Below, piece by piece: positions 1 through 64,000 of a DNA stretch of 64,000 bases. The translations under genes were made by a program, and so were the position numbers. The notes below the pieces were generated by a model. The model saw only the letters and a list, made by a program, of their open reading frames with translations, was not told the DNA's origin and did no database searches. Each line of letters begins with the position of its first letter. Position 1 is the stretch's first letter. The stretch comes from Polytrichum commune (taxonomy: Eukaryota; Streptophyta; Polytrichopsida; Polytrichales; Polytrichaceae). The stretch is from NCBI GenBank assembly GCA_950295325.1, contig OX485803.1, forward strand, positions 15,438,001 through 15,502,000, in the 5' to 3' direction.

Positions 1-485
1 GATTCTTACACACATAAGCAGTTAGACACACTGGATTCATAGACACAACCAACTAGACACGTTGGATTCATTCACACAAGTACCTGATCTAAGACAAGCA
101 ATTAGACACACTGGATTCACACTCACAAGCAACTAGACAACTGGATTCATACACACAAGTAGCTGATTTTACACAAGCAATTAGACACACTGGATTCATA
201 CACACAAGTAGCCGGTCTAACACAAGCAACTAGACACACTGGATTCATACACACAAGTAGCTGATCTTACCCAAGCAATTAGACACACTGGATTCATAGA
301 CAGAAGTAACTGGACATACTGGACATACTGGACTCATGATACACACAATTAAGTGGACACACTGGATTCATTCACACAAATAGCTGAATTTCTAACACAA
401 GAACTGAAATACACTGGATTCATACACACAAGTAGCTGAATTTCTAACACAAGCAATTAGACACACTGGATTCGTAACACTAAGA
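1..485. repeat. Minisatellite / tandem repeat block
   Basis: About ten degenerate tandem units, each roughly 48-58 bp, built around the phrases ACACACTGGATTCATA and ACACAAGTAGCTGATCT. The block runs off the left edge of the window, so its true length is unknown. The units differ by substitutions and small deletions; for example some read CTGATTTT and others CCGGTCT. No coding potential is visible. The array stops abruptly near 485, where unrelated sequence with a higher GC content begins. Confidence 0.85.
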
Positions 486-715
486 TGTGAGTCCAGTGAG
501 GATAGAGTGAGTTATCCTGTAGAGTGTGGCTGCTGCAGTTGCGTCCGATAATAAGTTAGTATCCGTCCCGGCTCCCAACCAGGCTCTCAGGTAACATGCT
601 TAGCACCCCTTCGTCAATCTTGACTGGTGGCTCAGCGGTCGGCGGCGAGATTGGTGCAATTTTTCATTTTGTGTGTGCGTCCAAGTTCCATGACTGGTGT
701 GTGATGCACAGGTAT

Positions 716-938
716 GATCGGGGAGAACCGGCAGTTAGTTACAGATGAACCGGTTGCGTTTGAGAAATAAGTGGTTAAATTGCAAGACTTCAGGAGAAAT
801 TACCGATCACTTTAGAGGAATTTATGGAATATACCTCAAATTAATATAGAAAATCCGGAGGATGTCAACATGTAACCGGTTGGACTTGCAAACACTAGGA
901 TCTCAACCGATTATGCCCAAAAATCTCCCCGATCACTG
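716..938. mobile_element. Small TIR element, GATCGGGGAG family, copy 1
   Basis: A 223-bp element with ends GATCGGGGAGA and TCTCCCCGATC in inverted orientation. Its interior contains several AACCGG-type words. Related copies lie at 49808-50430 (split by another MITE) and 52014-52218, and a degraded one at about 15386-15550. All full copies end in ...CCCCGATCACTG, so the boundary may extend a few bases past the visible inverted repeat. No ORF; a non-autonomous DNA transposon is the natural reading. No target duplication could be fixed. Confidence 0.7.
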
Positions 939-3900
939 ATGCACAGCCTTTGAAACCAGAGCTTCGCATGACATATGTAATTGTTTCACTCCATCCACAA
1001 GATTCTGCAAGGTTCCGGAACATCTTTTGCTAAGAATATTCCCTGTCTATGCGCGAATCATGGAATCTGGATTGAATTTTTGGGCACAAACTAATAACTT
1101 GACTTAATTCTAGCTAAGCATCTCTAATGATGGATCCATCCACCTGATGTGGGAATGGATCCATAAGGGAGCGGGTCTTGAATGATTACTTTTTTTTCCG
1201 ATCAAGGGTCACTTCTGCAACAATATTGTACACGTGCGCAGTTGATAGTACGAGATAATTAGAAATTTACTCATTTCATTTTGCTTATCGTTTTCGGAGC
1301 TCATGCATAAATTATATTCTATCATTATCAAGGAGTTAAAGTAGCCGACCCATTCCTGACCACCATCCCATATTCGTAGCTTAAGTCAACATGTTTTCGT
1401 GTAACACAATATCAATCTCTGGTCAGTGCTAAAATGTCATGGTCGAAATCCAACTTAGTCAAATGTCAATGGTTAAGTTGACAATTAGGACTAGATTGCA
1501 AGCATATTTAGGTGTCACAATTGTCGATTACGTGATCAAGTGTTCACCATTTTGTAACCGATCGGTGATTGGAAATAGGGTAGCCTATATCACGAGTATA
1601 CATCATAAAGAATATCCACTTGACAAAATTTCACAGTAATTTGGTTATTGTGAAAAAAACCATGAAAAACTATGAATTGCTTCTTATAGTCTCCATTTCT
1701 CTACATGGAGATTTTTTTCTCCAATCACACCTGCACCACAAGATTTGCTAAATTTCTAAATAGGTTGGGAATGGGTTCAACTTGGCTATTGTAGTGAGGA
1801 TTCCTTTTTTCTTCATCGATAATGGGTGCTCAAGATGAGTAAGTTAGGTCCACTCACCCTTATGGGTTCTAACTTCTAGCATGTGTCATGTAGGTACATA
1901 TCCGAGTCTTTAAGAAAATTAGATATGAAAGAATTCAAACTAGAATTCAATTGATAGGTATTTACCTTGATTCCAAAATAAGAAGCTCGGTTTTTATGTT
2001 CTAGGTTGTCATTGTTCTTCACTTGGATTTTCTATTAAGCACATGAGTTCATATGATCCTTATCAAGGATGTGCATATGAATGTGATGTGACCCCTAATC
2101 AAGTCATGTCACAAATGACGGGAAGTCCTTGACGTGATGAATTTTTTCTACTGTAGTAATGATTCTAGTAGAAAAAGTTTACTTTTTGGGTCAACTGCTT
2201 TGGTCAACTACTACTAAAAAAAATCAAACTTTAAAACTCCAATTTTTTTGAACCATTAGGTCTTGTTGGCTTCAAGATCTAATGGTCCTAATTTTTGTGG
2301 AGTACTCAAGCTTTTTGTTTTTCTTGAAGTCCACTACTACTTAATTAACAATTACACTGAGAAATGTAATAGTACCCAAGAACTTAAATTTGCAAATTGG
2401 ATATTGGACCATCATAGTTATTTCAACTTCGTAAGTAGAAAGTTATACTCTCAATCTTCTCAAGTTGTATTTTCCTTTTCAATTGTGGTACTCTAAGCGT
2501 GAATTTCCATGTGGGCCGCTTGCCCACTAGGTTCTAGACAATAATGGGTCATAGGTGTTTGCATGTAGTTCAGCACAAGCCACCATCCAAATTGGTAAAA
2601 ATAAGTTGGTTAGGCCGAAAATAGTGGCAATTTTGTGCAATATTTTTAGAGATGGAGAAGAGAAAATGGTGAGGAATGCAAGTTGTTTTGTAATCCTATT
2701 CCTTGTAGATAATTACCTACAATTTCTCAAAGAGGCAAGTAAGACAAAGCCCCTATTAATTGTACAGTAGAGTCTCCCTAATTCGAGCATCAAAATATCC
2801 TACTTTGCATACAAATGCACACAAAATGGTTAACTCAATGGCACCCAAAAGTGATCTCAAGTGGTGTAAACAAGACCTATCCAGCCAATCATTGCATATG
2901 GCCTATCATTGCATCTTTTTGGGTCACCATTTCTACAATTAGACATTTTGGGTTCACAAAAGAATCATTCTACTCCTAATCAGTGAACCAATAGTGGTCA
3001 TTCACATGTTTTCCTTTATTCTATCTTACATATCAAAATATTGTCCTTCCACCTTCTAACAACCACATCGGTGAAAAGTATTGTGCATATTGTGCATATT
3101 TTCATGTCGACATGTTACCTCCCCACAATTTTCAAAGAAATTGGACTCTATCAATTTTGTAAAAAATTGGGTTTTGAAGTTCACTAACCTGCAACTTAAT
3201 CCAACGAGCCCATTAGAGAACTTATGAGTCCGTTAGAATTGTTATCAATTCTCCTAACAATTTAAGGGACTCGACAGTTTTAAGGGACTCGTAACTTATG
3301 ACAGTTCTCTTTGCATGATTACAATAGTTCTCCTTGAAATACTCTTAAGGGACTCATCAGTTCTCAGAAGCATGAGTCCCTTAAAACTATTTTAATCATG
3401 TTAGGAGAATGTTTGCAAAGGTTGCCGATGTTTTTAACCCGGGTGGCCTAGATATAAAATAATATTATTATTATTCTTAATCCATGAAGCAACCCCAACA
3501 ACAAGGGTGGACATTATTATATCCCCTCCATAGTAATGGTTGTTTGAGGTTGGCATTGGCAGGTCTCATGGGAATGTTCTAAACTGGCCAGTTGCAACTG
3601 GGCCGATGCTATAGCTGACCATTGTACATGAGCATCTAAGGTCCATTTCACATGAGGGGTCGAGGTCTTCAAAATCTGAAGCCAATTCACATGAAATTTT
3701 CACTCGAGCCAAACAGGGAGGAAGCTATTACACAACTCCAAGGAAACAAGTTGGGTTTCCATTTCGATCCAACCCAATTCTCTTCCGTAAGCCATGTCAA
3801 ATTATCTTCAGTGCATTGAAATATAATTGCACCTCATTAAAATATGAATTCCAAGAAATAGCCTTGACTCCATCAATAAATGCCTTGGGTTTGATTTAGT

Positions 3901-4958
3901 GGATTACACCAATCACATACAAGGATTCATGCTGTCACAGCCCCAAATTGGCCAACTCCTCATGTAAAGCAGCCCAAATTCATACCATGCCATGCTCATA
4001 ATGATGTGTGTCTTCTGTGTATACAGAGCTGAAGACTTGTGGACTTAGTCCATTTCCAAGCCTGAATTTCATCAACTACCTTTGTTGACTGGGATAGTTG
4101 AAGTCTGATTTTCAGTTATATAAACTAAGGTTATGCGCATTCTATATTCCTCTGAAAGTCAAGTACAGGATTTCCTCGTCCCACACAAGTGTGGAATCTA
4201 TCTGAACATGTAGAATAATATTTTTGAACTAGGAGCTCCGGAATTGCAGCAGGTTCATTCAACAGCTCATACCTCTGCTGATCTCCTGTGTTGGAGCAGC
4301 AAATGGACTACTAACATCAGCTTTTTTGACCTTCAAAAGCAAGATCACGTGCTACATCCCACCTTCAAAGTTCATATATATCCAAAAACATTTTGCCTAC
4401 CAAATTATGTCACAGGTCCTCTCTCAAGATCTGTAATTCTCAGTAAATGGAGAGAGGGCCTCTATGATGTAGTTGGTGGACAATGACATTTTTGGATACA
4501 TGTAGGGGCTTGTGGATGGGACATACCATGCTGATTTGCTTTAAAAGGCTTTAAAAGACTTGGTTGATGCCCGGTTGTGGTTCCATGAGTGGTTATGGTA
4601 CTCCCTGATCTCTTGGTATGTAACTTTTGCAAGCTTTTCGAGCAGACATTGCATGAGCACTAAGATACACGACACATGCATCTATCTCATCTGGCCAACC
4701 CAGAAACAATTGCAACACAGAATTTGCATGTTTTGAAGATATAGTCCCTACACAAGAGTGCAAGGGGGAAGAGCAAGAACATAGGCAGATATGCCCTCAG
4801 TAGCACTGTAGTCCGGCCTGAAAAGGTCCCTATGGATGGCCAAGGAGGAAAGACTGTATAAACGGATTTGGAGAGCAAGTGAAGGGCCTATGAAAGCCAA
4901 AAATTGTTTGCTTTCATCAACATCCATTACAACTCATTGAACATATATTTCAAAGCCC
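939..4958. other. Intergenic, no gene recognised
   Basis: AT-rich sequence with only short, unconvincing ORFs in every frame. Around 3267-3390 there is an imperfect inverted repeat whose core is TTTTAAGGGACTC / GAGTCCCTTAAAA. The right end holds the 3' flank of the acetolactate synthase gene, which is transcribed toward this region. No transposon ends or RNA genes were recognised. Confidence 0.6.
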
Positions 4959-7900
4959 CTAATATATTTGTCGGCCATCACCTTCTGTAATAATCTCCTT
5001 GAAACTTGCCCCTCCAGGAATCATGGGTAGCACATGTTCCTATTTTTCAATAAATAAGAAACCACTCGTCAGCCAACTGCATCAGCATATTATAAAAACT
5101 GTCTTCATTCCTATAAGTTGAGATGGACATCTGTTTATTGGCGGTGTGGTTACAACAACAATTACGATAACAACAACAGTAGTATTTGCAATCCTAGGAA
5201 GAGGGTTTAGGGTTAAGGGTAAATAAAAACCTGATGAGGAACAATAACATCGAGTAGGTAGGGCCCTTCTGTATCAAGCATTGTCTGAATAGCAGCCTTC
5301 AAGTCTTCTTTCCGAGTCACACGTGCTGAGGGTACCTGTTTTCCCAGACGAAAACAGTAGGTGTCACATAAAAGAACCCACCATGAACAAATGAGGATAG
5401 TGTGTAAACTAAGATCCATTTCTCTGAACTGCATCTGATGCTTTTGGCACAAAAATCATGGAAAGCTGGAAAAAAATTATATGCATTATACCTCCAACTG
5501 AGAAGAGAATTAAGTGATCATTCCAAGTACCTTGAAGCCCTCAGCAACTTTGCAGAAATCTGGGTAAATTTCCGCTTCTGACTCTGGGTCTCCCAAATAG
5601 GTGTGAGCACGGTTTGCCTTATAAAACCTGTCTTCCCATTGCACCACCATGCCTAGATGTTGATTGTTCAACACCATAATCTTGACTGGCAGCTTCTCCA
5701 CATGTATGGTAGCCAATTCCTACAAATAAAACCAATGTGAGGATCAACATCAATGAGATAGTACATGTTCACATAAGATCTAACATAAGGTGAAATCAAC
5801 AAGTCTAACCAAGAATTCCCTTCAATTAGGCCTTTGAGGGTCTATAGTAAATGCCCAGTCAAGCCAGACCAGCTTGTTACTATAAAGTGAATACACCCAT
5901 TTTGATTACTAATCTGGATTTTGACATCTACATTTGATGTATGGATCATGCATTTGAGCACAAAATATGGTCATTTAGGATGGTGTTCTTGGACAAAAAT
6001 CACAGAAAAATTAGCTCAAATGCAGATCAATAAACCACTCATCACCATCTAGAGCTGCTTTTGTGTAATGACCATTCAGTGTTATTGAGCATCTTGACTT
6101 TCATTGATCATGTCTAAAGCACAGGATATCCATAGTTCAAAGACTCAATTGTATTGCCCTCCTCATGTATTTGCTAGTCAACGAACAATTAGTTTGTTGA
6201 CACCAATATAACAGCAGCAAGTCTTTCAAGTGTCCATTATATCTATTCCTACATGACATAAATAATTCAAATATTTTAATTAGAAGAAGATGCATAATGT
6301 TAAGAAGCCACTAGAATAGACTCCTGAATCGACTGAAATGTTTAAAACATAAACCTGAACATGCTTCCACCCCAATACACTACCTTCTTGAACATTCAGC
6401 AAAATATTAAATAATGCCATACAATTCCAATGTAAGAACCCCACAAAATCTATGGCCTCAGTCACCTGAATATTCATGACAAAGCTTCCATCTCCATCAA
6501 TGTCAACAACAGGGATATTTGGTCGTGTAGCTGCTGCACCAAGGGCAGCTGGCAAACCGAATCCCATAGCACCAAGCCCTGAATGATACAGAAATAATGT
6601 TGGTCAGGTAAGAAAATCAAATGGATGGAACTCTGCTGATAGATTTGGATGCCAAAAGTTTCAACTATAACTATCTTGAAGCCATGTGGAACTTTACCTC
6701 CTGATGTAAGCCACCGCCGTGGTTCCTCGTATCCAAACCACTGAGCAGCCCACATTTGGTGCTGCCCAACACCTGTGGATATGATTGCATTACCTCCAGT
6801 CAACTCATGCAAAACCTGGATTGCATGCTGTGGGACAATGACGTTGTTTTCAAGTTTGGGAAATTTCATTGGCCACTTCAATTTTTGCATATCTAGCTCT
6901 GCTCGCCATTCTGAGAAGTCAAAACTTTCTGCTGAACCCTGTGACCACATTATCCACACATTATGACATCAACAAAGAGCTCAAGCAATCACCACATAAG
7001 CTTTGTTAACAGAGACTGAGCAAATTTGAATTAAAAAGCTCTCGTGTCTATAAGGATATGATTGTTTACAACAGGAACATTTTCAGCTGATTCATGCAGA
7101 GTCTTTGACCATGTTGAATTTCTCAATTGGAACATCCAAAGAGGATGATCATGAAGAAACTCAAATAAAATATTTAAATCAGCAGTTTGGTTGTTACTTA
7201 GCACTCATATCCTCTGGAATTGAATACAAGGACAATGTGGCATGGAGACCTGTAAAACCAAGAGAGATAAATACACTTCTCTACACAAAAATAGGTACGG
7301 ACCAGTGAAGTTAGTACCTTCAACTGATCTCCAAATCATATGATGAAAACTCTAATGTAAGCATCAAAATTTCTCAACAACTGCTCCTTTAAAAAAAGAT
7401 CAAGAGAACAAAGCTTACTCAATCCAAAAATGACATAAGTTGACAGGGTAAATGAATACTAGCATTACCTCTTTTAATAACTCGTTGAGTGCAGCAAGAG
7501 ATAGCTTCAAATCTGCACATAGGGACACATGAGGCTGCTTGTTCTTTCCAATTTCAGCAGGATCGATATCAATATGAACAATGCTGGCTCTTGAGGCGAA
7601 GGACTCCAACTTCCCCGTCACTCGATCATCAAACCGTACTCCAAATGCTAGTAAAACGTCTGCTTGGTCAATGGCGTAATTTGCATAAACAGTCCCGTGC
7701 ATACCCAACATTGACAAGTATCGATCATCTGAAGCAGGGAACGTTCCCAGACCCATTAAAGTTGATGTCACAGGTATACCAGTGAGATCTACGAATTCTC
7801 TAAGCTCCTTGCTAGCATGTAAACATCCACCTCCACAGTAAACCACAGGCTTCTTAGCACTCCCTAATATACGAATAATCTGTTCAAGTAGAGAGATTTG

Positions 7901-9705
7901 AGGAGGACAGGGCAGTCGCTTCAGATATGACTGTAGCTTCATTCCTTGACTCCAGTCTGGGATAGCAAGCTGTTGTTGGATGTCTTTTGGAATATCGACA
8001 AGAACTGGACCAGGTCGGCCAGAAGAAGCCAGGAAAAATGCCTCTCGAATAACTCGTGGGATATCATCTACATTCATCACCAAATAATTGTGTTTGGTAA
8101 TGGATCGAGTCACCTGCACATGGTAACAGGCGTACACAGTGAGCTGTTTGTAAAGACCAATATTCTAGTCACTAGGATGCCAGAACTCCCCAACGTAAGC
8201 TCAGCAACAAACTGTGCCACATAGTCGACAACGACACCTTGTTTTTTCATTCAGCCTTCCTGAAGGTCAGTCAGGACGCCCGACACATTGGTAGTGAGGA
8301 GGCTTAGGTGATCAGTGACTAACACACTTAATCAGCAGTACGAACTTAAAAGATCAAACAAAGTAGGAGAAAACTGCTCAACGAATGTGTCAAGGCAAGA
8401 ACACCAAAATGAACATCCCACCATTTCACCCCATAAAACAAAAGAAACAAAGCCCAATTGAGTGACAACACCATTCTAAATGCACAATTCTTCCAGAGAG
8501 CAAGAAGTTGGTTTACTAAACCCACGCCACGCACACAATGCTAATTAGAATACCACGCTCTGTGACATAATTTCTTATGAAGCATTTGCACCCAAAACAG
8601 CACATGTGTGAACGGAATGAAGGTCTTCATCCCTTAGTGACCATGCAACACCCCAATACCAGCTCTAAGTTCGTCACACATCTTAAAAGTGATATTAGAC
8701 TACCATATTCTGGAAAACGTAAGAACACATTTGTAGCGTCTCATGCTTCTCTGGCCTTCGCAACATAAGGTTGAAAATGGTCACAGTGCGAGCAAAAGAA
8801 ACACAGTGAAAAATGTAAGAATGCTTGCATATGGTGCTCAATTGTCGATGGCTAAGCTGAAGAATGCTGCCCAAAAGCCTTGTCCGGATGTAGGAAACTA
8901 TCAGAAGAAACGTGCCTGCGGAAACCAGCAACCAAATGTGCTAACTTTCTCAGAGTATGCCATACCTCCACAACATTGGTGAACAGTTCTAAGAGTGAGC
9001 TGTACGTACCTCCACAATTGGTGTTTCTTGAAAGGCGTCAGTGCCGATAAACCTACGTGGCACCTGGCCAGTGATAGCAACAAGAGGCACGCTGTCCAAG
9101 AGCGCATCCGCCAATCCAGTGACGAGATTGGTAGCTCCCGGCCCCGACGTGGCGATGCAAACCCCCACGCGCCCGGATGACTTAGCGTATCCCTCCGCGG
9201 CAAAAATCTCACCTTGCTCATGTCTACACAGCACATTCCTTATGGTCTCAGACCTTGTCAAAGCCTGGTGAATCTCCATGGACGCACCGCCCGGGTAGGC
9301 AAATGTGACATCCACGCCCTCCCGCTCCAACGCCTCAACCAAAATGTCGGAGCCCTTTCGAGGCTCATCGTCCTTATACCGTGAGGTGAAACCTTGAGGA
9401 ATGGGCGCACTTATGTTACTACTGCTACTCGACCCAATGAAATCAGGTAAAGGCACATTATTCTGCTCCCTAACCGCCACGGCGGTCTGCTCCCCCGCTC
9501 TTGCATCAGCACAGACCACACGACCACCACACCTTCGTCCATCTCTCTTCCCGAAATTTTCCACCCTCCCTAACCCTAGCTGGCGTGGCTTCAAAGCCCT
9601 CGCAATCACTTCATGCGAATTAGCCGTCTTGTCACCACCACTCTTCAGAGCGCCGCCCGCTAAAATTTGCACAGCGGCGCCCGCTCTGCAGCACGCCTGC
9701 GCCAT
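4959..9705 (-). CDS. ALS: Acetolactate synthase (acetohydroxyacid synthase) catalytic subunit, 7 coding exons
   Basis: ThDP-dependent enzyme for the first step of valine, leucine and isoleucine synthesis in the plastid. Coding exons on the minus strand: 9705-9010, 8113-7469, 6938-6698, 6578-6466, 5719-5531, 5335-5231, 5039-4959. They total 2070 nt, giving 689 aa, and every intron is GT-AG. Introns are phase 0 except the one after exon 3 (phase 1). Residues 1 to about 85 resemble a transit peptide. Visible landmarks: catalytic Glu163 in RHEQGE, GQVPRR (Pro216), GTDAFQ (Ala224), [10 protein letters not shown] (Asp395), the ThDP motif IDGDGSF followed by VLNNQ, and MVVQWEDRF (Trp593). From Ala141 onward numbering stays exactly 19 above Arabidopsis, so there are no indels. 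The position of Arabidopsis Ser653 is Gly672. Exon 1 is much more GC-rich than the surroundings. The start is the first in-frame ATG; the C-terminus ends EGDGRQIY. Identity is certain; the exon joins are hand-derived. Confidence 0.97.
8114..9009 (-). other. Acetolactate synthase intron 1
   Basis: 896-bp phase-0 intron between the codons for Glu232 and Val233. The donor reads GAG|GTACGT and the acceptor CAG|GTGACT on the minus strand. No embedded element was recognised; the short ORFs here on both strands are not supported by any family resemblance. Confidence 0.85.
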
Positions 9706-10570
9706 GCTTTGTCGCCCTCCCTGTCCACACCACAGCCGCTCATCACAATCCTGCTATGGATGAAAACCGAGAACTAGGACCAAACCTTATATAACGCAAA
9801 ATTCAGGCCCTGACTATGAACGGCGACATTTCATCCACGAAGGCTCACATCACATGCCTGCTCTTGATGAAGCCGAGAAATACGACCAGACCTCACATAA
9901 TCGACACAAAAGAGGGCAAATTCTAAACTCTGACTATGTGTGGTGACATTACAGCGCGCTGAACCTTGGAACGACATCCACAGAGGATCTTATCACAATC
10001 CTGCTCTTCATGAAACTGAGGAATAGGACCAAATCCTCACATAACGCAAAATTTGAGCTCTGACCAAGTACGGCAACACTGCAACGCCCTGAGCCTTACA
10101 AATGACATCCACGGAGGCTCTCATCACATACCTGCTCTTGATGTAGAGAAATAGGACCAGACCTCACATAGCCGACAGAAAAGAGCACAAAATTTGAGCT
10201 CTGACTATGTGGGGCGACATTGCAACAACCTGAAATTCTAAAATGAGATCCACAGAGGCTTCCGTCCCCAATCCTACTCTTGGCAAAACCGAGGAACAGG
10301 ACAAGACCTCAATAAATAGAGACAGAGGACTTCAATTTTGAGCTGTGACAAGACACTGCGACATTACAGCGAGTTGAGAGGTGAGATGGGATGAGATGTG
10401 GTATTGAGAGACGCTTACCTGTGTGAGAAGCTGAGATTGGGGAGCCTGCGAGGCAAATGGAATGTGAGTGATCTACGAGGACGGCTGCGGTGGAGGAGGA
10501 GAAGTGCTAAACCTCGAGAGCCCAAACCCTGGGCTGCTTGGGGAGTCGTCGACAATGTGAGTCAGTAGAG
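9706..10570 (-). promoter_or_regulatory. Probable 5' leader of ALS with a leader intron
   Basis: On the minus strand a consensus donor CAG|GTAAGC has its GT at 10418-10417. Possible acceptors sit just upstream of the ATG at about 9757-9751 (..CATAG or ..AGCAG). A leader intron of roughly 660 bp is therefore likely, with the first noncoding exon in about 10419-10570. The whole putative intron is filled by a degenerate tandem repeat annotated separately. The transcription start was not identified and no clear TATA box was seen. This is inference from splice-site appearance only. Confidence 0.5.
9741..10385. repeat. Five-copy tandem repeat in the ALS leader
   Basis: Five diverged units start near 9741, 9848, 9992, 10122 and 10263. 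Each contains versions of CACAATCCTGCTCTTGATGA, GACCTCACATAA, CTCTGACTATG and GACATCCACAGAGG. Unit length varies from about 107 to 143 bp because some units lack an internal block. Copies 2 and 4 share extra phrases that 1 and 3 lack, suggesting amplification of a two-unit block. No coding potential. Confidence 0.85.
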
Positions 10571-10974
10571 GGGTTTTGGCCCCTCCCTAAAGTGCACCGT
10601 CGCCGTCTGCCCGACGCTGAATGCCGCTGCCCGGACGCTAAAAGATGGAGGACAGGTGTGCTTTAAGGGTTGTTGATACAACCCTCAACCCTTTTCTATG
10701 ACGTGTTGGTAAAGTAACTTAACATTTCCAAAAGTATGTTTTGAGAAATATCATATAACATGACATTACTAAGCTCCACTTGCTGCCATTTATTTTAGGG
10801 GCACTTTAGATGGGGTCCACATGCCAAGAACATAATTTAGGGGACCAATTTTGAAGCGATTTGAGTCAATTTGAACCCTTGAACTGGACTTTCTCTTGGA
10901 CCCTATTTTTTCAAATGATTCTCTAAAATATGAGCTCTCCTTTAGAGCTTCATTTCTTGGTTCGAACCGTTCAG
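10571..10974. other. Intergenic, no feature recognised
   Basis: Upstream flank of the ALS gene. Moderately GC-rich close to the leader, then AT-rich. No element or gene is evident. Confidence 0.5.
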
Positions 10975-11135
10975 AACATTATTAAGGAGTGTGCATTCAT
11001 TCATGTCGACCCTGACAATACAATCATGGGATGTTGCAGCTAGTGCACATTCAATCTAAATGTGCACTAATTGCAGCATCCCATGGTCATATTCTCGGGA
11101 CCCACACGAACAAATGCACAATGCCTAATAATGTT
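10975..11135. repeat. Long near-perfect hairpin (foldback or MIRNA-like)
   Basis: Two inverted arms of about 77 nt (10975-11051 and 11059-11135) are separated by a 7-nt loop, CAATCTA. The inner 27 nt pair with only about three mismatches (CATGGGATG...GTGCACATT against AATGTGCAC...CATCCCATG); the outer half pairs less well. There is no ORF of note. It could be a young inverted-duplication small-RNA locus or a foldback MITE; sequence alone does not decide. Confidence 0.75.
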
Positions 11136-12891
11136 ATGTTAGTGTTTCCCTCCAAAATGATGGCATGTAGAAAACACCTTACTTTGCCTCTTGTGTGTTT
11201 TGGACCCTCAACTAAAAGCCTTTGGTTCAATTCACACCTCGCGGCCAATAAAAATTGCTTCATTTTGTTGGACCCCCATCTAACCTCCTCTTAGGTAGGA
11301 GAATGATCCAACTAAGCTTTGAGGCATTATGTTGCATAAAATCCTTTTGGATTTTCTTTCATTTGCCCAACTAGTTTCCACTATCCAGTCCATTCGGCAC
11401 ATTGGGGCACGTGGGGGTGGATTGTGCCATGTAAATGGCATGATAATAACAAAGAGAGGGGGGAAAAAACAACAACAACAACAACTATAAGTTGATTTAT
11501 GTAATACAACAAGTAGTCATGAATCCTCTCATATCAAAGCCAAAGGGATTTTTTTTTCAAAAAGAATTCGTCATAATTACAAATCTTCTTGTTTTAATGA
11601 CAATTTCTTTGGATAGGATTGTTCATATTTATAAATTTTAGATATTGGTGGTAAAAAGTTTGAAACATTAAATGATATTGAAGTGATCATATTGTAAATT
11701 GTCTCACACGATGTGAGCACTTTGTGAGGTATAGAAGATAACCATTCTTAAAATATGGTCAGGTTTTATATATATATATATGGTCAAGTATGGTGATTTT
11801 ATATAGTATTTTATGTAAAATTATTTAGGTTATTTGTAGATTTTAATTGAGTTTATAATATTCTTCAAGAGCTTGACACTATTCTCTTTTCTATTTGGTA
11901 CCACACATTGTTCATGCTAGTGCCAAGCATATGCTACATCATAGGGCTCATGGTAATAACGGCAACCAATATGACCAAACCTACCTATCTCCTCACATTT
12001 CTCCTACCCAGTGTAAGGTGGACTTAGACTTGGATAGCCAGTGAACTTCTCCCGTGGGTCAAGTTGGATTCAAATTGAAAACTTAGAAAATGCACCCCAT
12101 GTTGCAATTGATCCTTGAATCTTTGCACCAAGAAGTTGGCCCATCAAATATGATTGTGATGACTTGAAGAATGTTGTATTGATTGAGAGGGAGTATTCGA
12201 TTTTCAAGACTAATATTTCTCAAATGAATAATAGACTCACACGTATGTAGGCCTAGGGCCTTAAAGGAAGAGAAAAAAAGTTAAAGTATCTCATACTATG
12301 AAAATTTATATCTAACAAATACTCATTGTGTTTAAAAAATTTATTCCATTTACTAGTATATAGTCCTAAGGATTTGAGGATCAAAGTACCTTACAATATT
12401 AAAATTTACATGTTATTATCCAGTATACAAAATTTCTACATATATCTAATATGAGGGTTGTGGGTGGGTGTAAGGGTGAGAATCTTTGTAGAGTATGAAT
12501 CACGTGTCATAATGGGGTATTTTCAAGGGGCTATGAGGTCATGCACACATTCGTGGGATATTCTGCATATTTGAACAATTCTATTGGAAAATACCTATTA
12601 TATTCTCATACATGAAATTTTAATACCCTATTTTTCTAATACTCTTAAATTTTTCAATTTGAAACATTAAATGGGATGATTTCATCTATTATTCTACCAC
12701 CGGAAGGCCAATTAAACCCCTCCCCCTCTCCTGCTATCTTCTAGTACATAACCTATTTATTAAATGATATACTAGAATCAATAAAGAAAATACTCCTTTG
12801 GTAAGATGAATTCACAAAAGTGCAAGCTCAATTTCATGATTTTACAAACCAATTAAGCAATAGGTTCTACCAATTTCATGGAAATCAAAAA
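11136..12891. other. Intergenic, no gene recognised
   Basis: AT-rich, with a short (TA)n run near 11770-11781 and a CAACAA run near 11470. A poly-T run lies near 11550. No transposon termini, RNA genes or coding signals could be supported. Confidence 0.5.
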
Positions 12892-13067
12892 CAGGGGTGT
12901 CACCATCTCTAGGCCCGAGTAGGGCGGGCCTACCATGGGCATGAAAGCCCACTTGAAAGCCTATGTCATATACATAAAATGAATTTTCTTGGAAAAAATG
13001 TGCCCTAGATAAAATTCGATTTCCCGAGTGGGCCTACCCTTAAAATCAAGGTTGGTGATGCCCCTGA
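12892..13067. mobile_element. Short TIR element (possible hAT-like MITE)
   Basis: A 176-bp segment bounded by CAGGGGTGTCACCA at the left and TTGGTGATGCCCCTG at the right, which are inverted repeats of about 15 bp. The CAGGGG start is typical of hAT elements, but the flanking 8-mers (ATCAAAAA and ATCGCGAA) match only partly, so no target duplication is claimed. Non-coding. Confidence 0.55.
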
Positions 13068-13263
13068 TCGCGAACCAAGTTCTCTATATGGAGAACCAAT
13101 TGAACTTGAACTTTCAACCATTTTCACTACATGTTGTGAACAACTAATTCTTTCTATGTTGCATACATGCCATTACTTTATATTCAACTATAAATAGAAA
13201 GACTACTCCCAATAAAAGACATATTATTATTCCAAGTATTCTCGCTAAAATACCAATGATATA

Positions 13264-13399
13264 TAATCCGATTTTTCTAAACTGAGTAGAATGGATAGGT
13301 ATTATTAGTAAAGAAGAAGAAGTTAATTGGGGCTTATCTGGACAATGTTACGTGCTTCTGGAATTCAATGGGATCTTCGGAAAGTGGATCATTATGAAA
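13264..13399 (+). pseudogene. ndhH: Plastid ndhH fragment inserted in nuclear DNA (NUPT)
   Basis: Forward translation follows plastid NADH dehydrogenase subunit H over about 45 codons: NPIFL, an in-frame TGA where Arg is expected, [17 protein letters not shown], and then [17 protein letters not shown] after a one-base frameshift. Matches upstream of 13264 and downstream of 13399 fade out. The stop codon and frameshift show it is non-functional. It implies the source plastid genome had an ndhH gene. Confidence 0.85.
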
Positions 13400-13429
13400 T
13401 TTTTTCTATTTCATTTCATAAAGAAAAAT

Positions 13430-13500
13430 AATAAAAATAATAAAAAGATATATAGATATATAGATATATAGATATATAGATAGATAGATAGATAGATATT
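13430..13500. repeat. Microsatellite (ATATAG)n / (ATAG)n
   Basis: A run of about seven to eight ATATAG and ATAG units directly downstream of the ndhH fragment. Simple sequence only. Confidence 0.9.
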
Positions 13501-14483
13501 CCAACAACTTTGGAAAAACAGTGGTTATAGAGCACATGCTAAGGAGGTGAAGCTACCTTACGTATGATTGAAAATTAAACCGTTGTCATGTTGTTTGTGT
13601 TTTTTCTGAAAGCACGGGATTGTGGTAGTGTAAGTTTTGTAATCTAAATATGTTCAAAAAACACAATTTATTTTCTAACGATTCATTTTTGACAAAAATA
13701 TCTTGATTCTATTAAACATGTTTTTTCCTTACAAATTGGATATTAATTTAATGGGTTGCAATATCCAATTAATCTAATATTTATAACTAAAACCTCACTT
13801 TCTATTCAAACCAAACTCTCGATCACTCTTTCACTCAAATAAAATTTCAAACTTTGCATTTAATCCATTCAAATATCCCTTGATCACACAAACTAAGCTC
13901 TTTAGTCTTCAATCAAACTAAATTATTCATTATTCATTCAAACCATGCAACCTCACTTCTTATTCATGCATCCTCATTTGTTATCTCCATCACACAAGTT
14001 TCTTGCATCACTCATGAATCACTCTTGCATCACTCTTGCATCACTCATAGTTCACCTTGCTCATGCAATGCTTTTAGATCTTTCACCAATGGTCTTCGGT
14101 GGTCTCCAAAGCTTCGTCAATGGTCTCCACCATGTGTCTAAGGTCTTCAACACCTCCAATAAACCTTAATCTTACCTAATCCTAACTACAAGTCCTACCT
14201 ACCAAATACTTCTTACCAAGTCCTCCTAGTCTTGAATTCAAGACCGGTTCTTAACTAAACAACTAACTAGAACAGAATTAGAACAACATCATACTAATCT
14301 TTATCTACATACGTACTTGGAACAACAATAACACATGTAAATACCTCTGTTTTAACTAGTAATTGACCCACATCACGGCACCGCTTAAAGTAACATGAAT
14401 GAATGATGTCATAACCAATATGGACATGATACCTTAGGATATGGCCAAACAATAGAAATGTACTTGTAGTATATAAAAATTTG

Positions 14484-14519
<36 letters not shown>

Positions 14520-15240
14520 CAAGTAAGAAAGGCTTCAACTTCCGATATGTATGCACATTTTATATAATTGTATTTTTACAAGCAGAATAGTCCAAACTAA
14601 GTGGGAATATATATATATATATATATATATAACACGGGTTCTCACATAAGCCACACATCCTGCAAAATTGTCTATAATTCTTATTTGGTTCCCACAAAAA
14701 ATGTTGTTGGTATACCATGAACGCAAGGCCTCTCCGGAACAAAGCATAAGCACCCACCCCAAGCAGGTTGGCATGGGGCAAACACGCACTTGTCGCGTGG
14801 CGTTAGTCAACTTCTTTGCTTTTCTTATACAAGTTTCACGGTTGCTCTTAAGTAACTACGGGTTTCCACCCATTTGACTGCTATTGAAAAGAAACCAAGC
14901 TGCAACATATTCTAAAAATCAAGTGTTTATAGGGCATAGCATGCAAAGATATTATTTTTTCAATGGTAAGATTGGGACGCCTTTCATGCTCTCCGGATTG
15001 ACATCATAATGTCCCGTGCTATAAGTCTCAAGCTTCCTCTTAGAATAATAATCAAGTCATTGATAGCAACTGAGGTTGCTGGAATATATATTTGCCTTAT
15101 GACATCACCGGGTATACTTGTGACATGGGTGACGATTTAAATTCGTTTGGCCGGCTTCTGACACTGCATGGGCCGCGGCAAACAACCAATTTCCAAACAC
15201 CCAATTTGACCTTTTGTTGGTATAAAATGAGATATATATT
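13501..15240. other. Intergenic with simple repeats
   Basis: Contains a pure (GA)n run near 14490-14516 and a (TA)n run near 14609-14631. Around 14000-14060 there is a short tandem of CACTCTTGCAT units. ORFs here are short and unlike known proteins. Confidence 0.5.
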
Positions 15241-15560
15241 GTGCATGGGTATCGTATTGCGTAATTCCAAATAGCAAGTGACACTAAATACAATATTTAG
15301 TGTGCTAACTTATCTATTGGGCAAGTCAATGAACTGGGAGAAATGACCATAGTTGCAAATGAATTTGTTGAGTTTGGCAAATAAGCGATCGAAATTCAAG
15401 ACTACAAGAAAATTAAATTACCCATCATTTTAGAGGAATCTATAGAATGTACCCCAATATAATAAAGGAAGACCAAAAGATGTCTAACATGTAACCAATT
15501 AGTCTAGGAAACACTAGGATCTTGACCGATTATGCACAAAATTCTCTCAAGACAAGGATT
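15241..15560. repeat. Degraded fragments of two MITE families
   Basis: At 15279-15302 the palindromic word CACTAAATACAATATTTAGTG matches the ends of the CACTAAATA family seen at 23.8, 25.3, 29.4 and 53.7 kb. At about 15386-15550 a diverged partial copy of the GATCGGGGAG family is recognisable by CATGTAACCAATTAG, AAACACTAGGATCTTG and ACCGATTATGC. Neither is intact. Confidence 0.6.
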
Positions 15561-17623
15561 GAGCAAGCTTTTTTCGAAAAAGAAAAGAAAGGAAAGAAAT
15601 GAAGAAGAGTGTGGGGAAGTCACATAATGTTTCCTACATAACGTGCCAAACGGTGACCAACCCTCAACCTTGGAAAAGGAGCATTGCTAGATTATGTGTG
15701 CGAGGTTTACAATAGCAACATTTGATTCCAAAATTTGAAAGACATGAGGAAGTAAGTAACCCTAGCCACTAGGATTTCACAACTTAGGTTCAACACCCCA
15801 CTTAGGTTGAATAGAATTTCTATGTTGTAGGGGTAGATGTCAAAATCTAGATATTTGTTCTTAGAATCCTTAGGTCCTCCTCTTTCTTATAAGGTTCCCC
15901 CAACACAAATATGGGCGTTGGGGGAGGTGATGACTAAACCAAATATTGTTATTAAGGTATGTGGGTCTTATGCGGTCGCTTTTGTTAACAAATATATGAG
16001 TGGTACGTGACATTATTTGCAATTAATAGCATGGCTACACTAAGGTCAATCGTTGCTCTTTGTTAGCAACACAAACCTCTCTTGATAGGGAAAGTTCATC
16101 TCTTCCGAAAATGGTTGCTATCATTTATGATTTTTCGTCCTAATCATAGTAAGTTCATTGAATGTAGTATACTACAAGTTTGTTCATTTACTTCACTGCA
16201 TATAAGACAAAAGCTTCTATCCATATGGAAACTCTCCCACTATTGTGGGCTAGTTTTTGGTCTTAGTGTGGGCACGTAAGAATAGATAACAAAAAATTAC
16301 GTATTATGGTGGGATTGGAATTTGTGCTCAAAATATGTTGATCATTCTAGGTTCAATGATGAAGACAGTCGGGAAGACCTATGTACAAAATCTCCACAAA
16401 TTGGCCTCCTATAACTTTTACACCTCAAGTTATGATAATGAAACTTGAAATGACAATTTGCATAGTTCATAATTGCTAGTTGTATGAGATTAATATGGGC
16501 CTGTGGTATCCCAACCTTTTGCAGTCATGCATATGACACATCACTTCAACGTAGTACATCCTAGGTCTCTATGTTCCCCCACCTTTCTAGAGTGGTGGGG
16601 AACGGTGGGGCGATGTCCTCAACACCATCATTGTCCATTGTATAGTAGATATTTCACAATTGTTAATTGTGTTAGGCAATCCCAATCCAGTTCAAACCCA
16701 CACCTATAGTATAACGTAGCTAGAATGAGCACAATGTTGGCATAAGGTTGATTTAGAGGTCAATGTAGAAAAACTTAAGAACCCGTGCATTCTCATTGTC
16801 ACCAATTTAGAGGTCATCTTCTCATCACGATCTTTGACCAAATAGATCTTAACTTCAACCCTTTTTCTTTTTTGTAGAACCTTGTGTGTTGTAAGAGATA
16901 AGTTTTGGTCATCGGACTCACAACTTAAAGTATTCATATAGAATGAATGTGTTGAACATACATAGGGATACCTATCCTCCAATCTAAAGTAATCCAATTA
17001 AGTTCAAGCCTTTGTGTTAGTTTTGGTGTATAACATTTGGTGATACTTCAAGAGCAAGACCACATGGTCCCGTTACATGCACTTTTAAGCAATTTAAAGG
17101 TGAATTATAACAAAGTATGCGCCCACATGTTCTCATTACCACTAATATAGAGGTGCTCTCCTCCCTCTAAAGTCTTCCATTCACTCAAAATTGCAACTTA
17201 TAGAGAGGAGAGTTTCAACACCTCTATAAAGGAATCAACTATCAATATCTCACAGTCTCTTGCCACATAGAATCTTAGCTTCAATTCTTTCAATAAGAGC
17301 CTTTGTGTATTGTAAGAAACTAGTATGGGCATGTGTTGTCCCATCCCTTTTCATCCGTGCACATGACACATCACTTTAACGTGCTCCCTCTACCTTTCTA
17401 GAGCGGTGGGGAACGGTTGGGCTACTACCACTATATATCACCACCGTGAACACGTTGTCTATTGTACAATTGATTTGTTTAGATCATGGGACCCACAACG
17501 TAAACGTGATTATTTAAAATGAGTGTGTGGAGCATATAGAGAGCTATTTTTCTCTCAACTAAAGTTATCCAATTTAACACTCCATTATGTGAGTGTTTCG
17601 TGTTTGGTGTGGTGATGCTCTTA
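15561..17623. repeat. Intergenic with a degenerate tandem duplication
   Basis: The segment starting near 16495 (CATATGACACATCACTTCAACG ... CTTTCTAGAGTGGTGGGGAACGG, with unmarked divergence) recurs near 17330 in the same order and orientation. Downstream phrases such as CCTTTGTGT..TTGTAAGA and AGTAATCCAATT also recur. This indicates an old tandem duplication with a period of about 830 bp. No gene was recognised. Confidence 0.5.
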
Positions 17624-18029
17624 GAGCATCCCCACCAGATCAGGTACACTCCAAATAGAGTATATAATATTTAATACCTTTGGGGAGCCCTCCATCTTGG
17701 GCGGGGCAGCTCATCTTGAGTCAAAGCCTAGGCATACCCCGGTATAATTAGGAAGCAATCAATAAGACAACGACACCTATTATATGACATGGGATAAAGT
17801 AGGATATCGGAGTATATGATATTAAAGTAGTCTCTTGGCGGGCCGGAGGAGGGCCGTTATATGAACCATTTATGGCGGGGGAAGGTCTTTACTATACCCG
17901 GGCTGGTTCTAAATTATGGGGGACCAGACATTGGTGGGGTTCAATTTATGCCGGTACCGCCACCTAAGAACCCGGGATGCCCCATTTTTGGCGTTGGCAT
18001 GCCCCATGCCCAGTCTGGTGGGGACGCTC
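17624..18029. mobile_element. PIF/Harbinger-like MITE, GGGCGTCCCC family, copy 1
   Basis: A 406-bp element flanked by TTA on both sides (17621-17623 and 18030-18032). The inverted ends read GAGCATCCCCACCAG and CTGGTGGGGACGCTC. The interior is strongly similar to copies at 19513-19939 (inverted) and 49978-50394. This copy is the most diverged of the three. The 3-bp TTA/TAA duplication and the GGG/GAG ends suggest the PIF/Harbinger superfamily. It has no transposase. Confidence 0.8.
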
Positions 18030-19320
18030 TTAGGCCATCAAGCTCTAGTTTCATGTTGAGAGGATAAGAAAAGATGGCACTTATGTTGCCAACATGAATA
18101 ACCGTATAATTAGGTTAATGTCATAAATCCAAGACTTAAATGGCATGCTACTTTATGACATTTGGGTTGGATGGGCCCTTCACCTCTATTATTTCCAGGT
18201 ATACATATCTTGATGTCGTACATTGTCACCGCTTCCAATAAAAGGGGTATGTTAGGGCACACTCCATGCGCCAACCAAGTTAGCAAAAACCATCATATGA
18301 CAAAAATTTGGACCCCCTTCCATACGGATGTAACTTGTAAGTGTGCGTTAATTTTCCACATGGTCTTTGAAGTTGATTCCCACATCAAATGAACTAGAAA
18401 CAATGTTCTTCGGGTTGCATAGTATTTTAGGGTTTTTATGTTGTATCAACAAGAGGGTACGCTTGTATGCAATAATTTTCTTTTTCGAACAACAAGAATA
18501 GTCGGTGGGCATGATTGGAAGGGGGGGTTGAAGTTTGAGAAGGGGGACTTGAATGCCATTTTATTCTAGAACTTGGGGATCAACTTTCATATAGTGATGT
18601 TGATGTTGAAATTTTTAAGAAATTGATGTTGGTATGAATATTGTGAATAGTGTCTGTATTTTCAGTGATAGTGTTGTTATGAATAATATTTTCAGTGAAT
18701 AATACCAATACGAGCAATGATTCATGTGAGTAGTGTTGGGAGTATAACTCCACCCAAATTTCCAAGTGTCAACATGAATGTATGAATAGGGACAAACATT
18801 ACTTTGTCTTGCTTTGTCTAGGGAGGCTCAAAATATGTAATTGACATATTTTAGGGTCATGAAACCAACCCACATGGCTAAATAATGTTATGTCATCTGT
18901 TTTAATGCCGAAGTATAATTTCCACGTAGAGATTGAGTGGGTCACATCCAATGTAGATTCAAATCTCAAGAATACTTAGGGTGACATTTGATTAGTTTTC
19001 TAAATTGGACACCATATTTGAGTGGTGTGTGGTAGGTGAAGGTCAAAGAAGAATCATCATAAAGACACATGTTTAAAAGAGATTTGACTACGTCTTCGGT
19101 ACTATAAATCACTGTACACTCAACAGTGAACACAATTGGAAGGGCCGATGCATTCAATTGAGAAATGAACAAGTATGCACTTCCGATAATCATAACTAAA
19201 TAAGGAGATATCTGATTTTCAATCCGATTTTTACAAACGTTTCATTGTAGATTCGCTAATGCAACACGAGTACAAAAGCACTTTGTGGTCATCACTACCA
19301 TATAAGTATCAGGCGGCTCC

Positions 19321-19358
<38 letters not shown>

Positions 19359-19512
19359 GTGGATGCACTGTGATGTCAAATACGGTGTGTGTACCTCTCT
19401 CCTTGCAGACACATCGTACAGAGGTCACCTACCTATTGGGTCAACCCGTGGTCGCTTGTGCAGTCATGGACACCTCAGCATGAGTATGGGGCTTTTGGCT
19501 TTGTGTCTGTAA
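18030..19512. other. Intergenic, no gene recognised
   Basis: AT-rich spacer between two MITE copies. A pure (TG)n run of about 17 units lies at 19322-19356. Near 18995-19085 there is a member of a dispersed repeat carrying the phrase ATATTTGAGTGGTGTGTGG, also seen at 60.66 kb and, more diverged, at 28.5 and 52.9 kb. Confidence 0.5.
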
Positions 19513-19939
19513 GGGCGTCCCCAGCAGCCTCGCCATAGGGCATGCCAACGCCAAAAATGGGGCATCCCGGGTTCTTAGGTGGCGGTACCGGCATAAATTG
19601 ATCCCCACCAATGTCCGGTCCGGCATAATTTAGAAGCGGCCCGGGTATAGTAAAGGCCTTCCAACGCCATAAATGGTTCATATGGCGGCCCTCCTCCGGC
19701 CCGCCAAGAGATTACTTTAATATCAGATACTCCGATATCCTACTTTATCCCATGTTAGATAATAGGTGTCGTTGTCTTATTGATTGCTTCCTAATTATAC
19801 CGGGGGTATGCCTAGGCTTTGGTGGGCTCTGACTCAAGATGAGCGGCCCCGCCCAAGATGGAGGGCTCCCCAAACACCCTAAACACCATATAATATATTA
19901 TTTTTGGCGGGTTGCTTACTATCTCTCCTGGGGATGCCC
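19513..19939. mobile_element. PIF/Harbinger-like MITE, GGGCGTCCCC family, copy 2
   Basis: A 427-bp element in the opposite orientation to copies 1 and 3, flanked by TAA (19510-19512 and 19940-19942). The left end is GGGCGTCCCCAGCAG and the right end ...CTCCTGGGGATGCCC. Very similar to copy 3 across its length, so recent activity of this family is likely. Non-coding. Confidence 0.85.
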
Positions 19940-19942
19940 TAA

Positions 19943-22214
19943 TACCGTAACCATCAATCATCTTCAAAGCATGCCTTCAATAGTCTTAGCCTTGGTTGAG
20001 GTCAGCGTCCGGCAAGAGCCTAAGGCTAATACAAATGCAGCCTACAAAATTTGTGACTTAGCCTATAAAATTTTGAAAGTGTAGGACAAAGAGCCTATGG
20101 ACAATTTAAAAACATAGGATATCAACCTATGTGATAAAAAACATGTAGGAAATTTTGCCTACAAATTTTTTAAAAGAGAGGATTTTAGCCATTCATCCTT
20201 CTTCAAATTGGGAAATTAGTTGGCCTAAGTACATATCTTTAGGCTATATCTTGCAGGAAGAGTAGAGGTTGAATCAGAAGATGGTGAGGACTTTCACCCT
20301 TAAACTCATTTGAATTTTAGCAACCTTTCATAACTTATAATCAACTCTTTAAAAAAGAGTTGATTAATCCTTGGCCTTCAAATGTGGTGAAGGGCTTAGC
20401 CAGGTTCAATTCCTGCCGAGGATACCACTTAGTACTCAAATTTTGAATTTAAAGCCTACAACATTAAAAGATATGAAGGATTTTAACCTACTAAAAATTA
20501 GTTTTGGAGGCAATTGGCGGGTAACTTAAAAACTCAAAAGGTTTTCAACTTACAAAAAATTGATATTGTAGGATGCAACCTATGCCATGAGGGAAATAGC
20601 CTATGCCCTTTTAAAGAGGTAGGCAATTAACCTTAATAACTTCAAAAACTTTTCGGACGTTGGTTGAGGTTGAAGTTTGACTTGGAAGTTCCATTGGAAT
20701 TAAAATCTAGTAGTAGCTGCTACCCATTATTTGCAACTATTTTAAAGGGGACGGGAAGTGTGATGAGGTTTGAACTAACTTATGGTTGCCTTGCCTTGCA
20801 TTGCATGGTTATGCTTTGGTACGCTTCAAATGCATAATCTACAACAATTGAATAACAAAGTGACACACTTCGGAATGGGGATAAATGGAATGCATGATTC
20901 CTCCAACTACATGTGTGATGTATGTGAGTACAAATTGAGTGATTTTTTTAGTATACCCAAAAACACAAAACTTCAAGACCTTAGTCACTCAATCACCCTC
21001 TCAAATCACTGCATTAGTAGGTATTGACAAACACGTTATCTAGAATCATTAGTAATGTAGATTTGGATTTGGGTTCAGTTATTTTAGTTTGAATTGGACA
21101 CATGGAAATGAGGTCTTGTCCTGATGACTGCTTGTGTTAAATGGGAAGTGTGTTCTAAGATCACTTTTATTTTAATAATGTAGGGACCACATTTTGTATT
21201 CTCAGAAAGATCGAAACTGGGTGAATTGACACAAAATGTGATCCCTCATACCTCTCAGCACATGGCGCCGTTGAACAAAACTAGAATATACTCAAGAAGT
21301 GTTGTGAGTAGCGCAATTACAGTAGAAACAAACTTGGGTTGGATGACACAGTTCAAAATGACCAAGATAACATTGGAGTTGTCTTTAAATAACAATAATA
21401 ATAAGCAACGTTGGGCAATCCGATGTGAATTTGAGCTCGTCTGCCCTACCTTGCTCAAGAATCCTCTTGGTGTAGGGTGGGGGTTTATTGCTTACCTTGC
21501 ACTGGGTGGGCTCTTGGATTCCTACCCATTTAGCTAGTTTTTTTAGTCAAGTGGAAAAAAAATTTCATAGAGAAATTGAACTGCCAACCTCTCCATTTGG
21601 AAATGGGTACCTCTCCAGTATATATATATATATATATGCTAGCACCATGGAGAGCTATATAAGTTGATCACCATGGAGGTGATATTTGGTCATTCCAATA
21701 TCCGAGTGTGGGAAAAAGCATTTGCTTCCGCAATACTTTTTTTGAGCAAGATCAAACCTTTGGAAAATAAAATCCCCATGAAAGGATAAGGGGTTTGCTA
21801 CCAAATGACATTTTCCAAATGCAAAGCTTTGAAAGTTCTCCCAAATCAAAGAACAATATAGATTTCCAAAGCGGCCTTTCTGAGTGTACATTGCTCTCAC
21901 TTATTGAGAGGCCCTCCTCTCAAGTATGTTCAATGGGTATTCTTTTTTAATATACATGTATGCAACCTTGACTATAAAAGCTTCAAAACCTCATGGTATC
22001 AAGGGGATTTGGAGAAAATGTGTGAGCATACTCCTAGGACAATTCTTCATCTACATGTATCATAGAAGGTACTTTATTGTGAGAATTATAAATTGCTCCC
22101 TTTCTATTTTGCCACATGTCATTCCCACATTGGTTGAGATCTTTTGAATTTCATGTGGAATCTACATTCTAGCACAAGTAGAGATGCATTGCCGTTAGTA
22201 ACTTATGTGTACTA
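19943..22214. other. Intergenic, no gene recognised
   Basis: Several loosely related phrases of the type CCTACAAAATTT..AGCCTA recur between 20040 and 20640, hinting at a degenerate internal repeat. A short (TA)n run lies near 21620. ORFs are short and have no recognisable similarity. Confidence 0.45.
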
Positions 22215-22445
22215 TAGTCCATAACACTCATGAAACAATTACACCAAATCGCCATTAAATACCTCACACACCTAATATTAAATAAAAAGAAACTAAACAA
22301 CAAACGCCCCCCCCCCCCCCATAGAACCCTCTTAAACGCAAGGCCCTTCACATATTAAACTAAAGGAGCCCACCCCCTAAACACAAGGGAAGTATCTTAC
22401 CATGACGCTTGACTAAACATGACCATGGTATTGAAGAACGGACTC
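22215..22445 (+). mobile_element. 3' end of a LINE (plus strand)
   Basis: Matches in order the 3' end of the plus-strand LINE at 45040-46466. Shared coding phrases include a short peptide of the type IAIKYLTHLI followed by NKKKLNNK, then a poly-C stretch and a 3' UTR with GAGCCCACC and CTTACCATGA. Only the last 30 or so codons and the UTR remain, so this is a short, 5'-truncated or decayed copy. Confidence 0.7.
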
Positions 22446-23185
22446 CCATTCACGTTGGTGTATAAACTAAACCCTAATGCTACTTTTATTAATTTACTCC
22501 AGTCTTCCATGTTGATTAGTAATTTTTTTACTTTTACTTTTTAGCAACCTTTTTGAGGTGGACCTCACCAAAATTATGGCGTGCCTTCGAGCACTATCCC
22601 GACGATACCATGTAGTAAGCTTATCGTTAACAACATAGACTCTCATCATGTCATTTCGGATCCTCTTCGTGTTTTTGCATACTTCATCTTTTGTAAAGTG
22701 GACTTGAACACTCACGACTTTCTTGTCCAATAAATTTGGGCAACCACTTGCATGCATATTGTAAAGGAGAATGGTCCAATTTTTACGAGAGTGGTGTGGC
22801 CAATAGACAATAGGTGCACAAGTAAAAGAGATTGAAGGAGGAGGCACATGTGGGTGTGGGGAATCGAATCCACACTTCCCCACACTTTAATGTCCTCCTA
22901 GCCTTTTTATTTTATCTTATCCACATTAGGAATCATTGGACTCTTTCAAGGCTTTTCTAGACGTATAAAGAGCAAGAAGAGCTTTATAGCATTACACAAC
23001 TCTTTGGTTGCATCCCATGGGACTAGGTGTTACATTAACATATTTCTCCTTTAACTGCAGAATCCCATGTTTATGGGGAGCACTCAAGCTGTGTATTATG
23101 GATTTTTTGACAAGCAGATGTAAATTATCATATTTTATTAATCACAACGTCTTTCTTTCGAAAGAGACCATCATGTAGCTACTTA
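22446..23185. other. Intergenic, no gene recognised
   Basis: A 129-codon open frame on the minus strand (22494-22883) has no recognisable domain and is probably chance. Nothing else is supported. Confidence 0.4.
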
Positions 23186-23681
23186 GGGCCACTTCACACA
23201 CAAGACTGAGAGCCCATGACCAATACACTTCAAGCACTCTCATTGGTGGAAAAGGTGGAGCTGGTCCAAGTTCGCTTCACACTAAGTTACACTTGAGGGA
23301 CCGACGGAGTATGTGAATGCAAGATGGATGTAAAGTCTACACATGGCATCAAATGGATCGTGTTTCATGGTCACTTGGACTATTTTCAGAAACCACCTCT
23401 TGGAGGTAGGCCTAACAACAAAATTGGGAGACCATGGCACTCCGAACGCTCACAACCGTTGATTAATACTATTTTATCATGCGTGAGGACCTGCATGAAT
23501 AAACATTCATTGAAGTAGCATTTGGTTAAGGGACCAATCACATATGACTTCACACTACACTTGAGGGTCTGTGACCACACTACATGATTATGGAGGTGTG
23601 ATGGGACGGTCTTTGAACGGATTTTTTTTGGGCTCTCACAATTTCATGGTCACGGCTCTTGACTCGTGTGTGAAGTGGTCC
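23186..23681. mobile_element. PIF/Harbinger-like MITE, GGGCCACTTCACAC type
   Basis: A 496-bp element with long inverted ends: left GGGCCACTTCACACACAAG and right CGTGTGTGAAGTGGTCC in inverse complement, pairing for about 30 bp. It is flanked by TTA at 23183-23185 and 23682-23684. Internally the phrase CACTTGAGGG recurs close to both ends. Non-coding. Confidence 0.8.
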
Positions 23682-23811
23682 TTACTAATGTTTATGTTGG
23701 AATGCGTTCCCATTGCATGCCTTGGAGGGAAACCTTTTTTTACTTCTTCTCAATATCTTGATCTTTGGTCATTCTAAACATGTTGCCTAGGCAAAGACAA
23801 CTACACTAAAT

Positions 23812-24170
23812 ATGATATTTAGTGTCATATGCTTTTGAATGTCACTATGGTAACTTTTCGGATGACCCTTCTTATGGATAAGTGAACAAATGATGGTTGA
23901 GTTCATCCACTGGCTAAAACCCTACCTTCTCTTGTCAGCAACTTGTGATTAAATATTGTCATGGATGATTGAAATTTGGATGAAAAATCACTTTGTAAGT
24001 GACAGTATTTGCAACACTATAAATCTATAATCCCCCAAAATTTTTACAAGGAATTACAAATAATGTTGGGTTAACATTTAGTGTTGGTGACAACTATACC
24101 ACGGTTTACAATTAGTATTGAGCGAGACAATTAGAATTGGTGACACTAAATACCATATTTATTAGTGTAG
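23812..24170. mobile_element. CACTAAATA-family MITE, copy A
   Basis: About 355 bp, with TA at each end. The terminal sequence CACTAAATATGATATTTAGTG is itself an almost perfect palindrome and recurs inverted at the other end (CACTAAATACCATATTTATTAGTG). The TA duplication suggests a Tc1/mariner (Stowaway-like) MITE. Related copies are at 25285-25663, 29385-29762 and 53678-54117. Confidence 0.8.
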
Positions 24171-25234
24171 CTCTATGTGAAAGAGTGCACCGTCATTAAT
24201 TTCATCATCCAATGCATGTATTAATTTAATTTTATGATTTATTTATAATGCATGGAGGAATGAAAATGCCAATTCAGAGAATGGCATGACTAGGAACCCA
24301 TTTCCCACAAGGGCTACTATTTTAAAAAAAAACATTTATAAATGGTGTGTCCTAAAATTTGACCACCCAATTATGGGAGAATTTTGGCCATTTAGTAATA
24401 ACCTAAACTCAACCTCTATAACACACTTTATATTGATATTTATGTCTTCATGTTCTAAATTTGAACTTTTTAATAAACTGCTTGATTTCATTCATTTTAT
24501 TTCATTTAAATAGTAAGCAACGCCTCATACCAACAAGATTTTGTTGTTGGTGAGATAGTGTAGTTCTCTAGCAGCTTGGGCACCTTTCTGCCTAATAATC
24601 AATTAAAGTGCGAAAGTAAGTTAGGCAACCCACAAAGTAATATTATGAAATTGGGCAGATTAAAAAAAAAGGTTAGAGATTCATCCCAATCATTTCTATA
24701 ATTTATGGATGTTTTTCCTACTTTCATCTATGGCGGCTACGATTAACCTAAACACTTCCCTTAACCAACATTCCTTACCCTAAAATTTGCCTATTACTTG
24801 TATGTCAGGGTTTTGTTTGGCGACAAATTTTGCTTTGACTCGATGCTACTTTGTTGGATTCCAATGAATGTCACTTGCATAGTTATGATTTCAGACACTC
24901 TTTGAATGTTCTCTCTTTTTTGGGGGGACACTTAAAGAAATTATTTCCCAAAAATTTAGACACCTTTAAAATAATTATTTTATGCCCAAAGTGCTAAAGA
25001 ACTACAATATTTTCCAAGCCCTCAATAAAGAGGGCATGGTAGACTTGCACCAATTCACAAGCATGTTTGAACCCAAGACCTGTTGTGATATCATTGGACT
25101 ATCACCCTTGGAGTTATCATCCACATGTTTTCATGTTGTCGACTTTAATAAAATGCTAAAGCTCATTCAAGGCCACGATCCACCCAATAGGTATGTGAGG
25201 ATACTAAGGCAAGCCATTTATACACCCTAGGCAA
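24171..25234. other. Intergenic, no gene recognised
   Basis: AT-rich. An 82-codon plus-strand frame at 24982-25230 has no recognisable family signature and is not annotated as a gene. Confidence 0.4.
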
Positions 25235-25754
25235 CTATGCTAAGGGCTTGCATCGTAAGCTTCAACATGCAACTTTATAAGATCTACACTAAATATGGTA
25301 TTTAGTATCACCAATTCTAATTGTCTCGCTCAATACTAATTGTAAACCGTGGTATAGTGGTCACCGACACTAAATGTGAACCCAACATTATTTGTCATTC
25401 CTTATAAATTTTGTTGGGGGATTATAGATTTACAGTGTTGCAATTACTGTCACTTGCCGAGTGATTTTTCATCCAAATTTCCATCATCCATGACAATGTT
25501 TCATCGCAAGTTGCTGACAAGAGAAGGTAGGATTTTGGTCAATGGATGAACTCATCCACTGTCCATGACAATTATTTGTTCACTTTTTCATAAGAAGTGT
25601 CATCCGAAAAGTTGCCATAGTGACATTAAATACCATATGACACTAAGTATCATATTTAGTGTACTATTGCTTTCTAGAATACTTAGAGTAGGAAACACAT
25701 TCCGAGGGCACACTTTTCTTATATTTTAAAGCAAGGGTGAGGTTGATTGGGGCA
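25235..25754. repeat. Segmental duplication, left copy (contains MITE copy B)
   Basis: About 520 bp that recurs in direct orientation at 29331-29849. The shared block includes a full CACTAAATA-family MITE (25285-25663 here) plus about 50 bp of identical left flank (GCTAAGGGCTTGCATCGTAA) and about 90 bp of right flank (GCTTTCTAGAATACTTA onward). Shared unique flanks mean the block was duplicated as DNA, rather than two independent MITE insertions. Confidence 0.85.
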
Positions 25755-28121
25755 CCCATAAAAGCATAGACCGGTACTCTTGGTCGAAGTTGCTCTCGCT
25801 CTTTCGCCATGAATTGTTGCGACGGATGAATGTCTAGTTGAGAAATTAACCCTTAAAGGATTTGGAGTCGCTCAATACAATGGGCATATACACACAACTT
25901 ACACGAACCTTACCAAGTTCATAAATCATATGTGATATATCTATGGGTTTGAACTCTTATTATATACATTGTTTTATGTCGAGGAGACAATCAAAGCACG
26001 TTCATACTTGACATTGATGATTATGTATATGCATACAAGGGCACTTAGGTTGCGTACGGTGGGACCTTGGTGTCATGTACATACTCCATCTCGAAACTTA
26101 ATTCATGCCTTTAATTTGCCTGTGTAGCTCTCAACAAGAGCAGTTGTTTGCCACCTTCCTCGACTGAATCGGGCTTATATTGACGTTGCTGCAACCTTTG
26201 TGCAAGGGGGCCTGTGGGATTATGAGGACCTGCCACACGACTCAATTGAACTCACATCTTCAACGACACCAAGCTATTCAACCGGTTGAAATAAAATTTA
26301 AAAAAAGTAAGTTCAGGGTTAATTTTGACATAATTAACTAAAAACAAAAGTGCATTTAACTCAAGTCAAATACATGTTTTTGTACTACGCCTGATGGTTT
26401 ATTGGGATGCTATTTAATTACTTTGAAACTCGTTATTGACATGAATATAATTTCTTCCATTTGATACCTATAACACAAGGTTATATTTTCTTTAGAAATA
26501 CACACCTAAATGCTATATAATAACATGTATTACTTATTTGTGTGGTTTGGGTTTAATTGCACCCCTTCCTTAGTTCCAAACTTTGAAAGAATAACTTAGG
26601 AGAAAACAACATATGAGAGCCTATGTAAGTTGGGGGGGGGGGGGGGTGCACTCAATGTAGTGTACACATTTACAAAATGTTTTTTTGATGTTTGGGTACA
26701 CAAGTCCCATATTATAGGCAAGGGCAACGACATTAAAACAACATAGAGGTTGGGTTTGGACGTTGTTAAATGAGATTCCATATATGAAAATGGAAGCTAA
26801 TGATGGTTTCAAACTACAAAATAAAACTCAATAGAAAAAATTAATGGACCTCATTGTTTACAACACCTCAAGGACTGTCGAGCTTAGAATGGTTAAGAAT
26901 TCTTGGAAAACAATTCTTGCATACCAATACATTAAACAAAAGACACCTTGTTTACTTATAAAAGGTTTTCAAGGCTTCCATATAAGCCTCTTAATAGGAT
27001 TGCATAATAGTCAACTTTTAAATTTAAATCTAAAATTAGTAATAGTATTATTATTTTGGGGGGGGGGTAATCTAGTCTAAGTTATTCTAAACTAAAAAAA
27101 GGATTGTCTTATACCAAAAGTAACAAATTTTGAACACTTTGATAGGGTCATAAATACACCTTCTTATAAACATATGAAAATGATAGTCCTTTGTACACCT
27201 TATACTATGTTTAAACCAAGATTAAAGGTATTTAATTTTGATGTTTAAAAAATGTATATCAAAATGATATTTATTTGGTTTGCATGTCCTTTTTATGTCA
27301 TGAAGAACTTGTTACATCTGCGTATTTGTTTTTAAAGGAAAGCAAATGAATGTCTCTAGTGTGATTTCTAGGATACAACATGGTTCAACCAATCTCCAAA
27401 TATCAACATGGAGCTCATAAATATGTAAAAATCTATGTTTTCATAAATTTTAGATGTTAATAAAGACATCATATGTTCAACACGATAGGACAACATGCAA
27501 AAGAGGTATATCTTGAAGATATTTTGTGATTTCAAAAGACATTCAATGATACTAAGGTTCATATAGGACTATGATACAAACCTAAAGTAATATTAATTGC
27601 ATTGAAAATATTTTTAAAATGTTATGGACAACCACTACCACCACTACCAATTGTTTGTTGTATACCATTAGATAAGGAGATCATCCCTTGAATCATTGGC
27701 CTCATTATCTCCGGAAGTTTTAGGAGAGAGAGGAAGATGAGTCAGTACTTGACAACCATGGTGAACAAAATACTCAAGTTCCACCACTTTGAGTGGCTCG
27801 TACTTATTTGGTACATGTTGGCATTGATAATGTACCTTAAAAATTCACATGCACATGGGGTTGCACTACTAAGGTAGGGGTGGCAATTTCCGTGCGGGTC
27901 CTAAAGTCGACCCCTACAATTTCGGGCTGGGTCCACAAATCCACCCAACTTTGTTTGAAAAAGCACCCACAAAGGCACACTATGGTGAATACTTGTGAAA
28001 GTAGGCGGCGTTATTAAAATATCATAAAATATACATACTAAATCAGCACACTAAATTTAAGTGTCATTTTAGAATGACAAAGAGAATTTCAAATGGTAAG
28101 TCAAAAAAATTATAACCTCAA
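25755..28121. other. Intergenic, no gene recognised
   Basis: AT-rich, with a poly-G run at 26631-26646 and another near 27058-27067. No transposon ends or conserved coding regions were seen. A short segment near 27878 (TAGGGGTGGCAAT) resembles hAT-type ends but has no partner. Confidence 0.45.
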
Positions 28122-29065
28122 TGTTAAGGGGATTGCTATTTCCACACCTTTTTTGGTTAGATTCACACCTTTTTGCCGGTTCGGTTGCCGTGTCACTGAG
28201 GCGCCTATATATGAGATTCTTCATGGTGCATCCGGACCGTTGATCCACCAAGGCCCATCCAAGAGCCTCAATGATCCTAGGTGGCGGTGGGGTGGGGGGC
28301 GGGGCTTGCCACCAAGGCGGGGTGGGGCCGTGGGCCTCATGTCTTTTTTGGGGAGGCCGGATTTAGGGTGGTGTCGGGCCTAGTGGCTAGGCGGGCCCAT
28401 TGGCTAGGCCTACTTATTATATAACTAGTTGGTTAGCCTTACTCTACTTACTAAATGACTAATTGGTTAGCCTTACTCTACTTACTAAATAACTAGTTGG
28501 TTAGCCTTACTCTACTTATGGTCACTCTTCTTAATTGGACATGTATATTTGAGTGGTATATGTGCAAGTCTTGAAGTTAAGCTTTGATGCGTTAAAGTAT
28601 TGGAGAGGCTTACCAACTAGTTATTTAGTAAGTAGAGTAAGGGTAACCAACTAGTCATTTAGTAAGTAGAGGAAGGCTAACCAACTAGTCATTTAGTAAG
28701 TAGAGTAAGGGTAACCAACTAGTCATTTAGTAAGTAGAGTAAGGGTAACCAACTAGTTATATAATAAGTAGGCCTAGCCACTGGGCCCGCCTAGCTATTA
28801 GGCCCGACACCACCCTAAATCCGGCCTCCCCAAAAAAGACATGAGGCCCACGGCCCCATCCCGCCTTGGTGGCAAGCACCACCCCCGCCCCCCACCCCAC
28901 CGCCACCTAGGATCATTGAGGCCCTTGGATGGGCCTTGGTGGATCAACGGTCCGGATGCACCATGAAGAATCTCATATATAGGCACCTCAGTGACACGGC
29001 AACCGAACCGGCAAAAAGGTGTGAATCTAGCCAAAAAAGGTGTGGAAATAGCAATCCCCAATATT
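28122..29065. mobile_element. Large foldback element (about 940-bp palindrome)
   Basis: Two arms of about 430 bp (roughly 28122-28515 and 28620-29065) are inverted copies, separated by a short spacer. The outer part of each arm is GC-rich and unique in the window, starting GGGGATTGCTATTTCCACAC. The inner part carries several tandem units of about 33 bp with CTACTTACTAAATGACTAG and TTGGTTAGCC. The number of inner units differs between arms. The similar open frames on opposite strands (28093-28383 and 28798-29061) are mirror images of the same arm, not two genes. Foldback DNA transposon is the likely class. Confidence 0.85.
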
Positions 29066-29330
29066 AATGAGGATTTTGTAATTTTATTTGACCTCCAAGT
29101 TGATTACATGCTTCATTGATGGTTTCACTTCCGGAATGAAATCCCAATGAATTGCTTATTTACTAATTGGAAGTGCACATATATATTGGATTTTAGACCT
29201 TGAAGGCGAAGTGCACTCAATATGGGATTTGTAGTCAAGTGGGCTTCCCCATAAAGAAGGATGAAGTTTTTAGTGTCATCCGCGAGGCCTTCATCCCCCG
29301 AAGGCACGAGTGTAGGTGCTGGTTCACCCT

Positions 29331-29849
29331 AGCCCTATGCTAAGGGCTTGCATCGTAAGCTTCAACATGCAACTTTATAAGATCTACACTAAATATGGTA
29401 TTTAGTGTCACCAATTCTAATTGTCTCGCTCAATACTAATTCTAAACCGTGGTATAGTGGTCACTGACACTAAATGTGAACCCAACATTATTTGTCATTC
29501 CTTATAAATTATGTTGGGGGGTTATAGATTTAAAATGTTGCAATTACTGTCACTTGCCAAGTAATTTTTCATCCAAATTTCCATCATCCATGACAATGTT
29601 TCATGGCAAGTTGCTGACAAGAGAAGCTAGGGTCTTGGCCAATGGATGAACTCATCCACCGTCCATGACAATATTTGTTCACTTATTCATAAGAAGTGTC
29701 ATCCGAAAAGTTACCATAGTGGCATTAAATACCATATGACACTAAGTATCATATTTAGTGTACTATTGCTTTCTAGAATACTTATAGTAGGAAACACATT
29801 CTGAGGGCACGCCTTTGTTACATTTTAAAGCAAGGGCGAGGTTGATTGT
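29331..29849. repeat. Segmental duplication, right copy (contains MITE copy C)
   Basis: Direct copy of 25235-25754, including the CACTAAATA-family MITE at 29385-29762 and its flanks. The copies differ by scattered substitutions and small indels, so the duplication is not brand new. The two copies lie 4.1 kb apart and bracket the foldback element. Confidence 0.85.
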
Positions 29850-30112
29850 GGCATGTAACTGCATGAGGCACTATCCCAGGCGGAGGAGAGCGATACAACG
29901 CCTGGCATGTGAGAAATTGCCCCATAGTATTCATTGTGTCAACCATGATGAACTCAACAAGGTTGCATTGATCATACGCACCATCCTGGAGGGACAAATT
30001 TAGGCTAACAATACAACCATGTAGGTAAAAACAAATAGACCCATGAACAATGCTTCTTGCGATTTCATGACCCATTGAACTCAACAAAGTTGTTGACTGT
30101 TGCTATGTATTA

Positions 30113-30240
30113 GGTAATCGTTTTATTGGAAAGGTTATCGGTGCAGAACCGGTTCTGTCAAGGTAGCGAGCCCGCGAGGGCGAGCCAGCTGGACAGAACC
30201 TGTTCTGCATTGATGACCGGTTCCAATAAAATGATTACCG
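30113..30240. repeat. Hairpin, arms about 60 nt
   Basis: The left part GGTAATCGTTTTATTGGAA pairs with TTCCAATAAAATGATTACC, and pairing continues inward through GCAGAACCGGTTCTGTC / GGACAGAACCTGTTCTGC to a GC-rich centre near 30170-30185. It resembles a foldback MITE. It lies immediately next to a second inverted-repeat element at 30243-30498 that shares AACCGG words. Confidence 0.75.
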
Positions 30241-30242
30241 GA

Positions 30243-30498
30243 CGTAACCGGTTGGCCGCTTTGTTGAGCCGCGCAGGTGACCTAAACAATGGGTCACCTG
30301 TCGTCTTCTTCAACGATGTCGTCTTCCTCCAACATTTGAGATTTGGGCGCTGCTGGAGATTTGGGTGTAATCTGTCTACATCCGATTTAGATGATCATAA
30401 CCGGCTGGGATGTCGAGGTTATCGTCTGCAAACCTGTGTGCTCAGAGCCAATCGTGTAGTGCCACCTCGGCAAAACAAAGCGGCCAACCGGTTACGGA
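30243..30498. mobile_element. Short element with 23-bp perfect TIRs
   Basis: The left end CGTAACCGGTTGGCCGCTTT and the right end AAAGCGGCCAACCGGTTACG are perfect inverse complements over about 23 bp. The interior is about 210 bp and relatively GC-rich. No target duplication could be identified, partly because of the adjacent hairpin. It sits about 300 bp upstream of the GRXS16 start codon, inside the likely promoter region. Confidence 0.75.
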
Positions 30499-30796
30499 CA
30501 TAGCATGCGGTCTTTCTATAAAACAAGGGGAAAACCAATGGTAAGTGGCCCGGTTGGGGATCCACAAGTGGAGATGCTCTACACCCACCCTAATTGACAT
30601 GTTGATTAGTGTAATTGCTAACTAGGGACGGAGTTAGGGACGATTAACTTACACATGTGCTTGAAAGCACGGCAATAGGGCTCTCCACCTCACCCACTAA
30701 TAACATACTCATACCAGCTCTTCCTCTTCCTCCTCAAGACGAAGAAGAAAGATTGAAGAGCCTAAGCATTGGCGGTGTTGCCATCGCAGTGCGGCT

Positions 30797-33543
30797 ATGG
30801 CGATGGCGATGTCTATGGCCTCCTCCTCCGTCCTTGCCCTCTCCCCCCCCTCCACAACTCCTACTTCCACCACCGCCACCGCCATCACTACTATCCACAC
30901 CTCCTGCACTCTCTCCTTCTCCAATCCTGCAATTCAATTTTCTGCCGCTTCTGCGGGGTTACGCTGCACACGGGCGGTGCAAAATCCGCCACTGCTCAGC
31001 GCCCGGAGGGCGTCGAGGGGCGTGGTGTCGTGCTCTGTGAAGAAGCTCGCAGACGTGGAGTCAGTGGAGCTCACTGACGACGTGTCTGTGTTTCCTTCAG
31101 CTCCGGGCATTTATGCGGTTTACGATAAGGCGGGCTCCTTGCAGTACGTGGGGTTGTCGAGGCGGGTGTCTTCCAGCTTGCAGTCTCATCTCCGGGACCT
31201 TCCTGAGCTTTGTGCATTTGCTAAGGTGAGATTATTTGATGCTAAGGTGAGAGAAATTGATGATGGAAGAATTTTATGCTAAGGTGAGAATTTGAGGATT
31301 GGGACGTCGGATGTGGCGTGTGGGTAATGGCTATGGAGGTTGTGGAAATGCTATGTGTGAATGTGGTGGAATTGGCCACCAAATGTGGCATGCAATCGAA
31401 TTTTCTTTCGTGGAAACATCCAGTGCTTTAAATGTTGCTGGCATTGTGCTAGTTGACGCTGTAATTTCTCATTTCGGCCTACCTACGGTTTCCACTTTCG
31501 TGTATTTGTTGTGAAGACATTGATAAGAGAAACTAAACCTGAGAATCTAGGGTTTATCAACCCAGATATAATTTGAGGATTGGAATATCAGATGTAGCGT
31601 GTACGTAGTGGCTATTACGTTGGCAGTTGAGGTATTGTCATGTGCGAATGTGGTCGAACAGGCCACTAGATGTGTCATGCAATCCAACCCTGTATGGTTA
31701 ATTTTTCTCCGTGCAAACATCCAGTGCTTAAATTGTGCTAGTTGACTCTGTGAATTCTCATATAGGGCTACCTGCGCAATCCCCTTTTCATGCGTATCTG
31801 GTGTGAGGACACAGGGTTGAGACACTGATTAGAGAAATTAAATTTGAGAATCTAGGGTTTATCAACTTGACTTGCAAGGCTTGGTCCCAATCATATCCTA
31901 TGTTCTTCCAATCTGAAGTACAAACTGCAAGAAATTGCTCATGAACACAAATACGAACACTTTGTGTTGCGTGGCATTGGCTATCACATTGATGGTTCTA
32001 GTAATGTCGTATTTGAATGTGGTGGAGTTGGCCACCACTGAATGCGTCATCCACTCGAACCCTGTATGGTCAAAGTTCCGTATCTGTAAAGACACTGATA
32101 AGAGAAACCATATAGGTCATATATTGTATCAGTGTCTTTCACCATACAGGGTTTCTCTTATCAGTGTCTTATCAGTGTCTTTACAGATACAATATATGAC
32201 CTATATGGTCAAGACACTGATAAGAGAAACCAGTTTTAAGAATCTAAGGTTTATCAACTTGAATTGCAAGGTCTGGTCCCGACCATATCCTATGTTCTTC
32301 CAATTTAAAGTACAATCTGTAATAAATTGCAGGTGAACATGAATATGAACGTGAGTGAATGTGGCATCCATTGTTTAACCCACATAGTATTTCTATAAAC
32401 CCTAAAAGCCGACAAGGACCATTTTATGTGAGCCCTGATTTCCAGTTTTCAAATGCAGTTGAATTGTAACCTTAGGACGCTCATTGCTTTAATTGGTTTT
32501 TGGAACAAATTAGCAAGATGTAAATTTATCATGTGAGCTGCCCGTTTGTTCAAATGTTTTTGGTATGTAGGTTCAGTAAGAGAGGCCTCATTGTGGTAGT
32601 GAACCTCTCACCGATCCCATGCACTTTTCATTTTTCAATGGCACAGGTTTGCTCAGGTCACTAATCAGCAGACCAGAAGCTCTTGCACAATGTTTTAGAC
32701 ATACAGTACTAATCTAACACCACTTAGGTGTTTAGCATTATGCAAGAGGCTCAATTCATATTGATTGTGGGATATTAACCTTGGATATTCTATGCTGGCA
32801 CAGTTTGTAGTGATTGATGCACCTGAGCGTGCTGCTCTCACGGATGCATGGAAGGCATGGATGGAAGAGCACATCAACAATGGAGGAAACATTCCTCCTG
32901 GTAATGTTTCTGGCAACACCACATGGACAGCAAGGAAAGCAAGGAGTGCAAAGCCTGAGATCCGGCTCACACCTGGGGCGCATGTGAAGCTTACTGTCCC
33001 GCTTGAAACCTTGGTAGACAAAATTGTGAAGGAGTTTAATGTTGTGGCCTTCATCAAGGGTACGCGAACATCTCCACAGTGTGGCTTCTCACACCGGGTG
33101 TTGACCATATTGAATGAGCATGGTGTCGACTACGAGGTCCTGAATGTGTTGGATGAAGATCATAATCCTGGTTTGAGGGAAACAATCAAGCAGTACAGTC
33201 AATGGCCGACAATCCCACAGGTTAGTTTTAGGGCTGTCGCAATCGAACCAGATACATGGCCTGCAGACCTACTTTGTTGCTCTTTTTCTTTTCTTTTCTT
33301 TTCTTTTCCTTGTACTTGATTCATTTGCATCTTCATACTTTTTTTTGACCGAGCTTTGTGAACTCAATAGTGCAGTTGTCAACGTTGTGGTAATCTCATC
33401 CAGCCAGACTTCCCTTGTATCTGATTACACAGAATTGGCTCTTTCTCATGCAGTTATATGTGAAGGGGGAGTTCGTAGGTGGAGCTGATGTGTTGGATGA
33501 GATGGTACAAAGTGGGGAGATAAAAGATCTATTTAAGAAGTAG
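30797..33543 (+). CDS. GRXS16: GRXS16-type plastid protein: GIY-YIG domain plus CGFS monothiol glutaredoxin
   Basis: Three exons: 30797-31225, 32804-33220, 33454-33543; both introns are phase 0 and GT-AG; 311 aa (Arabidopsis GRXS16 is about 293 aa). Residues 1 to about 78 are Ser/Thr/Ala-rich, as in a chloroplast transit peptide. Residues 100-145 hold the GIY-YIG-type fold (GIYAVY ... YVGLSR). After a linker containing AWKAWMEEH and RLTPG, the glutaredoxin domain (about 205-311) carries [12 protein letters not shown] with active-site Cys236, the WPTIPQ cis-Pro region (276-282) and [10 protein letters not shown] for glutathione binding. The family acts in plastid redox control and Fe-S cluster handling; the GIY-YIG part has reported nuclease activity in Arabidopsis. 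A TATA-like CTATAAAAC lies at about 30514. Intron 1 (1578 bp) is built largely of tandem and inverted repeats. The gene converges on the PPR gene. Confidence 0.96.
31291..32351. repeat. Tandem and inverted repeats inside GRXS16 intron 1
   Basis: Units starting at 31291 (TTTGAGGATTGGGACGTCGG) and 31572 (TTTGAGGATTGGAATATCAG) are about 281 bp each. A third diverged unit begins near 31968. The tail phrase TGCAAGGCTTGGTCCCAATC occurs at about 31874 and, altered, at about 32266, followed both times by CATATCCTATGTTCTTCCAA. At 32081-32231 the phrase AAGACACTGATAAGAGAAACC appears directly twice and inverted once, and a 23-nt perfect inverted pair occupies 32108-32130 and 32186-32208. Confidence 0.85.
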
Positions 33544-34834
33544 GTGACATGCTGTGTATTGTAGTCAGTCAACTTAGAGTAGACATCATTGATAGCCGAG
33601 GGGTAGTTTTCATTTTTGATAATCCATTGCCCTTCTCTCTTAGTAGCAAAAGTTTCTCAGGAGTAAACAGAACTTTGCAAGTCCCTCCATATTTGAAACA
33701 AACGAGACACACCATGTACACCTCCTTTATTCTGAATTTCAAATACTTTATGTGGAGTTGTGGAGAGGTAACATCTACATCTACAATGCATTGTAAGCGA
33801 CACTTGGGAACGCATTTAGCACTAACTGTATGGAGGAGTGTTGTTTTGGTCGTGGACTCATTTCTGCCTGCTTTGTTGGAAATTTTTGAAAATGTTATGA
33901 AAGATAGTGTTACGCAGGATGCACTTATTGACCCCAGCATACTCATCTGAACATTATGTCTTGTTCAAGCTTAATGAGCAATATAAAATTTACTCACTAG
34001 ACCTTGATTTTGCTATTGTCAGGGTGGCCTTTATGTCCCCTATGGGAAGACATTAGTGCCTTGCAATTGTGGGTGGTGAGTTGACATTCTCATGTTCACT
34101 GTAAGGCTGTAAAGTGGTCACAGATCTGATACAAAATAAGAAAAAGAAAAAGTAAATAATAAGTTAAGAAGGCCTTCACAGGAATAATACATTGCAGATG
34201 GATCATGCCCATTTGCAAACCTCTGCTTATGTTCATCCTGAATTCACATGTTCTGCAATGAGGAATGAAGCAGAAAACTTAGAATAGGTTCAATACACTT
34301 TTATAACACTGCCATTTGTAGGAAAAAAGTACTTCCACTGACTCCAAAGAGACATGAGAAATCCCATTTTGACATAATGTACCTGCATTTTGCAACAGCT
34401 CACCATGATTTAAAAGTTGACCGCAATTTAAACAGGTGCAGTAGAGGCATCCCTCCCTGGAAACTTCGGTACAAAGAAATAGCTTCATGCACATGACTTT
34501 CAAGATGCTCATCGCAACTGAATAATTTGACAGGAGGCTTAACAGTCAGTTTAAGAACATCATCACACAACAAACATGAAACAACAACATAATTGGATGT
34601 TGATGTCAAATCCACCCAATTTGAGCAGATGCTTGATCCATGAAAGTATGCCACTAGAGAATAAATAGCAGGGTTACACCTTAGGACTATTACTGCAATT
34701 CAAGCAGCAATACGGTTGTTCGAAATGAGCCTCCATATCTACAATTTCTCTGAAATGCGGTGCTGGGCTTTTGTCCCAATGTACAAATCTATACACATTA
34801 TAAGGTCTCTCTATCTATATACACACTGACTATA
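33544..34834. other. Convergent 3' intergenic region between GRXS16 and the PPR gene
   Basis: About 1.3 kb between the two stop codons, expected to hold both 3' UTRs. No further gene or element is recognised. A 133-codon plus frame at 33549-33950 overlaps the GRXS16 3' side and has no family signature. Confidence 0.6.
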
Positions 34835-37800
34835 TCACAACAGCCTGATGATGCACAGATTGAGTGCATCAACATAGAAATACAGCAGGCAGGGCTCGAT
34901 CATTCCAGCTTGTGCCAAGGTTTTGCACAAGTGGAGGTACTGGATTACCAGATTTTCCTTTTGCAAGGTGCGAAGCACCGCCAGCATTACATGTGGATCG
35001 GGTCGAAATCCTCGTGTCATCATCTGGTCCAATGTCTCTGCTGCCTGTTGGAAGTGTCCCCCTTTCAAGAAGCCACCTATCAGTACTGTGAAGGTCTTCT
35101 TTGTGGGCTTCGGCCCCATGTTCTCCATCCTGGATCAGCAATTTCCCAGTTCAACAAAGAGCATTCAAGCACTTTCAAAGGTAGAGTGCTGCAGAGGGGG
35201 ACATCATCTCTATGCCATCATCTCTATGCAGCACTTGATTTCTTTGGGATACATAGGTAGATGGGTCTTAAATGGTTACTTTTTCTGACTAGCCCCCTTC
35301 TTCTAGGATTTGAAACCCTCAATCAGTACAAGATGGTTAGCAAATCCAAATTGAGGCTGTAACCAATTTCCTATTGTTTAGAGCTCATATGAATATTTTA
35401 TCCATTACCAAGTAAGATTCTTGTGCTCAATAAATGTCACAAAGGCCCCCCTCCCCAATTATGTTCATTATTGAACTTAAAATGATTATCATATTTTGCA
35501 TACATAATCCAGTCTTTGTTAAACACATGTCTTTTTGGTATCTGTTCTTGAAGCCACACCTCCCCACATACCACTCAAATATAGTTGTCGAATTAAAATA
35601 GGTAATCAAATTAGGCTTGTCTACCTTATGCAAACCATATGGAGTAGATGGATAAGACATGTGAACCTATTTCATTTCTGACCCATTATGGACACCTACA
35701 ATTTAGGATACAGTGGACATGAAGCATATGTTACATGGTCCCCCAAAAATTAAAAACCAAATGGAGGCATAGCATGACCTATGTGCACCTATATGGCGAG
35801 TCCACCATGTAGCACACTGTGAGATAAATAAGTGACTAGGCTCCAACATAGGTAAGGCCATGAGTTTGCCAATTTTACACTTCAATGAATAAGATTGAAG
35901 GCATTGAAAGCAAGTGTGGCATGTCGGTTGTGGTCTCGCATTCTGACAATCATGAGGTGTTGGGCAAGATCATCATAGATTATTCAAGAAGCACTTTATC
36001 CTAAGCAAAAGGTGGGGCATGACCACAATAGGTTGCACAAACGGATGCCCGACCCTATGTGATCGAAATGGGTCATGAAGATATGATTTAAATATTTTGA
36101 GCTGCATGACTCTGAATCCACTTTGAGAGGCTAATCCAATGAGATAATCAACATATGTGTCGAATGACTCTTAAGTACCCAAACTCGCCAAAGTGTCCCG
36201 AATAGGTGCAGTTACGATAGGGTTAGCAAGCCATCGTGTTTTAAGGTTCTTGCAGGGAAATCTGAAGGGTTGATCTCACATGGTTGAATTTTTCTATAGT
36301 AAAAACTGAGTAGGTAGGTGAGCAACAGGGAGGTAGTCAGATAAGAAGCCAAAAGAGAACATGAAGAGAACCAGAACAGATAGACAAGCACAACTGCAGA
36401 CTTGCTAAGAGAAGTCCAATTACAGGAGGGGCTGAGTTGAAGAAAGAACAAGGACCTATGGAGGATACGAGATGCTGCCACTCGCTGGTTTCCAAAACCA
36501 CAAATGCCAATGATTGTGTTGTACATTTCAATGGGTGGCGCTCGTCCAGAGAACTTCATCTGCCAAAGTGCTTGCTCGGCCTCCACTCCTTTCCCTGCAA
36601 TACAGTACATTGCCAGCAACCGTTCGTAGATGCCAGATAATCTTTCAGGATTACCAACCCCCTCGGCCCACTGAGCGATCTCCTGTGCCTCCCGGTGAAG
36701 ATTGTCTTGGTAGTTGGTGAAAGCCTGGAGCTCATGTTCCTCCAGTTCATGTATGGCTCTGCTTCGGACAAATGTCCTCAGCTGCCGTTGTGCGAGTGTG
36801 AGCTGCATCCAAATTGGCTTCCTTGATCAATGACCCATGTGCACAGCGGACATTAGAGATGAAAAGGCAATGAAGGATAACCTCCAATTTGAATGCATCA
36901 AACTCTAACGATTTTCCATGGCAGACTCAGAAAATAGGTAAGAGAAACACATGAACAGGAGCAGGAATAACAGATGCAATGCCAATGGAGGATAATTGAA
37001 CAACCAAACCCTATTGATCTTCCATTGCAGACTCTAAAAATAGGTCAAAAGAACACATGAAACAGGAACAAAAATTACAGGTGCAATGCCAATGAAGGCT
37101 AACCAAACACCACACCCTGATGAATTTTCCATGGTGGACTCTGAAAATTGGTACAACACATGAAACAAGAGCAGAAGTTACAGATGCAATGCCAATGAAG
37201 GATACCCGAACAAAACCCATTTGAAAGCGCCAAATCCTAATGAATTGTCAATGGCAGACTCTGAAAACAGGTCAAAGAACACATGAAACGGCAGAAATTG
37301 CAGATGCCATGCTAATGAAGGATAACCGAGCACCCAAACCTATTTGAATGCACCAAACCCTGATGATTTCTCCATGGCAGACTCTGAAAATAGGTCAAAA
37401 GAACACAAGAAATAGGAGCAGAAATTACAGATGCAGTGCCAACAAAGGATAACCGAGCAAACCAAACCCATTTGAATATTCCATGGCAGACTCTGAAAAT
37501 AGGTAAAAATAACTCATGAAATACAAGCAGAAATGACAGATGCAATGCCAGTGAAGGATAACATAGTAACCAAACCCGTTTGAAATTTTCATGGCACACT
37601 CTGGAAATAGGTAAACAGAACACATGAAAGAGGAGTAGAAAGGACAGATGCAATGCCAATGAAGGATAACCGAGCAACCAAACCCATATGAATTCTCCAT
37701 GGGGGACTGAAAATAGGTCAAAAAATGAACACAAGAAACAGGAGCAGAAAGGTGATTGACCTGCTCTTGTTCCTTGACAGCAGCGAGAAGTGCTGCACTG

Positions 37801-39086
37801 TATGCAGAAACACGCAGCTGGAAACCCTCCTCTCGCAAAATGCGCACCAACTGGATAGCCTCCTTCTGCTCTCCTGCTCGCACCATCTTCAACAGCAGAA
37901 AGGCAGCTGGGTCTTCATTGTCACTATCCACCCCTGTTTCCAGCATTTGCTTCACGAAACACAATGCTTCTGTCTTTCGACCTTTCTCCCAGTAGGTTGT
38001 GATAATCGACTGGACGATGTGGAACTCCGGCTTCAAACCCACACAATGCATGTCCTGTACAAGAAAGAATAAGGGTCATATGGCTAGCCCTGCATTACAG
38101 AAGAGTGTGAAAGACTGAATTTCAGGGGAAAAGCGCTTCAACCACAACACTCAAGCACTTCACTTTCTGAGAACAGATTGCTTGGACTCAACACCTTGTT
38201 GACGACTCCTGAGTGGAGATGAACCCATGAAAGAGGAGCAGAAATTACAGATGCAATGCCAATGAAAGGATAACTGAGCAACCAAACCCATTTGAATTTG
38301 CCATGGCAGACTCTGAAAATAGGTCAAAAGAACACATGAAACAGGAGCAGATGTTACAGATGCAATGCCAATGAAAGAATAACTGAGCAACCAAGCTCAT
38401 TTGTATGCACTAAAACCCATTTGACTTTATGGCAGACTCTGAATATAGGTCAAAAGGACACATGTTTCTTGTCGATGATGATTATGATCATGATCATGAC
38501 TGACCTGCAGCAAGCTCTTGACTTCTTCCACAGATTGTTCACCTTCCACCAATTTCATAACCCAGCCATACATGATGGACATCATGAGTTTCTGTGTGTC
38601 GTCACCGACACGGTTCTCTCTCTGCATCCACTCGTAAACCTCAAGTGCACACCAAGAATCCCTACCCTCCTGTGCAAAATATGTGAGAACGAGCTCCAAA
38701 TCCTTGACAGATAACCTCTCTTGCATGCCACCCAAAACCTCGGCAGGCTCTCGCACCATTATCTCCAACTCGAAGATGGCTTCTTGGAATGGCTCCTCAA
38801 ACCTTTGTTCTACAGCAGCAGCATCACAATTGCCATTACCCCGATGATGATCTTCTTTGGAACATCTGATGATGGTGCCACGCTTCCTATTCTCAACTTT
38901 GGATTTGGATGTAACATACTCTCCAACACCTAACTTGAGAGATGTTGTTGTTGCCTTCATCCCCATCGCCTTTGCAAGTGTTGTCAATGTAGTAGTGAAA
39001 TTCCTGTCGTGTCTTTGTTGATGATGAGCACATGGTTGTAGCAGCGATGGGGAGTAACCTATAGGATGAAGTGCACATTGAGCCAT
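34835..39086 (-). CDS. PPR-like protein, At2g17033-type, 4 exons
   Basis: Exons on the minus strand: 39086-38505, 38054-37761, 36802-36456, 35129-34835; 1518 nt, 505 aa, close to the Arabidopsis At2g17033 product as remembered. Introns 1 and 2 are phase 0, intron 3 is phase 2 (CATAG|GTCC joined to G|ATGGAG restores an Arg codon). The N-terminal 90 residues are basic, Ser/Thr/His-rich and acid-poor, suggesting organelle targeting. Recognisable blocks: FAQEGRDSWCALEVYEWMQR (about 137-156), YGWVMKLVEG, DMHCVGLKPEFHIV (195 on), YERLLAMYCIAGKGVEAE, GGFLKGGHFQQAAETLDQMM. These are the paired-helix units of PPR proteins, which bind organelle RNA; the specific RNA target is unknown. The start chosen is the first ATG; the frame is open upstream to a probable acceptor (TTTTGCAG) at about 39138, so a leader intron is likely. 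Confidence 0.92.
36887..37750. repeat. Tandem repeat filling PPR gene intron 2
   Basis: Seven full and one partial degenerate unit of about 105-125 bp. Each is built on GCAGACTCTGAAAATAGGTC, GAACACATGAAACAGGAGCA, GAAATTACAGATGCAATGCC and AATGAAGGATAACC (plus-strand reading). Units begin near 36921, 37027, 37133, 37255, 37378, 37486, 37596 and 37705. The last partial unit runs directly into the splice donor of exon 2. The same unit also occurs in intron 1 of this gene. Confidence 0.9.
38215..38465. repeat. The same tandem unit in PPR gene intron 1
   Basis: Two full units and one partial unit of the repeat that fills intron 2, in the same orientation: GAAATTACAGATGCAATGCC near 38246, GCAGACTCTGAAAATAGGTC near 38308 and a partial GCAGACTCTGAATATAGGTC near 38432. 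Exon 2 (294 bp) is thus bracketed by one repeat family on both sides. Confidence 0.88.
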
Positions 39087-40460
39087 AGTGGATGAGAATG
39101 CCAGCTCATGAAATTTCACCTCCAGCTCCTCAAGATGCTGCAAAACCTACCTACAAAATACAGACAAAGATATCAACAAAACTGGAATTGATCAACTGCC
39201 AAGTGGCCAATTCTAAATGAGCATGCTACAGCCTAATTTCTTCAATCAAGCACAGTAAGCAAGCATGGGATTCCTGACAAAACTGGAAGACATTGAGGCA
39301 AAGTGAAGATATATTGAAGGTTCTGACAATAGGCAAGCACAATTACAATAGCTGTTGTGAGAGAACTCTGGTGAAGATGAGCAATTTACACAAGAACATC
39401 ATCCGAAACAGAGTTCCCAAATGGGAATTCTTATGATGTGCATCTTTCACCAAGGCTTGAGGAAACTATTGAATGCCAAGCATTCATCAACACTACAAAA
39501 ATGCCTTCCACGCACACTTCCCGCCAGTCATGCACCCAGAATATGCATGCTGTTTATGAGTATACATGTGACTTTACACAGGAGATATAAAGTTTCCAAC
39601 ACAAATTTGACAGATTTATGCAATCATTCTCTTTTCTCACACACAACCTCACCTACGGGAAACTCCAGAATTGTCCACCGCCACTTGACAAATGTACTAA
39701 TCAACGAAATTTCAAATCATCCCCAAAGGTTAGCCTTTGCTTAATTACTCACGAAGGAACTCCAAAAGCGTGGAATCGGCCAAAGAATGACATAAATCTA
39801 CAAATCCATTGTCAGGCTTAAGCAATGATGGCAAGCATTCACCAACACTACCAAAATGCCTTCCGTACCACGCACCCAGAATATGGATGCTGTTGAGTAT
39901 ACATGTGCCCTTTAAGAGAAGAGAACAAGCCTCCAAACACATTCATGCAAACATTCGCTTATCTCTCGCACCTCCTCACCTACAAGAAACTCCAGAATTG
40001 TCCACCGAAACTTCACAAACGTACAAATCAACCAAATTTCAAATCATCCCCATAGGTTAGCATTACAGAGGAACGACCAAAAGCTTAAAATCGGCCAAAC
40101 AATAATATGAGTCCACAAATTCATTTGTCAGCCTTAAGCAATGATGATGGCAAGCATTCACCAACACTACAAAAATGCCTTCCACGCCATGCACCCAGAA
40201 AATGCATGTTGTAGATGAGTATACATGTGTCCTTACACAGAAGAGAGCAAGCTTCCAACCACATTAGACAGATTCATGTTAACCTTCACTGTTCTCTCAC
40301 ACCTCCTCATCTACAAGAGACTCCAGATTTGTCCACCGAAACTTCACAAATGTACAAATCAACCAAATTTCAAATCATCCCCATAGGTTTAGCCTTACAA
40401 AGGAACCACAAAAGCGCAAAATCGGCCAACGACAAAGAAATATCTACGAATCCGTTGCCA
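39087..40460. repeat. PPR gene 5' region with a three-copy tandem repeat
   Basis: From about 39477 there are three tandem units of 354, 319 and about 310 bp. They share CAAGCATTCACCAACACTAC, AAAATGCCTTCCACGC, CACCCAGAATATGCATG, GAATTGTCCACCGAAACTTC and CAAATTTCAAATCATCCCCA. The units start near 39477, 39832 and 40151. They lie upstream of the PPR start codon on the minus strand, probably within a leader intron or the promoter region. No coding potential. Confidence 0.85.
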
Positions 40461-43400
40461 GTCCCCAAATGTATAACAAAGAAAGCAGGGTTTCTTAAAA
40501 TCTCATAAAGGCATACTATAAAAAGCACGAAATTTTCTTTGCCAAAAACACCATGCACCATGCATCATAAGAGAGATGAAGCAGCAGCAGACCTTTACAT
40601 GCAAAGGATGATGACAGTCTCCTCAGCCCATACTATTAGATTCGTCTTTCCCGTCGGTCCAACCTTGCAAAACACATCATCTCTTTCCAGCTCCTCCCAC
40701 TCAAAATTGAGGAGAAGAGAAACAAATAAACCTCATTCACTCATCCACTCATCCATTCGCCCCCAAGATTGTCCTCACATGGCCATGGTGATCGTGCAGA
40801 CAAAACCCAACATCAAAATCTGTATGCTGTGCAGATTCTAAGGAAGAGCAAGGGAGGCTAAGTTAAAAGAAGGGGCAGATGGAATGCTGCACGCGGCTCT
40901 TTGATCTTGCAAGTAAACTTACACTTGTAATAACGAGCTACAGGAGGAGTGGTCCCAGGCAGGAAAATTGCTATAATAAGAAGATGATGGCCTCCTGTGT
41001 CCCAGCATGGTGATGGTCATGTGCACTGTTGGTGATTCTTCATTCTTTTGTTTCAACTTTGATGATTGGAGAAAAGTGGATGTTCATCCGAGGGAAATGG
41101 AGTGAAGTTTGGATGTGTGGTGATTTGGAGGAAAACAGGAAAAGGGAACTCCATAGATCAACAAACAGATTCAAAGCCAGTCGATCCGACACTGAGAGGT
41201 CCCTTTTACGCTTTACTTGAGAGGTTGAGAGCTAGAAGAGTGGAGCGTTCTCATTGGAGGAAAGGAGCCCCTTGGGGTGGGTTTTACATTACGGTCCGGG
41301 TTAAGAAACTTAAGGTCCAAAACACCTCCCAAGATGAACTTTATTTTCGAACTCAAGCTTGGATTCAAGATCAAAGATTGGTTTCTCAAATTAGGAGGAG
41401 AATTTTGTTTTGGTCGGGATCGTCAAAGGTTTGTTAAGAAAGTGGTGTCACCTTCGCACCACTTCATTTTTTCCTACTTTGGACTAGGACCATAGTATAA
41501 TTGAGTCTAGAATTTTCTCTCAACTTGTAATTATAGGGTCTTACAATAGGATCCAAGCCCAAGCATACTTTATCATGCATGTCTTAGAAAAGGAGCGGGT
41601 TTTTGAAGCATTGTTGATGGGTCCAGCCATGCCCATAAGCAGGACATGCGTTGACACATGGTTTTTTAACCTCAGGTTAATCCATAGTTAACATACCTAT
41701 CATGTTGACAGTGTCACATCATAACAATATTCCACATGCCAATGTTTTAGTGTTACACACTGGGCATGAACATCACCATGAGCATGATGGCATGTGTGAT
41801 GGGACGCCATGATCTATCATTAACATTGTCCATCATGCCATAGGTGATGACTTACATGAAGCATCGGATGTTTCGATGTATCATAATGGATACGCTTCTA
41901 AATCGTGTCGAAGGTGGATACATCTACGAGGAGGACAGTTTAGGTTACACTTATTGGTTTTTCAATGAATTAGTGTATTATTTGAGTGTTATGATTGATG
42001 AAGTGACAATCTCTCCCGTCGTTGTCATTGATGTTATGCACACTTAGCATTATAGGGTATTTCACCAATAATTTGTGTTTGTTAGCAATTGAAAACCATC
42101 ACTACACGTAGGTGTAATACTTGAATTGGAGTTCACGAATATTCTTGTTGACTTAATGGCGAAACATTGAATAATTGTCTTCGTTAGGGTATGGTGGTCA
42201 TAGTTGTTGAAAGAGGAGAGTTGCCACAATACACCATCGGCAAAGACAATGGAATGGATACCAAGTGCTTGTGAGTTGGTTGAAGTGACTGCGTTCGAGT
42301 TTGGTATGATGCAAGTTGGATATCAAATGTGCGTTGGATGGTGGACACTCCAACATTGTTTTCGCTTCTAGGTAAGCATCTCTTGTTCTTCTCATTATCA
42401 ACGAAGCACCGAACGTTGTTGGCGTTGCTAAAGACGTATGCTTTTGCAACTTGGCATTGTTGTAGAGAAAACCTTCTTAATGTCTGGATGGTGCCTTGAT
42501 GGATCCATGTGCGAATGATTATGAGAAGCTCTAGGTCATTTCTGACAAGCTATTGGTCAGAATTCTAAGCCACCTTGGGCCCCTATTATACACTAGTGTT
42601 TGAGTTGACAACTCAAACTTGTAAATTGTCTGGAGTTTGATACTTGGATTGGACAAATGTTTCATCCATATCCCAATCTATTGAGAGTTTCATCAATGTT
42701 CAAGATCTCAACACTTTGAGTGACTATAGAGTGGCTGTGCTCAAAATGAGACTGCAAGGGGAGGGGGGTGGGAGGGAGAGGATTAAACAAAAGAGAAAGT
42801 AAAAAAAAACCCACAAAATATGGCATTATGATTCTCCGACATTACTAAGCAACCTCCGCGAGAAAGCTTACGACTATTGTAAAGTTTGTGATGCCTACCA
42901 TAGAGGAGGGTGAAAACATAGAGAGAAACATAATATAACTTAGGGATTTCTTTCAAAACAAACTAATCTCTAAATCAAGGTCAATTGCCCCGATCATTCG
43001 TAGTGGGACCAAGTTGGGATAAATGAACAACAAACTTGGGAGGGGCTGAGTTTTACGACACCCGGCATGGAAGGTGTTATCAATTGCATCATTAGAGAAG
43101 CTTTTGCCATAGACATTCCACATTAAGTCAACATCTAAGTTGTTGTAAGCATGGTTGAAAACTTGAAGCTCTTGAGTTGAAAGCTCAAGTGTAAGTGGAA
43201 TTGAGTGAGTAAGAGGCTCCCCAGTAGGGAGAAGGTTCATTTCTCCAAGCTCTTAACCTCTCTAAAGTAGTGTAAAGGAAGCCTCATACTTTGATGTCAT
43301 CTTCCACAACCACCCACTAGAGTCAAGGACTAGGTCTCACAAATTCTGAATGAATGAGAATTTCAACGGCACATACTTCAATGTGTGAAGCTATATTTCT

Positions 43401-43735
43401 AATTTCTAAAGGAAATCAAGAGAATTTACTTTGTGGCAAGTGGCATGCTACACTACATTTAGAATTCACCTCAATTTCCAGGGCCCAACGGTCCCGTGAA
43501 GAATGTAATGTACCTATTCCACATCCAATGTTGTTAATTTTTACTACAAGAAATACACTCCATTAGTGTTGCTTTCAACAAAATTGTTTGATAGTAGTAT
43601 ACATAATATATTCGTAAAGTTGACATTGATCAACTTGCCTTCAATGCATCATTCAAGTTAAATGTACCTTCATTATTAGTGTTCATCCACCGAGGTGAAT
43701 TTAAGCATGTTCTCTTTATGTTGATCATGAATGTC
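40461..43735. other. Upstream region of the PPR gene and intergenic DNA, no gene recognised
   Basis: The first few hundred bases are likely promoter and leader for the minus-strand PPR gene. A 123-codon plus frame (41066-41437) is basic but shows no recognisable domain. A G-rich tract lies near 42763. No transposon ends were detected. Confidence 0.45.
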
Positions 43736-44172
43736 CAAGAAGAAGAAGAAGAAGAAGAGCTCCGGTCTCCGGAGGAGGCCAGAGTGAATAGAGTGTTTGT
43801 TCGTAGAACATCCTAGGCCATGCCGCGGGCAATGGCATTAGATGTCAAACTACTTCACCCTTTGCAAGGAGTAGACACTATATTTAGTAATTTATAACCG
43901 CTACTAGTAACCGGTAGCATGGCACCACTCTAGGGGCCAAGGTATAGCGGGTTGCAGGTTTATTTGTTTAATTATGTTAAGTTCTGGAGATTTGTGATGG
44001 ATTGTTGGTTCTTTAGTCTTCGTTTATGAACTAGTATTGAGTGTACATATTGTGTGGCGATTATGTTAATTTGTTTAAATGTACTCATGATTTTCATGAT
44101 AGGGAGCTTAAGCATTGATTCTAAGCTTTTCATTGATGGGATGTGTGTTGTGGCCCTTGCTCTTGCGGCTAA

Positions 44173-44699
44173 GGGTGGGTTTAGACTTGGAGTCAGGGCT
44201 CAAAAATGGGTTGGGGTGCAAGAAATCCACTCCTCTCATTGGTAGAGAGGTTGGGACTTACCTCTTCAAGTTTACACCATGAGTTGGGGCCAATTAACAA
44301 ATAAATTATTTTATTCATCATGACAATGGCCTCAAGCCTTGGAAAAGAGAGCTCCCAACCTTGTGGATTCTTTCCCTCTAGTTGAGGCCATTGTTAGAGC
44401 TTTTATTTGCTTGTAGTAGTTTATTATTTGAGCATTGAATAGGAGGGGAGAAATTCTAAATTTATTATACTTTAATCATTATCCATAGAATAGTTCATGA
44501 GTACGTTGGTACGTGGATAAGCCTCTCATAATTGCAACCTCCAAATGGCCCCAACCCCACCTAAATAGGTTTACACATGAAAGCAATGAATGGAGTTAGG
44601 TTATTTTCTTATTAATGACCTTGGGGGCCCATTTGCATGCCACATGGGACATATTGGCCTTCATTCCCAATGGCCTTGGCCCCAAGTCTAAATAGGCCC
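44173..44699. mobile_element. PIF/Harbinger-like MITE, 527 bp, copy 1 (inside the LINE)
   Basis: Inverted ends GGGTGGGTTTAGACTTGGAG and ...CCAAGTCTAAATAGGCCC, flanked by TAA at 44170-44172 and 44700-44702. Nearly identical, in opposite orientation, to 49107-49633, which has exactly the same length of 527 bp. It splits a LINE reading frame, and the homologous LINE at 62205-62938 preserves the empty site. Non-coding. Confidence 0.92.
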
Positions 44700-45039
44700 T
44701 AAGACTATGAGTGGGGCTACGTTCCATCCTTTGCTTATGATGTCATTAATGAGCGGTTGGTATTTTGTGGTTTTCCTATCGAGGGCTTCTGCAGCAAATT
44801 GGTCATTACAATATGTAAATTATATAAATTATATAGTAAGTTCTGGTGCAAGGGTTTTTGGTGGGGGATGGTTGTATAGGTGGTTGATAACACACAATAT
44901 ATCAGGTTTGAGTCTGGCGTTGCAATGGCATCTTTGGGCACCACATGTGCACGGTAGTAGCCATGTTGGCAACGTGTTTTCCCAAGATATTTCATTATGT
45001 GTTCCTGCGTTCATAAGTGTATAGTGTCTTGATATTTTA

Positions 45040-46466
45040 GATCCTAAGAGCATAACTCAATGCAATACTCATAGCCATCAAAAACATAAAAAATACTCAA
45101 ACAGAAACACATATATTTACAGATAATCTTAACAACATATTCTTAATCAACAATCATATACAACATCCCACATCACAACACCATCACCCAAACAAACTAC
45201 TCATAGTGGCCATCATTCGGCAAATATATTGGACCCCACACACAATACACACACACATGCATTATTGGAAATGAAACAACTGACACATTAGCCAATGACG
45301 AAACTCTCAAGGAGAAACCATCCCCCCACACCCCACATACATATAGCACACCCAACCCCATACTAGTTGGCAAGCTGCCCAATAGCCACACATAATGGCG
45401 CCATCCGTAACCTTAGCACATTCATAACAAAGGAACACGAATCCCGAGAAACACTACTAGCCAAATGCAAATTCCCGTATGTCGACAAATGGCTATCAAA
45501 TGAACAAATTAACCAAAAACTCTCTAACCATTTTTGGATAAACGACAAAGTGACAGACGCACAAATCACTCAAACACTAAAATTCAGATATGCCCAATAT
45601 ATGGGCAATAACTAGAAAAACATTTTTTGGCCTCTTACACACCAAAACTCCAATTGCACCCTATGCCACAAAAACAATAGAGACACATGGCCCCACCTCT
45701 TATCAACATGTGAACACCCATACCTAAAAGGACTAAGAATTGCAAGGCACAACATAGCAGTACACCTTATCACCCAAACGCTCCAAGCCAACAAAAACAC
45801 CCGGTACTTCACACTAACCAGTGCAGGGAAATTTAACAACACAACACCAGAACAAACAATCCCCGACTGGCTTATTAAATGCTCATGCCAACAAGCGCCA
45901 TACAATTGCCAAACTAAACTAAGACCAAACATCCTATGCATAATTGGTGCTCCCAACCATATACAAACACCCATGTCACCATCCCCAACACACAATCCAA
46001 TTTATCAAATTCACATACTGTCATGACAGATTCCTGGAACAAGCAATCACCCGAAAACACACGAAATATGACCCATTAATAAACACCATACAAAACAATG
46101 GGTGGAAGACTAACCCCATTATTACCATCACATTTGGAGTTAGAGGTGCCATCCACGAACACTCCATCAAAAAATTAACCAAACTAAAAATTTCTAAATC
46201 CAACATCAAACTCCTTATGAAACATATACATCAAAACGCCATCAAATACCTCACATACCTAGTTCTAAATAAAAGGAAACTAGATAACAAACAAACACCC
46301 ATCCCCCCGCCTTAGAGAGGTTAGATATGCTTAATATTACACTAGAGCCCACCTCCCCACGGAGGCAAAACACCTTATATTGCATCATGGTACACCGTGA
46401 TCAATACAAGGCTAACGGGCTCACATTCATGCTGGTACCAAGATACAGGCGTTATTTTTTCTGTTT
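45040..46466 (+). mobile_element. 5'-truncated LINE, plus strand, inserted in the minus-strand LINE
   Basis: A 1427-bp insertion flanked by a 15-bp target duplication TGTCTTGATATTTTA (45025-45039 and 46467-46481). Decayed coding sequence in order: RNase H remnant (YIFTDNLNNIFL, KVKAHTN-like region lost to stops), WLSNEQINQKLSNHFW with KFRYAQY, zinc knuckle CTLCHKNNRDTWPHLLSTC, then IARHNIAVHLI, KCSCQQAPYNCQTKLRPNIL, IQFIKFTYCHDRF, KYDPLI, FGVRGAIHEHS and KYLTYLVLNKRKLDNK. Frameshifts and stops separate these blocks. Its 3' end lacks the TTC-rich tail of the other LINE, so it belongs to a related but different subfamily, shared with the fragment at 22.2 kb. Confidence 0.9.
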
Positions 46467-47096
46467 TGTCTTGATATTTTAATCGATAAAATGAGTTTAC
46501 GTATTTCCCATACAACTTTATTGTGTCTCTTTGTTATAAGTGCATGGATGTGTTTTTGTTTGCATTTAAGTAGTACATGTAGCCATGTATTTGCATTTGA
46601 TGAGTTGCAGATAGGCATGTTTTTGATGGGTAGGCTTCTATGCTGAAGAAAAGTTGCTTTTTGGCATGACCCATATATTGTTCGGTTCGGAATTTTACTA
46701 GGCATGTTTTTTGTTTATCCGTGATGGTGGGGTTTGCCCAAAAGTCGTTTGATAGTACTTTGGCAATGTCATCGTTCTTGAGCCATTTGTATAGTTGGTG
46801 TGTTTGATTTGCTATGATTGTTAGGTTGTGTCTTGTGTCATATTTAACGATGTGTTTTCAGAGGTATCTAATGGAACCCTTGTCTAGTGTCTCTTGCATG
46901 GAGTGCCATCAGTCTTTTTGGAAGTAGTATGGTGTGGGGGTGTGCATGTTCGTATGATGTTGCGGCGCCTTTGTGGTCTAGTTCACGTCCATGTTTGGCT
47001 AATGCCTCTACTTGTTCGTTGCCGTTGATGTTTGTATGAGCTTTTATTTTGTGGAGTGTGGTGATGTGGGTGCGGGATATTATCATTTTAGTCATA

Positions 47097-48456
47097 AAGT
47101 CTAACCTTGTTAATACGACACTCGTTTATAGGACAACCTCAATATTACGACACATTTTTGCGTGACCAAACTTTTTAGTTCAAAACTCCTTCTTTTATAC
47201 AACTACGACACTTGTTAATACGACATTTAGAAACTCCGTTTTGTAATATTAAAGAGGGAATTAATGCTAAAATTCCTTTCATCCATGTTATGTACATCTA
47301 GAATTCATCCATTTATACTTGGGAACTACTTAAGAACTTCACATATTATTGGGAATTTAATGAGAATTAGGGTTACTAATGTAGAATGGACTTGGTTAGG
47401 GTATCTAAAATCGAAAGGTGATTGTGATTTTGGATAATGCATCTTCACATGTTGTTAGCTCTGCCAAAGTTGGTAAGTCTCGTGGTTTTTCAACCTTGGA
47501 ATTGAGCAACATGACTTTGGTATTCCTTCCTCCCAATGTTACAAGCGTAGTTCAACCTTTGGATCAAGGTATAATAGCATCTTTCAAAATTCAATACAAG
47601 AAGAAACTTTTATGGTGGATTTTGTCACAATATGATGATGTTGCATTGAAGGACTGAAAGAAGGTGGTGCCCAACATCAAACATGTTATCATGGGGAGTT
47701 GTGAAGTATGGAGTGATTGGATGCACAAATAGTTAGGAATTGTAGGAGGATGGCACGTATATTACTTGTAACATGGAATGTTGACTTTGCCCTAGTTGAT
47801 GAAAGGGGGAAGAATAAAATGCAAGAGAATTAGATGAACTTGGTGCTATGATTTCAAAGTTGCGATTGGGTGATGATGAGATGTCAATCGAGACTTACAT
47901 TCACATGGAAGGGGAAGAGATTACTGAGCTAGAATTGAGTACTAATGAGTTTTGGTGGATGTTACTTTGAGAATCAATTATGCACAATGCTTTGATCTTA
48001 ATGTTGATATGCATTCAGTAGATGTGGATGATGTTGCTCCACCTACAATATAGCATAGTGATGCTAAACATCACGCATCATTGTTGTCTAATTTCTTATT
48101 AATCAACTCTTTACATTTTGTTGTTAATGAAATTATTAGTTTTCAAAAGCTAGTAGGGAATTTAGATAAGATGATAGTTGCTAATTTAGATAGGCAACAC
48201 CGGAAATGTTTGAACTCTTATTTCAAGAGTTCTTGAGAGTATTTGTATTTGTTTGGAGTTATGAGTTATTATCTCATACAATCTATATTGCTTAAACTTG
48301 TTGTATATGTCTTTAAGCTCATATTGCTTATGTTTTTGTATTCCCTCGATAGCACGACAATTTTATGCCATTTGTCATATTAACAAGAAGACGACACCCC
48401 GATAATACGACATTTTTTGCGTTTCCCAAATGTGTCATACTAAAGAGGGAGAACAA
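47097..48456 (+). mobile_element. Tigger/pogo-like DNA transposon remnant
   Basis: About 1.36 kb with degenerate inverted ends (left CTAACCTTGTTAATACGACAC, right GTGTCATACTAAAGAGGGAG) and TA on each side (about 47095-47096 and 48457-48458). The frame 47418-47657 reads VILDNASSH ... FLPPNVTSVVQPLDQGIIA, the last part of a DDE (CENP-B/jerky/Tigger type) transposase, with the Asp of LDN visible. Later codons continue weakly as VWSDWM. The N-terminal DNA-binding domains and first catalytic Asp are absent, so it cannot move by itself. The phrase TAATACGACA recurs near both ends. It splits the RNase H domain of the LINE. Confidence 0.85.
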
Positions 48457-49106
48457 TAGCTTCTAGGATGTTTTTGTCTGGGTGACTATTGTGTAGAGTG
48501 GGGTGTTTGATTTGGATTCTTAAGAGGTATAAGACATTGAGGCACTCTGTGAATATATGGGTTGGTTCGTCACGGTATGTTGTGGTGAGTAGGTGTAGGG
48601 TGTGGTATATGGCCATCATTTCCGCTCGTAGTATATTTTGTAGTCTCGGTAGTCTTTTTGCAATTCTTAGGTCTTTGAAAGGATTATAAATACCATATCC
48701 CGCTTTTTCACATTTCCAATGTCCGCTACTTGTCTCTTTAGGTGGTTTGAATGACCCGTTTGTGTAGTAGCAAAATTGTGGTGAATATTTAAGGGATAGG
48801 CATTGTTATGGGTTGATAATCAGTGGGGTATATAGGGGTCCATGATGCAAATAAAGCGTATGACCTTCCTTTCGCAAGATGGGCTCCATTGGAGTAACTA
48901 GCATCAATTCCCGATGCTTAGCATTAGCATATGTGGAGCATATAAAGTGTCGTATCAAACCTATAATCACAAGAAACATGATGTATTGCATGATTTGACA
49001 TGACGCCAATGAACGTGCAACAATGACAATCAATAGGGTATGATGCATGCCAACGATAACAATGGATGCAGTGTGAAAAGTGCCCGTTTAAGGCCCACTT
49101 ACCTTA

Positions 49107-49633
49107 GGGCCTGTTTAGACTTGGGGTCAAGGCCATTGTGAACGAAGGCCAATATGTCCCATGTGGCATGCAAATGGGCCCCCAAGGTCATTAATAAGAA
49201 AGTAACCTAACTTCATTCATTGCTTTCATGTGTAAACCTATTTAGGTGGGGTTGGGGCCATTTGGAGGTTGCAATTATGAGAGGCTTATCCACGTACCAA
49301 CGTACTCATGAACTATTCTATGGATAATGATTAAAGTATAATAAATTTAGAATTTCTCCCCTCCTATTCAATGCTCAAAGAATAAACTACTACAAGCAAA
49401 TAAAAGCTATGACAATGGCCTCAACTAGAGGGAAAGAGTCCACAAGGTTGGGAGCTCTCTTTTCCAAGGCTTGAGGCCATTGTCATAATGAATAAAATAA
49501 TTTATTTGTTAATTGGCCCCAACTCATGGTGTAAACTTGAAGAGGCGAGTCCTAGCCTCTCTACCAATGAGAGGAGTGGAATTCTTTCACCCCAACCCGT
49601 TTTTGAGCCTTGACTCCAAGCCTAAACCGGCCC
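49107..49633. mobile_element. PIF/Harbinger-like MITE, 527 bp, copy 2
   Basis: Inverted ends GGGCCTGTTTAGACTTGGGG and ...CCAAGCCTAAACCGGCCC, flanked by TTA at 49104-49106 and 49634-49636. It is the near-identical, oppositely oriented partner of 44173-44699. It sits just beyond the recognisable 5' end of the LINE, perhaps still within it. Non-coding. Confidence 0.92.
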
Positions 49634-49807
49634 TTAGTAATCTTCAACGAGTGGTGAAAGGACTTGAAAATTAAGCTATTTGGAAAAATTACATGTTCAG
49701 AGCAAGGTACTTCAGGAATCAATACCTACATCCTCGATTTGCTCAAATTGTTCAGCAACCCACACCGATCTCACTTAAAAAATTCATAGCTAGCTATCCA
49801 ACCTATA

Positions 49808-50430
49808 AATCGGGGAGAACCAGTAGTTAGTTACAGATGAAGCAGTGGAGTTTGAGAAATAACCGGTTGAAGTTCAAGAATTTAGGAGAATTACCGATCA
49901 CTTTAGAGGAATTCATGGAATATACCTCAAAATTAGTATAGAGAAACCGAAGGACGTCAACATGTAAGGGCATGCCCAGGAGAGATAGTAAGCAACCCGC
50001 CAAAAATAATGTATTATATGGTGTTTAGGGTGTTTGGGGAGCCCTCCATCTTGGGCGGGGCAACTCATCTTGAGTCAGAGCCCACCAAAGCCTAGGCATA
50101 CCCCCGGTATAATTAGGAAGCAATCAATAAGACAACGACACCTATTATCTGACATGGGATAAAGTAGGATATCGGAGTATGTGATATTAAAGTAATCTCT
50201 TGGCGGGCCGGAGGAGGGTCGCCATATGAACCATTTATGGCGTTGGAAGGCCTTTACTATACCTGGGCCGGTTCTAAATTATGCCGGACTGGACATTGGT
50301 GGGGCTCAATTTATGCCGGTACCGCCACCTAAGAACCCGGGATGCCCCATTTTTGGCGTTGGCATGCCCCATGGCGAGGCTGCTGGGGACGCCCTAACCG
50401 ATTATACCCAAACAATCTCCCCGATCACTG
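49808..50430. mobile_element. GATCGGGGAG family element, copy 2, split by a MITE
   Basis: The left part 49808-49977 and right part 50395-50430 together match copies at 716-938 and 52014-52218. The MITE at 49978-50394 is inserted at CATGTAA. About 30 bp present in the other copies at this point (from CCGGTTGG to the word before ACCGATTAT) are missing, so a small deletion accompanied or followed the insertion. Confidence 0.75.
49978..50394. mobile_element. PIF/Harbinger-like MITE, GGGCGTCCCC family, copy 3
   Basis: A 417-bp element flanked by TAA (49975-49977 and 50395-50397), with ends GGGCATGCCCAGGAG and ...GCTGCTGGGGACGCCC. Close in sequence to copy 2 at 19513-19939. The open frame across its right half (from 50226) is the same chance frame seen in the other copies (17861 plus strand, 19681 minus strand) and is not a gene. 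Confidence 0.88.
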
Positions 50431-52013
50431 TACCCAACATGCATCATGTGCCGCCCTATGATCGATTTGTCATCACGTGTTTCATCAATCATTTCAAATC
50501 ATTTGAGCCACAAGAGCCTGCCAAAAAGCCAGCCTAAGTTATAGCAAAGGACCCATTTGTACCCATGACCTATAAAAGGGGTAGTGCCTAACCTAAAAAT
50601 CAGCCCACCGGGTATTTCGGGCACTGCATTCATTAAGCGGACACTTTTCTCTTGGCACCCCCTTTTCTCTTGTACAATATGAAACATGCAATTAGTGTGG
50701 GATGTTTAGCAAATCCAAATCGTGTCCATAGCCACTTTCCTCATAGTTCTTCAGAGCTTAGTTTGTATAATACGTCCATTGTCAAAGTGAAGTTTTTGTG
50801 AGTTATTAATTGATCACATAGGTCTTCCCAACTGTGTAATTGATTAATCACGTATAGGTTTCCAACGTTTGTGTTGATTATTGCATGTAGAATGGTTAAC
50901 AAAATTTGAGCACGTGTCCGATCCCATTTTAACACCTGTTTTTTTGTGTTTGTTCTTAGGTTCACGCCTAACCATACACCACTCAAGTATAGGTGTTTTT
51001 ATTCAAGATTGAACACCGAATTAGACACGACACCTTACTACCCTTATGTTCACCGGGGTCAAATTGAGCGGACTTTGCCTAGGGTAAGTGGCATGTGGAG
51101 TTCGACTCAAGCCCAATTCAGACAAGCTCCCGGACAAAGTGTAAGCAATGACTTCCCAACCAACCTTTCATCCCCCCAAAGTGCTTCCACACCATCATGC
51201 CATTGTGTGTGCCATCCAGTTCATCAGATGTGGTTTCTGACTTGCCAATGGCCCTAACCAACCCAAACCAAACAAACAGAAGTGTCCCTTCTCCGAAGGA
51301 CAAGTTTGGAGCCACCCCTTAGGCAAGACCTATCAACTTCTCCATCTTATCCATTGAAGTGTCTACATTGGTTGGTAACATGACAGGTTGACGAAGTGGA
51401 CAAACCCTAGGCTTGAACAATGCATTGGATAAGATTGTTTTTCCAGTCAATGACCTTTGACAATCTTTTATCCAAACATTGATATGAACTAGACCTTAGG
51501 TCCCTGTGTGAAGTGGTATGTCCCAACCTCCATGCTATCAGCGGCTAAGATTGCACGGATTGACCTCAAGTGACTCAGAACTTGTGAAGCGTCCCTCATA
51601 CTAGACTAAAAATATTACTATTATTACTATTATTTTAAAAATTAATAATAATCTGAACTAAGGTACAGTAAGTAGTATCTACTGCACTGAAGGAGGGAGA
51701 AATGCTAGAGTAATTAACAACACCTAATTTGGTACTGAATGAGGCAAACAGAGTCACAAAGCCTGTTTGCATCTGAAGGACAATGAGGGAAGTCTATTTG
51801 TTGCATGTCAGTCTAACTTAGACTTTTGCAATGATTGAGAGGGCAAGAGGCTCGTGGGAGAAACGTGAGGGAGAATTTTTCTTTTGAGGAGACCTTTCCT
51901 GCCTTTATGCTCATCTAAATCCCAGGGTTTTCATTGCAATTTTAGCCAGCAGATCCTGCGGCAGTCTGACAAGAAAATGAAGAAGAAGGTTGGAAACAAT
52001 ATTGATCGGGGGA
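50431..52013. other. Intergenic, no gene recognised
   Basis: Contains a TATTACTATTATT tract near 51610 and a diverged member of the dispersed GAGTGGTGTGTGG repeat in reverse orientation near 50970-51000. No coding region could be supported. Confidence 0.45.
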
Positions 52014-52218
52014 GAACCGGCAGTTAGTTGCAGATGAACCGGTTGAGTTTGAGAAACAACCGGTTGAAGTTCAAGACTGCAGGAAAATTACCGATCGTTT
52101 TAGAGGGATTTAGAGAATATACCCAGATTTGATAAAGGAAAACCGGAGGATGTCAACATGTAACCGGTTGGACTTGCAAACACTGGGAGTTCAACCGATT
52201 ATGCCTCCCCGATCACTG
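52014..52218. mobile_element. GATCGGGGAG family element, copy 3
   Basis: About 205 bp, from GATCGGGGGAGAACCGG to CTCCCCGATCACTG, with multiple AACCGGTT words inside. An uninterrupted copy that shows what copy 2 looked like before the MITE inserted. Confidence 0.75.
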
Positions 52219-53608
52219 GTTGAAAAGCAAGCATGCTTCCTCGATCCAATGAAGGTGGTAAAATTGGTATACTTTTCCCACAAAGAACTGATTGTATCAC
52301 AAGCTCCTCATGAGTCAAGGCCACTGTCCGGGGAGAATTTTTGGAGCAGAATCGGTGAGATCCTAGTGTTTCCAAGTCCAAGTTCCAACCCGGCACACTG
52401 ACAGCATCATCTTTCGGTTTTCCTTTCTTCTTTCGAGGCACATTCCATAGATCCCTCTGAAATGGTGGGTAAATTTCCTGAAGTCTTGGAATTTGATCCG
52501 TTATTTTTCAAAGTCAACCAATCCATCTGTAACTAGCAGTCTGTTCTCCCCGTTCATTGCTCATGACGTGCAAACGCAAGAAGCATTTGAACTCTTCTGT
52601 GCGATCAAATGTGAAGTGATGCACCTCCTGAAGTTAGTGCCACGAGCCATTGTGGTTCATGCCAAGGTAAAAATATTGTCACCTCTCTTCGAAGCGAGAG
52701 GCGTGTCGTAGTTTTTTTTTTCGGGGTTTCCATTCATTGTTTACTCCAAGAATCATATGTCTAATTTACTTTTGTCACGACGGAGATTCCTTGTTCTTCC
52801 TTTTGTTCTGTATCGATTTGCTAAATCTATTTGGCACGGGAGTGGGGTAGTAAGATATCTAAGCATTATGTGGTCACTCTTCTATATTCAACATCAATAT
52901 ATGAGTGGTATGTGGCAAGGCTCGTAGTTAGCAAGAGAGACCTAAAACACAAGTGTTTGTATGAAATTAGATTTTGTGCTCAAATTGTGGACACCGTTCT
53001 TGCTTCAATAGCTAATTAAATTGGGAGGGCCTACATGATTGATTAAGAGTAAGAGGATCTTCACTTTGACTCTTTGATAACTTTCGCATCTCAATTCTAT
53101 TTCTCTATGTCAAAATGGCGATCTTCGTGAGTTGCAATTGTTAATTGGATGACCTAATCATACCAATTGTCAAGATTCTTGATGGATTTGGAAATGTCCA
53201 CGTTAGGGTCACAAACCTTAGTGGCTAATGAATAAAGTTTCGATTGGGGACCCAACAAACAAGACCTACTCCACCATAAACAATTGAGGTACAACATGTT
53301 TGCTGTTAATTCTTTGAAGTGACATTACTAAGTTAGTATGTCTTTAGGGTGCACTTGCAAAGGATAGGTCCTATTTCAAGAAGATTCCTCTCATGTTATG
53401 TGTAAGTATAATCGCACACCATTTCTCAAGGTGCGTTTACACACAACCACTGTTTCGGTGGTTGATAATTGTAGTTTATTTTCTTTAGTTATGATTTTGA
53501 AGGAGAAGGGCGGAAAAGGGTGTATTGAAGACAACCACAACCACATATGTTCTTACTTGCCCATCTACAATACAAGGTGTCCACTTTTTGTCTAATTAAT
53601 GTGGGTTA
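52219..53608. other. Intergenic, no gene recognised
   Basis: A minus frame at 52199-52441 begins MPRKKKGKPKDD and looks basic, but overlaps the end of a MITE and shows no known domain. A member of the dispersed GAGTGGTATGTGG repeat lies near 52860-53150, similar in part to 58.55-58.75 kb. Confidence 0.4.
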
Positions 53609-53677
53609 CCATTTGGAATTACGCATTGATATAGCATTTTACTCAGAGTATCATCCTTTACCAAAATAACATAAGCT

Positions 53678-54117
53678 CACTAAATATGATATTTAGTGTC
53701 ATGAATTCTACTTGTCTTGGTCAATACTAATTGTCAATTGCGGTATAGTGTCACCAACACTAAATGTTAACCCAACATTATTTGTCATTCCTTGTCATTT
53801 CTGGGGGGATTATACATTTACGGTGTTGCAATTACTATCACTGAACAAACTTATTTTCATCCAAATTTCAATCATCAATGACAACATTTCATCACAACTT
53901 GATGACAAGAGAAGGTAGGGTTTTTCCCAATGGATGAACCCTTCCATCATCCATGACAACATATGTTCGCTTATTCATAAGAAGTGTCATCCAAAAAGTT
54001 ACCATAATGACATAAAGTACCATATGACACTAAATATGATATACTCCCAGTAAAATGCTATATCAATGCGTAACTCCAAATAGTATGCATTTTACTGAGA
54101 GTATATTATATTTAGTG
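53678..54117. mobile_element. CACTAAATA-family MITE, copy D, with a nested mini-hairpin
   Basis: The left end is the palindromic CACTAAATATGATATTTAGTG. The right end is interrupted at about 54041-54102 by a 62-bp hairpin bounded by ACTCCCAGTAAAATGC and GCATTTTACTGAGAGT, after which ATATTTAGTG resumes. A related partial hairpin sequence (GCATTTTACTCAGAGTATC) lies at 53632-53651, just left of the MITE. Non-coding. Confidence 0.7.
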
Positions 54118-54396
54118 CATACTAAACTACACTAATTATGCACACCAAAGAATATGATATACCTTAGTAAAAAATGATAATGTCGATTAAAAGTCATAGT
54201 AACACATAACTCTGAATGGTTACCCACACTGATTAGACAATTTGGTGTAGTTGGGAGTAGTTGCAATGGTCGTATTTTACTTTCTTTGGCTCTATTTTGT
54301 TTGTAGTTGCTGAATGGCACTTGGAGAAAACTTTAAGGCCAAAGCATGGAAGAGAATTTGTAGGAGATCATCATATTCATAAGACAACCTTCCCAC

Positions 54397-55621
54397 CAGG
54401 GCATAAAATTGACACCCTGGGGGTGTATTTTGCTTCCTAGAGTGTCCTAGGACACCCAAATCTCAAACAGGGTGTCCCCGAGGACACCCAAAAATCCTAC
54501 AAGGGTGTCCTTTTTACACCCAAAAAAAATTCAGGGTGTCCCCTGTACTTGTAGGGCCTATCAGCGTATATGTTTGACAAAGTTTTTGCAAGTTTTTCTT
54601 TTTTGACACGCAAAAACTTGCACAAAAAAAAAATGCACGTCAATTGACACGCACATTCTAGAAATTGACACGTACTGTGACTTGTGAAGAAAAAAATCAC
54701 ACGTCAATTGACACACTAGAAATTGAAATGACATGTATTACTTGAGTACTATAAAGTGCAGCTCAAGTATCCGGAAAACATAACCCATAACAGTAGGAGA
54801 ACTTCCTACACTCACTCACATACTTAAGTTCAACTTTGCTCTTGCAATTTCCTTTGTAACCGGGAGCTAGGACGGTGAATGGAGAGTGAGACTAACTAGG
54901 AACATGGCGAGGCAAATGTTTCTATCACCGTGGTGCCTCCACATCCTCCACTCAATATGAGTTTTTTCTTGCTTCCAACCAATGTGAGTTTTTCTTGCTT
55001 TTCAACCAAAACTGTTTTGAGCAATTCCCTTTGAATCACATGCTTCTACATATATGTTGATATTCTGACGGTGGGTGATAGATCCAGACTTTTGAGCTTA
55101 GTATTCCTTGTCCATTCATTCGAGCTTGGTGTCTTAAAATGCACCAAGCTTGGATGGTTTATTCTTCCAATTTGGACTATGTTGGAAGATATCCTCATAT
55201 GACAAAGTTGTGGCAAGCTGTTCTTGTAATTCCTGCTAGTACAGCTTCTTGTGAGAGAGGATTTTCTACTCAAAATCATATTAAATCTACTTTACGGTGT
55301 AGTTTGGTATTAGAGACTTTGGAAGCACAAATGAGAGTTGCAATGGCAAAAATCCCCATAGAGGCCATTGACTTTGAACAAGTATGGGTAAAGTGGTGTG
55401 CTATGAAAGGCCGTTGCTTGTAGGTTTGATTTGCATTGCAAGTTATGATATGTAGTGATTTTTTTAATTTTTAATTGAAATTTTGAAATGATATTATATA
55501 TTTTTCAAAATTGTACCTATTTTGACCAAAAAAAAAATTTAAGAGAAATTTATGAGGACACCCAAAATTTGGGACAGGGTGTCCCCTGGAAATTTGGCTA
55601 GGGTGTCAAATTTATGGCCTG
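54397..55621 (+). mobile_element. Internally deleted hAT transposon with perfect 8-bp target duplication
   Basis: Flanked by CTTCCCAC at 54389-54396 and 55622-55629. Inverted ends: left CAGGGCATAAAATTGACACC, right GGTGTCAAATTTATGGCCTG. Subterminal copies of CAATTGACAC and GGGTGTCC resemble hAT transposase binding sites. The frame 55139-55423 encodes the C-terminal hAT dimerisation domain: LWQAVLVIPASTASCERGFS (start at about residue 24 of the frame), then LVLETLEAQMRVAMAK. The BED finger and catalytic DDE region are missing, so the element is non-autonomous. The perfect duplication suggests a fairly recent insertion. A TATA-like ACTATAAAGTG is near 54748. Confidence 0.92.
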
Positions 55622-55629
55622 CTTCCCAC

Positions 55630-58600
55630 TACAATCCACGAACATGCTTTCCTCGAATCCACTCTTCAACTATCTTGGTGATTCGGTTGTTTGTAAACAG
55701 AAGAAAAAAATTGGTAGTTGTGATCGAAAGTGGGCCCAAACCACAACTCAACCACCGCAGTCATAGTCGTTGTGTGTAAACGCACTGTCAAGCATCCAAG
55801 TATTCCTTTGTCAAAACAATTCCGCCGACTTCATCTTTATTGGGAGTCATTTTCCTTGCTCAATGCGGCCAGATACCCACATCGCATTCAAGTGAGCAGG
55901 ATACCTCTATTTTATAAGCTGATATATGCAACAGAGCACATTGTAGGAGTATCTCTCAAGGAAAGGGCGTGGAACGTGAAGATGCGCAGTAAATTTGGTA
56001 AGTTGCAACTTCAACGAGACGCAGGATCACGTATTGTCGCCGTAGACTCTTAGAAAATGGGTAAAAACAGCCGGCTGATTTGATGAGGAAGATTGATTTC
56101 GAACTTTATGAGAACAGTTTTGCGATCTTTAGGCATTTGTGGTCATACGCAAACTTTGCACCTTCAGTCACTAGGATTTCATTTCACTTTGAGGTGCTAA
56201 ACTTCTTCTCTCCTCGGTATTAAATTTATTGCAATTAAGGCATTCACATCCAAATCAGTATTATTACTTGATTCTTGGCTAAATAAGCTTATTAGCAAGT
56301 TAGTCAATTTGTTGTAAGCAGTTTAAGGGATTGAATGGCACTTAATCCTTTTCGGCTATTTTGACAAATCCAACCGTATGGATGTTTGAAGTTTAGAGAT
56401 GACTACTCGCGGTCCAAGTTTGGAACGTTGAAGCTTAGGATTGTCTACAGTGGTCTTGAGAGGCAGGAGTTTAGAAATTCAATTAGGGATAGAAATTTAA
56501 ATTAAGGACAGTAGGGGTTAGCACCTCTGACGGAGATGTTGTGCACTTTCAAGCTCTAAAATTGCTGAAAAGAACATCTAATTGCTAATCCAGAACAAAC
56601 TGGCAATATTTGTCACTTTTTATTACTGTAAACACACTGTTCTTGGCACATTATACTACACCTTTCCACACTATTCGTAGCCAAAGATCACACGCCTACG
56701 TCCCAAACCCGATGTAAGTGTCACACTCCCTGCACATCAACATGGATATGGAAACGAATGATAGAATCATAAATACGATAGTGAGGTAACGCACAGAAAC
56801 TGTCGCAGAACGATGGCTCATATCAAGTGTTGCGATTGTCAGTCTTTGAAGTCGCCAGGCTGAAGCTTCAGCGGCAACTCCTACTGCCCTTCCTCTTTCA
56901 AATCCTAGCCAAAGACACAGGCAAAACAAAAAACGAGACAGCAGGCAAAAAATCTGAAAACCATCAACCTTTTGAAACCACAAGAAATGATATACATATG
57001 GAGCTCATTCTGCCGATCCGATGTTCGAAAGCACGTTAGGGTGAGTGAACGAGAAGAGTGTGATGTGTGGCGGGGAGTTGATGGAACCCTCAGACCTATA
57101 CTTCTCGGTAGCTTTGTTTCTTCACAGCCCAGACTCGTCTTGACCATTCCCATCGCCTCCACGCAACAACTGGAAACCGTTTCTGCAAACCCTTGGCAAG
57201 ACCGCGCAAGCAGTCCTACCTCAAGGGACGGAAACAGAAGGGTTCGGTATACATGGAGGATCCAGGAGCCAAGACTAAGGCTCAGATTTGGCTAACAGGC
57301 ATCACGGAGATATGCACAACCCAGCCTTATGCACACTCTTGCTCGCTCACTCACCCCAACTGCTTTCCTCTTCCTTTCTGCTACAGCTGCGAGATTTGTA
57401 AACATTGAGATATCTCCTGACTGTTACGACGACACCCTCGCACACACATCAAGACTTGGAACACTACTTCTAGGTAGATGAAGTGGCGAATGAGGTGAAA
57501 CACGAACTAACTATATTCTCTACTCTTGCAATCGATTCATAACTTTGAAGCAGGTCTAGATCGCACACAACATGAGACATCACATGCAAAAGAACGGACT
57601 TCAAACAGAAATACAAATGTTCCATAAGTGGGAAGTACACTCTAGCAAAACCTAACCCTAACCCTAACCCTATTACTAACCCTAAATCTTGGTTTACATG
57701 TGGACAGCCTTAAATTTTTAGTTTGTGTCTTTAAGGTAGGGCATACCAACGCTGCTAACTTCACGTGCGTTTTTTGTCTCAGTAACTTAGATAAGATCGC
57801 AAATTATTTTCATATGGTTAACAATTGTGAATCATGAAGATTGTTTTTCAAGTGTCAACAATGGAGTTAAGATGCAAAAGTTATGAGAGGTCATGGTGAA
57901 GATTCTTCTTTCTCTTTGAATGATCAAATAGATCCTCCCGGTTGTGTTAACTATTGAACCTTGAAGGATGACTTTATTGAGCACATAGTCTAATCTCATC
58001 ATAACAAGTGTCCTCTTGGTATTCATTCTTTACTACAAGGCTTGTCATACACCGCTCATATATAGGCATTTGCATAAGACTAGAGTTGGATTAAGGTCCT
58101 CATGTCTTATGGAAATCAAAGTTTAAAATTTTTAAAAACTAAAAAAACCCACAATACTAATTATGTTCCACACATTCGTTCTAGATAAGCACTCCAAGTC
58201 CTATGATCTAAACTAATATTTTGACAAATACACAACTTTTTTTTTTTTTTGAAGTTGAAGCTAAGATTCTATTGGTCAAAGATTGTGGGATATTGACAAT
58301 TGATCCCTTCTAGAGGAGGAGGTTAAAACTCCTCCCTCAATCTAATATACATTGGAGCATGTTGGGTGGTGATGGTGGTGAGGCCGTTACACTCTTAGTG
58401 CCCATCATTGCCAACAATTTTCAATCGTCCCTATTAATACTAATTTAAAAAAGAAATGGTAGGTGCGTAGAGGCAAGTGGCAACGGATGTAGAATACCCA
58501 ACAAAATATCGGAATATGTGATCATTTTGAATTATTGAAGAGAATCTTCACTTTGAGCTTTTATAACTTTTGCATCTCAACTCCGATTTTGAGACTTGAA

Positions 58601-60228
58601 ATGATAATCTTTGTGATTCACAACTACTAATCTTTAACTGAAGATTCAATTCCCAATGGGTCCAACAACCAAAATTCGTTGCAAATTGGAAGCATTCACT
58701 AGAACTACACATCTTAATGTTCTTTTGACAACACAAAGTCAACAATATGATAATTCTCCACACAAGTCATGTTAGGTGAAAGAAAAACATCCTTTGAGCA
58801 ATTGGAAAAAATAAATATGTTAAACGCAAGAAAGGTTATTTCATCAAGCAAAACCCACGAGAATATTCCAACCAACATGAATTGAATTAGCCGGCCTTCC
58901 TTTTCTTGAAGAAAACATTTGTGACATTTTTATCTGCCATGTGATGTTTTCATGAATATTGTGTTCAAATATACAAATCATGAAATAAATAGGCCTTCAT
59001 TACATATACAAGTCATTGGGGATGATTTTCATATGACAATAACAAGTGAAACGTAAATTGGATGAAACTAGCACATGAATTGCAAATTTTCGTGTAAACT
59101 TTATGGCCCCCTTTGTACATCTACCTTTACTCCAAAAAATTTAATAACATGTTGAAATGTACACACTAGAGAAAAACGGCCAGGGATTTGTGGCACTCAA
59201 GTAAAGTCATCTGATAACAAAAACTTGATGAGTCCATTAAGAGGCTTGGATGGAGCTTGCTTTAGGGAAGAACCTCTGTGTTGGCATGCACCCCCCCCCC
59301 AATGTCCCCTCCTAGTTATTATCAACGACTATTAATTTGTAAATAGGATGGAGGTGGCAAGGGCCACAATGTGTTTATTTATTTATTTATTTTGCAGGAC
59401 TATTTTTCTTAACCTTCCACCAAGACCATGATGTGGCCTTGGATTCCAACATAAGTTATTTTGAAAAATGATGCAAATTGTCCAACCGTGTAACATGTGG
59501 ATAAGTGGCTATGACGTGTCAATATAGATATTATTATTTTTGAATAATTTGATTTCTTTAATACACATGTGACTTTTAACACATTTGTTGTATGTTTGAT
59601 TATGAATAATGCTAATAGATTGAAATGGAAATTTATAATTTTCTTAAACATTATATATATTTTGAGATCGATGTTACAAATTTAATTCTTAAATGACTAT
59701 ATTTCATAAACTTATTATTTATCAAATTAATTGCATAATTTTAGAAATATGTAAATATGATCAAGATGGCAAATAGTAAGGTTAGATTGTATTTAAAAAC
59801 TATAATTTTTTTAGTACACATTATCTTACCATGGTCATCCAAAATACATTTTTTGATTTAATTGCTATTTTATTTTATCCATCCCTTTTATATTAACTGA
59901 AAAAAAAAACATTATATCTTATTCCTTATATAATTATGTTCGTTATCTATATCATGTTTTATGATTGTCACCATGCTCACCATATCATCATGAATTATAA
60001 TGTTACTATTCAATGAATTCCAACACAACATTCATGTATGTGGACCTTAACTAGTTTTTTTTTTGTTTTGTTTAAAATAGATGCATGTAGGACATACATT
60101 ATGAGAAGATTGGACCTTGTGCTCAAAAACATAATCACTGTTTTAGATTTAGTCATTACATAGTTAGATGTCTTGTACAATCAGTGAAAGGAAATAAATA
60201 GTTAATTCATCAATTAACCACTTCCTCT
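55630..60228. other. Intergenic, no gene recognised
   Basis: Includes about 3.5 units of CCCTAA near 57652-57673 and a poly-T run at 58241. The stretch 56680-57400 is more GC-rich and open in several frames, but no protein family is recognisable. A diverged member of the dispersed repeat family is at 58.0-58.75 kb. Nothing else is supported. Confidence 0.45.
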
Positions 60229-60241
60229 AGAATACGAAACA

Positions 60242-60285
60242 AGAAGAAGAAGAAGAAGAAGAAGAAGAACTCCGGTCTCCGGAGA
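60242..60285 (-). mobile_element. 44-bp LINE tail insertion with 13-bp target duplication
   Basis: AGAATACGAAACA occurs at 60229-60241 and 60286-60298. Between them lie only a (GAA)n run and ACTCCGGTCTCCGG. That is exactly the 3' terminus of the minus-strand LINEs at 43736 and 62205. It is an extreme 5'-truncated retrotransposition product. Confidence 0.9.
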
Positions 60286-60298
60286 AGAATACGAAACA

Positions 60299-62189
60299 CA
60301 CAATTATTGCAAGATGATCAATGATTCCAAATCATGATCGTAGCCATTTTCTTCATAAATTTTGGGAACTTAAATGAAGATCTTGTTCTTTGGTCTTTGT
60401 TTTTGAGCGCACACTTAACCACACATTCTTAACCACACATTAGTCAAAATACAAGTTTTGCTTTAATTCCGCCCACTTGAGTTTTTGGTTCTCAACTCCA
60501 ATATGAGACTTACAAATGCCAATATTTGTCATTTGTAGTTGCTAACCATATGAGATATTAATTCAATAGGCAATCCAACAGACAAAATGGATTGTGGAGT
60601 TGAAAGTATCCACAATAGGGTCACATAAGGGATGTGAACCTGACCCAATCACTTCTCTTGATTGGTCACCTATATTTGAGTGGTGTGTGGTTAATGTGGA
60701 TCTAAGAATGGGCACCAAAAAGACACGTGTTTCACAGAGATTGGACTACGTCCTCATAATTTGATAACCATTGTAGGCTAATTAATCAACATTGTTGGGG
60801 GAGCTTTATGATCGTTACTAAGAAAGATAACCTTCATTGTGACAACGAATGAGTCATCCATATGAGTGTGAGGATAATAGCTATGGTCACATTTTGGCTG
60901 TGCAAATCAATATCTTGCACTAATTGTGCGTTTCATATCCCACGAGAAGTGGGTGCATTGTTACAAGTGTATGTTTTAATGACCGCTAACCTTACCTCAC
61001 TCGCATTCTGATCCATAAGATGTTCCAGGTTGCAATGCGAGCAAGAATTCATGAAGGATTCTGGAATCAGCTGATATTACGTCATTCATGATCATCCACA
61101 AGGGCAAGATGTTTGAATTTGGAAATGGTTTTGAATGATGGAATGTTGTTTTGATCACCTGCATGTTATTATTGATGCGGTTTCATGGTGTGTGTGATTT
61201 CCAACTTCGGATGATTGGAAAAATGTGGTTTGGGATAATGTTGTGTGAGTTCACAATTTACAAATGAAGGCAGGAGGGCAGCCCAATTTGAATGTGAATG
61301 CAACTTCAGACATCAATGGATGCGTATTATCACGCTCCACCATTGCTGTTACTTGGAACTTCTTGGAACTCTTATCTTCTGCAACAAACACTTGAACTCC
61401 TGCCTTCTGATCCTGGTTCAACCTTGGCGAGGCGAAATGAAAACGGAGCCTCGTCACCTCAGATTCCTCTTACATTCCGCCTACCGAACATGACCGACTC
61501 AAATCGTTGCTTAGTCACCACAAACATCGCGAAGAAAAACTTCCAAGAATCAAGAATGAACAAAAACGGGCAACTAAGCAAACTCCTCCAACCTTGAATA
61601 CTAAACTCAAGCCAAGACCTATTGATGCATTCCAAATACAACCTAAAATCTAACGATGGTCAAGTAAATACCTTTTGAATACCAACCCAAATCTAGTATA
61701 ATCAATCCAAACCCTTGAATACTAATTTGGAAAACCTAAAGTATGAAATAAATGGAGGCTTTGCATTCGAAACTCGAGTCGGCCATGTTAGATTGAAAGA
61801 ACCCTAACCATTTCCGATCAAATCACAATACTATGAGGAGGCAGCACCATCTTCATACTTGAAATTGAGAAGAATGAGAGAAGAAAGGAGCATCATGAGC
61901 CATGGTGTCCGAGGGCCGGTGGAGAGCGGAAGGGCAGGAAGGAGGGCTTGGAGCAAGAGCTATAACTGAATTCGTGCGGTTGCACAAGCATAGGAGAGAG
62001 GGGGCGAAGAAAGAGGAGAGAGGGCTTAAATGAAGAATGTTTTTGTTCAGTGAAAAAACATAGCTAACTCCTTCATAACATTATTCAGTTGCTATCATCC
62101 ATTCCATTCTAATAATATCAATGACACTGCTTCACCCGAGTTTATCATGCTGAATATGCTTTGATGAGAGAATAAACTCAATATAATTC
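60299..62189. other. Intergenic, no gene recognised
   Basis: A member of the dispersed ATATTFGAG-type repeat (read ATATTTGAGTGGTGTGTGG) is at about 60671. The region 61245-62040 has moderately open frames on both strands and a purine-rich stretch near 61870-62030, but no recognisable protein. Confidence 0.4.
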
Positions 62190-62204
62190 CCGAATACTCT
62201 TTGA

Positions 62205-62938
62205 AGAAGAAGAAGAAGAACTCCGGTCTCTCAGGGGAGGCCGGAGTGAATAGAGTGTCTGTTCGTAAGACATCCTTGGCCATACCCCAGGGTAATGGTT
62301 TTGGATGTAATACTACTTCACCCTTTGCAGGGAGTAGACACTATTTGAGTAACTAGTAGTTTTTTTACCAGTTAGCCGGTAATCATGGACTAGGGAGGGG
62401 GGGGGGGGTGAGTGTGTTGGGTGTGGGATGTATTTTTATATATTGTGTTGAAGGTCGGTGATGGGTTGTTTATTTTCTATTCTCCTTTTATGGATTAGTA
62501 TTGAGTGTGCATATTGTGTGGCGATTATGTTAATTTGTCTAAATGTGTTCTTGATTTGTGATGTAGGGAGTTTAAGTTTTGTCTCCAATTCTGCCATTGA
62601 AGGGATATATGTTGTGGCTCTGGCACCTGATGCTAGTACTATAAGTAGGGCTACGTTCCATCCTTTTTCTTTGATGTTGTTGATGAGTGGTTGATATTTA
62701 TTGATTTTTCTTTCTAGTGATTTTGTGGAGAACCTATCGTTACAGTATGTGAATTCTATGAATTGGACTGTAAGTTCCGGTGTGGGTGCGTCTAGTGGTG
62801 GGGACTTATATGGATGTCCTAGTATACATAATATGTCGGGTTTGAGCCTAGCGTTGCAGTGACATCTTTGGGTGTTACATGTGCATGGAAGTAACCATGA
62901 TGGTACTATGTTTTTCTTGGGGGAGCTCATTATATGTA
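62205..62938 (-). mobile_element. 5'-truncated LINE, minus strand, 15-bp target duplication
   Basis: A 734-bp insertion between CCGAATACTCTTTGA at 62190-62204 and 62939-62953. Its minus-strand frame is open: WLLPCTCNTQRCHCNARLKP then DIL, a spacer, VQFIEFTYCNDRF, KYQPLINNIKEKGW, LASGARATTYIPSM, and NIIATQYAHSILIHKRR. Then comes a 3' UTR ending in GAGACCGGAG and a TTC-rich tail. It is the least damaged copy of the C-terminal domain in the window and keeps the Gln and Glu lost in the 44-kb copy. The first codons of the open frame (62954-63017) belong to host flank. Confidence 0.92.
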
Positions 62939-62953
62939 CCGAATACTCTTTGA

Positions 62954-64000
62954 CATATTCCTGTCCCCAACCATCCTCCATGCATCCTCGGCTAGGTAAT
63001 GATGTGTTGAGGGCCACAAGCTGAGCACCCTTGCCACTATTGTCGACATCTTAGTTCAAGCTGGGATTTGGTAGAACTCCCTAAAATTTTGTACTATTCA
63101 TCTTCCCGGACTCTAAATCAATTCCATTTCATTTCATTGGTCATCTTGAGACAAGGAGCCAACCATGATAAGTGCTAAAGTGGTTGTCCTCATCCAAGGA
63201 GATGAAAAAACACTTACTAACGAGAATACGTGAGTGCCATGAATCCTTGGCTGAAAAAAACAACACCTCTTTCTTATGTATATTATGTACGCTAGTGCCT
63301 CAAATATTACCCCAATCTACACTACGTTAGTTCGTACATGGTATGAAGAGTCCCCCCAAAGTGGGTCTTAGAGCCCTTCTTAGGGGTTTAGGCGAGATTA
63401 CTAGATGGGAAGCAACAAGCAAATCATGACTGTTAGCAAATGAAGCTCCAACCCACCCCCCCAAGGCTCTCGTCTCTGATTTTGGGGCCTCATTGAAAGA
63501 TTGAGAAAGAGTCTCAATTGCATCCTGTAGATAAATAAAGCTCCCTGCCCAGATTTATCTCTTTCAAATCAACTGGAGAGGCGGGGTCGCATTATTTGAA
63601 TGGGTTGCTGTGGCAATCGGCTCATGCCATCCACCCAAACATAACTCGATGTGTTTGATGGTGTCTTAGTCTTCGGTTCATGTAACCATGTTAATCACAT
63701 GGAAGAAGTGTCACTTGTAAGTTATGTGAACTTGAACCGACGACTGCATCTTTCAGTAACAGTAGGGAGTATGACTTTCAAGTGGATTAGTTGCTGCAAC
63801 ACTTAGATGCTTGAGAATGCAAGGCAGTTGTCAAGTAGATAAGTTACTGGAACACTTGGACGTTTGAGCATGGAAAATGACTGTTAAGTGGGTTAGTTAG
63901 GGTCTTGAGATTTTTGTACGCCAAATGCTAGAGAAAGATCACAATTAGATTGCTCAATCAAGTCACATCAATACACCGAGTTGATGCAATGTTATAGAAA
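62954..64000. other. Intergenic, no gene recognised
   Basis: No transposon ends, RNA genes or convincing coding regions. Short phrases around 63780-63900 (AAGTGGATTAGTTGCTGCAA and related) suggest a small degenerate tandem repeat. Confidence 0.45.

Follow-up and report, generated by a model that had tools for sequence, protein, structure and literature searches.

A probable Dualen/RandI-type LINE with two endonucleases and a PCIF1-like domain in the moss Polytrichum commune

The LINE content of the window, i.e., the whole 64-kb stretch of Polytrichum commune DNA that was analysed, consists of decayed 3′ ends from two related non-LTR families (I and II), which are about 43% identical. What had been described as a minus-strand copy at 44–49 kb is a single family I insertion that runs from about 48,829 down to about 43,743 and is split by three interruptions: a stretch at 47,104–48,451 that contains a DDE_1 transposase frame, a plus-strand family II LINE at 45,040–46,466, and a MITE-like repeat at 44,173–44,698. 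Read along the minus strand, the first segment of this insertion (48,452–48,829) holds the decayed start of the RNase H region, which was matched by tblastn at 76% over 126 aa to residues 1663–1788 of the ORF of the long copy L013, by blastn at 48,803–48,452, and by the Pfam RNase_H model at an E-value of 0.0043, below its cut-off. The second segment (46,467–47,104) carries the end of RNase H, the linker and the CCHC finger (tblastn to residues 1784–1995 in three pieces; blastn at 47,103–46,444). The first half of the restriction-like endonuclease (RLE), with CxC..CxC, LKPDIL, KYQPLI and two internal stops, lies in the third (44,699–45,044) and the end of the RLE (ARATTHIPSM...) in the fourth (43,981–44,172), followed by the 3′ end of the copy with its hairpin and (CTT)n tail (43,736–43,890).

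The nested family II copy (45,040–46,466, plus strand) is 5′-truncated. Its DNA is 86% identical to that of L043, another copy of family II, its protein 36–43% identical to the L013 ORF of family I, and it no longer has all catalytic residues (RPN for RPD, FIKFT for FIEFT). It is flanked by the 15-bp duplication TAAAATATCAAGACA (minus strand) at 45,025–45,039 and 46,467–46,481. The least decayed copy is another 5′-truncated member of family I (62,205–62,938, minus strand) with an open RLE frame (62,439–63,050), whose 204 aa include CxC..CxC, LKPDIL, FIEFTYC, KYQPLI, GW and GARATTY; its target-site duplication TCAAAGAGTATTCGG is found at 62,939–62,953 (minus strand) and again at 62,190–62,204. 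A minimal family I insertion (60,241–60,285, minus strand), reduced to just the 3′ hairpin end and (TTC)n, sits between two copies of the 12-bp duplication GTTTCGTATTCT (60,286–60,297 and 60,229–60,240), and a 94-bp family II fragment of 78% identity lies on the plus strand at 22,227–22,320. A sequence-only reading of this DNA had taken three fragments with shared motifs for three copies of one element. The fragments are real, and their pattern goes well past what chance would give: at E ≤ 4e-69, a 151-aa query matches at least 150 genomic places (150 of 150 scored); the copies at 44–49 kb and 62.2–62.9 kb do belong together in family I, whereas the plus-strand copy comes from the divergent family II. 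No APE or RT (reverse transcriptase) part was detected in the window by tblastn with the L013 ORF; both are present in copies elsewhere in the genome.

Insertions of the element show 5′ truncation, duplicated target DNA of 12–16 bp and, at the 3′ end, a hairpin and a tail of short repeats; their target sites differ. The hairpin and tail were present at the 3′ ends of all seven family I copies that were read. In all, 33 3′ ends were collected, which after removal of three same-place repeats left 30 distinct ends in 30 different flanks, with no single rDNA target site. An exact flanking repeat of at least 10 bp was found at 6 of these ends and one of at least 12 bp at 4, compared with 12 and 0, respectively, of 254 control words taken 60–380 bp further downstream. 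The two 10-bp cases may be due to chance, since the control also reaches this length, and were not counted as evidence. Most of the remaining ends have their 5′ end beyond the stretch examined and are therefore uninformative on duplications. A tRNA-like 3′ UTR was also considered and rejected, ARAGORN having found no tRNA gene in 11 loci.

For each family, 150 or more of the genomic places scored are matches, and the longest open frames of some copies reach 2,000–2,900 aa. Ten long copies from both families (among them L013, L015, L016, L019, L021, L041, L042 and L043) were examined, and gave the order of the parts along the frame: a leader with 2A/StopGo motifs, an N-terminal domain of unknown kind, APE, RT, a chromodomain-like module, a PCIF1-like domain, RNase H, a CCHC finger and an R2-type RLE. 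APE, RT, RNase H and PCIF1_WW were found by Pfam in L013, L021, L041 and L042, with PCIF1_WW below the cut-off in the latter two and RNase H at E-values of 8.3e-15, 2e-16, 1.3e-14 and 1.5e-14 in the four long ORFs. The APE residues TWN, QETK, GDFN and SDH are intact in all seven copies whose longest frame covers this domain, and the residues of RT, RNase H and RLE, together with the CCHC finger, are kept in all ten. The sequence-only reading had thus seen part of the element correctly (RNase H, zinc knuckle and RLE) and had missed the 2A-like, chromodomain-like and PCIF1-like parts, which lie outside the window. Diverged pairs of copies gave a dN/dS of 0.03–0.19 everywhere it could be computed. 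The near-identical pair L013/L016 gave 0.52 (RT) and 0.43 (linker) from very few changes, and was set aside because its dS is only 0.02.

The PCIF1-like domain is under purifying selection, with a dN/dS of 0.08–0.18 in each family, near the 0.07–0.12 of the RLE. The Pfam model PF12237 matched it with E-values of 1.6e-9 and 2.8e-12 in family I and of 4.7e-6 and 3e-6, below the cut-off, in family II; at least 150 genomic places pass the cut-off (150 of 150 scored). A host PCIF1 gene was considered as the source of these matches; the best 2 of the 150, the ones traced individually, are copies of the element. In PCIF1/CAPAM, the cap-specific m6Am methyltransferase, NPPF is the catalytic motif, and the protein also has a WW domain. 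The element shares with it part of the methyltransferase region, in which SPxxC and FGSxG are both kept in ten of ten copies, and differs in that NPPF is found in none of the ten, being replaced by HPHT, HPHN, HPPN or FPTD, that no WW domain was matched by Pfam at E ≤ 1 in four long ORFs and two upstream frames, and that the long part preceding this stretch in PCIF1 seemingly has no counterpart, as judged from a non-significant first segment (−1.7 bits). The missing motif, the modest PDB E-values (5e-4 and 0.05) and the subthreshold family II scores would all fit a domain that plays no part in the handling of capped RNA, whether as a vestige or as an unrelated fold of the Rossmann-like kind. 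This explanation is doubtful, though it carries some weight: against it stand the selection in both families, a peak of between-family conservation at this domain relative to its neighbours, the two retained stretches, and the fact that PCIF1 was the sole PDB match of the domain profile among 177,635 sequences. Because NPPF is lost while FGSxG is kept, the probable role of the domain is to bind the RNA of the element itself at its capped 5′ end, and not that of a standard m6Am enzyme. A more elaborate idea, which we regard as tentative and well short of an even chance, is that a captured and re-tooled PCIF1-type cap-adenosine module reads or marks this capped end and so favours full-length transcripts, in an element that also uses a plant StopGo and two endonucleases cutting the two target strands. 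The m6Am enzyme of plants is called unknown in the portion of the literature available (PMC9100520).

The 2A/StopGo motifs lie upstream of the replicase in all ten copies of the two families, with up to three in tandem, and mostly have a YYTWNNSTLILLxGDI-like part in front of them. They resemble the 2A/StopGo sequences of APE-type LINEs and RNA viruses in having GD(I/V)xxNPGP and an upstream hydrophobic stretch before the replicase, and differ in the plant genome that hosts them, in the H, K or Q at p14 of some, and in their tandem arrangement of up to three. The exact D(V/I)ExNPGP is present in six of the ten copies; in the motif nearest the replicase, H or K replaces E in several copies, p14 being H in L015 and L042 and K in L019 and L043. 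In the excerpted text of a 2A study, H at p14 is more than 95% active (PMC12846837), and no report of K at this position was found in the partly accessible literature. That the motifs belong to an untranslated leader and are inactive is unlikely, even though the leader is poorly conserved and of low complexity, five of the ten copies have a broken frame from 2A to RT (unbroken in the other five), and K occupies p14 in two; the recurrence of the motif, its upstream part and the exact matches, along with the reported activity of H, argue for StopGo activity, which we infer from the sequences. Further along the frame, the module downstream of RT can at most be called chromodomain-like, and weakly so: Pfam gave E-values of 0.001–0.13 in three of four sequences, with a best score of 19.4 bits against a curated cut-off of 25.1, and 8 of 11 PDB matches were chromodomains, the best at E 0.037.

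The nature of the C-terminal region, in which PD followed by ExT had been likened to the core of restriction-like endonucleases, was followed by the profile search that had been suggested for it. Aligned with hhalign to the R2 endonuclease, it gave an E-value of 3.9e-5 over 142 columns, which extend from the CCHC finger through RHN, KPD, (D/E)xT, KxxKY and GxR, and a score of 38.3, while the best of 60 column-shuffled controls reached 21.2. PD, the E of FIEFT and the K of KxxKY are kept in ten of ten long copies. Against the PDB, the profile of families I and II together found R2 as its sole match, a weak one (E 1.1); a family I-only profile found no match there and gave just E 0.004 against R2. 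AlphaFold2, applied to the RLE copy and fragments of the window, returned a poor model (pLDDT 50). Nothing matched it at E ≤ 0.001 in Foldseek or at Z ≥ 5 in VIA-align, and the 50 matches listed by each included no R2 or restriction-enzyme entry. The likeness noticed earlier is thus borne out at the level of profiles, which support homology of the region with the R2 RLE.

The RT was placed in a tree with eight of the ten long copies, L041 (gap in RT) and L016 (a near-copy of L013) being left out. The copies form a clade with support 100, outside both the clade of human L1 and four L1 of the same genome (support 90) and the R2 clade, which is monophyletic at support 100, while the branching order of element, L1 and R2 received AU p-values of 0.30–0.65 across arrangements. 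The tree, a test suggested with the sequence-only reading, indicates that the element RT is a lineage of its own, neither L1 nor R2. An RLE-only element of the R2/R4/NeSL/HERO type that gained its APE separately and is unrelated to Dualen is improbable: R2 is the best PDB match of the RT, two R2 sequences scored highest with its profile (101–110 bits versus 69 for L1) and a grouping with R2 is not rejected by the AU test (p 0.44), but the Bombyx R2 scores like L1 (66–70), the R2 clade, which stands for the RLE types in the tree, closes without the element, and the 30 distinct 3′ ends lie in as many different flanks. An ordinary plant L1-type LINE whose C-terminus is merely zinc-binding and resembles an endonuclease by chance could account for the APE, for RNase H, which is known from plant L1 elements in the accessible parts of two reports (PMC5348765, PMC4640811), and for the C-terminal model that matched nothing, and is nonetheless very improbable given an RT outside the L1 clade, an end-to-end alignment with the R2 endonuclease well above shuffles, and catalytic residues conserved throughout. 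We put at roughly 83% the probability that the element is a Dualen/RandI-type dual-endonuclease LINE in a moss, a likeness of architecture, its RT having been compared with those of L1 and R2. The earlier remark that RNase H plus RLE recalls Dualen was right in architecture, since an APE also lies upstream of the RT.

For such a Dualen/RandI-type element, the following cycle can be proposed. The mRNA would be translated, with StopGo separating the replicase from the leader, while the PCIF1-like domain probably holds the capped end. The replicase would recognise the hairpin and short-repeat tail at the 3′ end of its own RNA, and the chromodomain-like module may tether it to chromatin. One endonuclease would then nick the chromatin DNA, and the resulting 3′ end would prime reverse transcription, aided by its matching the tail in at least one base; the second endonuclease probably cuts the other strand 12–16 bp away, a division of work between APE and RLE that we infer. 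RNase H would remove the RNA template.

Dualen/RandI elements, known from Chlamydomonas and relatives and annotated in cryptophytes, likewise combine APE and PD-(D/E)XK endonucleases with an RT between them and RNase H. Their RT is placed between the RLE-type and APE-type groups, and the RT of the present element stands apart from R2 and L1. They differ from the present element in its land-plant host, in its 2A, chromodomain-like and PCIF1-like parts, and in that no peptidase was matched by Pfam at E ≤ 1 among the scanned proteins, a search that a divergent one could escape; the Chlamydomonas Dualen, as described in 2005, reportedly carries a cysteine protease. R2 shares the CCHC finger, the RHN motif and the C-terminal RLE, but has one rDNA site where the element has dispersed ones and is without the APE, RNase H and captured domains. 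Plant L1 LINEs with RNase H share APE, RT and RNase H; the element carries an RLE in addition, and its RT is of another lineage. The methyltransferase-bearing retrotransposons (DNMT LINEs of Symbiodinium, DIRS), as far as the text available describes them (PMC5890265), also combine capture of a methyltransferase with purifying selection, theirs being DNMT or Dam-like, whereas the RT-bearing protein of the present element contains a domain related to PCIF1-type RNA-cap enzymes. The combination of two endonucleases with 2A, chromodomain-like and PCIF1-like parts was not found described in the literature searched, and three profiles (RLE, RT and PCIF1-like) led to no confirmed relatives among IMG/VR viral contigs. 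Dual-endonuclease LINEs, which the partly available literature reports from cryptophytes as well as green algae, have been interpreted as intermediate stages in an RLE-to-APE switch (PMC4640811, in the portion available). In a land plant with abundant copies, some of which retain long unbroken frames, one could test how the nucleases share their work; LINE replication would be tied to the mRNA cap by a PCIF1-type domain in a retroelement; and a natural StopGo in a plant would contrast with its absence from plant viruses, as reported in the same excerpted 2A study (PMC12846837). The short-repeat 3′ tails of the element have a parallel as well, such tails being tabulated, in the part of the source available, for SINEs paired with RandI (PMC3747384).

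The flagged region of the window (43736-49050) holds decayed LINE 3′ ends. Compared with full copies by blastn and tblastn, the minus-strand fragment at 44-49 kb is a single family I insertion with three interruptions, i.e., a stretch at 47104-48451 with a DDE_1 transposase frame (47409-47654, plus strand, E 9.5e-14) that is presumably pogo/Tigger-like, a plus-strand family II LINE that is nested and has a 15-bp target duplication, and a MITE-like repeat at 44173-44698. The fragment at 62 kb, a family I copy truncated at its 5′ end, is flanked by a duplication of 15 bp. The sequence-only reading had taken all three fragments as copies of one element; this holds for the two on the minus strand, whereas the plus-strand copy belongs to family II. 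The MITE-like repeat, of about 530 bp and with the end GGGCCTATTTAGACTTGGGG, recurs at 49103-49637 in opposite orientation with 96% identity, and one of its two copies sits within the LINE.

Beyond the window, the analysis gave a larger result: as far as its sequence tells, the element is a dual-endonuclease LINE of modular build that has captured parts resembling a cap enzyme and a chromatin reader, and its host is a plant. The window occupies C1:15,438,001-15,502,000 in a genome of 408 Mb, of which seven contigs of 42-78 Mb account for 406 Mb. Plastid psaA/psaB are present on contig C8, one locus of the land-plant family MIR166 exceeds the Rfam cut-off, and PsaB has 8htu, 6l35/7xqp and 7ksq/7kux as its top three PDB matches (1701-1705 bits, then 1667), 7ksq being a moss PSI-LHCI. 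The host is concluded to be a moss, and seven chromosomes would agree with Polytrichopsida. Ten long copies from this genome were examined, with frames of up to 2,924 aa. The family I RLE query gave at least 150 matches (all 150 scored; ~4,421 candidates, a rough number) and the family II query likewise at least 150 (150 of 150 scored; ~4,509 candidates, equally rough), both counts being lower bounds from lists that may overlap at their weak ends. The long copies, at loci with L0xx handles, are L013, L014, L015, L016, L019 (A), L021 with L022 (B) and L023 with L024 (C) in family I, and L041, L042 and L043 in family II. Identity is 57-98% within family I, 70-72% within family II and 41-45% between the two. 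The longest open frames reach 2,924 aa (L019), 2,919 (L021) and 2,625 (L023) in family I, and 2,422 aa (L041), 2,372 (L042) and 2,305 (L043) in family II; in L013-L016, stops or frameshifts break up the frame.

In L013 (family I), Pfam found Exo_endo_phos_2 (residues 162-290, E 5e-7), RVT_1 (659-925, E 2.5e-26), PCIF1_WW (1410-1525, E 1.6e-9) and RNase_H (1681-1823, E 8e-15). L021, L041 and L042 again gave RT and RNase H, together with an APE family and with PCIF1_WW at E 2.8e-12, 4.7e-6 and 3e-6, the latter two (family II) below the Pfam cut-off. The catalytic residues are intact in all ten copies for the RT (YADD), RNase H and RLE (PD/E/K), and in 7/7 copies whose longest frame spans the APE; we infer the corresponding activities. 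Upstream of the replicase, every one of the ten copies carries at least one GD(I/V)xxNPGP motif of 2A/StopGo type (up to three in L013), and in five (L019, L021, L023, L041, L042) 2A and RT share a single unbroken frame. The exact D(V/I)ExNPGP occurs in six of ten (L021, L023, L013, L014, L016, L041); p14 is H in L015 and L042, and K in L019 and L043. Histidine at this position is reported to be >95% active and E14Q partly active in PMC12846837, the consulted text of which does not mention lysine and states that no StopGo was found in plant viruses. The ~250 aa between 2A and APE, scanned in two copies, had no Pfam match. The leader in the upstream frames of L013-L016 is of low complexity and T/H/N/P-rich, with repeated modules ASAYRPRH... 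and YYTWNNSTLILL-GDIxxNPGP.

The C-terminal domain had been proposed to be a restriction-like endonuclease, and this was borne out by profile comparison with R2 (PDB chains 8gh6, 9nl2, 9nl3). With families I and II combined, hhalign to the R2 endonuclease gave a probability of 70.6%, E 3.9e-5, over 142 columns. Its score was 38.3, whereas 60 column shuffles reached at most 21.2 and seven decoy profiles, taken from other parts of this protein, 11-15. The frame CxxC..H..C, RHN, KPD, (D/E)xT, KxxKY, GxR is common to both, and homology is shown at the level of sequence. In hmmsearch of the PDB, R2 was the only match of this combined profile (E 1.1); a profile from family I alone had no match there, and gave E 0.004 against the R2 endonuclease versus 0.4 for reversed controls. 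The predicted RLE structure was of too low quality for use.

The RT profile matched R2 proteins in the PDB at 110 to 66 bits and 8c8j, which we take to be human L1, at 69 bits. In a tree of eight element copies, three R2 sequences, L1 (8c8j and four of this genome) and three group II introns, the element copies form one clade (support 100), outside both the R2 clade (100) and the L1 clade, which closes at 90 without them. AU tests did not distinguish the pairings (p 0.44 with R2, 0.65 with L1, 0.30 outside both). A separate L1 lineage in the same genome has frames of up to 1,229 aa at four loci (L045-L048) and up to 1,845 aa among other matches listed. The RT of Dualen, the dual-endonuclease LINE type, falls midway between the RLE-type and APE-type groups. 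The suspected likeness to Dualen holds in architecture, i.e., two endonucleases. The placement of Dualen serves in PMC4640811 as an argument that APE elements originated through replacement of the RLE; PMC8226300 describes Dualen in relatives of Chlamydomonas, and PMC12747079 has it annotated in cryptophytes. In those parts of the literature consulted on Dualen/RandI, plant RLE with RNase H, PCIF1 in retrotransposons, 2A in non-LTR elements, chromodomains in non-LTR or RLE elements, and moss LINEs, the combination was not found; precedents are LINEs capturing DNMT (PMC5890265) and LTR elements capturing a chromodomain (PMC5348765), and Physcomitrium LINE-1 and LINE-2 are mentioned in PMC7466625 in text free of domain detail.

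At E <= 10, the PCIF1-like profile (eight copies) had only two PDB matches; each is PCIF1 (E 5e-4 and 0.05), and a family I-only profile matched PCIF1 at E 0.0016 and 0.004. All 150 scored PCIF1_WW genome matches were above the Pfam cut-off, the best two of these 150 being element copies. In PCIF1, the cap m6Am methyltransferase, NPPF is essential and FGSxG contacts SAM. The element domain keeps the FGSxG and SPxxC stretches in 10/10 copies, and has HPHT, HPHN, HPPN or FPTD at the position aligned to NPPF. Between diverged copies, dN/dS was 0.08-0.18 for this domain, 0.03-0.07 for RT (saturated for L042 vs L043) and 0.07-0.12 for RLE, the APE not being computable for three pairs. The low dN/dS together with the replaced NPPF suggests that the domain is retained for some role, which is probably not standard m6Am transfer. 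Between RT and this domain lies a YLCQW...W...L module that matched Pfam Chromo in three of four sequences (E 0.001, 0.011, 0.13) and only an unrelated family in the fourth (E 0.025); chromodomains (CDYL, CDYL2, CBX4) made up 8 of 11 PDB matches of its seven-row profile (best E 0.037). Since these values are below curated cut-offs, the module is named chromodomain-like.

The family I 3′ end is a hairpin, CTCCGGTCCCTAGTAGGGACCGGAG and variants, with both-sided changes at two base pairs among seven sequences. It is followed by (TTC)n in L013-L016, and in the subfamilies of L019, L021 (L021-L022) and L023 the same hairpin type precedes a CTAT/ATCT repeat; L011 is without the hairpin. Family II (L041-L043) has a different hairpin at its end (GCCGGTAT..ATACCGGC in L041), then a T-rich, C-containing tail. 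In all the copies named here except L011, the tail repeat varies by subfamily and comes after the hairpin. Stretches such as AATCGAACCCGG and CAACCAACC in the 3′ UTR of L013, L019, L021 and L023 recall reversed tRNA; ARAGORN found no tRNA in these four UTRs. The 30 distinct 3′ ends have 30 different flanks and hence no single target site. Of 30 family I ends whose tail is of the (TTC)n type, 4 are flanked by exact duplications (12, 12, 15 and 16 bp), versus none of 254 control words, and two further repeats of 10 bp may be chance; all six start with at least one tail base, which is what annealing to the tail predicts. The window adds duplications of 15 bp, at the nested insertion, and of 12 bp, at a small insertion of ~45 bp (60,241-60,285). 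The latter holds only the last part of the LINE 3′ hairpin and a (TTC)n tail between perfect duplications, as expected if target-primed reverse transcription halted at once.
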